From the NCBI GenBank assembly GCA_963855995.1, contig OY979731.1, positions 4,521,442-4,585,441 of the forward strand: a stretch of DNA of 64,000 nt, written 5' to 3'. How positions within the stretch are numbered: the stretch's first letter is position 1; each line of letters opens with the position of its first letter. Source of the DNA: Muricea muricata (taxonomy: Eukaryota; Cnidaria; Anthozoa; Malacalcyonacea; Plexauridae). A program made the position numbers and the translations under genes. This document shows positions 1 to 64,000 of the stretch, piece after piece. Under the pieces are notes generated by a model that saw only the letters and a program-made list of their open reading frames with translations, did not search any database and was not told the origin of the DNA.

Positions 1-163
1 TTCTCACAGTTGGTGATTTTATCTTTACATTACATAAACATTACTTCTTCGTTACAATGCTATTTATTTTAGAAATTTACTAAAAATGACATTTCAAAGA
101 AATACTTATTTTTATTTACATCTAAAAACTCTTTTAATCAGCAATAAAAATGTCTATAATTAG

Positions 164-514
164 AATGAAGAGCTGGAAGACGAACTGTCATCCTCACCTC
201 CCGTAAGTCCGAACGAAGATGAGACGCACCTCTCTCCTCGTGAAATGTCGAGACTAAGTGGAAAAATTAGTGTTTCCGACTCGCACAAGTTAGCTGCCAT
301 CATGGGAATCTCCAACGAAGAAAGAGATCATATTCAATGTGATCCTAATTACAATGGACGTTGAGCGACGTTGACAATGGGCATCGAGAAGATTTTATCC
401 ATTTACAATCGCAAAGAAAGTTTTTCACGAAAAGAGTTAGGTGATTACTTGAGAGAGATTAAAAAGTTGAACCTCATTGGGCCGATCATTACTGGGGAAT
501 GGCGAAGCTTATAA
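164..514 (+). pseudogene. Terminal Death-domain exon of an upstream paralogous receptor gene, broken
   Basis: This exon follows an AG acceptor (162-163) in the same phase as the intact last exon at 32,970-33,305. It encodes an acidic Ser/Pro linker and then the start of a Death domain (DSHKLAAIMGISNEERDHI). At 362-364 a TGA interrupts the domain. The cause is a short partial duplication of about 16-19 bp near 361-379, where the intact copy has only a few bases. The frame downstream, to the ancestral TAA at 512-514, is otherwise recognisable. The rest of this paralogue (ZU5 and membrane exons) would lie left of the window. Either the gene is dead or it makes a receptor truncated in the second Death domain. 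A sequencing or assembly error is possible but less likely, because the extra bases resemble a local duplication. Confidence 0.8.
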
Positions 515-558
515 TAATGAAAATATTAAATAAATAATTCCATATCCAGCAATTACAG

Positions 559-852
559 GTAACGAAAAAAATTGTCTCCGCTTGTGTGCTAATTTCAAAA
601 GACCCTTATTGTACGAAATGGCCATCCTTACTAGGAGATATATAAGGCGCAAAACTAATGTTTCTAAAGGATAAATTTGTGTTAATTTCTAGTAGAAATC
701 TTAAATGTGTCCAAGCTCAAATCAGAGCTCAGTTGAGAAGAAATCACCCTCAACTACAGGTTCTCCGAAATGAATCGAATATACGCTTGGGTGATGCCGG
801 TGCAATGCCCTTACCACCCAGCTATACGGCGATGAGCTTATGCTTTATTTGA
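559..852 (+). pseudogene. Copy A of a conserved ORF downstream of the Death-domain exon (one stop)
   Basis: This is the counterpart of the open frame at 33,349-33,645. It starts after an AG (557-558) and stays in one frame apart from a TAA at 643-645, where copy B has CAA. Both copies end in the same short tail with a PPSY motif. It may be a relic of an alternative last exon or simply an unselected ORF. No protein family is recognised. Confidence 0.35.
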
Positions 853-924
853 GGTCATAATTCCCATGAACAAGTTGAGAGTTCGAAGGCGTTACCACCT
901 TAAATATCCATAAACTGCTGTTCT

Positions 925-1000
925 TGTCAGCCACCATCGTAACTCAGTGGTCAGAGCAATGCACCAGTATGGCAAAGGTGTAAGTTCAATTCCAGCGGAC
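925..1000 (+). repeat. tRNA-related SINE head, copy A
   Basis: An A-box-like TAACTCAGTGG (940-950) and a B-box-like GTTCAATTC (984-992) are spaced as in a tRNA internal promoter. No proper acceptor stem or 7-base anticodon loop can be drawn, so this is a tRNA-derived repeat and not a tRNA gene. The same sequence lies at 33,718-33,785 in copy B, so it predates the segmental duplication. Confidence 0.5.
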
Positions 1001-2865
1001 CTATATAGTTGATGGTATTTTTCCCTGAACAATTCCCGACTTCAGTCCCGACATGAGCATTATTTTCACTCGAGTCATCGCCTACTATTTCCGTCTGCTT
1101 TTCCGCGATGGCGTTAGAGGATTTCTCAAGTCACTAAAATATAGACGATCAATTTCTTATCGAACATAATTGCAGAAAAGTCATTAAAGAAAGGCAAACC
1201 CTGCAAAAACAAAATGAAAGCTTTCAATCGTCAAAATGAAAGAAATCTTTCTAGTCGAACACCTTTCCAGGACTTTGTATGCGTTTCCTTTACCCCAGAT
1301 ATTCTCAACGTTTACTTACATACAAATTGGATTATTGTGTTCAATCACAAGGTGAATGACAAGGTAAATTTAAGTTTTTGAACCTTGACTTTTTTACAGA
1401 ACTGTAGACAATTAACATGAATAGTCTAGGACCTGTCAAGGACTCTGTATGCGTTTCATTTACCCCAGATAATCTCGACTGTTTTGGGGTGAGTTGACCA
1501 TGACGAACAAGATGGCATATTTGCCCAAACCTGAATCCTGGACGAAATGTCCGAAAACGAGCCCCCGCGGAAAAAACCCTCTCCTTAGGACTACAACTTC
1601 TGAATCATTAGAGATACATTTGTTATTAAGCTTTTATGGTGTTCAGAGTGGTCACATTAGGGGTGGTTGTTAAGAAGAAAACCTTACCTTATCACGGGCA
1701 AATTGCTGAATATGCACAATTTAAGCTACAACATTGGTAAAGTGGATTATTTATGTTTTTTCTGAAATATTTTTTCGCTTTCGTGAAACTTCACACTTGT
1801 TTAAACATAATTCTCGTATTCTACATGACAGAGCATGCAAACCTGCCGATATATAGTACCGATAAATTTACTCACCGACGCCATTTTGCGAATTCGGCCG
1901 TGTGTTGCAGATTCCTTCGCTTTTCACCGTCGAACTTTGCTTTTATGATCCGCAAAATGTCATTGGTTTTGCTAGGTACTATTAGAAGAATATTCTTAAT
2001 GGCTTTGAACGAATTCCGTTGCTTCTGTGACTTTAAAATCTTCGATGTTGTCGAAGTGTTGTTTTGGCGAATTATAGCTTCAACTTTGGGTCATGTCATT
2101 TGTCTTCTCGAAATATAGCATGTAACACACTTCACACGAGTTTTAACTGTAGCACACGAACAAACGGTAATGTGGTAAACTTTGGAAGCAAAAATTAAAC
2201 AATTTGACTCACAGGTGCAAACAACTCCGAAGAAATTCCATCACGAGGCAACCCGTCGCCAATTTCAAAACACTCACGAACTGAGCGGAAAGAACGCGCG
2301 AACTTGACGACAAGGGGGGGGGGGCACATTTTCACGATCGACGCTTGTTCGAGGACCACAGCAAACCCATGAATCAAATGAAAGCAAGCTCTTCAGATCG
2401 CTATTTTCAACATAAACATGTAAAAAATATTTTTGAGAAACAATTAAAAAACAAGTATCTTGTGCTAAACAACATTACTTTCTTGGTTATATTCAGGTCC
2501 TCGCACGAGCGTCGATCGTGAAAATGTGCAACCCCCCCTGTGATCAAGTTCGCCGTTCTTTTTGTTCAGTTCATGTGTGTTTTGAAACTGTCGACCGGTT
2601 GCCTCGTGATGGAATTTCTTCGGAGTGGTTAACAAACCTGCGAGTCGAATTGTTTAATTTTTGCTTCCAAAGTTTACTACATTACCGCTTGTTTGTGTGC
2701 TACAGTTAAAACTCGTGTGAAGTGTGTTACATGCTATATTTCGAGAAGACAAATGACATGACCCAAAGTTGAAGCTATAATTCGCCAAAACAACACCTCG
2801 ACAACATCGAAGATTTTAAAGTCACAGAAGCAACGGAATTCGTTCAAAGCCATGAAGGATATTCT

Positions 2866-3388
2866 GGCTAGAGTGCAGTTTAGCGGACACCAGTATGCCG
2901 CTGAAAGTGTTTGTAGGGATTGCAGGCTCACGTTAAGTATCTTTTTCCAGGAAAATACAAACTTTATTAAGAATAATATGCTAGAAAAGACAATTAAACA
3001 AAAATGATGTACATTTTATTTCATTTATTCACCATATATTTATTCACATTATATTTTTAGGTGTTGGGTCAGGGTTAGGGGTTAGGGTTAGGTTCAGGCT
3101 TAGGGTTAGGTTCAAGGTTAGGGTTAGGGTTAGGGTTAGGGTTAGGGTTAGGGTTAGGGTTAGGATTAGGGTTAGGGGTTAGGGGTTAGGGTTAGGTTCA
3201 ATGATTTTTTTTCGTAGTAGAAAGTCCCTTAAATCGTGCTCATGGCTGCAAATTTTAACTATGTCTTCGAAAACGAGTGGCATTTTAAAGTGTTAACTTA
3301 AATTTCGCGACATAAATGCCTTAACGAGCCCGCGTTATTTAGAAAACAAAAAGCGGCAAGTTGGTGTCCGCTAAACTGCCTTCGCCCC
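2866..3388. mobile_element. Nested 523-bp MITE with 8-bp target duplication, carrying telomere repeats
   Basis: The direct repeat GATATTCT flanks the insert (2,858-2,865 and 3,389-3,396). The other palindrome arm (about 1,980-2,000) shows the matching empty site. Inside the ends are inverted repeats at 2,876-2,903 and 3,351-3,378, sharing CAGTTTAGCGGACACCA. An 8-bp duplication fits the hAT class. The interior holds a TTAGGG array and no coding sequence. Confidence 0.75.
3061..3203 (+). repeat. Interstitial TTAGGG telomere-type array
   Basis: About 140 bp of TTAGGG units are mixed with GGGTTAGG and TTAGGTTC variants. The longest perfect run is about eight units, near 3,117-3,165. It lies wholly inside the 523-bp nested element. 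Confidence 0.95.
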
Positions 3389-4566
3389 GATATTCTTCTA
3401 ATAGTACCTAGCAAAACCAATGGAATTTTGCGGATCATAAAAGCACAGTTCGACGGTGAAAACGAAGGAATCTGCAACACACGGCCGAATTCGCAAAATG
3501 GAGTCGGTGAGTAAATTTATCGGTACTATATATCGGCAGGTTTTCATGCTCTGTTATGTAGAATACGAGAATTATGTTTAAACAAGTGTGAAGTTTGACA
3601 ACAGTGAAAAAATTTTCGTAAAAACATAAATAATCCACTTTACCATATTCAGCAATTCTCGTATGATAAGGTAAGGTTTTCTTCTTAACAACCACCTCTA
3701 ATGTGACCACTCTGAACACCATAAAAGCTTAATAACAAATGTATCTCTAATGATTCAGAAGTTGTAGTCCTAAGGAGAGGGTTTTTTCCGCGGGGGCTCG
3801 TTTTCGGACATTTCGTCCCGGATTCAGGTTTGGGCAAATATGCCATCTTGTTCGTCATGATCAACTCACCCCAAAACAGTCGAGATTATCTGGGGTAAAT
3901 GAAACGCATACAAAGTCCTTGACAGGTCCTAGACTATTCATGTTAATTGTCTACAGTTCTGTAAAAAAGTCAAGGCTCAAAAACTTAAATTTACCTTGTC
4001 ATTCACCTTCAATCCAATTCAATCACGAAATCCAATTTGTATTTAAGAAGTCCGAAACCTCTCATCATATTGTCACACTTTATAGTTTTGTTAAGGTTGC
4101 AGACATTCTGCAGTCACTTTGCAATTTGCCAAAATATAAATAGTACTTGTAAGTGCTCATCGTGCCCGTGGCTAGATGATATAGTATTCCTTCCGCCTTT
4201 TGAAACTGCTTGATTTTGTACTCGTATTTGAACAGATGTGCATAACAAAACTTTATTAAAATTATCGCCAGAGCTTACGCTTTAACAATATTTCAACTCA
4301 CATGTGATAGCTGCATATAGGAATTTAAATAGTCTCATGCCAACCGCAATTTGATAAAATGAGAATATTTGAATGGTTAATAAATATTCAAGTCTTTACG
4401 TATGCATGGCGTCTTTACAAAACATTAAGCGGGGAAAACCTCTCTTTATCAATTACAGTTTTGTACTTTCCGAAAAAAAAATTTGCACTTGACCTGAATA
4501 GTAGGCGATGTCAATTTGCAAATACTTACTCATACCAAACAGGGAGCACATGCAACCACAATGTGC

Positions 4567-4769
4567 CAATGGCGAATCCGAGGTAAGTCAAAATAAATTA
4601 TAGCAGCTCAATTTCAAATTCAAAATAGCTTTATAACAATGTCATAGGTTATGAATTTCAAAAGAATAAAATCTAACCAATGAAGTTGCTTTGAAGGTGT
4701 TTTAAAATGTAAATATATCCTAGAATGAGCTGTGGTAATTTATTTTGACTTACGCTAGATCCGCCACTG
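4567..4769. mobile_element. 203-bp hAT-type MITE, copy 1
   Basis: Ends CAATGGCGAATC and GATCCGCCACTG form imperfect inverted repeats. The 8-bp target duplication CAATGTGC sits at 4,559-4,566 and 4,770-4,777. The interior is nearly identical, and exactly equal in length, to the copy at 58,427-58,629 inside the Gypsy element. It is non-coding. Confidence 0.92.
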
Positions 4770-4777
4770 CAATGTGC

Positions 4778-5587
4778 CGTCAAAGTAAAGTTACAGCACA
4801 CAAGTTGCGGCCATTTTGTCACTAATTTCTAGTAATGAGTGAAGTTACGCTCGCTTCTGTGCAATGCTTTTCATTGCTTTTGTCCGAGGACTCCGCTGGA
4901 CGTTCGCATTATTGGGTTATATTCGGTCCAGTCTCACTAAAAACTGGAGACCCGTGTTGTTTTTAATTGAAACACCAGTAAGTGCGACTCTTTCATTGGC
5001 GTAGTTACATAGAAGCGACTGTAAAATTACTTTCAAGTGGCTAGTGCCCTTATACCTGTCGCTTGCTGCATATGTATGTATCTATATATGTATATTTTAT
5101 TTTTTATATATCTGCAGAAGTGGTGTGTTAAAAGTCAAGGGCCTCGTCCTCTTTTTTAGAATTGATGAGAGGAAATTATGTATAGTTTTAAATCTAAAAT
5201 ACAGCAATATAATTATGTATATATGAGCTTTTGTCGATAGGGAGAAAAGATTCCCAGTTTTATCTGATAAAATGCTCTTTTTGTAGTATCTTTGCATTTT
5301 TTGGGCATTTGTTTAGTTTTCAAAGTAGAATTAACTGAATTTTTTATCATTACGTTCAGATGCTCGATAAAAAAACACGCATTTTTATCAATTCATCTTC
5401 AGTTAAAAATTATAATGGTATGCAGTTAGAAAACATACTATGTGTAAACGTGAAATGAAAATGTAGAAAAAGCCATTCAAATATACAATGTGTATAATAG
5501 TTTTGCGCATCAGAATATCTTTGATAATGATATATAATCTGCGATAATATGATGCGGCAATAAAATCTGCGATTCCCTAATGAAAAA
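4778..5587. other. Non-coding part of copy A
   Basis: Up to about 5,535 this aligns with 33,965-34,705 in copy B. It is AT-rich with no supported gene. The short frames are not conserved between copies. Confidence 0.6.
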
Positions 5588-5950
5588 AACACATGGAAAT
5601 CACATGTGGTTCACATGTGTTTCACATGTGGTCACATGTGGTCTCATGTGACCACATGTGAGTCACATGTGATACACATGTAGATTTATTATTTTTATTT
5701 TAAACCACATCTGTTTCACATGTGGTTCACATGTGACCACATGTAATTAACATGTGACGACATGTAATTAACATGTGGTCACATGTGACTCACACGTATA
5801 TTTCTGATGCTTATTTTAAACCACATGTGTTTCACCTGTAGATTTATCTTGTTTATTCAAAGCCACATGTGTTTCTCATGTGGTTGACATGTCCCCAGAT
5901 GTTACTCATATTTGACCACATGTGATTAACATGTTGTTCAAATGTGATAA
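5588..5950. repeat. Array of the palindromic octamer CACATGTG, array 1
   Basis: About a dozen exact CACATGTG octamers, plus many one-base variants, are spaced roughly 10-20 bp apart, joined by short linkers such as gtt, tca and acc. The unit is self-complementary and contains overlapping E-boxes (CANNTG). Copy B lacks it. A second array lies at 8,822-9,012. Confidence 0.9.
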
Positions 5951-6069
5951 ACGCGTAAGGATATGATTATATCCATAGTTATACAAGTCATATGATGCAC
6001 ATACATAGACGCATGTTGAATGATTGAATCTTTAGGCAGCGGACCATAATATTCATTTGTCTTTTATGA

Positions 6070-6400
6070 TGTCTACTATTCACTTTTTAGTAGAATCATA
6101 CTAGCATACTAATGCAAATGTTGTAATTTAATTGGCTACTCTACTCGCTATCTATTGCTCGATAGATAGCGAGTAGCAAAACAATAATTTTTCTGGTGTA
6201 TTTTTTCCATTTAAAGAAAACTTGTGATAGATTTTTTAGAAAAATGTTTAAAAATTAATTTTTTATCTTAGATTCTACTAAAACAATTAGTTTACTCGCT
6301 CTTAATTTTTATGCGTTGGTTGAGGGCTTCGCCCTCATCAACTATCACTGCATAGAAATCTCGAGCTGTTATTCTAATTGTTAAATAGTAATTATTGTTT
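6070..6400. mobile_element. Two-hairpin repeat element, copy 1 (related to 27,505-27,830)
   Basis: The element begins with TAGTAGAATCATACTAG. It contains a hairpin around CTCGCTATCTATTGCTCGATAGATAGCGAG-type sequence (about 6,148-6,176), then a second, longer hairpin centred on GGGCTTCGCCC with arms of about 45 bp ending in an AACAATTAG / CTAATTGTT pair. The same arrangement recurs in an intron at 27,505-27,830. It is non-coding and behaves like a MITE family. Confidence 0.7.
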
Positions 6401-8821
6401 GGATAAGAATTTATATTAAGTACATATAAATTACTGATTTATACCAGATGTAATTTTATTTATTCTACTGTAGAGTGTAGAGTTTTTACACTATTTTTTC
6501 AACTTTTGTACAGTCACTTATAAAGATCAGTGGCAGTACTCCGCGCGCAAGGCTTACCGGGAAGCGTCATCGCATGTGGAAGCCATATTTGATATTTTCT
6601 CATTCTTTTAAATATGATGTCGTCTAGTTATAATTTAAACCATGTGATTTCAACCAGGAAGACAAATGGAATGACTTCTTTTACACCAGGAAAGACAGCG
6701 TAATACTCAGGTGAGCATGTTGTTATACTTTTTAAATGGATAAAGCTATTTTGAAGGGGTGATACTTTGTGCTCTGTGTTGACTGTTGAGCACGTCACTG
6801 CACGTGTAACGTGTTTCACTTTATAACAACTAAAACGTTGATATTCATACATTTTCCTCATACAAATGCTTATTTTGGACTATTACGGACGCGGTATTTA
6901 AAAAACTGTATTCCGTAGATAGCCAAATCAGGAAATGAAATTTGAATTTCGCGCTACGATACTGCAATTAAAACGTTAATATTCACACATTACCTTCCCA
7001 CAAAGGCTTACTTTGAAACATTCGGTAGATAGTCAGATGTGACAAATTATATGTAGTAAGATGCTGAATGACAATCAGACATTCTGTATCAGTTCTATTT
7101 TAAAATCAAGCTTGCTTCTAGACTTACTTAAGTTACTAATATTTATTTAGATATATGAATGGTAGTTTTTATTGTAACATGAGTAACACTGTGCATTGAT
7201 GAAACATTTTGTTAGCTATTGGACTGTAGGAGCTAGTTGAGTGCTAGTAAACTTTGCCAGACGGCCTTAGCATTTAATATCCTACAAAACCTCCTGTGGA
7301 TCAGCTTTTAAATAACCCTTCAGAAAAAAGACCACAGTGCTGAAACAAAATACCCCAGAGGTTTATTCACCTTACCTCTCAGACAAGATCAAATGAAACT
7401 GACAATCATAACCCCCTAGAAAATGCTTCTGAGCAACTACTCAGAATATTTTCTCTTTATTATACCTTGACTATATCATGTGTTAGCAGATTATTCACAG
7501 TTAAGTCATTTAGGCACGAGGCTCTCCTTGTGATAAGTACAATTGCCAGAGATAATTTAGACACATTAAAGTCTTCAAAAACCAGAGTAAAGAAAATCAC
7601 AGTTTACCAGATAAGATTCAAATTTACATACTGTTAGTATAGTTTAATTAATCAATTACTGTTTCAATGACCACTGACCACATTTTGTACCAGTGACCAG
7701 CCTACTTAAATTTGGGTCACATGTCCAGGAAAGATATGAAGGAGTCTATGAAGCATCTTGCTGAAAAATAAATTGTCAAAGTTTCGTTGCATTTTTGGTG
7801 CAAATTATTACTATTCTTCCCATGAATCGTGGAATGACCCATTGTCAAGAGTTGTTTTGAGTTTCGATTCAGATAAAAATATTTCAGATTGATGTTTGAG
7901 ACACAACTAAAAGCAATATGGAGTTAAAGAATTATGATTTAAGTTTAACAACAGCCTTATTGCTTTATATTCTGAAAATTTGATGCAAATCAAAGTGATG
8001 CCAGATTATATATTATGCAAAAACCCATTATTCTAGACATGCCTACAAAAGTATTCAATTTTAGTTTTGCCTGAAACATAAGTAAATTTACTGAAATAAA
8101 GGTATATAAGTAAAATATCTAGCATTGAAAATTAAATTAATAAAATATACTCTAAACCCTTGAGATATTTTGTTTCTGAATTCTGACAATTGTGAATTTA
8201 TTATATATAAATTTGGATATGGCATAAATTAACAATGATGTCTTGTCATTCTAGATTTTGTTACTGAAAGACTTGCAGATATTGATAGAAGGTAGCTGAA
8301 AGAGTCATGCCAAGAGGGAATTGAGAACAGTAGCTCCTGTTTAATGCATGCGAACTGTGTATAATATAGGACAGTAAATGTTCTTTGTGTGCTTGCAAGG
8401 TGAACATCAGTATCAGTTTAGTTTTCTCCAATTGCAAACACTGCATTAATTTATAATTGCGAAGCCTTCAGTCTGTCCCTTATATAAATAAGTTAAACCT
8501 CCCTTGTACAGATTATCATACTTTATGAATATAAGCGATGTGTGAATTAAAATAAGTCAACTTATTAGCACTCATGGAGATTTAACCTTGTGCACTGAAT
8601 GCTTTGCAACAACGAAAAAACGGTGTTTCTGCAATAGTAAACTCATAGTTTCTTTTAAATTTTATGTCAGAATTTTTTATAGTAGTTATCATAACAAGCC
8701 TACTGTATTATAATTGATTCTATGATGATAAATGTATTTGAGAATATTATTTTACTGGTATGTGTTTTAGATTTGTTTAGCATTGAAATCACAATTGCAG
8801 GTAGTTGCTTCAACCAAATGC
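6401..8821. other. Unique non-coding stretch of copy A
   Basis: This is AT-rich sequence absent from copy B. No domain, splice-consistent exon, RNA gene or inverted repeat was recognised. The short frames at 6,628-6,861 and 8,261-8,446 are judged chance. Confidence 0.5.
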
Positions 8822-9012
8822 ATGTGTATTAGTCACATCTGGTTTGCATGTCAACCACATGTGGTTCACATGTTAACCACATGTGGGTAAAACAGTTACA
8901 TGTGGTTCACATGTTAACCACATGTGGGTAACAGTTACATGTGGTTCACATGTTAACCACATGTGGTTGTTAAAAATCACCCATTGTAAAGTCACATGTG
9001 GATCACATGTGA
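8822..9012. repeat. Array of CACATGTG, array 2
   Basis: CACATGTGG and TTCACATGTTAAC units alternate at a regular spacing of about 20-35 bp. Parts repeat almost exactly (8,856-8,903 against 8,904-8,960). It is the same octamer family as 5,588-5,950. Confidence 0.88.
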
Positions 9013-9202
9013 AATGTTGTTCCAATTTCACACTTCCAGCATCAGCATAGAGCTCTTGGACATTGGCAGGAATTTCTCGAAATCTCTCATGCCTCACGAC
9101 ATCGTTCGCAATAATGTCCCAGATGAGACCGTTTTCCATATACCGCTCATAAATAATGCCTCTTTTTGCCTCGCCTATGCGCATTACTTGTCTTGGAAGC
9201 AT
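8960..9202 (-). CDS. Unidentified ORF next to the octamer array
   Basis: The first 65 or so residues, from an ATG at 9,202, have a protein-like composition (MLPRQVMRIGEAKRGIIYER at the start, then acidic and basic residues in a helical pattern). The frame then runs into the palindromic array, whose translation is low-complexity. I recognise no family. It could be a fragment of a mobile-element or host exon, or chance. Confidence 0.2.
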
Positions 9203-9899
9203 TGTTCAAGTTACGATACACAAGTAACTTGCTTGTACAACACCAAGTTAAGTAAATGCTATTGAAGAAGTGAAGAATATGCAAAGTTCTAAAGCCAAGC
9301 ACTGTATACGAATTCTATACAGTCTAGCAATCCAGCGTATACTGTATGTTCTCCTTCCTCAAGAGAGTTTCAGACAATAGGCGTGTTGACAAAAACAACA
9401 TTTTAGTATTTCCACTGATCAAAACTTGTCTAGCATATTAAAATGATCAAAGGCAGCATAATGCATGAATAATTGGCAAGCGGTACACCGAATCATGTGA
9501 ATTATTTCAATTCATGCATTTGAATACGAACATTGTTAAGCATGTATGATTGGTGTTTATGCAACCAACAACATAATATTATTACATGCAGTACTGTGAA
9601 TCTTATAGAAGTTAGCCTAAAAATTTGAGTTTGACTGAACAAAGCGTATAACAACACACACCCGGCGTTTTGTAGTATGTTGTAACGAATGCTATCCCAT
9701 ATTTTTAAAATCAACTCTTTATTGGATGCTTAGATTCCTTATTGGATGATTGCATTCGTTCTCTCGTTCCTTCACTTTGGTCGATTCGTACATGTTTACA
9801 TATGAAAACTAATTAGCTATCCTGATTGCATACTCGCATATTCGTTCGTTCTCGTGCTTCAGTGCAGGTTAACTTTTTAAAAGTTAAAATAACAAGAAT
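9203..9899. other. No gene seen
   Basis: AT-rich sequence private to copy A, with no recognisable coding or structural signal. Confidence 0.5.
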
Positions 9900-9984
9900 G
9901 TTAAAAGGTTTTAACCACTAATATTGGAATTGTAAATCACTATTTATTGTCATTTGAATAAAATTAACTTTGTCAGTGATGTCT

Positions 9985-12900
9985 GATGCACGACTTCCCC
10001 CAAGCTTCTGCTATGTTGTCGCTGAAACGTTTACCGTAAAAGTAAAGTCGTAACGGAATGTATCTTTCGGCTACCAGCTTCATTAAAGTTGGCAAGTGAT
10101 CACCAGTAAACATGCTGTCGTTTAATCCATCGTGATGATCTGTGAAAACTTTGTGGGTGCTTTGAACTGTAAAGCGAGTGAAAACTGCACTTTCTGCAGA
10201 AAAACCGCAGTTTTTCTTTCAGCGTATTTTTCGGTACTTATCCCAGGGTCTTTACGTGTTCAAAACTTTTTCCTTGAATAGTTTCTCGAATAATCGATTA
10301 TATTTTAGGCTCATTGCGATGGAACGCGTAAGTCATCATTGCTGACGAATAGTGCAAAAGCTGATGCTGCAACCATGTGGTTGTAGTTCTTGAATGTGGT
10401 CCGCAGTGGGTCCAGTGAATTGAAAGCTAAGGCAGCTTTTTCAGGAGGGACATTATATTTTGTCATGGGATTTTCCGACTAAGTGACCACTAATATGAAA
10501 CATAATGTTGGAAACAAACTCTGAGGTTGACGAGCTGTTTATTTGTTGACAAATGGGTTGTTCTTCAGGTGTGAGAAGGGATTCGCTTGATGCATTCTCT
10601 CGCAAAGTAGTGTTTTGTGCTTCTTAGTGTGAAAATATGGTAGAATTGTTGTTGATGTTTCGTCCACAACTTGGTAGTTGGCATTTTTTGAAGAAGTAAC
10701 AGCATCACGAACCAGCATTTTCGCAATGCGTACTTAATAAGTTGTATGCAATTGGGTTATTGTTCTACCCATTCATAGCTCTTATACAAAACAAAAGCAG
10801 CTCTACGTGATATATACTTAAATGGCAGCCTTGAGGAAAACATTTCATTTGCTATTTCAATGGTCAACATTATCGTAACGATAAATCTAAGAGCAAATGT
10901 TTTGCGTTTGTGAGTTACTAAGAGTTTTGAGGTTTCACTGTCTTCCTTTACATATAGCTTGAATAGGTAATGTGCAGATTCTGTTAGGATTTGTTCCAAT
11001 GTTTCCCTTGTTTCCTATGACTGTTGGAATCCCTTTCCTAATGGCTTTCTGGAACTCAAGAGCTCGAACAGTTTATCGATTGTCTGTATGAATTTCACAG
11101 TGGGTTGGGAACATTTAAATTCCTCAACCTTCATTAATGAATGAAGGAAGTTTCTTGCATCTGCAGCAGACGAACTTAGTGTTTGTGCTCCTAAGGCAAC
11201 ATTCATTTTATTTTTTTTTCAAATTGTATGTGCTTTGTGGTAAATATATTTCCCATTTTAAATCCTTCAGCTTCTTGTATTCTGTGAAGTGAGGAGAAGA
11301 AGGTCCGACTGAACAAAGATGGATTTTAAGTCTGCTAAAGCGTTTCTTGCTAGTTTTAGCACATGGCAAGGATCTAGTATTGCATAAACAAAATCTTCTT
11401 GATTAGGAGGTTTGAACTTTGTAAATGTACGTTGAATTGTACCTGTAGCGTGTCTGAATATCCATACTTTTAGGGAATCAAATTGACCAAGTATGAATTC
11501 AGGATCTTTTTCTGACAATAGAAGTCTTTGTTGTAACTCATTTATTACAGCTCACATTGTTTGTTGCTTTGCATTTTTTCTCCTTAATTGTTGTTAAATG
11601 CAATTATTTAATTTTTTTTTAAATTAATTTTCCAGGTCTGGCCTCCCGGTGTCGCGCGAAATTTATGACCTGCGAAATTCATGACTATGACGGATCTGCA
11701 CATGCGCACACAATGCGCATGATTGACATCGGTTCAGAAATTTCGCAACTCCACAACAACAGCACGTGTGTTTCTTGTTTTGGTGGAAATCTTTGCTCGT
11801 TTTTGAAGTCATGTGATTTTAATTTTGAATTATCAATTAATTGATGGGATTATTATGTGTATATAGCTTGTATAGTGAGGTCTGTATAGCGTGTATGGTG
11901 TGTATAGCTTGTACAGCTTAGTTTATACGCAAAATTCTCTTAATTCGAAGGCAAATTAACTGGTGTAAATTTTGGGTTATGTATCAATGTCACGCATCTA
12001 GACTGAGTGTAACAATATGTCCTATTAAAATGCCCCTTTTCAAAATGCGCTGTTTCATGCCTGAAAGCTACAATGTTTTGAAAATATGTTTAAAAGTCAT
12101 AGTTGCGATAACCCAGTTCAATTATGTTTACACTTCGACAAACGCTCAAGTTTATTAATCGACTATTTCACGAAGTTTCTGATGCAATGTTGAGTTATAT
12201 TTTTATCAACTTTAGTCTATTAACGGCAGCAGCCTTGTAAATTCTTCATATCTCGATTAATACAGGTTTTCAGGTTATATTTCTATCCGACATACACATT
12301 TCTAGATCTTGACATTTGTATGTTCCGCTTAAGTCATGAATTTCGCAAGCGTCATGAATTTCGCGCCCACGTGCGCGAAATTAATGACCCGTCACGCATG
12401 GTCACGTATTTCGCAAGGATCATAAATTTCGCTTGACACCGGAACTTGGCTGAAGTGTTTCAATAACAATAACTTTGGTCATGGGAAATTTTTCTTCTAC
12501 CGACATAGCGGTAAAATATTTCAGATCTCATGGACTCTCCATCTTCTTTCGTATATTCTGTTGAATGCCGTATTCACCACTTTTTCGTAAATACGCTTCG
12601 CATAGCATTGTTTTTTATTCAGCAGGCTGCATTATCTGATTTTTGTATAATGCAGTCAGATTTATAAAAATGCTTGCTGCAAATGCTACTAGATGAGGTC
12701 GCTTTCCATTGAGAACATTTATTTTGTTGCCGAATGTTCTTTTTCCAAGCTTCAAGAAGTGGTTGATTCTTCAGCGGAAACCTGAATGAGAGGATCACCA
12801 GATTTCAGAAGCATGAAGTGCTCTATGATATGAAGAGCATCTGAATACTTTATTAAGGTTTGATCTTGCACGTCTGTAACCTTATGAGAAAAGCGTAACT

Positions 12901-13500
12901 TATCTCGGAGTATTTATATATTTAAGCTTGGATTACGTTTTTTTGTAGGATAATCTCGTGCTGGCTGGTCAATAAAAATGCGGAAATGGCAGGACGCAGC
13001 TGGCAAATTGTCTAAGAAAGGAGAACATGTTGCACTGACGTCACTACTATCTATTCGCTATGCTGTGACTGACACACTTTGCCATCAATACAGCACAAAA
13101 TGTAAATAATGCAGGCTAAGATAAGCCTTGGGTAAACAAGCGTAACTGTGTCCGCTGGGTTAAAACAAAGAAAACGTTCAACAGACAATTATCAATTATT
13201 GGGCGATGTTGAGCAAAGTATCGTAATTTGTCGGTGGCGAGAAGCTCAATCATGTGCAGATGCCGAGAGCTACCAAGTTCAATAATTGTTTTATCATTCT
13301 CTTGCTGTTTTGCATAGTTTCTTATAAGACTGTATAACTAGGGACAACAAGTTTTTCACACAAACCTTTTGAATGTTCAGTAAAGCGAGCAGCAATTGTT
13401 TACAAAATTTTAAAAGCAATACGCATGCTCAGATTGTTATTTGTAGCTTACCAATGTTTTTAACAATTCGCGCGCTCATTTGTACGCACTCATAGCCATC
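9985..13500 (-). pseudogene. P-element-like (THAP9-type) transposase relic, copy A
   Basis: Conserved blocks of P-superfamily transposases appear in order on the minus strand. An N-proximal VIVIETLQPS block lies at about 12,450-12,520. A middle block has DPCHVLKLARNAL (11,267-11,518). A block contains NVALGAQTLSSS and, further on, GKGF (11,015-11,206). A decayed C-terminal block lies at about 9,990-10,270, and its homologue in copy B still reads LMKLIAERYIPLRL. Stops and frameshifts separate them, and a 797-bp MITE sits inside. The same relic at 35,593-38,200 shows that it was inserted before the segmental duplication. No THAP zinc finger could be read. Confidence 0.75.
11646..12442. mobile_element. 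797-bp MITE with repeated GCGAAATTCATGAC motif
   Basis: The ends CCGGTGTC and GACACCGG are inverted, each followed by GAAATTTATGA-type sequence. Several internal copies of GCGAAATT(C/A)ATGAC lie close to both ends in both orientations. Copy B has the uninterrupted sequence (about 37,315-37,335), so the insertion is post-duplication. There is no coding capacity. Confidence 0.75.
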
Positions 13501-13532
13501 ATTAAAATAATTTTTGTGGAAACACACTCTAA

Positions 13533-13905
13533 AAACAGGTGTGTTTGATAACACACCAAGGTGTGTTTTAGTACACACCAAGGTGTGCACAATAGCACAC
13601 AAAGGTGTGTAATTTTAACACACCTTTTTACTTATAATCAGAAACACACCATGGTGTGTTGGAAAACACAACAAGGTGTGCTGGAAAACACACCAATATG
13701 TGTAAGAAAACACACCCTATGATGTGTACAAAAACACACCCTATTTTTACACACCTTTTATTACACACCTTTGAAAAATACAAGCTGTGTTAGGAAACAC
13801 ACCTTTTTGATGAAAACACACCATGGTGTGTTTTGGAACACACCATGCACAAGTTTGAGAAACACAGCTAGGTGTGTTAGAAAGGACACCTTGTTTTTGG
13901 TATGT
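13533..13905. repeat. Array of ACACACC / GGTGTGT dyads
   Basis: About a dozen dyads of the form ACACACC-nn-GGTGTGT are separated by 10-30 bp of A/T-rich linker. The array interrupts a palindromic MITE whose other half resumes at about 14,740. In copy B that MITE is whole (41,972-42,168), so this array and the following hairpin element were added to copy A. Confidence 0.85.
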
Positions 13906-14075
13906 TACGAAGCAAAAGTATGAAGAATTTCATATGGTAAATATAAATGATATATAATTTGTCATCATCATATTAAAATGGTGTTAACTTCAGTTTATCC
14001 GTCCTAACATGGCGACTCAGAATATCGAGCTTAGTCTTAGGTATTCAAATCTTGATGTGTTAAAAATATTAGCCA

Positions 14076-14547
14076 AAATATGTAGCCAGAGACGTGCCAG
14101 GCGGAAAACGTATTCTTATTATAAAGATCAATGCCCAACATAATGCTTTGAGTAAAGCCATAAAAACAAGATTTAAAATAGAAATTATTTATTGTGACGT
14201 TTCGTCTTAACTTAAGACATCTTCAGACAAGTGGATAATATTACATACAAAGTTTAAATATATATCTATGCTAATAGTGTTGTTATATTTACAAGGTGTA
14301 AAATTACAAGGGTTAATTAAGGATATAGACGTGTGAAGGTGGATAGGACATTACATTGTAAAAATAACAACACTATTAGCATAGATATATATTTAAACTT
14401 TGTATGTAATATTATCCGGATGTCTGAAGATGTCTTAAGTTAAGACGAAACGTCACAATAAATAATTTCTATTTTAAATCTTGTTTTTATGGCTTTACTC
14501 AAAGCATTATGTAGGGCATTGATCTTTATAATAAGCCAAAATATGAT
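14076..14547. mobile_element. Long-hairpin element with 12-bp flanking duplication and hammerhead-like cores
   Basis: Two arms of about 175-185 bp (14,116-14,290 and 14,352-14,536) are nearly perfect reverse complements. The flanks share AGCCAAAATATG (about 14,064-14,075 and 14,536-14,547), a probable target duplication. Each arm carries CTGAAGA, an inverted pair GTCTTAA / TTAAGAC, then GAAA (14,424-14,450 on plus, 14,200-14,226 on minus), resembling a hammerhead ribozyme core. No coding sequence is present. Confidence 0.75.
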
Positions 14548-14739
14548 TAAAACTCTCACAACACATCAGATCTATGCCGCCCGGTTGTCCAGTAGCAGTT
14601 AGATAAGAATGTTATGTATTTATTTTTTTCTTACCCGATAAAAATGTAAACTATTTCATTTTTCGTTCCGCGGGCAAGTAGGTTTTTATCCAGTTGTTTT
14701 TAGAGATCAGTGGTAGTAATCAGTGGTAGTGGTAGTAAT

Positions 14740-14890
14740 GGTCGATCCGTAAGCTCGGATCTTCATCAGTGCTAATAATATTAATACGTTGCATTATTAT
14801 TAGCACTGATGAAGACCCGAGCTTATGGATTGAAAGCTTTACGATACTAAATTTACGTAGTGTTTCCACAAAATTGCATTTAATCTAATA
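14740..14890. mobile_element. Palindromic MITE (right part), copy A
   Basis: ATCCGTAAGCTCGGATC and its complement flank a TAATAATA / TATTATTA hairpin, and the segment ends in ACGTAGTGTTTCCACA. It is homologous to the intact element at 41,972-42,168. The right arm contains CTGATGA (14,806-14,812) and GAAA (14,832-14,835) around a stem. Confidence 0.75.
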
Positions 14891-15930
14891 TTTACCATGC
14901 AAACATACAAAGAACTTATAACCCCATTGCTGCGATTTGGATTACGTCATTAGAATCTATTTTTACTCTTATGTGAGAGTTCCCCACAGCAAAGAGGAAC
15001 AAGGAAGTAAATAAACCAGTTGTTTTAATGATCGCCTTCTGAATACTTAGTAGACATTATAGCTATTACCTGGCGGACATTAACACGCCGGTGAATATAT
15101 TTTTCAAGTGGATATCAAGCGTTTTTCAGGTATGTTGCTTGTCATACAGATTTTAATACCTCTATAGACTCCAACTGATGTGTTCATTGTTTAAAATTTG
15201 CATATCAGTTGAAAATGTTGTTATTCTGTTATGAAATTGGAACATCCTGAGATGACAGTATCAGGAAGTAAATATTTCACAATCCCTGGTCACGCAGACG
15301 AAAAATATAACGATAAATACCTACATCAATGTGATTTTTTATGACGCTTTAGCGAGAGATTTGCTCACAATTTGGAGATAAATTCATAATAATGTTGTTC
15401 TGTTGTGTGCAGAGCATGCTGCGATGTGAGCATCATTCAGTTACTAAATAGTAATTTTTTTTGTAAATATGCCGAAATATACCGATTTGAATAATGCGCT
15501 TCGAATGAAGTATCGCCACAACAAGACACTGATCTTTGAATTTTACACTTTTAAAGAAAAAAAATGTATATAACACAATTGGATAGCACAATGTTAGTCA
15601 TGCATCATAAACCTTGCTACTTTATATAATTAAGCCCGCAAATTAAACCGTCTGCTTTGGTCACGAATACAAAATATAGAACGAGAACAACATTACTGCG
15701 CAAACAGCTGTGTTAAAGATCATATTGGCCTTCAGTAAGTTTGTTTACAGTTTACGTGATACCGTTTTACATATAACCATGCAATATCAATCGTAATTGC
15801 AGACGTTTGTTCACGTATATATATATCAGTACTGTCACTGCTGTCCATGCGCGAGGTTTTGATTGATAACAGTATAACCTGTTAAAAGATGATTAAATTA
15901 TTATTATTCTTATTAATTAAGTGAGGGTTT
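14891..15930. other. Non-coding part of copy A
   Basis: Aligns with 42,169-43,560 of copy B, minus two MITEs found only in B. No gene recognised. Confidence 0.55.
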
Positions 15931-16400
15931 CTATTCTGTTTCGGTGAGAAACATTTTGAAAAAATAATAATCATAATAAGCAACAGCCGACAACGGCGAC
16001 AGCCGCAGAATTATAACAGTCTTTCTATAATAAACGTGTTCATCTTGGCACGAAGTAACCCACTGAAAGCCATTTATATAAGACAGTCTTTCAAGACGTT
16101 CAAACAGGCCCCTACTTAGTTTTAAACCTATTGCTGTCAAAGCATTTGGAATAAATATTTCACACGTATGAACAAGCTTTTGATTATTGTCAGCAAAACT
16201 GACTGCCACAAGTTTCCGCATATGCATCCATGGCAAGAAAAGCAACGACCAAATATGACCTTTTAGGGAATAATCTGACACGTATATAAACTACATCTGT
16301 TATTCCCTAAATACAATTAACCGATATTTAAATAATTTTATCAAACAATTCTTGACTTCCAGAACATTCAAATAAAAACAAGTGAAACTTTGCTTCTAAA

Positions 16401-16922
16401 TTAAATCGAACTTTTCATTGCGATTGTCAGAGTGGTACAATCCCCAAGAACTAATTTAGTGTCCATGGAAAGCATAACTCCTTGCATGTGATAAGTTATC
16501 GAAGAATTTAGGAAGTTTGGAATTAACTCGAAACTGCACAGAAACTCGTCCTTCGCGCTTGACGTATTCCCACACAATTTATTTATATATACAAATTTGA
16601 AATTTGATGGATATGTGAAAACGCAATTAAAAATAGCATCTATACTATAACGATACCAACATAATTTAAAGCTTCGAGCAAGGGTCCTTCGTCCAGAAGT
16701 TAAACCGCCACTGTCAGTTCCGGACGAAGGAAATTTTGCTCGAAATTTCGAATTTTTCATGATTGTTTGTATCGTTTCTGGCAGTGAAAGATCCTGTTTT
16801 TGTGTGCTTTTTAAAGCAATTCCGTTCATTCGAGTTATAGAACAAGTACTTTCTGGGTCAACCTTGTAAAAAAATTCCTCTGATGTTGCATTCAAGCATC
16901 GGCGCCCATCCAAAATTTCCAC
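16401..16922 (-). CDS. Unidentified 173-aa open frame
   Basis: This is the longest open frame of its neighbourhood. It starts from a GTG-type position, with an in-frame TGA shortly upstream and no ATG. The translation is Cys- and Ser-rich with varied composition, which is unusual for chance in AT-rich DNA. I recognise no motif. It could be an exon of an unknown minus-strand gene, but no convincing acceptor or partner exon was found. It lies just beyond the end of the duplicated segment. Confidence 0.25.
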   Translation of the reverse strand: MEILDGRRCLNATSEEFFYKVDPESTCSITRMNGIALKSTQKQDLSLPETIQTIMKNSKFRAKFPSSGTDSGGLTSGRRTLARSFKLCWYRYSIDAIFNCVFTYPSNFKFVYINKLCGNTSSAKDEFLCSFELIPNFLNSSITYHMQGVMLSMDTKLVLGDCTTLTIAMKSSI

Positions 16923-17455
16923 AAGAAAACGTCGTCATAAATACGCCGCATTTCACCTTATAGATGCCTTGTAGACCAATGAACTTATCTGAAATTGAGT
17001 GCGGGCAAATTTACCCGAACATTAGGCACTGCGCTATAGCAATCCACATTTTGCATTAGAACGTTTAATTTATATAGCCATCAAGTTATTGTGGCTGCAC
17101 ATTAATAAGTTTTAAGCACTTTTTTTCTCATAGTCTAGAAGAATAAAATTAGCAGAAACAGCATGAGGTGGAGCATTCTCTTTACACAGTTTGCTCAACT
17201 TGGGTGTTTTTTGTGGTGTGGAGTGGTCGTAAGTTCTGAAGATCTGGGCAAAGGTAATGTATAATAACCAATTTTTGAATCACAAATATCTGTAGTAGTG
17301 TTTCGATTCGTAGTACTAATCACGCCAAACAGACATTTTACCCAATAGTATGACTTACAATTTTGGGGGCCTGGGGCAAAAAATTCAATAAGCTGCACGG
17401 CCTGCCTGGCTGCGGGAACCACTGACTATTTTAAAAAATGTTAAATAACGGTAAT

Positions 17456-17680
17456 TCTTAATGTAAACATTTTAATATTCTAGCTTTCGACTAAGCTTCA
17501 GTTATCATTATTCCTACAAATTTTTTGAAACTTATTTCAAATTAAATTGATCATTGCTGGTTTAATTAAATTTTGCATATCTGAAATGTAATAACATTTG
17601 TCTACAAATGATACAGTTCATACGGATCATGATAAATAAAGAGCTATTCCATAGACATGACAGCAAATTTTTCTGACCTA
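17456..17680 (+). pseudogene. Relic of a first duplicated 5' block of the receptor gene
   Basis: 17,456-17,656 resembles 24,215-24,400 (upstream flank of the duplicated first exon). The first codons at 17,657-17,677 resemble the signal-peptide exon. The sequence then jumps to intron-like sequence that also lies at about 24,150. A deletion has fused the start of exon 1 to the next block's upstream region, so no functional exon remains. Confidence 0.6.
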
Positions 17681-18479
17681 AGCTGTTATGGTATAAATTT
17701 AATAGCTTTTGGCTCCCCCCTGGTAATTCCTAAAATAAACATTTTAATATTCTACCCTTCGACTAAGTTTCACTTAAAGGACATTGGCAATAAATTTTTT
17801 TATTCTTTATATCTATTACACATACGTACGGAATACTTAATTACGTATTTTCACTTGTCCATCACGTTTATTTGCTTAGAAATATTGTAAAACTTTCTAC
17901 CTTCGTCCGCCATCTTGAAAAAAAAACCGGTATGCTAATTTATGTGGAAATAAATTTGTGACGTCAGGTGTAGGGGAAACAGATATTATCAATATAAAAT
18001 AATACGCGTGCAATCGCATTATAAGACGATTTGGACTAAAAAAAGAATAGATTAATTTCAATTTTTTTCTATAACTATGTAACAATTTAGCAGCACTACT
18101 CTAGTAAATGTTTCGACTGTGTTTTTAAAATAAAGGCGTTTATTTTGGCAGCAATGTTCGAAGCCCTTTGTTTACCCACTGGTGATATCTAGACTTTATT
18201 AACCGAATTAACGGCACCACCTGCCGGCACTGAGTGTTTATTTATATTCCTAATGTAAAGTTATAAAAACCATGTAAAGTAAAAAAGGAAATTCCGAAAA
18301 AGACATCTTCAGAATGCAAGATATGCTTCAAAACAAGACGCAGGTTGAAGCTCAAATCATCATTCTGTCTGTATCAATAGAAACAATAGCGCATTAAACA
18401 CTATAAATTACTTGACAGGGTACAATATGTTTTTGTTATTTGCAGTGCGCGTTATGTTTATGTAATATTGCTTGTGAGG

Positions 18480-18825
18480 AAGCCATTTAGTAAACCGCAC
18501 CTAGCATTAGCGTTAGCTTTACAGACCTCCAAGGCTCCGAATGTGAGACTGAAACCTTGTCAATGGACATTCAAACTATTGAGGAGGAAGACGAAACACA
18601 AGTAGACACATTGCCCAGCAGTATCACACGCACGATTCATTGATCCGAATATATACCCAGACGACAGCTTTCAAACCAAAAACAAGATCGGTAAAAACAC
18701 AAACTCTCATTGACGCAACATCAAGTTTCTTTTGTGAAATTAAACAACCACTTCCCGCGTCGGAATGGACACCAGAAAATTTACTGATTTTACCGGCAAA
18801 TGAGCAATCCGGTAGTATTGCTTAA
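18480..18825 (+). pseudogene. Possible transposase N-terminal remnant of the TTAA element
   Basis: Two adjacent open stretches with a frame change near 18,640 are acidic (an EEEDETQVD stretch) and then basic, with KTRSVKTQT. That pattern sometimes follows the THAP finger in mobile-element proteins. No zinc ligands or catalytic residues are visible, so the assignment is speculative. Confidence 0.2.
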
Positions 18826-19046
18826 ACAAGTGGAATACAAAATGAAGTCGAAATTTACGAATCGAGCAGTGCTAGTGTATAATTGTTTACACTATGTACA
18901 GTTATTATTATATAGACAGAAATTTAGTGATTACTCCTATCCAATATTCTTGATGTGAAATTTATTTGAATTTACGATTAATAATTTGTTATTTTGTTTT
19001 GTTTTTTATATGACCCTCCCCCATGTTCAAAAGCAATAACTTTTTG

Positions 19047-21051
19047 CTAGTTGATTTTTTGATATTTAAAATGAGTATAAATGCCATCAGGCGACGCAAA
19101 CTGGTCTCGGATTTCCGTGTAGACACACGAAGGAAGTGCATAGCCTTATTTATTTTATTTTTATCTAGTCAATTCGCCCAAATTACATTATATAGATCAT
19201 AAAATTGATAATATTTACAACAGTATATAAGGCTAGGAACCTACTAGAAGCCATAAGGCTTTTATTTAAGGTCCCTATAGGTTAAATTAATAATAGGCTA
19301 AAATAAGTTGCCAGTTCGATTGTTCTTGGATAAAGTAAAGAGATACGTATATTAACATACAAATATGAAAACTGAAAAATAGAAGAAGCTATGTATAATT
19401 AGCTATTACAACAAATCAACATTTCTTTAAATGACAGGAATTCTAATTATTTATATCAGAATGAAGAAGATACAGTTTTATTGCCTTTTTGAATACAGGA
19501 AAAGATCGAATTTGTTTGTATTGTAAAGGAAGCTTATTCCATAAATTAATCCCTTTGTTAGAGAATGTACGGTTTTTATAATTTGTTCTATTAAATTTTT
19601 TGTGGAGCAATGATGCGTTTCTTGTGTCATAATTATGGAAATCTTTGTTGGACATAAAATAATCAGTAAAAAATTCTGGAAGATTTTGCAGATGAAAATA
19701 TCGGAACATAAATGAACTTGTTAAGTATTCATTTAGTTTATACATGTTTAGTATTTTTAATTCAAAAAAAATTGGATCAGTATGTTCAGAATATGATTTA
19801 AATGTTATTAATCTTACAATCTTTTTTTGAATATTTACTAGTTTTCGAATGTGAGATTTGTAAGCATTACCCCATATTAGGTTACCGTAAGTAAGATATG
19901 GATAGACTAATGCATAATAGATCAATTTTAGGGAATTTAAATTGGTAAAATGACGAATCCTGGAAATAATAACCGCACATTTGATAATTTTCTTTGCGAT
20001 AAGATCTATATGTTCGCGCCATGTTAAAAATTCGTCAATAACAATTCCTAAAAAGTTAATGTTTTGCACTTGTTTTATATTTTCTTCATTAATTGATATC
20101 TTTAAATCATGTTTGGATTTTTTATTTCTTGATCTAAAAATAATCAGTTTGGTTTTCGTAGTATTTAAAGACAATTTGTTAGCATTTAACCAGTATGCAA
20201 TTTTATTCATTTCTGTTTGAAGAATTTCATTTAATGTTTCAAGGCAAGTATCGCTATATAGTATGTTTGTGTCATCAGCGAATAATATGATTGAAACCAA
20301 TTTACTGCAATATTGGATATCATTTATATATAAAAGAAACAGTAAAGGTCCTAATACTGATCCCTGTGGGACACCACTTGTGATAGTCATTTCTTCTGAT
20401 TTAACACCGTTATATTTTACCAACTGTTTTCTATTACACAGATAATTTTCGAACTATTTTTTGGCTACGCCTCGTATACCGTAATGATCTAATTTCCTTA
20501 TCAGAATCCTGTGATTAATTGTGTCAAAGGCCTTTGACAAGTCAAGGAAAATGCCAACAGAGAATTTTCCTTGATCAATTGCTTCTGTTCTTTCTTACCA
20601 AAATTTGAAATACTCAAAGCGAACATCGTTGGTATGTCACTAGTCCATTAAGTTTATGTATTTTCTCCAAATCTTCGTCATCCATGGGCCAATTATCTTC
20701 AAGATACCGGTAAACGTCTATTTCTAAAACGCCTTCGGACAACATGTTCGCTTTAAATTCTTCATGTGCTGTCAAGCACTTCCCCCCTTGTGATTCAGCT
20801 TCCTTCAACAATGTATCATACTCATCATACTCCAACGCTTTATCGTGACAACAAAACGATTGAATGGCTTTTGACTTTAACGTACAATGCCCGCACCCAA
20901 TGCCCACAGCAACACTAGGCGCAATGGATTGTTGGCCTCAAACATATATGGTCGACTTCGTCGTCAGACGATTCACTATCTTCTTTCGAGTCGCTCTCGT
21001 CATCGCTGTCGCTTGCCTCCATTCTCGGTTCAGGTTGAAATTGATAGGGCA
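19047..21051 (-). pseudogene. P2X7 C-terminal-like (ballast-type) domain gene, split by a LINE
   Basis: Three pieces line up on the minus strand. An acidic lead (PYQFQPEPRMEASDSDDES) lies at about 20,925-21,050. A Cys-rich segment with GCGHC, CCHDKA and GKCLTAHEEF lies at 20,614-20,907. A tail, LPSCVYTEIRDQFASPDG, ends at a TAG (19,047-19,049). This order matches 'P2X purinoceptor 7-like' proteins that are common in invertebrate genomes and carry only the Zn-binding cytosolic domain, with no ion channel. The lead and the Cys-rich part are in different frames, and a CR1/Jockey-like LINE separates the last two pieces. It is not a P2X receptor. Confidence 0.6.
19145..20605 (-). mobile_element. 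5'-truncated CR1/Jockey-like non-LTR retrotransposon
   Basis: The reverse transcriptase C-terminal half is clear: [15 protein letters not shown] upstream, then SGVPQGSVLGPLLFLLYIND and the FADDT catalytic motif, with thumb-region sequence to TAA at 19,443. One in-frame TAG (about 20,457) lies before the 326-aa frame, where Trp is expected. The 3' UTR ends in an A/T-rich (AAATA)-type tail near 19,145. The endonuclease and fingers are missing, so it is dead on arrival. It landed inside the P2X7-like ORF. Confidence 0.85.
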
Positions 21052-21483
21052 ATACCCTATCTCTTTGATTATCGTGAATATTTTCTATTTAAATAGTCGA
21101 AAACCGTCAAATTCCTCACTAGAAGTACGGAATCGCGATATACGCATAATAAAATATATTTGTTGTTTTGATTCTCCCCTGCACCTGACGTCACACAGGT
21201 CGTGACCTGTGAAGATAATTTTTTTGAAAATCTGTCCAAGATGGCGGCCGTAACGAATGCTCAGAGTGAAATAACACAAGAACGAGACAGTTTGGATAAA
21301 AAATAATACAATATTCGTAATCAGAGGGTAAAATTTTACTAGTATCAACAATAAAAAAATTTATTGCCATTGTCCTTTAACATCTTTCCTACCATTTTTG
21401 AAACTTATTCAAATTAAATTTATCATTGCTGGCTCAATTAAGTTTCGCCCATCTGAAATATAAACAGCTATTCCACCGTCACG

Positions 21484-33305
<11,822 letters not shown>

Positions 33306-33348
33306 TAATGAAAATTTCAAATAAAAAATCTATATCCAGCAATTACAG

Positions 33349-33645
33349 GTAGCGAAAAAAAATGGCCTCCGTTTGTGTGCTAATTTCAACCCTTATTATA
33401 CGAAATGGCCATCCTTACTAGGAGATATACAAGGCGCAAAACTAATATTTCTAAAGGATAAATGTGTGTCAATATCTAGTAGAAATCTTAAACGTTTCCA
33501 AGCTCAAATCAGAAACCAGTTGAGAAAAAATCACCATCAGCTACAGGTTCTCCGAAATGAATCGAATATACGCCTGGGTGATGCCGGTGCAATGTCCTTA
33601 CCACCAAGCTATACGGCGATGAGCTTGTTTTATTTGAGGTCCTAA
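33349..33645 (+). CDS. Possible alternative last exon or small ORF with PPSY motif
   Basis: This frame is open from an AG (33,347-33,348) to TAA and could join in phase 0 to the first Death-domain exon in place of the second Death domain. It encodes a basic helix-like segment (NLKRFQAQIRNQLRKNHHQL) and ends near LPPSYTAM, a PPxY-type WW-binding motif. The copy A frame (559-852) keeps the frame but has one stop. No family recognised. Confidence 0.35.
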   Translation, partial: VAKKNGLRLCANFNPYYTKWPSLLGDIQGAKLIFLKDKCVSISSRNLKRFQAQIRNQLRKNHHQLQVLRNESNIRLGDAGAMSLPPSYTAMSLFYLRS

Positions 33646-35590
33646 TTCCCGTAAACAAGTTGAGGGTTCAAAGGCGTTACCATATTAAATATTCATAAAT
33701 TGCTGTTCATGTCAGCTACCATCGTAACTCAGTGGTCAAAGCAGTGCACCAGCATGGCAAAGATGTAAGTTCAATTCCAGCAGGAGGATTTACTTAGTTG
33801 ATGGTATTTTTCCCTGAAGAATTCCCGACTTCAATTTCGACATGTGCATTATTTTCAGTCGAGATCATCGCCAACTATTTCCGTCTGTTTTTCCGCAATG
33901 GCGTTAGAAGATTTCAATTTCTTGAGAAAAACCATTAAAGAAAGGCAAAGCCTGCAAAAACTACAGTAAAATTACAGCACACAAGTTGTGGCCATTTTGT
34001 CACTAATTTCTAGTAATGAGTGAAAGTTACAGTCGCTTCTGTGCAATGTTTTTCATTGCTTTTGTCCATTATTGGGTTATGTTGGGTCCAGTCTCACTAA
34101 AGACCCGTATTGTTTTTAATTGAAGCGCCAGTAAGTGCGACTCATTGGCGTAGTTACATAGAAGCGACTGTAAAATTACTTTCAAGTGGCTAGTGCCGTT
34201 ATACCTGTCGCTTGCCTACGCATATGTATGTATCTGTATATGTATATTTTATTTTTAGCATGTCTGCAGAACTGGTGTGCTAAAAGTCAAGGAACTCGTC
34301 CTCTTTTTTAGAATTGATGAGAGGAAATTACAAGTGTAGTTTTAAATTTAAAATACTTTCGATACAGCAATATAATTGTGTATTTCGGGGCTTTTGTCCA
34401 TGGGAAAAAAGATTCCCAGTTTTTTATTTGATAAAATGCCCTTTCTGTATTTTTCATATTATTAGTTTTCAAAATAAAATTAACTGAATTTTTTATCATT
34501 ATGCGTTCAGATCTTCGATAAAACAACACGCACTTTTATATATTAATATTTATCTTATTAATATTTACTGTTAAAAAATATATTATATGGCATTACTGTG
34601 AAAAAATATATTATTTGTAGACATGAAATGAAAATGTAGAAAAAGCCACTCAAATATATCATATGTGTATAATAATTTTGCACGTCCAAATATCTTTGAT
34701 AATGATATGGCTTGAAGGGTATAAATAAGAATATGTATAAGCGTATATCTACATACAACGTAATCTTTATTTATTATGTAAATATTGATGTTATATTTTA
34801 GGACTGGCACAATGTTCAATTTCCAGTTTCGTTAATTTTTATAATTTACAAAAAGTTAACATGTCAAATCTACCCCACAGCTGCCTTAATAATTGAGCTG
34901 CACGAATGGAAGTGAGTAATATAAACTAACAATGTTTTTGCTTCCAGTGATAATAATTTAAAGTGAAGTGGAAGATACTTTTCTCCAATGGAAGAAAAGA
35001 AGATGCAATATTCTTGAAATCTTCAGACTTGGCTCTTTTTCTATTTTTACCGCAAGTGACAACAAAATTAGGAAGAGGAATTTTATAAACTAAAATGCTT
35101 TTGCAAGGAAGTTTCTCATGTTTCCTTCTGTTTTATTCGCGACGTTGTGTTCAAAATTGAAGCCCTGACAGCATTATGTAAAGACGCAAGTGCTACAAAT
35201 CAGTGAACCCTAATATAGACTGGAACGATAACTCTGATAAAAAAATTCTATCATTCGTTGAAGCCAGATTGGTGCTTTGATGGCGATTCGATGAGGGTGG
35301 TGATTCCGTCGCCTTTTTATGGTTTATTTTTGCTTTATTCGTGAACAAAATTAAACGAATGGATCCCGATCATGGAAATCACAAACATCAGTACAAACTT
35401 GACAAACGAAGGAGTCGTTATTGTTGAAAAATCCATGAAGATTTGTTGTTCATCAAAGACGACGAGAAATATCGAATTATCGAGCTCCAATGAATATGCT
35501 ATTCGTCAAAAAGTTTTATTTAAAAGTTATATAATAACAACAACGTTAAAAAATAAGGCTTGACCATTAATATTGGAATCGTAAATTACT
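33646..35590. other. Non-coding, includes tRNA-related SINE head at 33,718-33,785
   Basis: A-box-like TAACTCAGTGG (33,725-33,735) and B-box-like GTTCAATTC (33,769-33,777). The rest is AT-rich and partly aligned with 4,780-5,535. No gene seen, including the short frame at 35,372-35,563. Confidence 0.5.
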
Positions 35591-35592
35591 AT

Positions 35593-38200
35593 TTATTGTC
35601 TTCTGAATAAAATTAACTTTGTCAGTTGATGCCTGATGGTCGACTTCCCAGCTCCTGCTATGTTGCCGCTGAAACGTTTACCGTAAGTGTAAAGTCGTAA
35701 CGGAATGTATCTTTCAGCTATCAGCTTCATTAAGGTTGCCAAGTGATCACCGGTAAACATGCCCTCGTTTAATCCATCGTGATGATCTGTGAAAACTTTT
35801 TGGGTGCTTTGAACTCTAAAGCGAGTGAAAACTGCGCGCTCTGCCGAAAAACTCCAGTTTTTCTTTCGGCCTATTTTTCGGTACTTATCCCAGGGTCTTA
35901 CCATAGATATCTCATATACACTAGATAGCGCATCTGTATATCAAAAGTGAAGCCAAAAATCTCAGCGGTTCCCCATCATAACAATAGACGGCGGCCATAT
36001 TGGTCATTCCCACTCATCAAAAAATGCTACAGAACACACTATACTTTTCTGCATTTGTGTATTAAATACTGTTTAGCTGCATAACAGAGGACTTGTTGTC
36101 AACTTTGTCCATTTCCGCAATAAAAAAACACAAATTATCATGCTCCTTTTCAACTCTGTGGGAACGACCAGCGCCTGCGATCCGGCTTCAATTTTCGCCT
36201 GTCTACAGTGTGGGATGCGCCATCTAGTGTATATGAGATATCTATGGTCTGTACGTGTTGGAAACTTTTTCTTTGAATAGTTTCTCGAATAATCGATTAT
36301 ACTGTAGGCTCATTGAAATAGAACTCGTATTCCACCATTGTTGACGAATAGTGCCGACACTGCTGCTGGAACCTTGTTGTAGTTCAAAGAACAGTAGTTG
36401 TGGACCGCAGTGCGCACTGCAGTGAATTGAAAGATAAGGTAGCTTTTGCACGAGGAACATGATATTTTGTTAAGGGTCTTGCTGACTAAGTGACCACCAA
36501 TATAAAACAAAATGTTAGAAACAAACTCTGACCTTGACGGGGTGTTTATTTGTTGAAAATGGGTTGTTCTTCTGTTGTTAGAAGGGAATCGCTTCATGCA
36601 TTCTCTCGCAAACGTTTTGCGTTTGTAAGTTGCCAAGAGTTTTGATGTTTGACTGTCCTCTTTTAACTATAGCTATGTGCAGATTCTGTTAGGATTTGCT
36701 CCAATGTTTCCCTTGTTTCTGGGCGTAGTGGCTGTTTGATCCAAGTGGATTTCTAGAATTCAAGAGGTCGAACAGTTTATCGATTGTCAGTATGAATTCC
36801 ACACAGTGGGTTGGGAACCTCTAAATTCTTCAAGCTCCATTAATGTATCAAAGAATTTCTTTCATGCGCAGCTGACGAACTTAGTGTTGCTAAGACAACA
36901 TGCATTTTATTTGTTTCAAATTGTAAATGCTTTCTGGTAAATTTATCTCCCGTTTTAAATTTTTCAGCTTCTTGCATTCTGTGACATGAGGAGAAAAGGC
37001 CCAACTGAACAAATTTTTATTTTGTCAAAGATGGATTTTAAGCTTGCCAAAGCATTTCTTGCCGGTTTCAGCACATGGCACGGATATAGTATTTCATAAA
37101 CAAAATGTTCTTGATTAGGATGTTTGAACTTTGTAATTTTTAAATTGTACCTGTACTGTAGTGTCTCTAAATATCGATAGTTGTAGGGAATCAAATTGAC
37201 CAAGTAGAAGTTTCTTTTGTAGCTCATTTAAATCTGACATTGTTTGTTGCTTTGCCTTTTTCTCATTAATTGTTGTTGGCAATGGTTTAATTTTCCTTTT
37301 AATTTCTTTTCCAGGTGTGACCTCTCAGAACTTGGCTGAAGCGTTTCAATAACAATAACTGTGGTCAAATTTTGTCTTCTACTGACATAGTGGTTAAAGA
37401 TTCCAGATCTCATGGACTCTCCAACTTCTTTCGTATATTCTGTTGAATGCCGTATGCATCACAAATACGGTTGGCACATCATTGTCTTTTATTTAGCCGC
37501 CAGCATTATCTGATTTCTGTATAATGTAGTCAGATTTATAATGATGGTTTTCTATTGAGAACATTTATTTTGTTCCCGAACCCTTTTTCCACAGCTTGAA
37601 GAAGTGGTTGATCCTTCAGGGAAACCTGCCGAGAGGATCATCAGATTCCAGCAGCATTATGTGGTTTATGATATGAAGTTCATCTGACGAATAATTTTTT
37701 CTTTGGTAAGGTTATCTTGCATGTCTGTAACCTTATGAGGGGAGGGTAACTTATCCTGGAGTTATTTATATATTTAAGCTCGAATTCCATTTTGTTGTAG
37801 CAAAGTGTGATATATAATCTCGTGCTGGCTGGTGAATAAAAATGCGGAAATGGTTGGACGCAGAAGGCAAATTGTCTAAGGACAGGAGAACATGTTGCAC
37901 TGACGTCACTACTGTCTATTCGCTATGCTGTGACTGATACACACTTTACTATCAATACAGCACAAAATGTAAATAATGCAGGCTAAGATAGGCCCTGGGT
38001 AAACAGTCGTAAGTTTGTACGCTGAGTTAAAACAACGAAAACGTTCAACAGACAACAGAATTACCGAGTTCAATAATTGTTTTATCATTCTCTTGCATAA
38101 TTTCTTATAAGACTTTATAACTAGGGACAACAAGCGTTTTACACAAGCCTTTTGAATGTTCAGTAAAGCGAGCAGCCATTTGTTTACAAATTTTAAAAGC
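35593..38200 (-). pseudogene. P-element-like transposase relic, copy B
   Basis: The C-terminal block is well kept (35,593-35,904: RKIGRKKNWS, LATLMKLIAERYIPLRL, then IRHQLTKLILF), with a DPCHVLKPARNALASL block at 36,964-37,227 and an IVIETLQPSSE block at about 37,320-37,370. Frames are disrupted. It is orthologous to 9,985-13,500, so the insertion predates the duplication. Confidence 0.75.
35901..36247. mobile_element. 347-bp MITE with 34-bp terminal inverted repeats
   Basis: CCATAGATATCTCATATACA begins the left end and its complement closes the right end, with near-perfect symmetry for 34 bp. Copy A has the empty site at about 10,250-10,260 (CAGGGTCTTTACGTG). No coding sequence. Confidence 0.85.
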
Positions 38201-38278
38201 AATACGCATGCTCAGATTTTTATTTGCAGCTCACCAATAATTTTAACAAATCCGCAGTTCGCAGTCATTAGCGGGTAA

Positions 38279-41200
38279 CAGGGGCCACAGAAGCACCTCA
38301 AAAGTGGGGGGGAGGGGGGGGGGCACTTACCGAAAGGGGCACTTGAGTTTTGCCTGCTACTATATCTTTGTATAATGATATATATACTTTGATGAATTAT
38401 AGTCAAGTCACAAAATCAGTCATGAACATTCTCAGTTGGATGATATGAATATGGTACATGTATTCTTTATTGCTCTGCAAGCGTCCTAAATCCTCACAAA
38501 CTGAAATTCATTAAATAAACAATTTTTATTACAAGCAATGCGATTTTATTAAAATTTACCGAAAAATCGAACTCTACGTTCGTTTTTCAGAACAAAGTCT
38601 TTGGCAATCAAACTTAAGTCCAGTTCGTCGGTTCTAGCGTTATTACATGCATAATAATAAGATTGTTGTATCGTGCCGCCGTCATCGTGCTCCTTAGATA
38701 CGTTTTGACAAGACGCTGGCTTGAAAAGGATCGTTCTCCAGAGGCTGCGCTCATTGGGGCAAGAAGGTAAATTTGCAAAAGTCGGACAACGTTGGACATT
38801 GCCATGACGATCTGCGATGAGTCTGTTTCTTCGGTCGAGAATACTGAGGTAATAGTGTCAATTGATGTCACCGTCTTTACTTCTGGAAGTCGCTGCGAGA
38901 TAATTCTTTCAAGAAGCATTAACTCTGCCTTCAACTGATCAAAATCCAGGTCATCTTTTTAAAGGCGTTTCACTGCATCATTTAACTCAAACTCACAACC
39001 ATTCGATGCATTAATAAGCACAGTTTCAATGTTCATCAGTACGGAATAGATTTCTTGATTGAAACGTTCCTTTAACGCTGCCATGCACGAGTCAACTGCC
39101 TCAACATATTGGGCCCGGTGGAAATCATTCGCGGATTGGAAATGATGTTGCTCACCATCTCCGTGCTGAAATCGCCGCGGAATTTGCTTCGGTCTTGACA
39201 GTTTAGGATTCTCAACAAAGTTGATGGCCTTGTTCGAAGTGAGTGCTTGCTCGTAAAACAAATGGAAGTTGTCTCGTTGACGTTGCAAATTTGTCTTTAA
39301 GGCATTGACGCAAGTAACAGTTGTCTGTGCTGAAATTGAAGGCTTCTGTAATGTAGATGCAACTTGTTCACACACGCTGAAGATATTCTGCGCAAAACTT
39401 AAACCAAAATTCGTGGAAAACTTCTTTAATTGTCTAGCAAGACCTGATGCGGTGTCACGTACTGTAGACTTCGAAGATTCTTGGCAATGCTAAGTAATGT
39501 GGAGTACAGAGCCTCGTAATTGTTCAAGACAGCCGAGATAGCTTTCGTTCTTACCGTCCACCGAGTTGGACACAACAAATGCGGATTTTCAACTTGCGTG
39601 GCGTTGTCGTTAATATCTTTCGCGATATGCTGGTACTGCACCATTCGTGTTGGTGAATATCGAATAAACACGGCCAAATCTTGCACGACCTTCAACGCAT
39701 CGCTGATAATTTCGCTTTCTTTCACACAATCATCCAAAGCCAAATCAAGTGTGTGGTTACCGCAGTGAATATACAGCGCCCGGGGATTTTCTGAAGATAT
39801 TCGGGCTGCAACTCCATTCCTACTTCCAGCCATATTTGCTGCGCCATCATATGTTTGCCAACGACAGTAGTCTATAGTCAAATTGCATCTCAGCAAAATA
39901 TCCTTCAACGAAGTGGTGCTTGTTTCAGCCTCGGTTTTCTCCAGCTCGTACATACCGAGGAAATCTTCGTGGACGGATAAATCGGTTGTAGATATCCATC
40001 TTAAAACACATGTTAATTGTTCCTTGTTGCTTATGTCTCTAGACTCGTCTGCAATCAGGCTGAATAACTGCGATTTCTTACGTAGATCTGCAACTATAGA
40101 CCTCAGGACTGCGTTGCCCATCATGTTAATCAACTCGTTTATAATGTCATGACTGAGATATCTTCCGTTTTCAACCCACTCCAGCAATTCAGGGACATCT
40201 TCTGCTCTTAATTTTAGCAGCTGGCTTAAGTTACTCTCAATTTCAGTTTTTCCTTGCAAGCTCTGGGCCTTGCGTGCCAAATACCTAATGCTACTAAGTT
40301 GTTTTAACAACATTCGCTTTCGAGTTTCCTGGGTTCTTTTTAATTCTCCAACCAATTTCGCTCCGATATCGCTTTTCGAATCATCAAATAATAAAACTTT
40401 CTCAGTGGCCTCCGCATGAAATTTGGACTGGGAGTGTTTTTTAAGTTTTTCTTGGCACTTCTTCCAGTCGCTGAAATGTCTCACAAATGTCTTTTCACCG
40501 TTATGACTAAATGTAATAAGGCCTTGACGCATCGCTTTTACAGAAGTAACAGGCAATGGTCCCTTTCGTCATACAATATGTGAACCAAGCGTATTTTAAA
40601 AATATAGAGGATGTACATGTTCGTACATTCGACGATCCTCCTTTAGTGGTTTGCTTTTAGATGTGCGCTTTATTTCTTCTTGGGTAGGACGGTAAGGCTT
40701 TCTGTCTGTTCAGCACAAATGCTGACAGTCCTGTCCTAACGAACATTCCGGTGATTCAGTTGGAATAGGTTCTACAAATGGGACGATAGTCGTAGAACTT
40801 GGCAAAGACGTTAGGTTGTCATAACTCGTGGGAGTAGATGGCTCAGTCGTGGGCGCGACTGGTATGCTTGAACAAGATGTAGGGCCAGGATCGCTCAAAC
40901 TTGACTCGAAATCAGAATGATGAGATAAAAAGGTTGGTGGAGTTTTCGCATCTTTTTAGCTGTTTCTACAAGCTCTTTTTCTTTTTCGCGTTTTCTCCTA
41001 GCAGCTCTAGGCATGATGATTTTAACCAGACCTTTTGATTGAATATCGTGAATTTGTAGTAATTATTATTATAGTGAAGAACAACAGCATTACAGCAAAA
41101 GTCTGCAAAACAATACGCCGGGAGCAATGCGTAGGCGCACAATTTGTAGCCTAATGGGGATCATAAATTGCGATTTTTAGATGGTTAAGCTAGCGGGCGG

Positions 41201-41893
41201 ACGTCTGCCAAAACAATCCCACTTGACAAGTCACAATTTTTTATCCTTTTAAATCTTTTGATCTTAATCGCCGAGAAAGATAAATATAGTCGCAAGTTAA
41301 AGATAAATATAGTTTTGAGTCGCAAGTTTTGAGTCGCAAGTTTTAACCAGCATTTTGTATTTCCATTGACTTTGTTTTCAAGGGCCGCCGAAGATCGTTA
41401 AGTGAGGGGGGCTCACATATCCATATATTCGTGTTTCGCGTCATTGATTTCTTTTGAAATCGACTTTTTTCACGTTTTGTGAACGCGAATGTATGAATAT
41501 TTGCCCTCCCCCCCCCCCCCCCACCCCCTTAATTATCTTCCGCGGCCATTGTTTGTTTTATATATTTTTCCTATTACAGGCTATTAGTGTTTCATCCGTA
41601 TGCCGCTCCAACTGGTTCCAAATGATATATTTAGTTCTCTTATTAGTTAAAAGAGGCGTTTAATTTTTAAAACGCTTGCTTAAAACTTAGCTCTGCAGTT
41701 CCCGAAAAAAGGCAAACGTGCTTCTATAAGTTCTATTCCATAAAGAAAGGGCACTTCAATTCCATGAAGAAAGGGCATTTCTACTCCATGAAAAAAGGGC
41801 ACTTTCAATCCAGGAAAAGGGCACATTTACCTCGCATTCAAAGAGTGGGGGGGGCTTTGCCCCCCAATGCCCCCCCTGGTTCCGCGGCCCCTG
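38279..41893 (-). mobile_element. hAT DNA transposon with 8-bp target duplication
   Basis: Ends CAGGGGCCACAGAA and (complement) CAGGGGCCGCGGAA are classic hAT-type termini. Flanks GCGGGTAA (38,271-38,278) and GCAGGTAA (41,894-41,901) are an 8-bp duplication with one mismatch. Long G/C homopolymers lie just inside both ends. The body encodes a disrupted TTF-finger/hAT transposase on the minus strand. Confidence 0.9.
38560..41013 (-). pseudogene. hAT transposase (ZMYM1-like: TTF finger, DUF4371, hAT dimerisation)
   Basis: A possible N-terminus with MPRAARRKREKEKELVETAK lies at 41,013, and a Ser/Thr/Pro-rich part at 40,710-40,898. A TTF-type finger is split by a frameshift near 40,560: FTYCMTKGTIACYFC in one frame, FVRHFSDWKKCQEKLKKHS in the next. 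The long frame 40,556-39,426 carries the catalytic-core region (FSLIADESRDISNKEQL, CRWQTYDGAANM). Two more frames follow (39,375-38,959 and 38,934-38,614), the last with the dimerisation signature SAASGERSFSSQRLVKTYLR. At least three frame breaks make it inactive unless they are assembly errors. Confidence 0.85.
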
Positions 41894-41971
41894 GCAGGTA
41901 AATTGACCAATCAGAACTTAGAATACATATAAAGAGAATGATAATATATTTTGCTACAACATAACCACCAT

Positions 41972-42168
41972 TAAAATATAATTTTGTGGAAACACCACGT
42001 AAATTTTTTATCGCAAAGCTTTCGATCCGTAAGCTCGGATCTTGATCAGCGCTAATAATGATACATTGCATTATCATAAGCACTGATGAAGATCTCAGCT
42101 TACGGATCGAGAGCTTTCCCATAGTAAATTTACGTAGTGTTTCCACACAATTACATTTTGATTTAACA
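41972..42168. mobile_element. Palindromic MITE with hammerhead-like cores, intact copy
   Basis: About 197 bp, nearly fully self-complementary: outer arms ATAATTTTGTGGAAACAC and inner arms GATCCGTAAGCTCGGATC meet at a TAATAATG / CATTATCA centre. The right arm has CTGATGA (42,083-42,089), a GATC-rich stem and GAGA (42,109-42,112). Read on the minus strand, the left arm has CTGATCA and GAAA. Related copies: 14,740-14,890 and 21,766-21,868. Confidence 0.8.
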
Positions 42169-42721
42169 TTCACCATGCAAACATACAAGGAACTCTACTG
42201 CTGCGATTCAGATTACGTCATTACAATCTATTTTTTTCTCTTATATGGGGGTTTCCCACAGCAAACAGGAACAAGGAAGCAAATAAAGATCTTGTTTTAA
42301 TGATCGCCTTCTAAATACTTAGTAGAGATTATAGCTATTGCCTGGCGGACACTATTACGCCGGTAAATTTATTTTTCAAGCCAATATCAAGCGTTTTTCA
42401 GGTATGTTGACTGTTATTCAGATTTTAATAAGATTAATGATCAAAATTTGCATATCAGTTAAAATGTTGTTATTCTGTTATGATATTGGAACATCGTGGG
42501 GTGACAGTATCAAGAACTAAATATTTCACAATCCATGGTCACATAGACGAAAAATATAAGTTACGATAAATATCTACATCAATGTGATTTTTATCACGTT
42601 TTAGCTAGAGATTTGCTCTCGATTTGAACATAGATGGAAAATTATGTTGTTCTGTTATGTGGGGGCATGTTGCGATGAGAGCATCATTCATCAATAATGC
42701 GCTTCGAATGAAGTATATATA

Positions 42722-42981
42722 CAGTGTCCCAGAAAAAAGTGACACTATAGAAATTATCTCATTGTTCTTAAACCGCTCTTAAACGCGCGTTATTACACAC
42801 CTGAGAATTGAGTGAAATTGTGTTTACATTTAAGCATAAAACATTTTCGCTTCGTCCAAATATTTTAAGAAAGTTCCAGAAGCAGAAGTAATGCACCTGT
42901 GGGTTTATATATAGTGCTCAGGCATTCACATTATAACAATAGGATATTTTCTATAGTGTCACTTTTTTCTGGGACTCTCTG
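42722..42981. mobile_element. 260-bp mariner-like MITE
   Basis: CAGTGTCCCAGAAAAAAGTG inverted at the right end (with a small insertion near the tip), about 30-bp TIRs, TA on both sides. Copy A shows the empty site at about 15,500. Tc1/mariner-type by target and terminus. Confidence 0.85.
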
Positions 42982-43189
42982 TATATCGCCAAAACAAAAT
43001 ACTGATCTTTGAATTTTCCTTTTTTATGTATAACATAGCTAATTGGATAGCTTATAGCACAATGTTAGCCATGCATCATAAACTTTGCTGCTTTATATAG
43101 CTAGTTATGCACGAAATGTAACTGTCTGCGTTGGTCACGAAAACAAAATATCTAACGAGAACTACATTATTGCACATATAGCTGTCCTA

Positions 43190-43412
43190 AGGGGCTGTTC
43201 AAACGGATGCAACATTGTTGGACCAACATCATCCAACACTTTTCAAATAGTGCTTTGTGCTATATCAATCTCAGTTATTTTAAGGTAAAAGTTCTCAACA
43301 ACAATAGATTGCCTTGGAATGTCAAGCAATAAGCTAAGAAAGCGCTTTATTAACGTGCTTCAACATTGTTGCGTGTTGTTGGTCCAACAATGTTGCATCC
43401 GTTTGAACAGGC
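43190..43412. mobile_element. MITE with GGGGCTGTTCAAACGG termini
   Basis: TIRs of about 38 bp (AGGGGCTGTTCAAACGGATG at the left, complement at the right) enclose about 145 bp. Copy A has the empty site near 15,715 (GTTAAAGATC). The target duplication is TA or a 3-bp TAA/TTA, so mariner or Harbinger affinity is unresolved. Confidence 0.8.
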
Positions 43413-43936
43413 CCTTAAAGATCATATTGGCCTCAAATTAGTTTGTTGACATGATACCGTTCTACATATAACCATGCAATATCAATCGTAATTGCAAACG
43501 TTTGTTCACGTATATATATCAGTACTGTCATAACTGACAATGCGTGATTTTTTAAATGAGCGAGGGTTTCTATTCTGTTTCCGTGTGAAATATTTTGAAA
43601 AAAACAATCATAAGGCAACAGCCGACAACGGCAACAGCCGCAGTATTAAAACAATCTTTCTATTAAAAACGTCATGAATCTTGGCATGAAGTAACCCACT
43701 GAAAACCATTTATAAGGCAGTTTTTCAAGGCGCTCAATTACTTAGTATTTAAAATATTGTCGTTAAAGCATTCGCCATTGATATTTCATACATATGAACA
43801 AGCTTTTGATTCTGCCACGTCATCACTCACACTGCGAAGTCACGTGAGATAGCACAGCTGTCTGCCCGAGCAATCAGTGCGCGCCTGTCCTTGCTCGAGT
43901 ACGGATGTCAGTTTTGTCAGTTAATACTGACAAAAC

Positions 43937-45103
43937 ATGGAAGAGACGCAAGCAAATCAACCTGAGCAATCGCATGATAATGCTATTGTTTCGGCCATTA
44001 CTTCCATGAGTGAGGTTTTGGCTACTTCACTGTCCTCACTGAAGGCAACGATGACAAATTCTTTCACTGAAATTCAAAGATCGTTGGAACAGTTCGCTGC
44101 TACCGATGTTGGCGATTTTTCGGATATCGAGTCATTAGATCATGGTGAAAGCTGTCGAAAACGACCTCGGATTGCCACGGAAGAATTACCCCAGCAATCT
44201 GGGGCCACTGCGCGAGACGAGTCGCTAATGGCTGTCCCGCAGAGAGAGATTGATAAGCTGATAAATCAGCCTTCTCTCACTGTCGAAGCCGAAACGCCTA
44301 CAGATTCAAATTCTCACGACATACCAGTGCTATCAGGCATTGCGAATGATTTGAAGTTGGAGCAAAAGAAAGCGCCAGCAATTAACGAGCAACTTGCCAA
44401 GATAGTCCAAAGTTTAATGCGCGAAAAGCTGGACGATGAAGTCTTAACAGAAACGAAGACCCGTTACCTTTTGCCGGAGAACTGTGATAGTTTGACCACA
44501 ACAAAAGTTAACCATCTTATTTGGGATCAATTAAAACCCGAAACTCGTTCTTTCGATGTAAAATTACAGAAAGTTCAAGCGCATATTGTCAAAGGTGTAA
44601 CGCCAATTGTTAACATCATTCAAGCGTTACTTCAAGCCAAAGACAAAATCCCCAGCGATGCATTAGATGTTCAGGGTCTCTTGAAAGCTGGCACTGATGC
44701 TATTGCATTGTTTGGTGCTGCTAGTTATGAATTAAATATGCGCAGACGGGATAGTATTAAGCATGATTTGAATGATGATTACCGACATCTTTGTTCGCCA
44801 ACTGTCCCATTCACAGATTTCTTGTTTGGTGATGATGTCGAACTTTCCAAACAGCTCAAGGATTTAACCGAAGCAACAAAAGTTGGCAAAAAGCTCGCAA
44901 AAACAAGTTACAGACCCGTCTACAACCGTCAGAGAAATTACAAACTGGGGCACAAGAGAGCATACCCTTTTGCTAATCGAAATGCACCTCAACGATCATT
45001 TCCTGTCAACAAACATTTAAACTGGAAACGGCCCAGCCTCCAGAACTCAAGAGAAAGAGTCGAGGGGAGGAGGCAGCCAAGTAGGGCCAAGTATACCCTC
45101 TAG
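43937..45103 (+). CDS. DIRS gag-like ORF
   Basis: 388 aa from ATG shortly after the left terminal repeat. The N-terminus is acidic and Ser/Thr-rich with a helical segment (EVLATSLSSLKATMTNSF). The middle is helical. The C-terminus is strongly basic (RPVYNRQRNYKLGHKRAY), suiting nucleic-acid binding. No CCHC finger is seen. The RT frame starts 11 bases after its stop. Confidence 0.75.
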   Translation: MEETQANQPEQSHDNAIVSAITSMSEVLATSLSSLKATMTNSFTEIQRSLEQFAATDVGDFSDIESLDHGESCRKRPRIATEELPQQSGATARDESLMAVPQREIDKLINQPSLTVEAETPTDSNSHDIPVLSGIANDLKLEQKKAPAINEQLAKIVQSLMREKLDDEVLTETKTRYLLPENCDSLTTTKVNHLIWDQLKPETRSFDVKLQKVQAHIVKGVTPIVNIIQALLQAKDKIPSDALDVQGLLKAGTDAIALFGAASYELNMRRRDSIKHDLNDDYRHLCSPTVPFTDFLFGDDVELSKQLKDLTEATKVGKKLAKTSYRPVYNRQRNYKLGHKRAYPFANRNAPQRSFPVNKHLNWKRPSLQNSRERVEGRRQPSRAKYTL

Positions 45104-45113
45104 TGAGGTTAGT

Positions 45114-46226
45114 ATGAATACTTCTCAATTTCAAGCCGGTAATTTAAAAAATTATATAGATGTGTGGCAGACAGCAACCGATGATCTAGATGTTTTAGAC
45201 TGGGTTGCGCATTGTCATATAAAGTTCATTAATAATGAACTGCCAATTCAGACTGAGATGCAGCGTGCTATAAAATTTAATGAAAAAGAGTCCATTATTA
45301 TTGATAAGGAAATTGCAAAGCTCCTTGCAAAAGGTGTTCTTGTTCATTCCCAGCATGAACCAGGGGAGTTCATATCTCCTATCTTTTTACGGCTTAAGAA
45401 AAATGCGATTGATTATAGAATGATTCTCAACTTAAAAGAGCTTAATAGCTTTGTTGAGTATGAACACTTTAAAATGGAATCACTTCGTTCTGTAACAGAC
45501 ATGATGACTCCCAATTGTTATATGGCATCAATCGATATAAAGGATGCCTATTATACTGTGCCAATAGCATTAGAGCACCAGAAATATTTAAGATTTGCAT
45601 GGTGGGATACGTTGTATCAGTATACTTGTTTACCAAATGGCTTATCATCAGCACCCCAAATTTTTACTAAGATTATGAAACCTGTGTTCCAAACGTTGAG
45701 GAAACAAGGGCATATGTCATCCTCATATATAGATGATTGTTACCTTCAAGGAGAAACCTATAATGAATGTGCTGACAATGTAGACGTTTCTACATCTCGT
45801 CTTAAACAATTAGGGTTTTTTCCCCATGAAGAAAAATCACAAATGGTTCCAACACAGCAGATTACTTACTTGGGGTTCGAACTTAACTCGATTACAATGA
45901 CTGTTACGCTGACAAAAGAAAGGGCCACAAATATTAAACAAAAGTGTGCGACTATTCTTGCTGCAAAACAGGTTACCATTCTTAAATTAGCGCACGTAAT
46001 CGGCCACTTAGTCTCTAGCTTCCCAGGGGTCGAGCACGGTCCCCTTTACTACAGGAGTTTAGAGCACGAAAAAACAACCTCTTTAGCAAACCATCATGGG
46101 CACTATGATGCCCAAATAACCCTTTCCGCTGACTCTGTTTCAGATTTACATTGGTGGGTTAATAATGTTGAAACGGCTACAAAACAAATCTCTCACGGTG
46201 AACCGCGTGTTTTTTATACAAACTGA
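45114..46226 (+). CDS. DIRS reverse transcriptase
   Basis: 370 aa with RT motifs in order: RMILNLKELN, SIDIKDAYYTVPI, LPNGLSSAPQIFTKIMKP, and catalytic YIDD (about residues 205-208). It overlaps the RNase H frame by about 60 bases and is intact. Confidence 0.88.
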   Translation: MNTSQFQAGNLKNYIDVWQTATDDLDVLDWVAHCHIKFINNELPIQTEMQRAIKFNEKESIIIDKEIAKLLAKGVLVHSQHEPGEFISPIFLRLKKNAIDYRMILNLKELNSFVEYEHFKMESLRSVTDMMTPNCYMASIDIKDAYYTVPIALEHQKYLRFAWWDTLYQYTCLPNGLSSAPQIFTKIMKPVFQTLRKQGHMSSSYIDDCYLQGETYNECADNVDVSTSRLKQLGFFPHEEKSQMVPTQQITYLGFELNSITMTVTLTKERATNIKQKCATILAAKQVTILKLAHVIGHLVSSFPGVEHGPLYYRSLEHEKTTSLANHHGHYDAQITLSADSVSDLHWWVNNVETATKQISHGEPRVFYTN

Positions 46227-47154
46227 CGCATCCACCCATGGATGGGGCGGCGTTCGCGACGGTAATAGGACTGGGGGGAGATGGAAGCCAGAAGAAATTA
46301 ACTCACATATAAACTACTTGGAATTATTAGCAATTTTGCTTACTTTGAAAGCGTTATGTCATGATTGTAAAAATAAACACATACGAGTACAGTGTGATAA
46401 CACTACAGCAGTTTGTTATATAAACAATATGGGCGAGTCAAAATCCAACAATTGTAACGCCATTACTAAGCACATATGGGAATTTTGCATTCACCAACAA
46501 ATATGGTTGAGTGCCGCTCACTTACCAGGCTGCAAAAATACAGATGCCGATCTTGCATCACGGCATTTTAACGACCGGACTGAATGGATGCTTGATCGCC
46601 GCATATTTGAACAGGTCGCTACTAAGTTTGGGTATCCCACAATTGACCTATTTGCCTCGCGTTTAAACAACCAGTGTCCAAACTATGCCTCATGGAGACC
46701 AGACCCAGGTGCCCAACATGTAAATGCATTTTCTGTTAATTGGCATAATTTTTTCTTTTATGCTTTCCCGCCATTTAGTGTAATAGGACGCTGTTTAGAG
46801 AAAATACAACACAATCAAGCCGAAGGGATCCTGATTGTACCATTATGGCCAAGTCAAAGTTGGTATCCCAAGCTACTCAGACTTTTGGTAAGCCTTCCAG
46901 CTGTGATTCCAGCGAAGGACAACTTACTCAAAATGCCAGCCACTCAGAAGTTACACCCGTTACGAAAGAAACTGACGTTGTTAGCATGTCATTTATGCGG
47001 CGACTCTACCAAAACAAAGGCTTTTCTCAACAAGCTACAAATATCATCCTCAACTCTTGGCGAGAATCCTCGCATCAACAGTACGGAACATATATTAGTA
47101 AGTGGCTATTATTCTGTTCTAAAAGAGAGATTAATCCCGTTCGTCCATCTGTAA
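46165..47154 (+). CDS. DIRS RNase H and methyltransferase-like region
   Basis: RNase H motifs are visible: QTDASTHGWGG, a Glu in NYLELLAILL, VQCDNTTAVCYIN, and DADLASR. They are followed by a stretch with TIDLFASRLN, SWRPDPGAQHVNAFS and FPPF, which matches the region between RNase H and recombinase usually called Dam-like in DIRS elements. The methyltransferase assignment is by position and weak motif only. Confidence 0.78.
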   Translation: MLKRLQNKSLTVNRVFFIQTDASTHGWGGVRDGNRTGGRWKPEEINSHINYLELLAILLTLKALCHDCKNKHIRVQCDNTTAVCYINNMGESKSNNCNAITKHIWEFCIHQQIWLSAAHLPGCKNTDADLASRHFNDRTEWMLDRRIFEQVATKFGYPTIDLFASRLNNQCPNYASWRPDPGAQHVNAFSVNWHNFFFYAFPPFSVIGRCLEKIQHNQAEGILIVPLWPSQSWYPKLLRLLVSLPAVIPAKDNLLKMPATQKLHPLRKKLTLLACHLCGDSTKTKAFLNKLQISSSTLGENPRINSTEHILVSGYYSVLKERLIPFVHL

Positions 47155-47211
47155 CTATGGCGGTAGAATTTTTGACAGAACTTTATGACCTCGGACTTGG
47201 TTATAGCAGTA
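46845..47211 (+). pseudogene. DIRS tyrosine recombinase, N-terminal part before an insertion
   Basis: This frame overlaps the RNase H frame. It encodes the SAM-like N-terminal helical domain (ILNSWRESSHQQYGTYISKW). It is cut at about 47,211, where an 820-bp insert begins; the frame ends inside the insert at 47,252. Confidence 0.75.
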
Positions 47212-48032
47212 CTAGAAATACATGCATGCAGCAACCCCTCGCCACTAACTAAGAGCATGCAACTATATTTTCGGAATTACATGAAGTACTTATAGAGGTT
47301 GTTGTCATAGCAACACGGCAATGGTTATTCTTTCTGTATATTTTTTCAAAATGACAAAATATCAGTTTTTAATCCTTGTTTTATTGACAATTTTTTTAAA
47401 TGGCACAACATTTGTCATCAGTATGTTATTACGCCTAATGTAAGCTTAAATTTGGTATAAAATACGACCTATTTACATTAGTAATAAGAAGACAGTCTTG
47501 CATTTACAAAACATAAACTTACTCTGGAATTTAAACAGTGAATAGACTGGATGAGTACGGCTACGCCGGCCTTTATAAAGCATTAAATCACAAGTATAAA
47601 TACGCATTATCAACAAACTTGCCTTGTGTTTCACGCTATAGTCAATTCTTGGCGCTTCTCTGTACTTTCCCCGAATTAATCTCTCTTCAAGAGTCTTGTG
47701 GCAGTCGTTTTCGTCTTATTTCTCGCCTTTTTGGATGCCTTAAGTGTTTGCTACTCCTGATAGTCGGCCATATTCCTGAGATCAGAAATGACCACCCTTC
47801 GTTGGTTGTGAAAGTTGCCAAATCTTTTTGCAAAAATACGAAATATTGTAGTGCAATATAGTCCGCCATATTTTTGAGATCAGTGATGACCACCCACTCA
47901 CCGCCACCCTTGAACCACGCGCCCGCGATATTTGATGAACTTCAGACTTCGCTATGCTTTCCTTTTCCCGGGTGTAAATAGCCGTGCGGAATTAGTACCC
48001 TCGCACGGCGCTTCGCGCCGTTGGCTCGGGGA
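47212..48032. mobile_element. About 820-bp insertion disrupting the recombinase gene
   Basis: The recombinase sequence stops at TATAGCAGTA and resumes at TTAATACAGCC. The insert contains an imperfect tandem pair (about 47,760-47,820 and 47,860-47,905, GGCCATATT...GAGATCA...TGACCACCC) and ends in a GC-rich hairpin (GCACGGCGCTTCGCGCCG). Its open frame at 47,538-47,861 spans the repeat and resembles no protein I know. No clear TIR or TSD was found, so the class is unknown. Confidence 0.6.
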
Positions 48033-48787
48033 TTAATACAGCCAGGTGTGCTCTTTCAGCGATTTTGGAATGTCCAAGTTCTAGTAACAGCACGTTTGGG
48101 CAGTCTGTTGACGTAAAACGGTTTATGAAGGGCATTTTTCAAAGCAGACCTGCCCTTCCAAGATATAACAAAACTTGGGATGTTCAAACATTGCTTCAGT
48201 ATCTATTATCCATGAAGGACACAAAAGATCTTACTCTAAAGGAGCTTACTCTGAAACTTGTAATTTTAGTTGCCTTAACTACAGTTCAACGCGGACAATC
48301 ATTGCATTTAATGGATACCGCCAACATGGTACACGAGCACAATTCGCTCGTTTTTCTGTTAGGCAGTGCTATCAAACAGACAAAACCAGGGAGATCTTCA
48401 TCTGAACTGACAATAGAATTGACAGCTTACTCTCCTGATGAGAAACTTTGTGTTGTTCGCACTTGCTTAATCTATTTAGAAAAAACTAAGCCCTTACGAG
48501 GTGTTGAAACTCAGCTTTTTATTACCCATCAAAAACCTCATAAGAAAGCTAGTCGGGACACTATTAGACGCTGGATTAAACAGATTATGGCAACTGCCGG
48601 ACTAGATGTAACAGTTTTCAAACCACATAGTGTGCGAGCCGCTGCAACGTCCAAGGCAAAGTTAAACAATGCATCTACTTCAGATATCATGAAAGCAGCT
48701 GGGTGGACATCCGCTGCGACATTTGCAAAGTATTATGATAAACCTATAGACCTTGCAGAACCTTTATCGGTTAGTGTGTTAAAGTAG
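48033..48787 (+). pseudogene. DIRS tyrosine recombinase, catalytic part
   Basis: Catalytic-domain motifs are present: the first Arg in TTVQRGQSLHL, then FKPHSVRAAATS (H-x-x-R), and the nucleophile region FAKYYDKP. All catalytic positions look kept, so the gene was probably active before the insert at 47,212. Confidence 0.82.
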
Positions 48788-49297
48788 CAAAGATACGATA
48801 TGATCTATTATGACTGTTATTAAATATTGCTAGAATAATCCTTCGTGTGCAATCAGTTGCTTCAAACATCTCACGTGACTTCGCGTGTGAGTGATGACGT
48901 GGCAGAATCGGAAATTAAGCGAGACTTACCTGTAAGTCGATGGTTGATTGGGATTCTGCCATGTCATCAGGAGCACAAGAAGTCACGCCCAAAACCCAAT
49001 CATTAAACATCCTCACCCATGCAGTAAATTTATTTTTGTATTGCATGGTACGTTACAGTTGGGTGTCATAATACTTCTGTTTAACCAATATATTCAGAAG
49101 AAATTTTCTTAGTGTCCACTCACTCGTCGACACAGACAGATCATATCATTGCTCTGCTTGCACACTCAATGCTTCCAATACTGATTGCTCGGGCAGACAG
49201 CTGTGCTATCTCACGTGACTTCTTGTGCTCCTGATGACATGGCAGAATCCCAATCAACCATCGACTTACAGGTAAGTCTCGCTTAATTTCCGATTAT

Positions 49298-50855
49298 TCA
49301 GCATCAGTACGGGAAATCTAATCAGTCAATCCAATACAAATAACAGTGAATAGAAATAAGACACGCACTCAATTGTTACGCTAATATTTTCCAAAATATT
49401 AAAAATACCTCTAAATTAGGACGTATTTACTTCTTAGAAATTATCCAAGGCCGAGAAAAGTGCCAGAAAATCACAATTGACTTAACCTCAACTAATTTGA
49501 AGCATCACCACATGTACACAATCATCCTCAGATAGAAATAAATTGGCGCTTACAATTTTCAACTACCTCCATACCTAAGAGGTTATAGTTGATAATAAGC
49601 TTTTCTCAACATGCATGTGTATGTAAGACTGTTGACAGGGTTGCCAGATCACTGCATTTTTGAGGCCAAATCTTCAACAATGCTCTTTGTTTTTCTTTGT
49701 ACTTGGCTTTTGTTTTCTTTGTTTACTTGACTACACTAATGACGATTTGGCCTCAAAAATGCAGTGATCTGGCAACCCTGATGTAAGATTGTCATTCGAG
49801 GTTAAGACACACAAACCCTTTAGAAATTGTCGAACATTAAGTGAAGTCGCACAAAATTATAATTGGTTTACCGTTGTCATAAGTAATGGTTTTCATGTGA
49901 GGTCATGATTTTAAATCTTAATTAACATTTGCTAAAAATTACCTGTACAAGGTGTCTGAAAAATGCGAAACCATTGAGAAATTAATAACGTATTCCTTAC
50001 AAATTCTTTGTTATTTTGAATAGAATATATTATTGAAATGTTTAATGTTCCGGTTTTGTAGGAAAACCCTGTATAACGATACCCAGGAACTACAGGGAGT
50101 TGAATTTTGACGAATTCATCGTATCGTTAGCAATATATCTGTCAGTATGCACCGTTTGATTTCGAGAAGAAATATAATTCGAACTTGGGCTAGCTAAATA
50201 GTAGGTGCAGCGATCACGATTGAAATCCGACAAATTCATTATTCAGTTGACATGATATACTGTCTGTTCAGTTTAAGTTTTTGAATGAAATTGACAATAT
50301 TTACACAACTTTAAAATTATATTTGCGACAAATTTAAATAAAAGAAGTGCGACCAAACAACATTTAACTTTCAGTGGTCCAAGAAAATTGGACCAAAGAT
50401 AAAGGATGGTGGCGGGGGGCTAGGCAATAAACGTTTGTGTTCATCGAATTTACGATCAAGTAATAATAACATAATATAATGTACATTTTCAAAGATATCA
50501 TTTACTTTTGCCCACGTTTTAATGTTGAGGTCATTTTTTTAGTTGCAGTAATGTGAAGATACAGCGCATTGTGAAAATAGGCATTGTGACAGTGCGCAAG
50601 GATTCGCGATATCTATGGTCCACTTTGGGTTTTCATAGCTCTATCTGCTGCACATTTTATTTTTTCTTTATAATTTCTTCATATATTCACTACGCGTTAT
50701 TTCTTTCGGAATGTTTCAGCTTCACTGTCTTGTAAAATTGTCCATCTCATTAATATGTCTAAGAAAGACTGCCCTAAAGATCATTTCCTGGAATACTTTG
50801 GACTAACGTGATTGCTGAAAATCTGAATATTAACATTTAAGTAACCAGGAAGTTT
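49298..50855. other. Intergenic, contains one MITE
   Basis: AT-rich, no gene recognised. The frame at 50,553-50,735 is judged chance. Confidence 0.5.
49636..49780. mobile_element. 145-bp MITE with 37-bp near-perfect TIRs
   Basis: CAGGGTTGCCAGATCACTGC begins the left end and its exact complement ends the right. Flanks ATGTAAGACTGTTGA and ATGTAAGATTGTCAT are similar over about 14 bp, so the target duplication may be unusually long, or the element sits in a pre-existing repeat. Confidence 0.85.
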
Positions 50856-51059
50856 TTATATGTTGCGTTTGAAAAAACACTCTGGATTGTTGTTCAAATG
50901 CTGGACACTTGCTGCCCGTATTTTTAAATGATCACTGGGCTCCCCATACAGTTGTAGTGGTACAGATCTGAAGAAACAGTCACCATCACCAACATCAAGT
51001 GGTCGTAGCCCATGACAATTTAGTCTACACCTAAAGCTTCTAAAATTCGGATATGACAA
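50856..51059 (-). pseudogene. OTU-type cysteine protease domain fragment
   Basis: The start of an OTU domain is clear: PLDVGDGDCFFRSVPLQLYG, where the Cys in GDCFF is the catalytic position, then HLKIRAASVQHLNNNPECF. The catalytic His/Asn end is missing and the frame stops. Such fragments are common in invertebrate mobile elements, so this is probably a relic and not a host deubiquitinase. Confidence 0.65.
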
Positions 51060-51674
51060 AACATTGTTTATACAATATGGCTTGGATTTAATATCTTCAG
51101 AAAGTATTAGGACTCTTAGTTTCTGGAAATATTATAACAAAGATAAGTCACAGTTACATTAATTATTTCGGTCCACTGTTGATCTATTCATCTAAAGTCA
51201 GCTATTGACCTAAGCTCTACTTCTGATTTATGGTCCACTATTGATCAAGTCAGTCACGACAACTAAATTAAATATGCGATGAAGTTTTAATTCGCATAAT
51301 GTGTAATCACGTGGAACGCGTCAGGACATAGTCTACTTTATTAGTTAAAATTAACTCCACCATACTCACATAAAAAAAGGAACAGTCACTAAAAAGCGAT
51401 AAAGGGCAAATGTTTTATATTTTTCGCCTACTTATGTAAACTCATTTTTCCCAAAGCAACAGGTTGCAAAATAAATGCTTGTTTCCACCACTACAACTTC
51501 CCAATGGCATATTAACCCACAACCCACGTTTTGTCCAGTTCCTAACAACTTTTTTTGCATCATCCGACATTCTTGATAAGTTCATAGTTTAATGGCTGAA
51601 TATCCCGCCACGCGCTTTTGCTGAAACCAACATCACAGGAAGACCCTATTTGTCGTCCGGTCCATGAGGGGCAG

Positions 51675-51690
51675 ATCACATAAAAGTGAG
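51675..51690 (+). promoter_or_regulatory. TATA-like box of the secreted-peptide gene
   Basis: CATAAAAG lies about 80 bases before the ATG at 51,761. A transcription start 25-30 bases downstream would leave a 5' UTR of about 50 bases. This is the only promoter element I would propose. Confidence 0.35.
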
Positions 51691-51760
51691 CGAAAACAGC
51701 CACGCAGACCAGGGCGAAACAAGAAGAGTCAAAGTCAACGTGTCAAGAAATTAATCAACG

Positions 51761-52858
51761 ATGAAATTTTGGACAATTTTGGCATTGTTCGTTGTGGTGT
51801 TTGCTGTGTTTCCGCGAGCTGAACAAACTGAAAAGATTGATGGAGTGAACAACATCGATGAAAAGGCATTGCAAGATGATCAGAATGACGAAGATATGTG
51901 AGTTTTCTTTAACTTTATAACAAGATTAGTGGGAAAGTATGATCGACAAATTCACTTCGAAACAGTGAAAAGTAGAATCGTATTTTGTAAAATAATGCAT
52001 GTATCATTTATTATATAATCTCTCTATGCTAACTGTAGTAAACCTCTGGTAAACAGCATTTTCGCATTTTGTAAATTGCAATGAAACTCGAAAATGTAAA
52101 TCATCACAAATAAATATTCTTTAAAAAGATATATATTAACGTAAAAAATTGGATCTATTGGATCAAAATATCTCCCAAGCAGTGCATCTGTTGTTAAATT
52201 TTGAGCAAATTTTGGGCCGCTGTGCGAATTATCATTCTATATTTTATAGATATCCTTAATTATATGAATAGAGGTATTATATTGGCGATATTATTTGGTA
52301 TTTCTCGTGTGCCACACTTAGGAATGACATAGCAATATTTTACAAATGACTTTAATACTTTTTCTGTTGTAGCTCAGATTGTTGGGTTTTTTTAAATTCG
52401 ATAGCTATATGATAATTTTAAAGCTATTGTTTTCTAAAATGTATTATTTAGTTCCAGGTCTATTTATAACTCGATTTTCTTTTTCGTGTCACGACTGCAG
52501 ATAAACCCACATAATTGATAGCCTTCACTCATGTGATATCGGCCGAAACATTATCCTGATGCCTGGTGGAGTTTTCTGAACGATGAAACACATAGAATCA
52601 TTTACTGACAAATTTGCGAGATATATAGGCACCTATTAAATAATTTTTATATCAGATTCATCATCCAAAAAATCTCATTGCAGTGATCATGCCATAAAAG
52701 ATGTAAACAATGTCCTATCGAATGATGAAGACGAACCTGCAAAGTTCAAACGTAGACCAGGACTACGCATCCCAAGGCCACGAACACCACACCTACCAAG
52801 GCCACGCTTTCCAAGGCCACACTTTCCAGCACCACGGATTCGCGTAGCGTGGCGTTGA
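51761..52858 (+). CDS. Secreted Pro/Arg-rich cationic peptide precursor (probable antimicrobial peptide)
   Basis: Two exons, 51,761-51,897 and 52,684-52,858, joined by GTGAGT and TTGCAG sites, give 103 aa. Residues 1-20 are a signal peptide (MKFWTILALFVVVFAVFPRA). Residues about 21-66 are acidic, with about 16 Asp/Glu against 5 Lys. After a KRR dibasic site the last 35 residues have 11 Arg, 10 Pro and no acidic residue, in repeated PRP units (for example HLPRPRFPRPHF). This layout (signal, anionic propiece, cationic end) is that of antimicrobial precursors such as Hydra arminins, while the Pro/Arg pattern resembles mammalian bactenecins and insect proline-rich peptides. Homology to either is not claimed. 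Cleavage at KRR and antibacterial action are inference. It lies between a decayed region and a Gypsy element, with no nearby paralogue. Confidence 0.8.
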
Positions 52859-53917
52859 GACCGAAGATCAGGGTAGTAAAATTTGGGTAAAGGTAGGTAT
52901 TTAACAGTTATTCTACGAACACCTCGTCGGCTATCGCTCATATACGACGAGAGTGAGTAGAACTGTTTTATTATATAGACAACAACTACTACCAAGAAAA
53001 AACGTTCCAGTGCAGTTATATTTTACTGAAGTATAGTCAGCTTAGCAATGTAAACAACTTGAGCTAATACCGTATAAAACACTGCCAGTTTATTGTTTTG
53101 CCAAACGGTTCAAATTCATAAAAAATATAAATGTGTTGGGCGAGACAAGCGCTTGTTGACCTCAAAATTGCATGAGCAGTTTTTGTTATTATAGCAATTC
53201 AAAACAATTATAATCTTTTCCAACGTTCGGGAGACTTATTCAATATTAATTTGTAAAAAACCCAGCATTTTATACTTGTTTAGGTGACATTCAAATCAAG
53301 TATATAATAACCTTCAAAGCCTTTATCTAAGCTTATGTGTTGTATTTATGGCCAAGAAATGCTGACAAAATACTGAATCAACTTGCTTTCCCTACTAGTA
53401 GGATATAAGCTAATATCCTTGTATAGTAGAGGAGCCAATCAGATTAATTACAGAATACTTAATGATTGCAGTCTATATAACAATACTATTTAGCTCTGCA
53501 TTTCCATAGCCTAAAAACTATCCTATGCCTCTAGTACTGTTTTATCCACGGGTTGAGATTCAACACATGGCTTAGCCGAGCATTTTATATCTGCTAAACA
53601 AACCCCCTATTCTTCAATTCGCATGCGCAGTTATTGTACCGCTTGTAGCGCCGCAATATCTTACTTAAATTATTCTTTATGTTTAGTACGAGAACTTTCC
53701 CGACGATGGAGTCGGAAGCGGCTGTTTTCTTGTTATAGTACTTTTTATATCTAATCTGATAAAGTTATTTGATGATAAATTATTGTTTTCAAGAAACGAA
53801 GTGGAAATTTCATTAATTTTGCCCGACTAATAAAAGGGACGATTTCTTATTTTCAATGAGAAAATAGACGTTTTACCTGCACAGGAGGACCAACGTTCAT
53901 TGACAATGCGTTGTCAT
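52859..53917. other. 3' flank of the peptide gene, no further gene seen
   Basis: AT-rich, no domain or repeat structure recognised. Confidence 0.5.
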
Positions 53918-54246
53918 TGTTACCTCGTACCGCTCAGGCTCTCGTTCTTTGCCAGTTAGGATACCACAAGCATACAAGACATAGACCACAATCGTTAACT
54001 CCAAATCTTTATTAGTATATACATATAACTATATGTCTATGTTCGATGTATCTCTTCGATGTATATAGTGGGTTACTAACCCCATGCAATCACTCGTCCT
54101 ATCATATATTAATCGTGTATATATCTGACTTCGTATCCTAAACACTATTATTCTCTCATCACTTATCTCTGTCATTCTGAGATCTCAGGTTACTGCTATT
54201 AATTACCTAATTACTATCTAACACATAACCTAATTACTATCTAACA
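53918..54246 (-). repeat. 3' LTR of the Gypsy element
   Basis: TGTTACCTCGTACC ... ACTATCTAACA as written on the plus strand. Near-identical to the other LTR, with an internal short tandem duplication (CTAATTACTATCTAACA). Confidence 0.95.
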
Positions 54247-54262
54247 CATTTCCCCTCCAATT
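54247..54262 (-). promoter_or_regulatory. Polypurine tract
   Basis: Read on the minus strand, TTGGAGGGGAAATG directly abuts the 3' LTR, as expected for plus-strand priming. Confidence 0.75.
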
Positions 54263-54531
54263 TAAGTGTCGTCCCCTGACACTTATTGGATACAATGATT
54301 TGGTACCACGTGGCACTTGCTTGAGAAGTCCTCTCAATAACGCTATCATTAAAGTTTTCCTCTATTTAATTCGCCTTTACCCAGTCACAAAAATAACATG
54401 CTGCAGCTTCTATCGACTGGCATAAACACTACGTTAAATTTATGATAGCTTCTATCTTTACTCAAGATCTACAGATTGAAATAAAAGTTATGGAGTTGGT
54501 TTTTTTTTGTTTGTTTATGTCTAAAAAAATT
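54263..54531. other. Gypsy 3' untranslated region
   Basis: Between the last pol frame and the polypurine tract; no gene seen. Confidence 0.6.
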
Positions 54532-55680
54532 CTAATATATTGGTTGAGGCATCACTGGGTGTCCATAAATCGGTGTTGGCAGGTTATCAGGTACTGGTAC
54601 TTGGCATGGGTACGCTGGAGAGTGATTAGGTAATGGATATGGATATGGGTGTGCTGGAGGGAAGATAGGACAGCTGCTAATCGGTGGGAAGTAAGGGAAA
54701 ACTGGGGGTAGGGGTAAGTAAAGTGCGTTGGTTGCCATCCGGTCTCTGGAGGGGGCACAGAAACTTGGAACAACCCCATTGGCAAGGTCTCGCCAGGCCC
54801 GCAGTAGGTTAATCGATCGGGTGGATGCCGTACGCGGCGGGGTCTCGGGGTTCTATATGTCTCGGGTCGTGGATTCAAGTTGTCATCATGTTGCTCGCCG
54901 TTGACGTGATCACCATTGTGAACGTTCATGTTTTCGCCTTGCTCGTGGTGATGATCCTCTTGTACCTCGTTCTCTTCAGGAAGGGCCTCGTTTTCCGCAG
55001 GAAGTACTTCGTTCGCTTCAGACAGTACGTCGTTTTCTTCACCTTCCGATAAGCTGTCTGGGGTTGCCATAGGTGGAGTCGGGTTTCGTGGCGGGAATAC
55101 TGTAACAAGGTCCTGAGATTCGTCATCACTAGAAATGTCATCATTTCGTGGTGCAGGGCAAGGGGGTTCAGGTTTACGTACTCTCCGTGTTGTGGGTGGG
55201 GAAGTTCGTTCAATGCCAGTATGCGATTTGTCTACGGGTAGATAATCGCAGGGAAGAAGTAGGTTTCGGTGTAAGACCCTGTTCTTTCGTCCACCATTCT
55301 CAGATGCGACCTCGTACACTGGACTGTCTTCCCCTTTCCGTCCAACTATGACATAGATATCGTTCTCCCAGAATGACCGAAGTTTTCCAGGTCCCCCTCG
55401 TTCGCTTAAGTTTCGCACTAGTACACGATCTCCAGGTTGCAGAATAGAGCTACGTACGAAACGGTCGTATGTTTTCTTGGCTTTAGCAGCTCTTTCGTTT
55501 ATCTTCTTTCCAGCTAGTTGATAAGCCTTCTGCATAGCTGTTCTCCACTTTTTTACATACTGTGGGTAATCTTGCTTAGTTGGTGACGTAGTGGTTTGAA
55601 AGATGAGGTCAATTGGTAGGCGGGGGTGCCGACCGAACAGCAAGAAGAACGGAGAGAATCCTGTTGTATCACTACGACGA
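54532..55680 (-). pseudogene. Gypsy pol C-terminus: integrase end and acidic/Pro-Tyr tail
   Basis: Continues the integrase after a frameshift near 55,670-55,690. It begins with [16 protein letters not shown], includes ILQPGDRVLVRNLSERGGPG and VHRNLLLP-type C-terminal integrase sequence, then an acidic repeat (ENEVLPAENEALPEENEV). At the end two frames are plausible: the 363-aa frame, and an overlapping Pro/Tyr-rich frame (54,738-54,532), suggesting a second late frameshift. Confidence 0.8.
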
Positions 55681-58411
55681 CTTTATCTACGTGATCTTTC
55701 CATCGCGACTTTTCGTTCTCGGGGAGTGTACGTAGCATATCAAGCAGAGTTCTGTTAAACCGTTCCACTTGCCCATTTCCTTGCGGGTGGTAAGGTGTAG
55801 TACGACAATGGTTAACGCCACACAGCTGCTCCAACCTTCCAAGAAGACGGTTTTCGAACTCTCCACCCTGGTCATGATGTATTTTCGCAGAAAATCCAAA
55901 ACGAAGGATGTAATTGTTATAAAGTTTTTCAGCCACAGTTTTTGCTGATTTATTGCGTGTCGGGTATGCTTGTGCGTACCGAGTAAAGTGATCGACAATC
56001 ACCAGTATATACTCGTACCCTCCACTGGACTTTTCAAGGTGGATGAAATCAATGGATACTAACTCAAATGGGGAGATGGTGATGATGGGTTGGAGAGGGG
56101 CTTTTGTTTTTAATCTTGGAGGTTTCTGTTTCATGCAACGACAAGTCTTCTTCACGTAATGTTCCACGTCACTTTGCATTCTAGGCCAATAAAAGCGATC
56201 TCGAGCTAGATGGAGGACACGCTCAGATCCAAGGTGGCCCATGTTGTCATGGAGTTCTCTTAAGACTGTGCGATGGTATTTTCGAGGAAGTACAATCTGG
56301 TTGTATGTTCCACTTTTTCTTCGGAGTATCCCATCTTTGTCAATCACTAATTTGTGCCACTCGTGGAGGAGAAGTTTGGTATCGGCCGATTCGCTAGCTC
56401 GCTGAGCTGGCGTTGGTTGTTTATCATCTTTGACGAAAGAGTACACTTTGCCAATGATGCTATCGTCGAGTTGAGCTTGTCGAATGTCGGTGACGTCAAA
56501 CCTTGGTTCACCTTTCGTTGAGGGTTTGGGTTCACTTTCACTCAGTACGCTTGGGTCGTATGTGATGGAAGAAATCCAGTTAACTCTCCCTTGGTCTTGC
56601 TCCTTTGCTGACTGTATGATCGCACAAAGTTCATTTTGACAAGTCTCCTCAGTGCACGATGCCATGTATTCACCCATAAGTTCGGGCATTCTGGATAAAG
56701 TATCAGCATCAGTATTCGTTTTCCCAGGGCGATACCGTATGGTAAAATTGAAGTCGGCCAACTCACCTATCCAGCGAAGACCAGTCGCGTTCAGTTTTGC
56801 CGATGATAAAACATACGTTAACGGGTTGTTATCCGTATATACGACAAAACTAGGTGAATAGTAAAGGTAGTCCCGAAATTGTTCACAGACTGCCCACTTC
56901 AATGCCAGAAATTCCAGCTTTCCAGAATGAAGGTGATAGTTCTTTTCTGCCGGCGTTAGGGTCCGTGAACCATACGCGATCACCCGAAGAGTACCATGTT
57001 GTTCTAGATAGAGAACAGCACCTAATCCCGTTTCAGATGCGTCGGTATGAAGCACGTATGGACTATTAGGATCAGGGTACGCCATCACCGGTGCACTAAT
57101 AAGACACGATACGAGTTTCTCCAACGCCGTCTGATGAGCAGGTGTCCAGGAAACCGGGTGGTTAGCCCATTGCTTCTCGGTACGTTTCTTTGTTATTGTG
57201 GAACTAGCTGCGCGGTTTTCAGCAGGTTTAACTAAGTCGTAGATAGGCTTTGCGATTTTTGAGAAATTTTCGATATACCTACGGTAATAGTTCAAAAATC
57301 CCATTAGCTTTCGAACTTCGTTAACCGTCTGGGGAGGAGATTCTTTCAGTCGTACGATTGGAGCGATTGTAGAAGGATCTAGGTTGTACCCCTTTCCCGA
57401 TACTACTCTGCCCAAGAACACCACTTCTCTCTTGAACAGTGTACATTTCTTAGGCTTTAATTTCACGCCATGTTCTTTAAGACGTTCAAGAACTTTTCGG
57501 AGGTGTTCAATGTGATCGTTAAAAGAAGGACTAAACACGATAACATCGTCGAGATATGGAACACAAATTTCATCACGTAGGCCACTCAAACATGTCTCCA
57601 TAAAACGTTGAAACGATGCTGGTGCGTTCGTTAGGCCAAATGGAATTCGTATCCATTCGTACAGTCCCCATGGTGTAATAAAAGCTGTCAAGGGTTGGCT
57701 CTCAGGTTTTACAAACCCTTGGTGGTAAGCTTTGCCTTGATCAAGGACCGAAAACCAAGAGTTCCCACCCAGGTTATCAAGAGTTTCCTGAATCCTCGGG
57801 ATTGGGTGACGGTCTACTTGCGTTTTCCGATTCAGCTCGCGATAGTCCACGCACAGCCGCAAGGTATGGTCCTTCTTTCGGACGCAGACTACGGGAGAGC
57901 TGTACGACGAAGTTGATCTACGAATAAAGTTCCGATTTAACAAATCTTCGACATAAGATTTCACCTCTGGGTATAAAGGTCGAGGCACCGCAACGTAGTT
58001 CTTTTGAACAGGCGTGTTGTCGTTTAAGGGAATATCCATCTGGAGATTTGGAATACAGCCTACGTCGTCATCGGTTTTGGAAAAAGCGTCGGCTTGCTCA
58101 GTTAATAGTCGTGAAGCGAGTGTCCTTTGCTCCTTTGTCAGATCACCCAAATTTACGTCTTTAAGATGGTCGGGTAAATTTATGGCAGTACAATCATGTG
58201 TTTCACTCACAATGAAATCGTTTGACTCACTTACGATCGGTTTTTGAATGTTGGTATGATCATTCTTTAATCTCACTTCCACCGGAGTGACTGATTGGAC
58301 AAGCTGGAGGCGACCGAGGACTGTCCGACTTTTTAAGCTTATATCATGTCTAGTCGTATTCTGAATTTCTATTGCAATTCTGCTCGCTTTTCCCCCCTTC
58401 GAATTTACCAA
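55553..58411 (-). CDS. Gypsy pol: reverse transcriptase, RNase H, integrase core
   Basis: 952 codons open after the MITE. RT motifs include [37 protein letters not shown] and catalytic YLDD (about residues 286-289). RNase H has [14 protein letters not shown] and [12 protein letters not shown]. The integrase HHCC finger starts [15 protein letters not shown] (about residue 720), and the DDE core spans [17 protein letters not shown] and [12 protein letters not shown]. In the RNase H-type order all catalytic residues appear kept. The integrase tail is in another frame after about 55,680. Confidence 0.92.
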
Positions 58412-58426
58412 CGTATCTTGTACTTC

Positions 58427-58629
58427 CAGTGGCGGATCCAGGGTAAGTCAAAATAAATTATAGCAGCTCAATTTTAAATTCAAAATAACTTTATAACAAT
58501 GTCATAGGTTATGAATTTCAAAAGAATAAAATCTAACCAATGAAGTTGCTTTGAAGGTATTTTAACATGTAAATATATCCTAGAATGAGCTGTGGTAATT
58601 TATTTTGACTTACGCTAGATCCGCCACTG
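58427..58629. mobile_element. 203-bp hAT-type MITE, copy 2, inside pol
   Basis: Termini CAGTGGCGGATC and GATCCGCCACTG are perfect inverted repeats. The 8-bp duplication TGTACTTC sits at 58,419-58,426 and 58,630-58,637. It is the same size as, and nearly identical to, 4,567-4,769. Insert plus duplication is 211 bp, which accounts exactly for the frame difference between the pol pieces on either side. Confidence 0.95.
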
Positions 58630-58637
58630 TGTACTTC

Positions 58638-59588
58638 CAGACCCGATGGCCACTGATCGTTCTCATCAGCTTCGAACAACACTGGAGTACCTTTTCCTAA
58701 TGGACCAGTGTTTACTCTACAACTTACTTTCACATTTTGCCCTCGCGGTATAACCACGTCTTTTCTACCGGTTTTCACAGAACACAATTCCGCATGGCTA
58801 ATGTTGTTCACAAACTCAACAAGGACGGGTGCATTGAAAATAGTGGTGCCGAGAAAGTTAGATGAAATATCATTGCAATCAAGTTTTTGTACTTTGATCA
58901 GGTGTTCTATCACATTAAAACCCAACAAGGGGAGTTCTAATTTCTCGTTTGCTACTAGAAATGGCACAGATGTTGTGTTTCCAGAATCCCCAACCTGAAA
59001 CTCTAGCTCCACCCATCCCTTATAAGGAATGCTGCTACCATTTGCTGCCGTCAGTGTAAGGTCGCAGTTTATTAGTTCGCCCACGTCCCTTATTACTACG
59101 TTCGGAAAATTTGCCACGAGAAAGTCCGCTGAAACAATCGATACTTGGGCTCCAGTGTCCCAGAAGACCTCTACCGTCTTACCGTTGAGTTTCGCTTTAA
59201 CCGTGCATCTTCGGCCCACTAGGTTAATTAACCTTTTGTGCTCTTTAGGCGTAAGATGGCTTGTAAAACCTTCCGAACGATCCTCATGCATAGCCTCGTT
59301 TTTGTTGTAGATTTCTTTCTTGATGGCGTTGCATAATGTTTTGTGTTTAGGCCAATGAGCCTTTTGGCATGCATCATTACAGTAACCGACTAATTTACAA
59401 CACGCACATCGCCAAAATGTTTGTCCTAAATTTTTCGCGCAATTGTTACACTGACGGGATGTTAAATCTCCGGCTAAACCCTGTCCCGACCGCGGGGTAG
59501 CCGCTTCTCGTTTCCCTGAACTTTTGTGTTTTTTGCACACTCGGACGCGATATGTCCAAATTACCCACAAGCGAAGCAGTGCTGGCAA
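58638..59588 (-). pseudogene. Gypsy pol N-terminus: MYND finger and aspartic protease
   Basis: This frame overlaps gag by 28 bases in the -1 register. A MYND-type zinc finger (about residues 46-86: CNNCAKNLGQTFWRCACC, then GYCNDACQKAHWPKH) is followed by a retropepsin with VFWDTGAQVSIVS (about residue 143) and LLGFNVIEHL. The reading frame then enters the MITE and ends at 58,533. A MYND finger in this position is unusual for Gypsy elements. Confidence 0.85.
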
Positions 59589-60883
59589 CTAGCGCCAGTT
59601 CTCCGCTCCTTACACGCTTGACACCCCCAACCGCGATATCGTGTAAACTTCGGCTGTCTCCGATCGTAATGTGTCGTTGACTGCTCGTTATTACCTCCGA
59701 CTTGTTGACGTTTCAAATTTTCGAGCTCCGATCTTATCTCTCGAATTTCCACCAAAATTCGATTATCGTCGTCAACGCGCCTATGCTGCTTAATTTCCGT
59801 CTCATCAACTTCACAGACGTTAACATTAGCTAATCTCCTTTCACCAGCCAGCTTATTTTGCCTTTCGGCTTGGTGTGACGCCAACTCATTGACGTGTTTC
59901 ATCAATTCTTCGTCAGTTAATCCGGATGTACGAAGTATGGGCCTCAAATTTGCAGCTAGAATATCATCTCGCAGCCCTGTTTCAAAAGACTTCATGAAAG
60001 TCTTTTGAATGAGCGGTTCGTCGTATTGCACTTCGCATTCCGATTCTTTACTAGCGAAACCCACTTTATTACGCAAATCCAGAGCGCGCAAAAGAAATTG
60101 TTGTGCGGTTTCGTTGGGTTGCTGAAAGATTGTCGCCAGATGTTGATAAAGTTCTGACGCCGATTTTTCTCGGTAATGGACACGCAAAATTTTTCTTAAT
60201 TTTGGAAGGCTCAAATCATTCAAAGTCTCCACGTAGCTTCTCAGGCTGCTATGAAGAGAAATTGCGCGAATCACGGCATCGACAATTTCGCTCTCCTGAT
60301 AATTGCGTTTCAATCCCGAATCAATTTGATGCGTCAGCGAGACGAAAGTTAATTTGTCCGTGTGGCCCGGTTCGCCAATCTGCCCAGAAATTTTGAATTC
60401 GCGGCGTATGAACGGCGTGTTTGAGGGACTTTCCTCGCTTATGTTCTTAGTTGTCACTACTTTCGGGGTCTGAATAGGTTTCTTGGTTACGCCTGCCGAT
60501 TGAACAGTGGTTTGCCCAGCATTTGTCTGTGCCTCGGCAAATTTCGCCAACAGACTATCGAGTTCCGACTGCTGTTTTTGTTTTAGCAATTCAATTTGTT
60601 CTTTGATTGAACTCAGCGCCATCTCCGATTCATTCTTATTTTGTTTATCAGGTTTTAGACTGCCAATTGCCTGCTTAAACCAAGACACCTTTTCGGATAA
60701 TTCCCCTTCTTCGACTACCCTTTCATTGATCGATTTTTGAATGGTTTTTAAAGCCACTATTTTGCTTTTCTCCGACAAATCTACATCTAGTTTAATTGAA
60801 ACGGCGAATTCTTTCAGTTCGACCTCGCTTTTCGTATACAATAATGATTCTAGTTCAAATTGCAAAGACTCGAGGTTTTCCAT
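59561..60883 (-). CDS. Gypsy gag, ends in a broken zinc knuckle
   Basis: 440 aa from ATG at 60,883. The N-terminal third is helical and charged with a coiled-coil-like stretch (EQIELLKQKQQSELDSLL), followed by a capsid-like region (ATIFQQPNETAQQFLLRAL), then a basic tail. The last residues are CQHCFACG and then TAA (59,561-59,563). The codons after it read FGHIASEC, completing a CCHC knuckle, so the stop sits inside the finger. A likely -1 slippery site A-AAA-AAC is at 59,528-59,534. Confidence 0.85.
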   Translation of the reverse strand: MENLESLQFELESLLYTKSEVELKEFAVSIKLDVDLSEKSKIVALKTIQKSINERVVEEGELSEKVSWFKQAIGSLKPDKQNKNESEMALSSIKEQIELLKQKQQSELDSLLAKFAEAQTNAGQTTVQSAGVTKKPIQTPKVVTTKNISEESPSNTPFIRREFKISGQIGEPGHTDKLTFVSLTHQIDSGLKRNYQESEIVDAVIRAISLHSSLRSYVETLNDLSLPKLRKILRVHYREKSASELYQHLATIFQQPNETAQQFLLRALDLRNKVGFASKESECEVQYDEPLIQKTFMKSFETGLRDDILAANLRPILRTSGLTDEELMKHVNELASHQAERQNKLAGERRLANVNVCEVDETEIKQHRRVDDDNRILVEIREIRSELENLKRQQVGGNNEQSTTHYDRRQPKFTRYRGWGCQACKERRTGASCQHCFACG

Positions 60884-60989
60884 GCTGTACTTCCAACAAG
60901 ATGGCGTAATACTCTATGAATTTTCTTTTTCATTAAAACAAATTAGAATGATCTAACTTCATAATTCCTCTTGTTTGTATCCTTGGCTG

Positions 60990-61009
60990 ATCCTGCCGGG
61001 GTCGCCAAA
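60990..61009 (-). promoter_or_regulatory. Primer binding site
   Basis: Immediately inside the 5' LTR, read on the minus strand, TGGCGACCCCGGCAGGATC complements the 3' end of a tRNA ending GGTCGCCA. This fits tRNA-Arg best by the discriminator base, but the isoacceptor was not checked. Confidence 0.7.
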
Positions 61010-61338
61010 TGTTACCTCGTACCGCTCAGGCTCTCGTTCTTTGCCAGTTAGGATACCACAAGCATACAAGACATAGACCACAATCGTTAACTCCAAATCT
61101 TTATTAGTATATACATATAACTATATGTCTATGTTCGATGTATCTCTTCGATGTATATAGTGGGTTACTAACCCCATGCAATCACTCGTCCTATCATATA
61201 TTAATCGTGTATATATCTGACTTCGTATCCTAAACACTATTATTCTCTCATCACTTATCTCTGTCATTCTGTGTTCTCAGGTTACTGCTATTAATTACCT
61301 AATTACTATCTAACACATAACCTAATTACTATCTAACA
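61010..61338 (-). repeat. 5' LTR of the Gypsy element
   Basis: 329 bp, two mismatches to the other LTR. Followed by TCAT, matching the TCAT before 53,918. Confidence 0.95.
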
Positions 61339-63242
61339 TCATCAGTTTCACTGATTCTCTAAAATATGTTTTTAATCCTGTCGATTTCCATTGTCTATCG
61401 TATACAGAAAGCTTGTGTTACAGGTATAATATTTCACTAGACAGTTAAAGTTTGCCGTAAAAGTAGGCTGCAAAACTTTTCTAAAACAGCTTTAAATAGA
61501 ACCATAAATAATCTTCAAAAAATTTGTTCTGTTTATAAACATGTTGTGGCTCTATTTAAAGTTGTTGTCTGCATGACCTTCACTATTTTAACATAGCTAG
61601 TTAACTAATGTCTCATTCAATTCAATCCGCTATTTCATCAGGAAATGCTACAAGCATATAGACTTTCCCAAGCGCACGTGCACGTGGAAGAAAACGTAGT
61701 TCATAACGGTGGAATGCAATCTAAGCGTCCATTAAGCGTCCATTTAGCATTTTAAGCGTCCTAATATATTTCATCGTTTTTACCAGTTCTTTAATGAATA
61801 AAGTTATATAATTATACAAATCAATGTTCCAACTTCATGGTATACAAACAACAACTATGAATTAGCAATACGCATAAACAATACAATGCTAGATTAGAAG
61901 CACCACTCATCTTCAAGTAATCTGCCATGGTAAATTTATTTAACTCTTGTGCTCTCAACCTCTGAACTTCCTCACGTTCATGCACTTTCTCAAGTTCAAT
62001 CGATTTTGCGATTTAGGCAGCTAGTTGTATGAAATTTTTAACTCCCTTTTAATTTTCCGTGGCGTGGCTACACAGTCATGTATATGTAGCTGTATAATTA
62101 CACACAATTGCAAATGCGTGAATCTGCTCGATTTATTCTCTGACAATAAGTAAGAGAAATTATATAAAGTGTATAATTTCTATCTAATTTCGATCTAATT
62201 AGATAAAGACCTTTCGTCACACTCGTACAAATACATACGTTATAAATATTACCATTCAGGTAATTTATGGTCACGTGATACGTTAAGCGCTTGGTGGTGA
62301 ATTCTAAATCAAGACACAGTTATCTGATCAATTTATATATTCGTCCTAAGTATTGGCCTTGTGTTGGGTAGCACATATATGCAATTTAACGAAATCTCTT
62401 TTACAAGGAACAAAGCGACAGTATTATGTAAACTTAGCCACCAAGAGTTGTCCTATGCAATAGTACAGAGTAAAACCCATCTATTCATTACTGTTTTAAC
62501 TATTACCATTCATTTTACGCACATTGTATACCAAAGCATGTGGGTTAATTAAAAACCATAAATGTAGGAATTCCAATTTCTACATTGACCGAAATAACTG
62601 AATCGTATGAACGCCTGACCAGATATGCAATTTGAATGCGTAGAAACTTGTCACATTTGCGTGGAGCAAACTCATTAATCAAACATCCGGGGTCAGTTGT
62701 TTGAAGCGGATAACATAACATGACTTGCTATATCAAACGAATATAGTGACTTTGTAAGGTTTGTAGAAAAACTCGTTGACTCTGCTCCACTAGATAGAAC
62801 TTTCATATGTATAAGTCGAGTTTTTTTATTAAATGTCAGTAGGTGTATATATATCAATGATTTTAGAGCTTTTATAAGAAATTTTACAATAATTGAAAAT
62901 ATCATATCGTACGTCTAGGTGTCATTTGCATGCCGAGATCTTCATAAACATGTTTATGATATCATTCTCCCTTGTAGTGTTGTAGATAAACCCCGTAGTT
63001 CTGGAGACGCTTTTAGATGATCGACATGTAGAGAATATGTTATTGTAGAACAGAAAGATTTTTGGCTAGACAAAAGAAACAAAAGAAATAGAATATACAT
63101 TATAATTCAACATACCTAACTCGAGTTAATTGATGTATTTGGACATAATATTTTGGACATTATATTACTTTAATTGTATTTAGCGCAATCTAGGATACGG
63201 CTATGGCATGCTATATGTGTACCGGCGTTCCCCCAGTGGGCT
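61339..63242. other. Intergenic, no feature seen
   Basis: AT-rich flank of the Gypsy element. The frames at 62,361-62,552 and 62,693-62,905 lack any supporting signal. Confidence 0.5.
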
Positions 63243-63246
63243 AATA

Positions 63247-63634
63247 GGGACCTTACGATTTACAGAACGACAACGTGACGGCAACGTCCTAAGACAAACA
63301 GTCAATTGAAAAGAAGTGAATAATTATAGTTGTGAACAATGCATTTGAATATTTGAAAAGCGGCTCTCGTATTGTTGACGACGGCAAATCAAATATTTTC
63401 ACGTATTGTATTAACGCAGGCGTATTGAATTTAGCCGGTGGAGTTTTAAATCCGATCTAGTTAAGAACTCTTCTCAAACATGTAGCTCATGTCTTCAACC
63501 AAAGTGTTGTTAACATGTGTTAACTCAACTTATGCGATTGATGATAAACAACTTCTATGCTTTGCTAAGCTATATCTTAAAGTGTTTTCTCGCCGTTGCC
63601 GTCGCGTTGCCGTCCTATAAATCGTAAGGTCCTT
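63247..63634. mobile_element. About 390-bp MITE with about 40-bp TIRs
   Basis: GGGACCTTACGATTTACAGA at the left and the complement of CTATAAATCGTAAGGTCC at the right, both continuing into GACGGCAACG-type repeats. Flanks are TAATA and TTATT, so the target duplication is probably TAA/TTA or TA. Non-coding. Confidence 0.75.
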
Positions 63635-64000
63635 ATTATGTCCTTCCAACGGCCACGCTGGAAAATTCATTAGACCTTACCGGGTGTTGCTCTGCTGTGA
63701 TATTTTGTAGCATATATGCTCATTATTAATGATAGCAATCGAAACAAAAAATTGTGTAATAACTCAGTCTACGTCATGATGATGTTTGTATCGATAAATT
63801 TCTGGCAAAGCACCGAATACTGTTCGTCTTTAGCAAATATTTCCTGAATAACATCAATTAATGTACAAAATTTCTTCTTTCGGTTCAAGTTGCAGTAAAA
63901 ATGCATCGTGTATAACATTTCCTTCGATTACGAATTAAAAATTGAAGTCAACTTGCCGAAGATTTGAAGAAATGAGCATTGCCCTTTGGTTAATTCCAAA
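63635..64000. other. No feature seen
   Basis: AT-rich window end; nothing recognised. Confidence 0.5.

Follow-up and report, generated by a model that had tools for sequence, protein, structure and literature searches.

The gene on the plus strand of the DNA stretch analysed here (the window; 64,000 nucleotides of Muricea muricata, G000:C16:4521442-4585441, in an assembly of 453 Mb and 74 contigs) is, as far as its sequence tells, a real gene model within a new octocoral family, and its predicted cationic end resembles proline-rich antimicrobial peptides (PrAMPs) by convergence. We hold it to be likely that this family is specific to the octocoral lineage and encodes secreted, cationic peptides of host defence, its window copy having become Pro/Arg-rich via a 15-base repeat array.

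Gene model and predicted precursor

A preliminary description of this DNA had joined exons 51761-51897 and 52684-52858 into a precursor of 103 aa. Our translation reproduced this product, which arose from only one of the six donor/acceptor combinations translated (Table 1). In all 16 gene models of the family, the window gene included, GT and AG allow the same phase-2 junction, the splice sites having been picked by hand from candidate lists that in some cases left a choice. This shared junction and the family promoter signature upstream make a chance splice unlikely, and a lone chance splice was rejected because the junction is common to the family.

Table 1. Features of the peptide gene in the window (positions of the 64,000-nucleotide stretch)
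Feature	Positions	Strand	Sequence or basis
Family core-promoter signature	51672..51702	+	CAGATCNCATAAAAGNGAGNGAAAANAGCCA, TATA-like CATAAAAG inside; family motif
Signal peptide region, exon 1 (predicted)	51761..51820	+	MKFWTILALFVVVFAVFPRA; cleavage after Ala20 judged by eye
Acidic propiece, first part, exon 1	51821..51897	+	translation
Phase-2 intron	51898..52683	+	donor GTGAGT at 51898, acceptor TTGCAG before 52684; same phase in 16/16 models
Short dispersed repeat inside intron	52351..52515	.	21 of 44 genome matches cover this part alone
Acidic propiece end, exon 2	52684..52750	+	...DVNNVLSNDEDEPAKFK
Basic boundary K68-R69-R70	52748..52756	+	K68 invariant in 9-sequence alignment; putative cleavage site
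Predicted mature end, 35 residues	52751..52855	+	RRPGLRIPRPRTPHLPRPRFPRPHFPAPRIRVAWR
15-base tandem array, 2.8 copies	52787..52828	+	codes LPRPR/FPRPH units
Stop codon TGA	52856..52858	+	translation

The whole acidic propiece has a charge of -10; the signal peptide is a prediction read by eye. The 35-residue end contains 11 Arg, 10 Pro, no Asp or Glu and three PRP, exactly as had been reported (29% Pro, 31% Arg, net charge +11). Analysis of its 34-residue form in 20,000 shuffles revealed that three or more PRP occur in 3.3% (shuffle mean 0.80), that the observed six PR are reached in 1.9% (mean 2.94) and that PP, absent from the peptide, is as low in 2.4% (mean 2.65). The PRP units fall within the 15-base tandem array. 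The mature part closes with ...AWR and has no G before K or R, i.e. no G[KR] amidation signal, and cysteine is absent from the whole 103-aa precursor.

The preliminary description had placed the PRP repeats after a KRR site. PRP units and a K-R-R boundary are present, but a cut directly after KRR is doubtful. Pro at P1' is generally unfavourable for cleavage, and since such a cut would place Pro in this position, the mature N-terminus is uncertain; we infer cleavage at or near K66-R70, with a cut before P71 being unlikely.

A multigene family with a common precursor layout

Searches of the M. muricata genome with two exon-1 protein queries (E<=1) revealed 23 and 30 places respectively, which combine to 31 including that of the window; all these counts are lower bounds. 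A match from query residue 1 was found for 27 of the 31. The places are distributed over C16 (17), C3 (11) and C5, C10 and C31 (one each), the weakest being C3:18092264 with a best E of 0.24. Exon 2 of the window gene as query detected at least 12 places. Both exons were paired for 23 of the 31 exon-1 places (the 16 models and seven more), and eight are without a paired exon 2. The candidate gene of the preliminary description is thus a two-exon host-defence-type precursor in an early-branching animal as proposed, but it does not stand alone, being one of 31 exon-1 places. With a family of this size, it should be viewed as a member of a variable family of arminin-like or myticalin-like type and not as a lone PrAMP gene.

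We scored 23 precursors, 22 from this genome and P0004 from Paramuricea clavata. C3_20572, whose exon 1 has no in-frame start, counts among the 16 models and was dropped from the scoring; two of the 22 own precursors depend on a choice of exons (C3_20560, where an exon-1 remnant separates the two exons, and C16_6785, where the middle exon was left out). The family layout consists of a signal-like start, an acidic propiece and a variable cationic end. K-R is found at the boundary of 21 of the 23 precursors, the exceptions being C16_4589 (YKS) and C31_33 (IER). Acidic residues account for 371 of 1128 positions in the propieces versus 6 of 552 in the first 24 residues past the boundary. All 23 propieces are negative (-5 to -17) and all full-length ends positive (+6 to +18), the latter charge including a long non-cationic tail in several relatives. 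The window gene combines the phase-2 junction, family exon 1, acidic propiece, K-R boundary, cationic end and promoter signature. It groups with C16_6803 (support 100/99) in a tree of the signal and propiece sequences, in which 10 of 20 inner branches have less than 80% support. In the member at G000:C16:6785582-6786498, a duplicated unit of the propiece seems to form an additional exon, located between exon 1 and the exon for the cationic end.

The 31-base promoter signature begins 89 bases upstream of the ATG of the window gene and is present at <=4 substitutions in 10 of the 16 models, one of the other six being covered for just 59 upstream bases. Searching the whole genome with <=3 mismatches detected 14 places (reversed control: 0), each starting 89 to 110 bases upstream of an exon 1 of the family, and no other place in the genome. 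As the motif was derived from the family, finding it at family genes is in part built in, which does not hold for its absence elsewhere.

Diversity and rates of change of the cationic ends

The majority of the family ends are Arg-rich and Pro-poor. They include an Arg/Trp end, APWRRRWRVRVRIKRRRFFARFGR (C3:20566292), an Arg/Ile end, RPLRRFIRIRIRLRRL... (C16:4612889), and a Trp/His end, SPLWWHRKRRVRVHHR... (C3:24631855). Pro/Arg ends are found in the window gene and in an LPRLPRVPR-type array at C16:4800437 and 4802783. Among the first 24 end residues, Pro occurs eight times in the window gene, five times (21%, without any PRP) in its closest paralogue C16_6803 and zero to four times in the other 21 precursors. 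The Pro-rich relative at C16:4800437 looks decayed from its sequence: no exon 1 was detected in its 10-kb stretch at E<=0.05, and the stretch from 4800511 to 4803059 interrupts its homology to the window gene. TRF identified 27-base units in this region (3.6 and 13 copies). The ends at C3:20566292 and C16:6800366 (C3_20565 and C16_6800) finish in FGR, a possible C-terminal amidation signal.

Pooled over nine pairs, which share members and are not independent, and in which gaps and gene conversion limit the comparison of rates, pN and pS were 0.041 and 0.054 for the signal part, 0.051 and 0.115 for the propiece and 0.108 and 0.146 for the mature part. Fisher tests on two of the nine pairs, selected for high mature dN, gave 13/72 in the mature part versus 42/565 in the intron for the window gene and C16_6803 (p 0.006) and 24/96 versus 57/835 for C16_4589 and C16_4595 (p 3e-7), the mature part having changed faster in both. 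In raw figures for the other seven pairs it was faster than the intron in C16_4841/4855 and C16_4612/4599, slightly faster in C16_4675/6885, C16_4920/6885 and C3_24631/24726, and slower in C16_6800/C3_20565 and C16_4612/4855. Individual comparison of the window gene with C16_6803 showed, from very few changes, dN versus dS of 0.068 versus 0.075 in the signal part and 0.051 versus 0.039 in the propiece. Because dN is about dS in the former and exceeds it in the latter, purifying selection on the window copy is not established.

Relatives outside the genome

A single-protein search revealed P0001, P0002 and P0003, and a family profile detected 16 proteins including these three (E 6e-16 to 3e-4). 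The closest relative from outside this genome is P0001, in which LPRPR is replaced by LRRPR and the stop of the window gene by Trp. P0004, from the family profile search, is a hypothetical predicted protein (partial) of P. clavata, which belongs to Octocorallia; it has a signal-like start, an acidic part and MFKR followed by APWRRRRWRLRRKLRRVRRK. According to the available text of PMC7467007, the P. clavata annotation was built from RNA-seq, protein alignments and ab initio prediction, which refers to the annotation and not to reads for P0004 itself. A profile of the Pro-rich exon detected two further proteins, a number that is no census as P0001 is too long for the length limits of the search. 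One of them, P0017, shares its propiece end with the exon at C16:6786348, terminates in EPWFGGRRRRRTPRRPRPRRPRYRPRTRTVW and carries a PRP unit.

Relatives of P0001 in prokaryote genomes and viral contigs were not confirmed, as expected for an animal gene. The best Pfam match was AlkA_N (15.4 bits versus a cut-off of 26, E 0.022), and PDB gave no useful match (best E 0.12 and 0.44). Rfam at gathering scores and a tRNA scan of the window returned no hits each.

Likeness to known peptides

Six family ends were aligned with 20 peptides from the tables in the available part of PMC7736402 and with arminin 1a (31 residues, from the accessible text of PMC12011183), using 400 shuffles each. The likeness to mammalian and arthropod proline-rich peptides that had been noted in the preliminary description was recovered at the sequence level: the window end reached z values of 2.9 with Tur1A, 2.8 with PR-39 and 2.6 with oncocin, uncorrected for the 21 peptides tried, and its TPHLPRPRFPR lines up with PPYLPRPRPPR of oncocin. 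The end of C16_6803 did not exceed a z of 0.8 with PrAMPs. Against arminin 1a, compared as the 31-residue peptide and not as precursor, z was 3.6 for the P. clavata end, 2.9 for C16_4675 and 2.5 for C16_4612, with no likeness for the window (-0.1), C16_6803 (0.5) and C3_20565 (0.0).

Box 1 of PMC7736402, in its available text, lists as sequence criteria of PrAMPs a Pro content >=25%, a net charge >=+1 and PRP as indicative and non-essential; antimicrobial activity and an intracellular target (DnaK and/or the 70S ribosome) are the essentials. The predicted mature end fits the sequence criteria, with 26 to 30% Pro across five possible start points, a charge of +9 to +13 depending on the start point, and three PRP.

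The mammalian proline-rich cathelicidins PR-39, Bac7 and Tur1A share with the window precursor a Pro/Arg-rich C-terminal peptide and local sequence likeness. Cathelicidins are defined by a cathelin propiece with conserved cysteines, whereas the window precursor, having no Cys in 103 aa, is without a cathelin domain, and cathelicidin identity was rejected. The insect PrAMPs oncocin, pyrrhocoricin and drosocin are likewise cationic with LPRPR- or PRP-type units, but they are shorter and their comparison with the window end is limited to a short stretch. Descent from bilaterian PrAMPs was rejected as the precursor differs. The preliminary description had left a choice between convergent and undescribed. 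Convergence is the best reading of the likeness, given that the other members of this octocoral family mostly have Pro-poor ends; the gene is absent from the literature searched.

The arminins of Hydra have, according to the available part of PMC12013895, the same order of signal peptide, acidic N-terminal part and cationic C-terminal peptide, which the window gene shows as well (signal by eye). Like the family described here they form clustered paralogues, but their genes are reported to be confined to Hydra (PMC10945409, text available in part). Arminins carry a C-terminal Gly for amidation, which the window end does not have, and arminin-like precursors are mentioned for placozoans (both in the available part of PMC12013895). 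The myticalins of mussels, as far as covered by the accessible text of PMC5577615, are also multigene and taxonomically restricted, with conserved signal and propeptide, a hypervariable cationic mature part, a dibasic site, and Pro/Arg-rich and Arg-rich subfamilies. They differ in having a central mature part and a C-terminal acidic part, whereas the acidic part of the window precursor is N-terminal, and in having three exons with a phase-1 second intron and an occurrence in mussels only (same source).

Proposed function and alternative explanations

These sequences are best read as an undescribed, arminin-like octocoral family, one copy of which evolved a PrAMP-like end independently. Its peptides are probably antimicrobial, and expression, secretion and antimicrobial action of the window gene are inferred from host-defence biology at large. 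The conserved start would direct the precursor into the secretory pathway, the acidic propiece would neutralise the basic end, and proteases cutting at or near the K/R boundary would release it. The cationic end would diverge fast between copies, and the 15-base repeat array would have turned that of the window copy Pro/Arg-rich. The resulting peptide, presumably extended and non-helical, would most likely meet bacteria by charge and may act on anionic targets at or inside the bacterial cell.

The strongest alternative is that the window peptide is a membrane-active or nucleic-acid-binding Arg-rich peptide like other members, with its Pro being incidental, a reading that we regard as plausible if tentative. 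It agrees with the other ends being Arg-rich with zero to five Pro in the first 24 residues (window: eight), and with a basic charge that is kept while the sequence varies; PRP and PR above, and PP below, the values of shuffles speak against it. Pro-rich repeats also disfavour a lytic helix.

A true PrAMP mechanism, with SbmA-type uptake and a block of the ribosome tunnel or of DnaK, evolved independently of insects and mammals, appears rather unlikely. TPHLPRPRFPR aligns with Bac7 and PR-39 in addition to oncocin, and with 29% Pro, a net charge of +10 or +11 and three PRP the sequence criteria of Box 1 are covered. The target is the least certain element of the proposal: PRP units and the LPRPR-like core speak for an intracellular one, but caution is required since this core is altered in P0001 and missing from C16_6803, and since the ribosome was considered an unlikely target of myticalin A5, a peptide with 28% Pro (PMC5577615, available text). 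Binding of the window peptide to the ribosome or DnaK is therefore regarded as doubtful. That short tandem repeats in a fast-changing octocoral family independently made a ribosome- or DnaK-targeting PrAMP, with an origin outside bilaterians, is a speculative possibility of the same order. It may have occurred more than once, as P0017 likewise carries a PRP unit.

A decayed or unexpressed family copy is improbable: dN about dS versus the closest paralogue and the existence of broken relatives would agree with decay, but the window copy has its open frames, its junction, the boundary and the promoter signature. A neuropeptide or other signalling precursor, e.g. of the PRP-amide type known from hydrozoan hormones, was rejected as very improbable. 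A secreted-type precursor, a basic boundary and PRP units would suit it, but amidation takes a Gly followed by a basic residue behind the peptide, and the mature part contains no G followed by K or R; each precursor has a single mature part, and the paralogue ends are very different.

The octocoral family thus preferred was not described in the literature searched, a search whose reach excluded most subscription papers and supplements. No proline-rich cnidarian peptide was found in the available text of PMC11767717 or PMC11820242 (the term proline occurs 0 times in that of the latter), and the accessible part of octocoral venom work (PMC11896702) contained nothing matching the family. A literal literature search for five peptide strings returned a match for arminin 1a only. 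A review of invertebrate PrAMPs covers annelids, crustaceans, insects, molluscs and mammals, with 0 occurrences of cnidaria in the main text as available (PMC11678341).

With its steady leader and promoter and its fast-changing end, the family offers a means to ask how repeat expansion shifts a host-defence peptide from one class to another (Pro-poor Arg-rich to Pro/Arg-rich), and whether peptides that converge in sequence also converge on one bacterial target. For the arminin design, whose genes the available text of PMC10945409 reports to be Hydra-only, it supplies a counterpart in octocorals.

Genomic surroundings and additional observations

Directly downstream of the peptide gene lies an LTR (Gypsy-type) retroelement (window 54552-60883, minus strand) with an ORF of 952 aa that matches RT, RNase H, H2C2 and rve integrase domains. 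A retroelement that by eye looks DIRS/Ngaro-like occupies 43937-48787 (plus strand), with RNase H and a phage-integrase-family recombinase above cut-off and a Dam-methylase-like match below it in a domain scan that excluded the RT ORF. Transposase-like ORFs, one of them of 376 aa with a DUF4371 match, are found at 38614-40556 (minus strand). ORFs at 29400-31809 (plus strand) show ZU5 and Death domain matches below cut-off and could be exons of a gene for an UNC5-like protein or a death adaptor. A long dinucleotide-type microsatellite at 22754-23672 gives rise to artefact ORFs in several frames.

Contig C74 carries COX1 at 4213-5553 and a MutS domain at 15972-16499 in an open frame of 525 codons; mitochondrial mutS is known from octocorals, and the animal was accordingly taken to be one. 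A second COX1-like copy with one internal stop was found at G000:C1:38414782-38416095 and may be a nuclear insertion of mitochondrial DNA.
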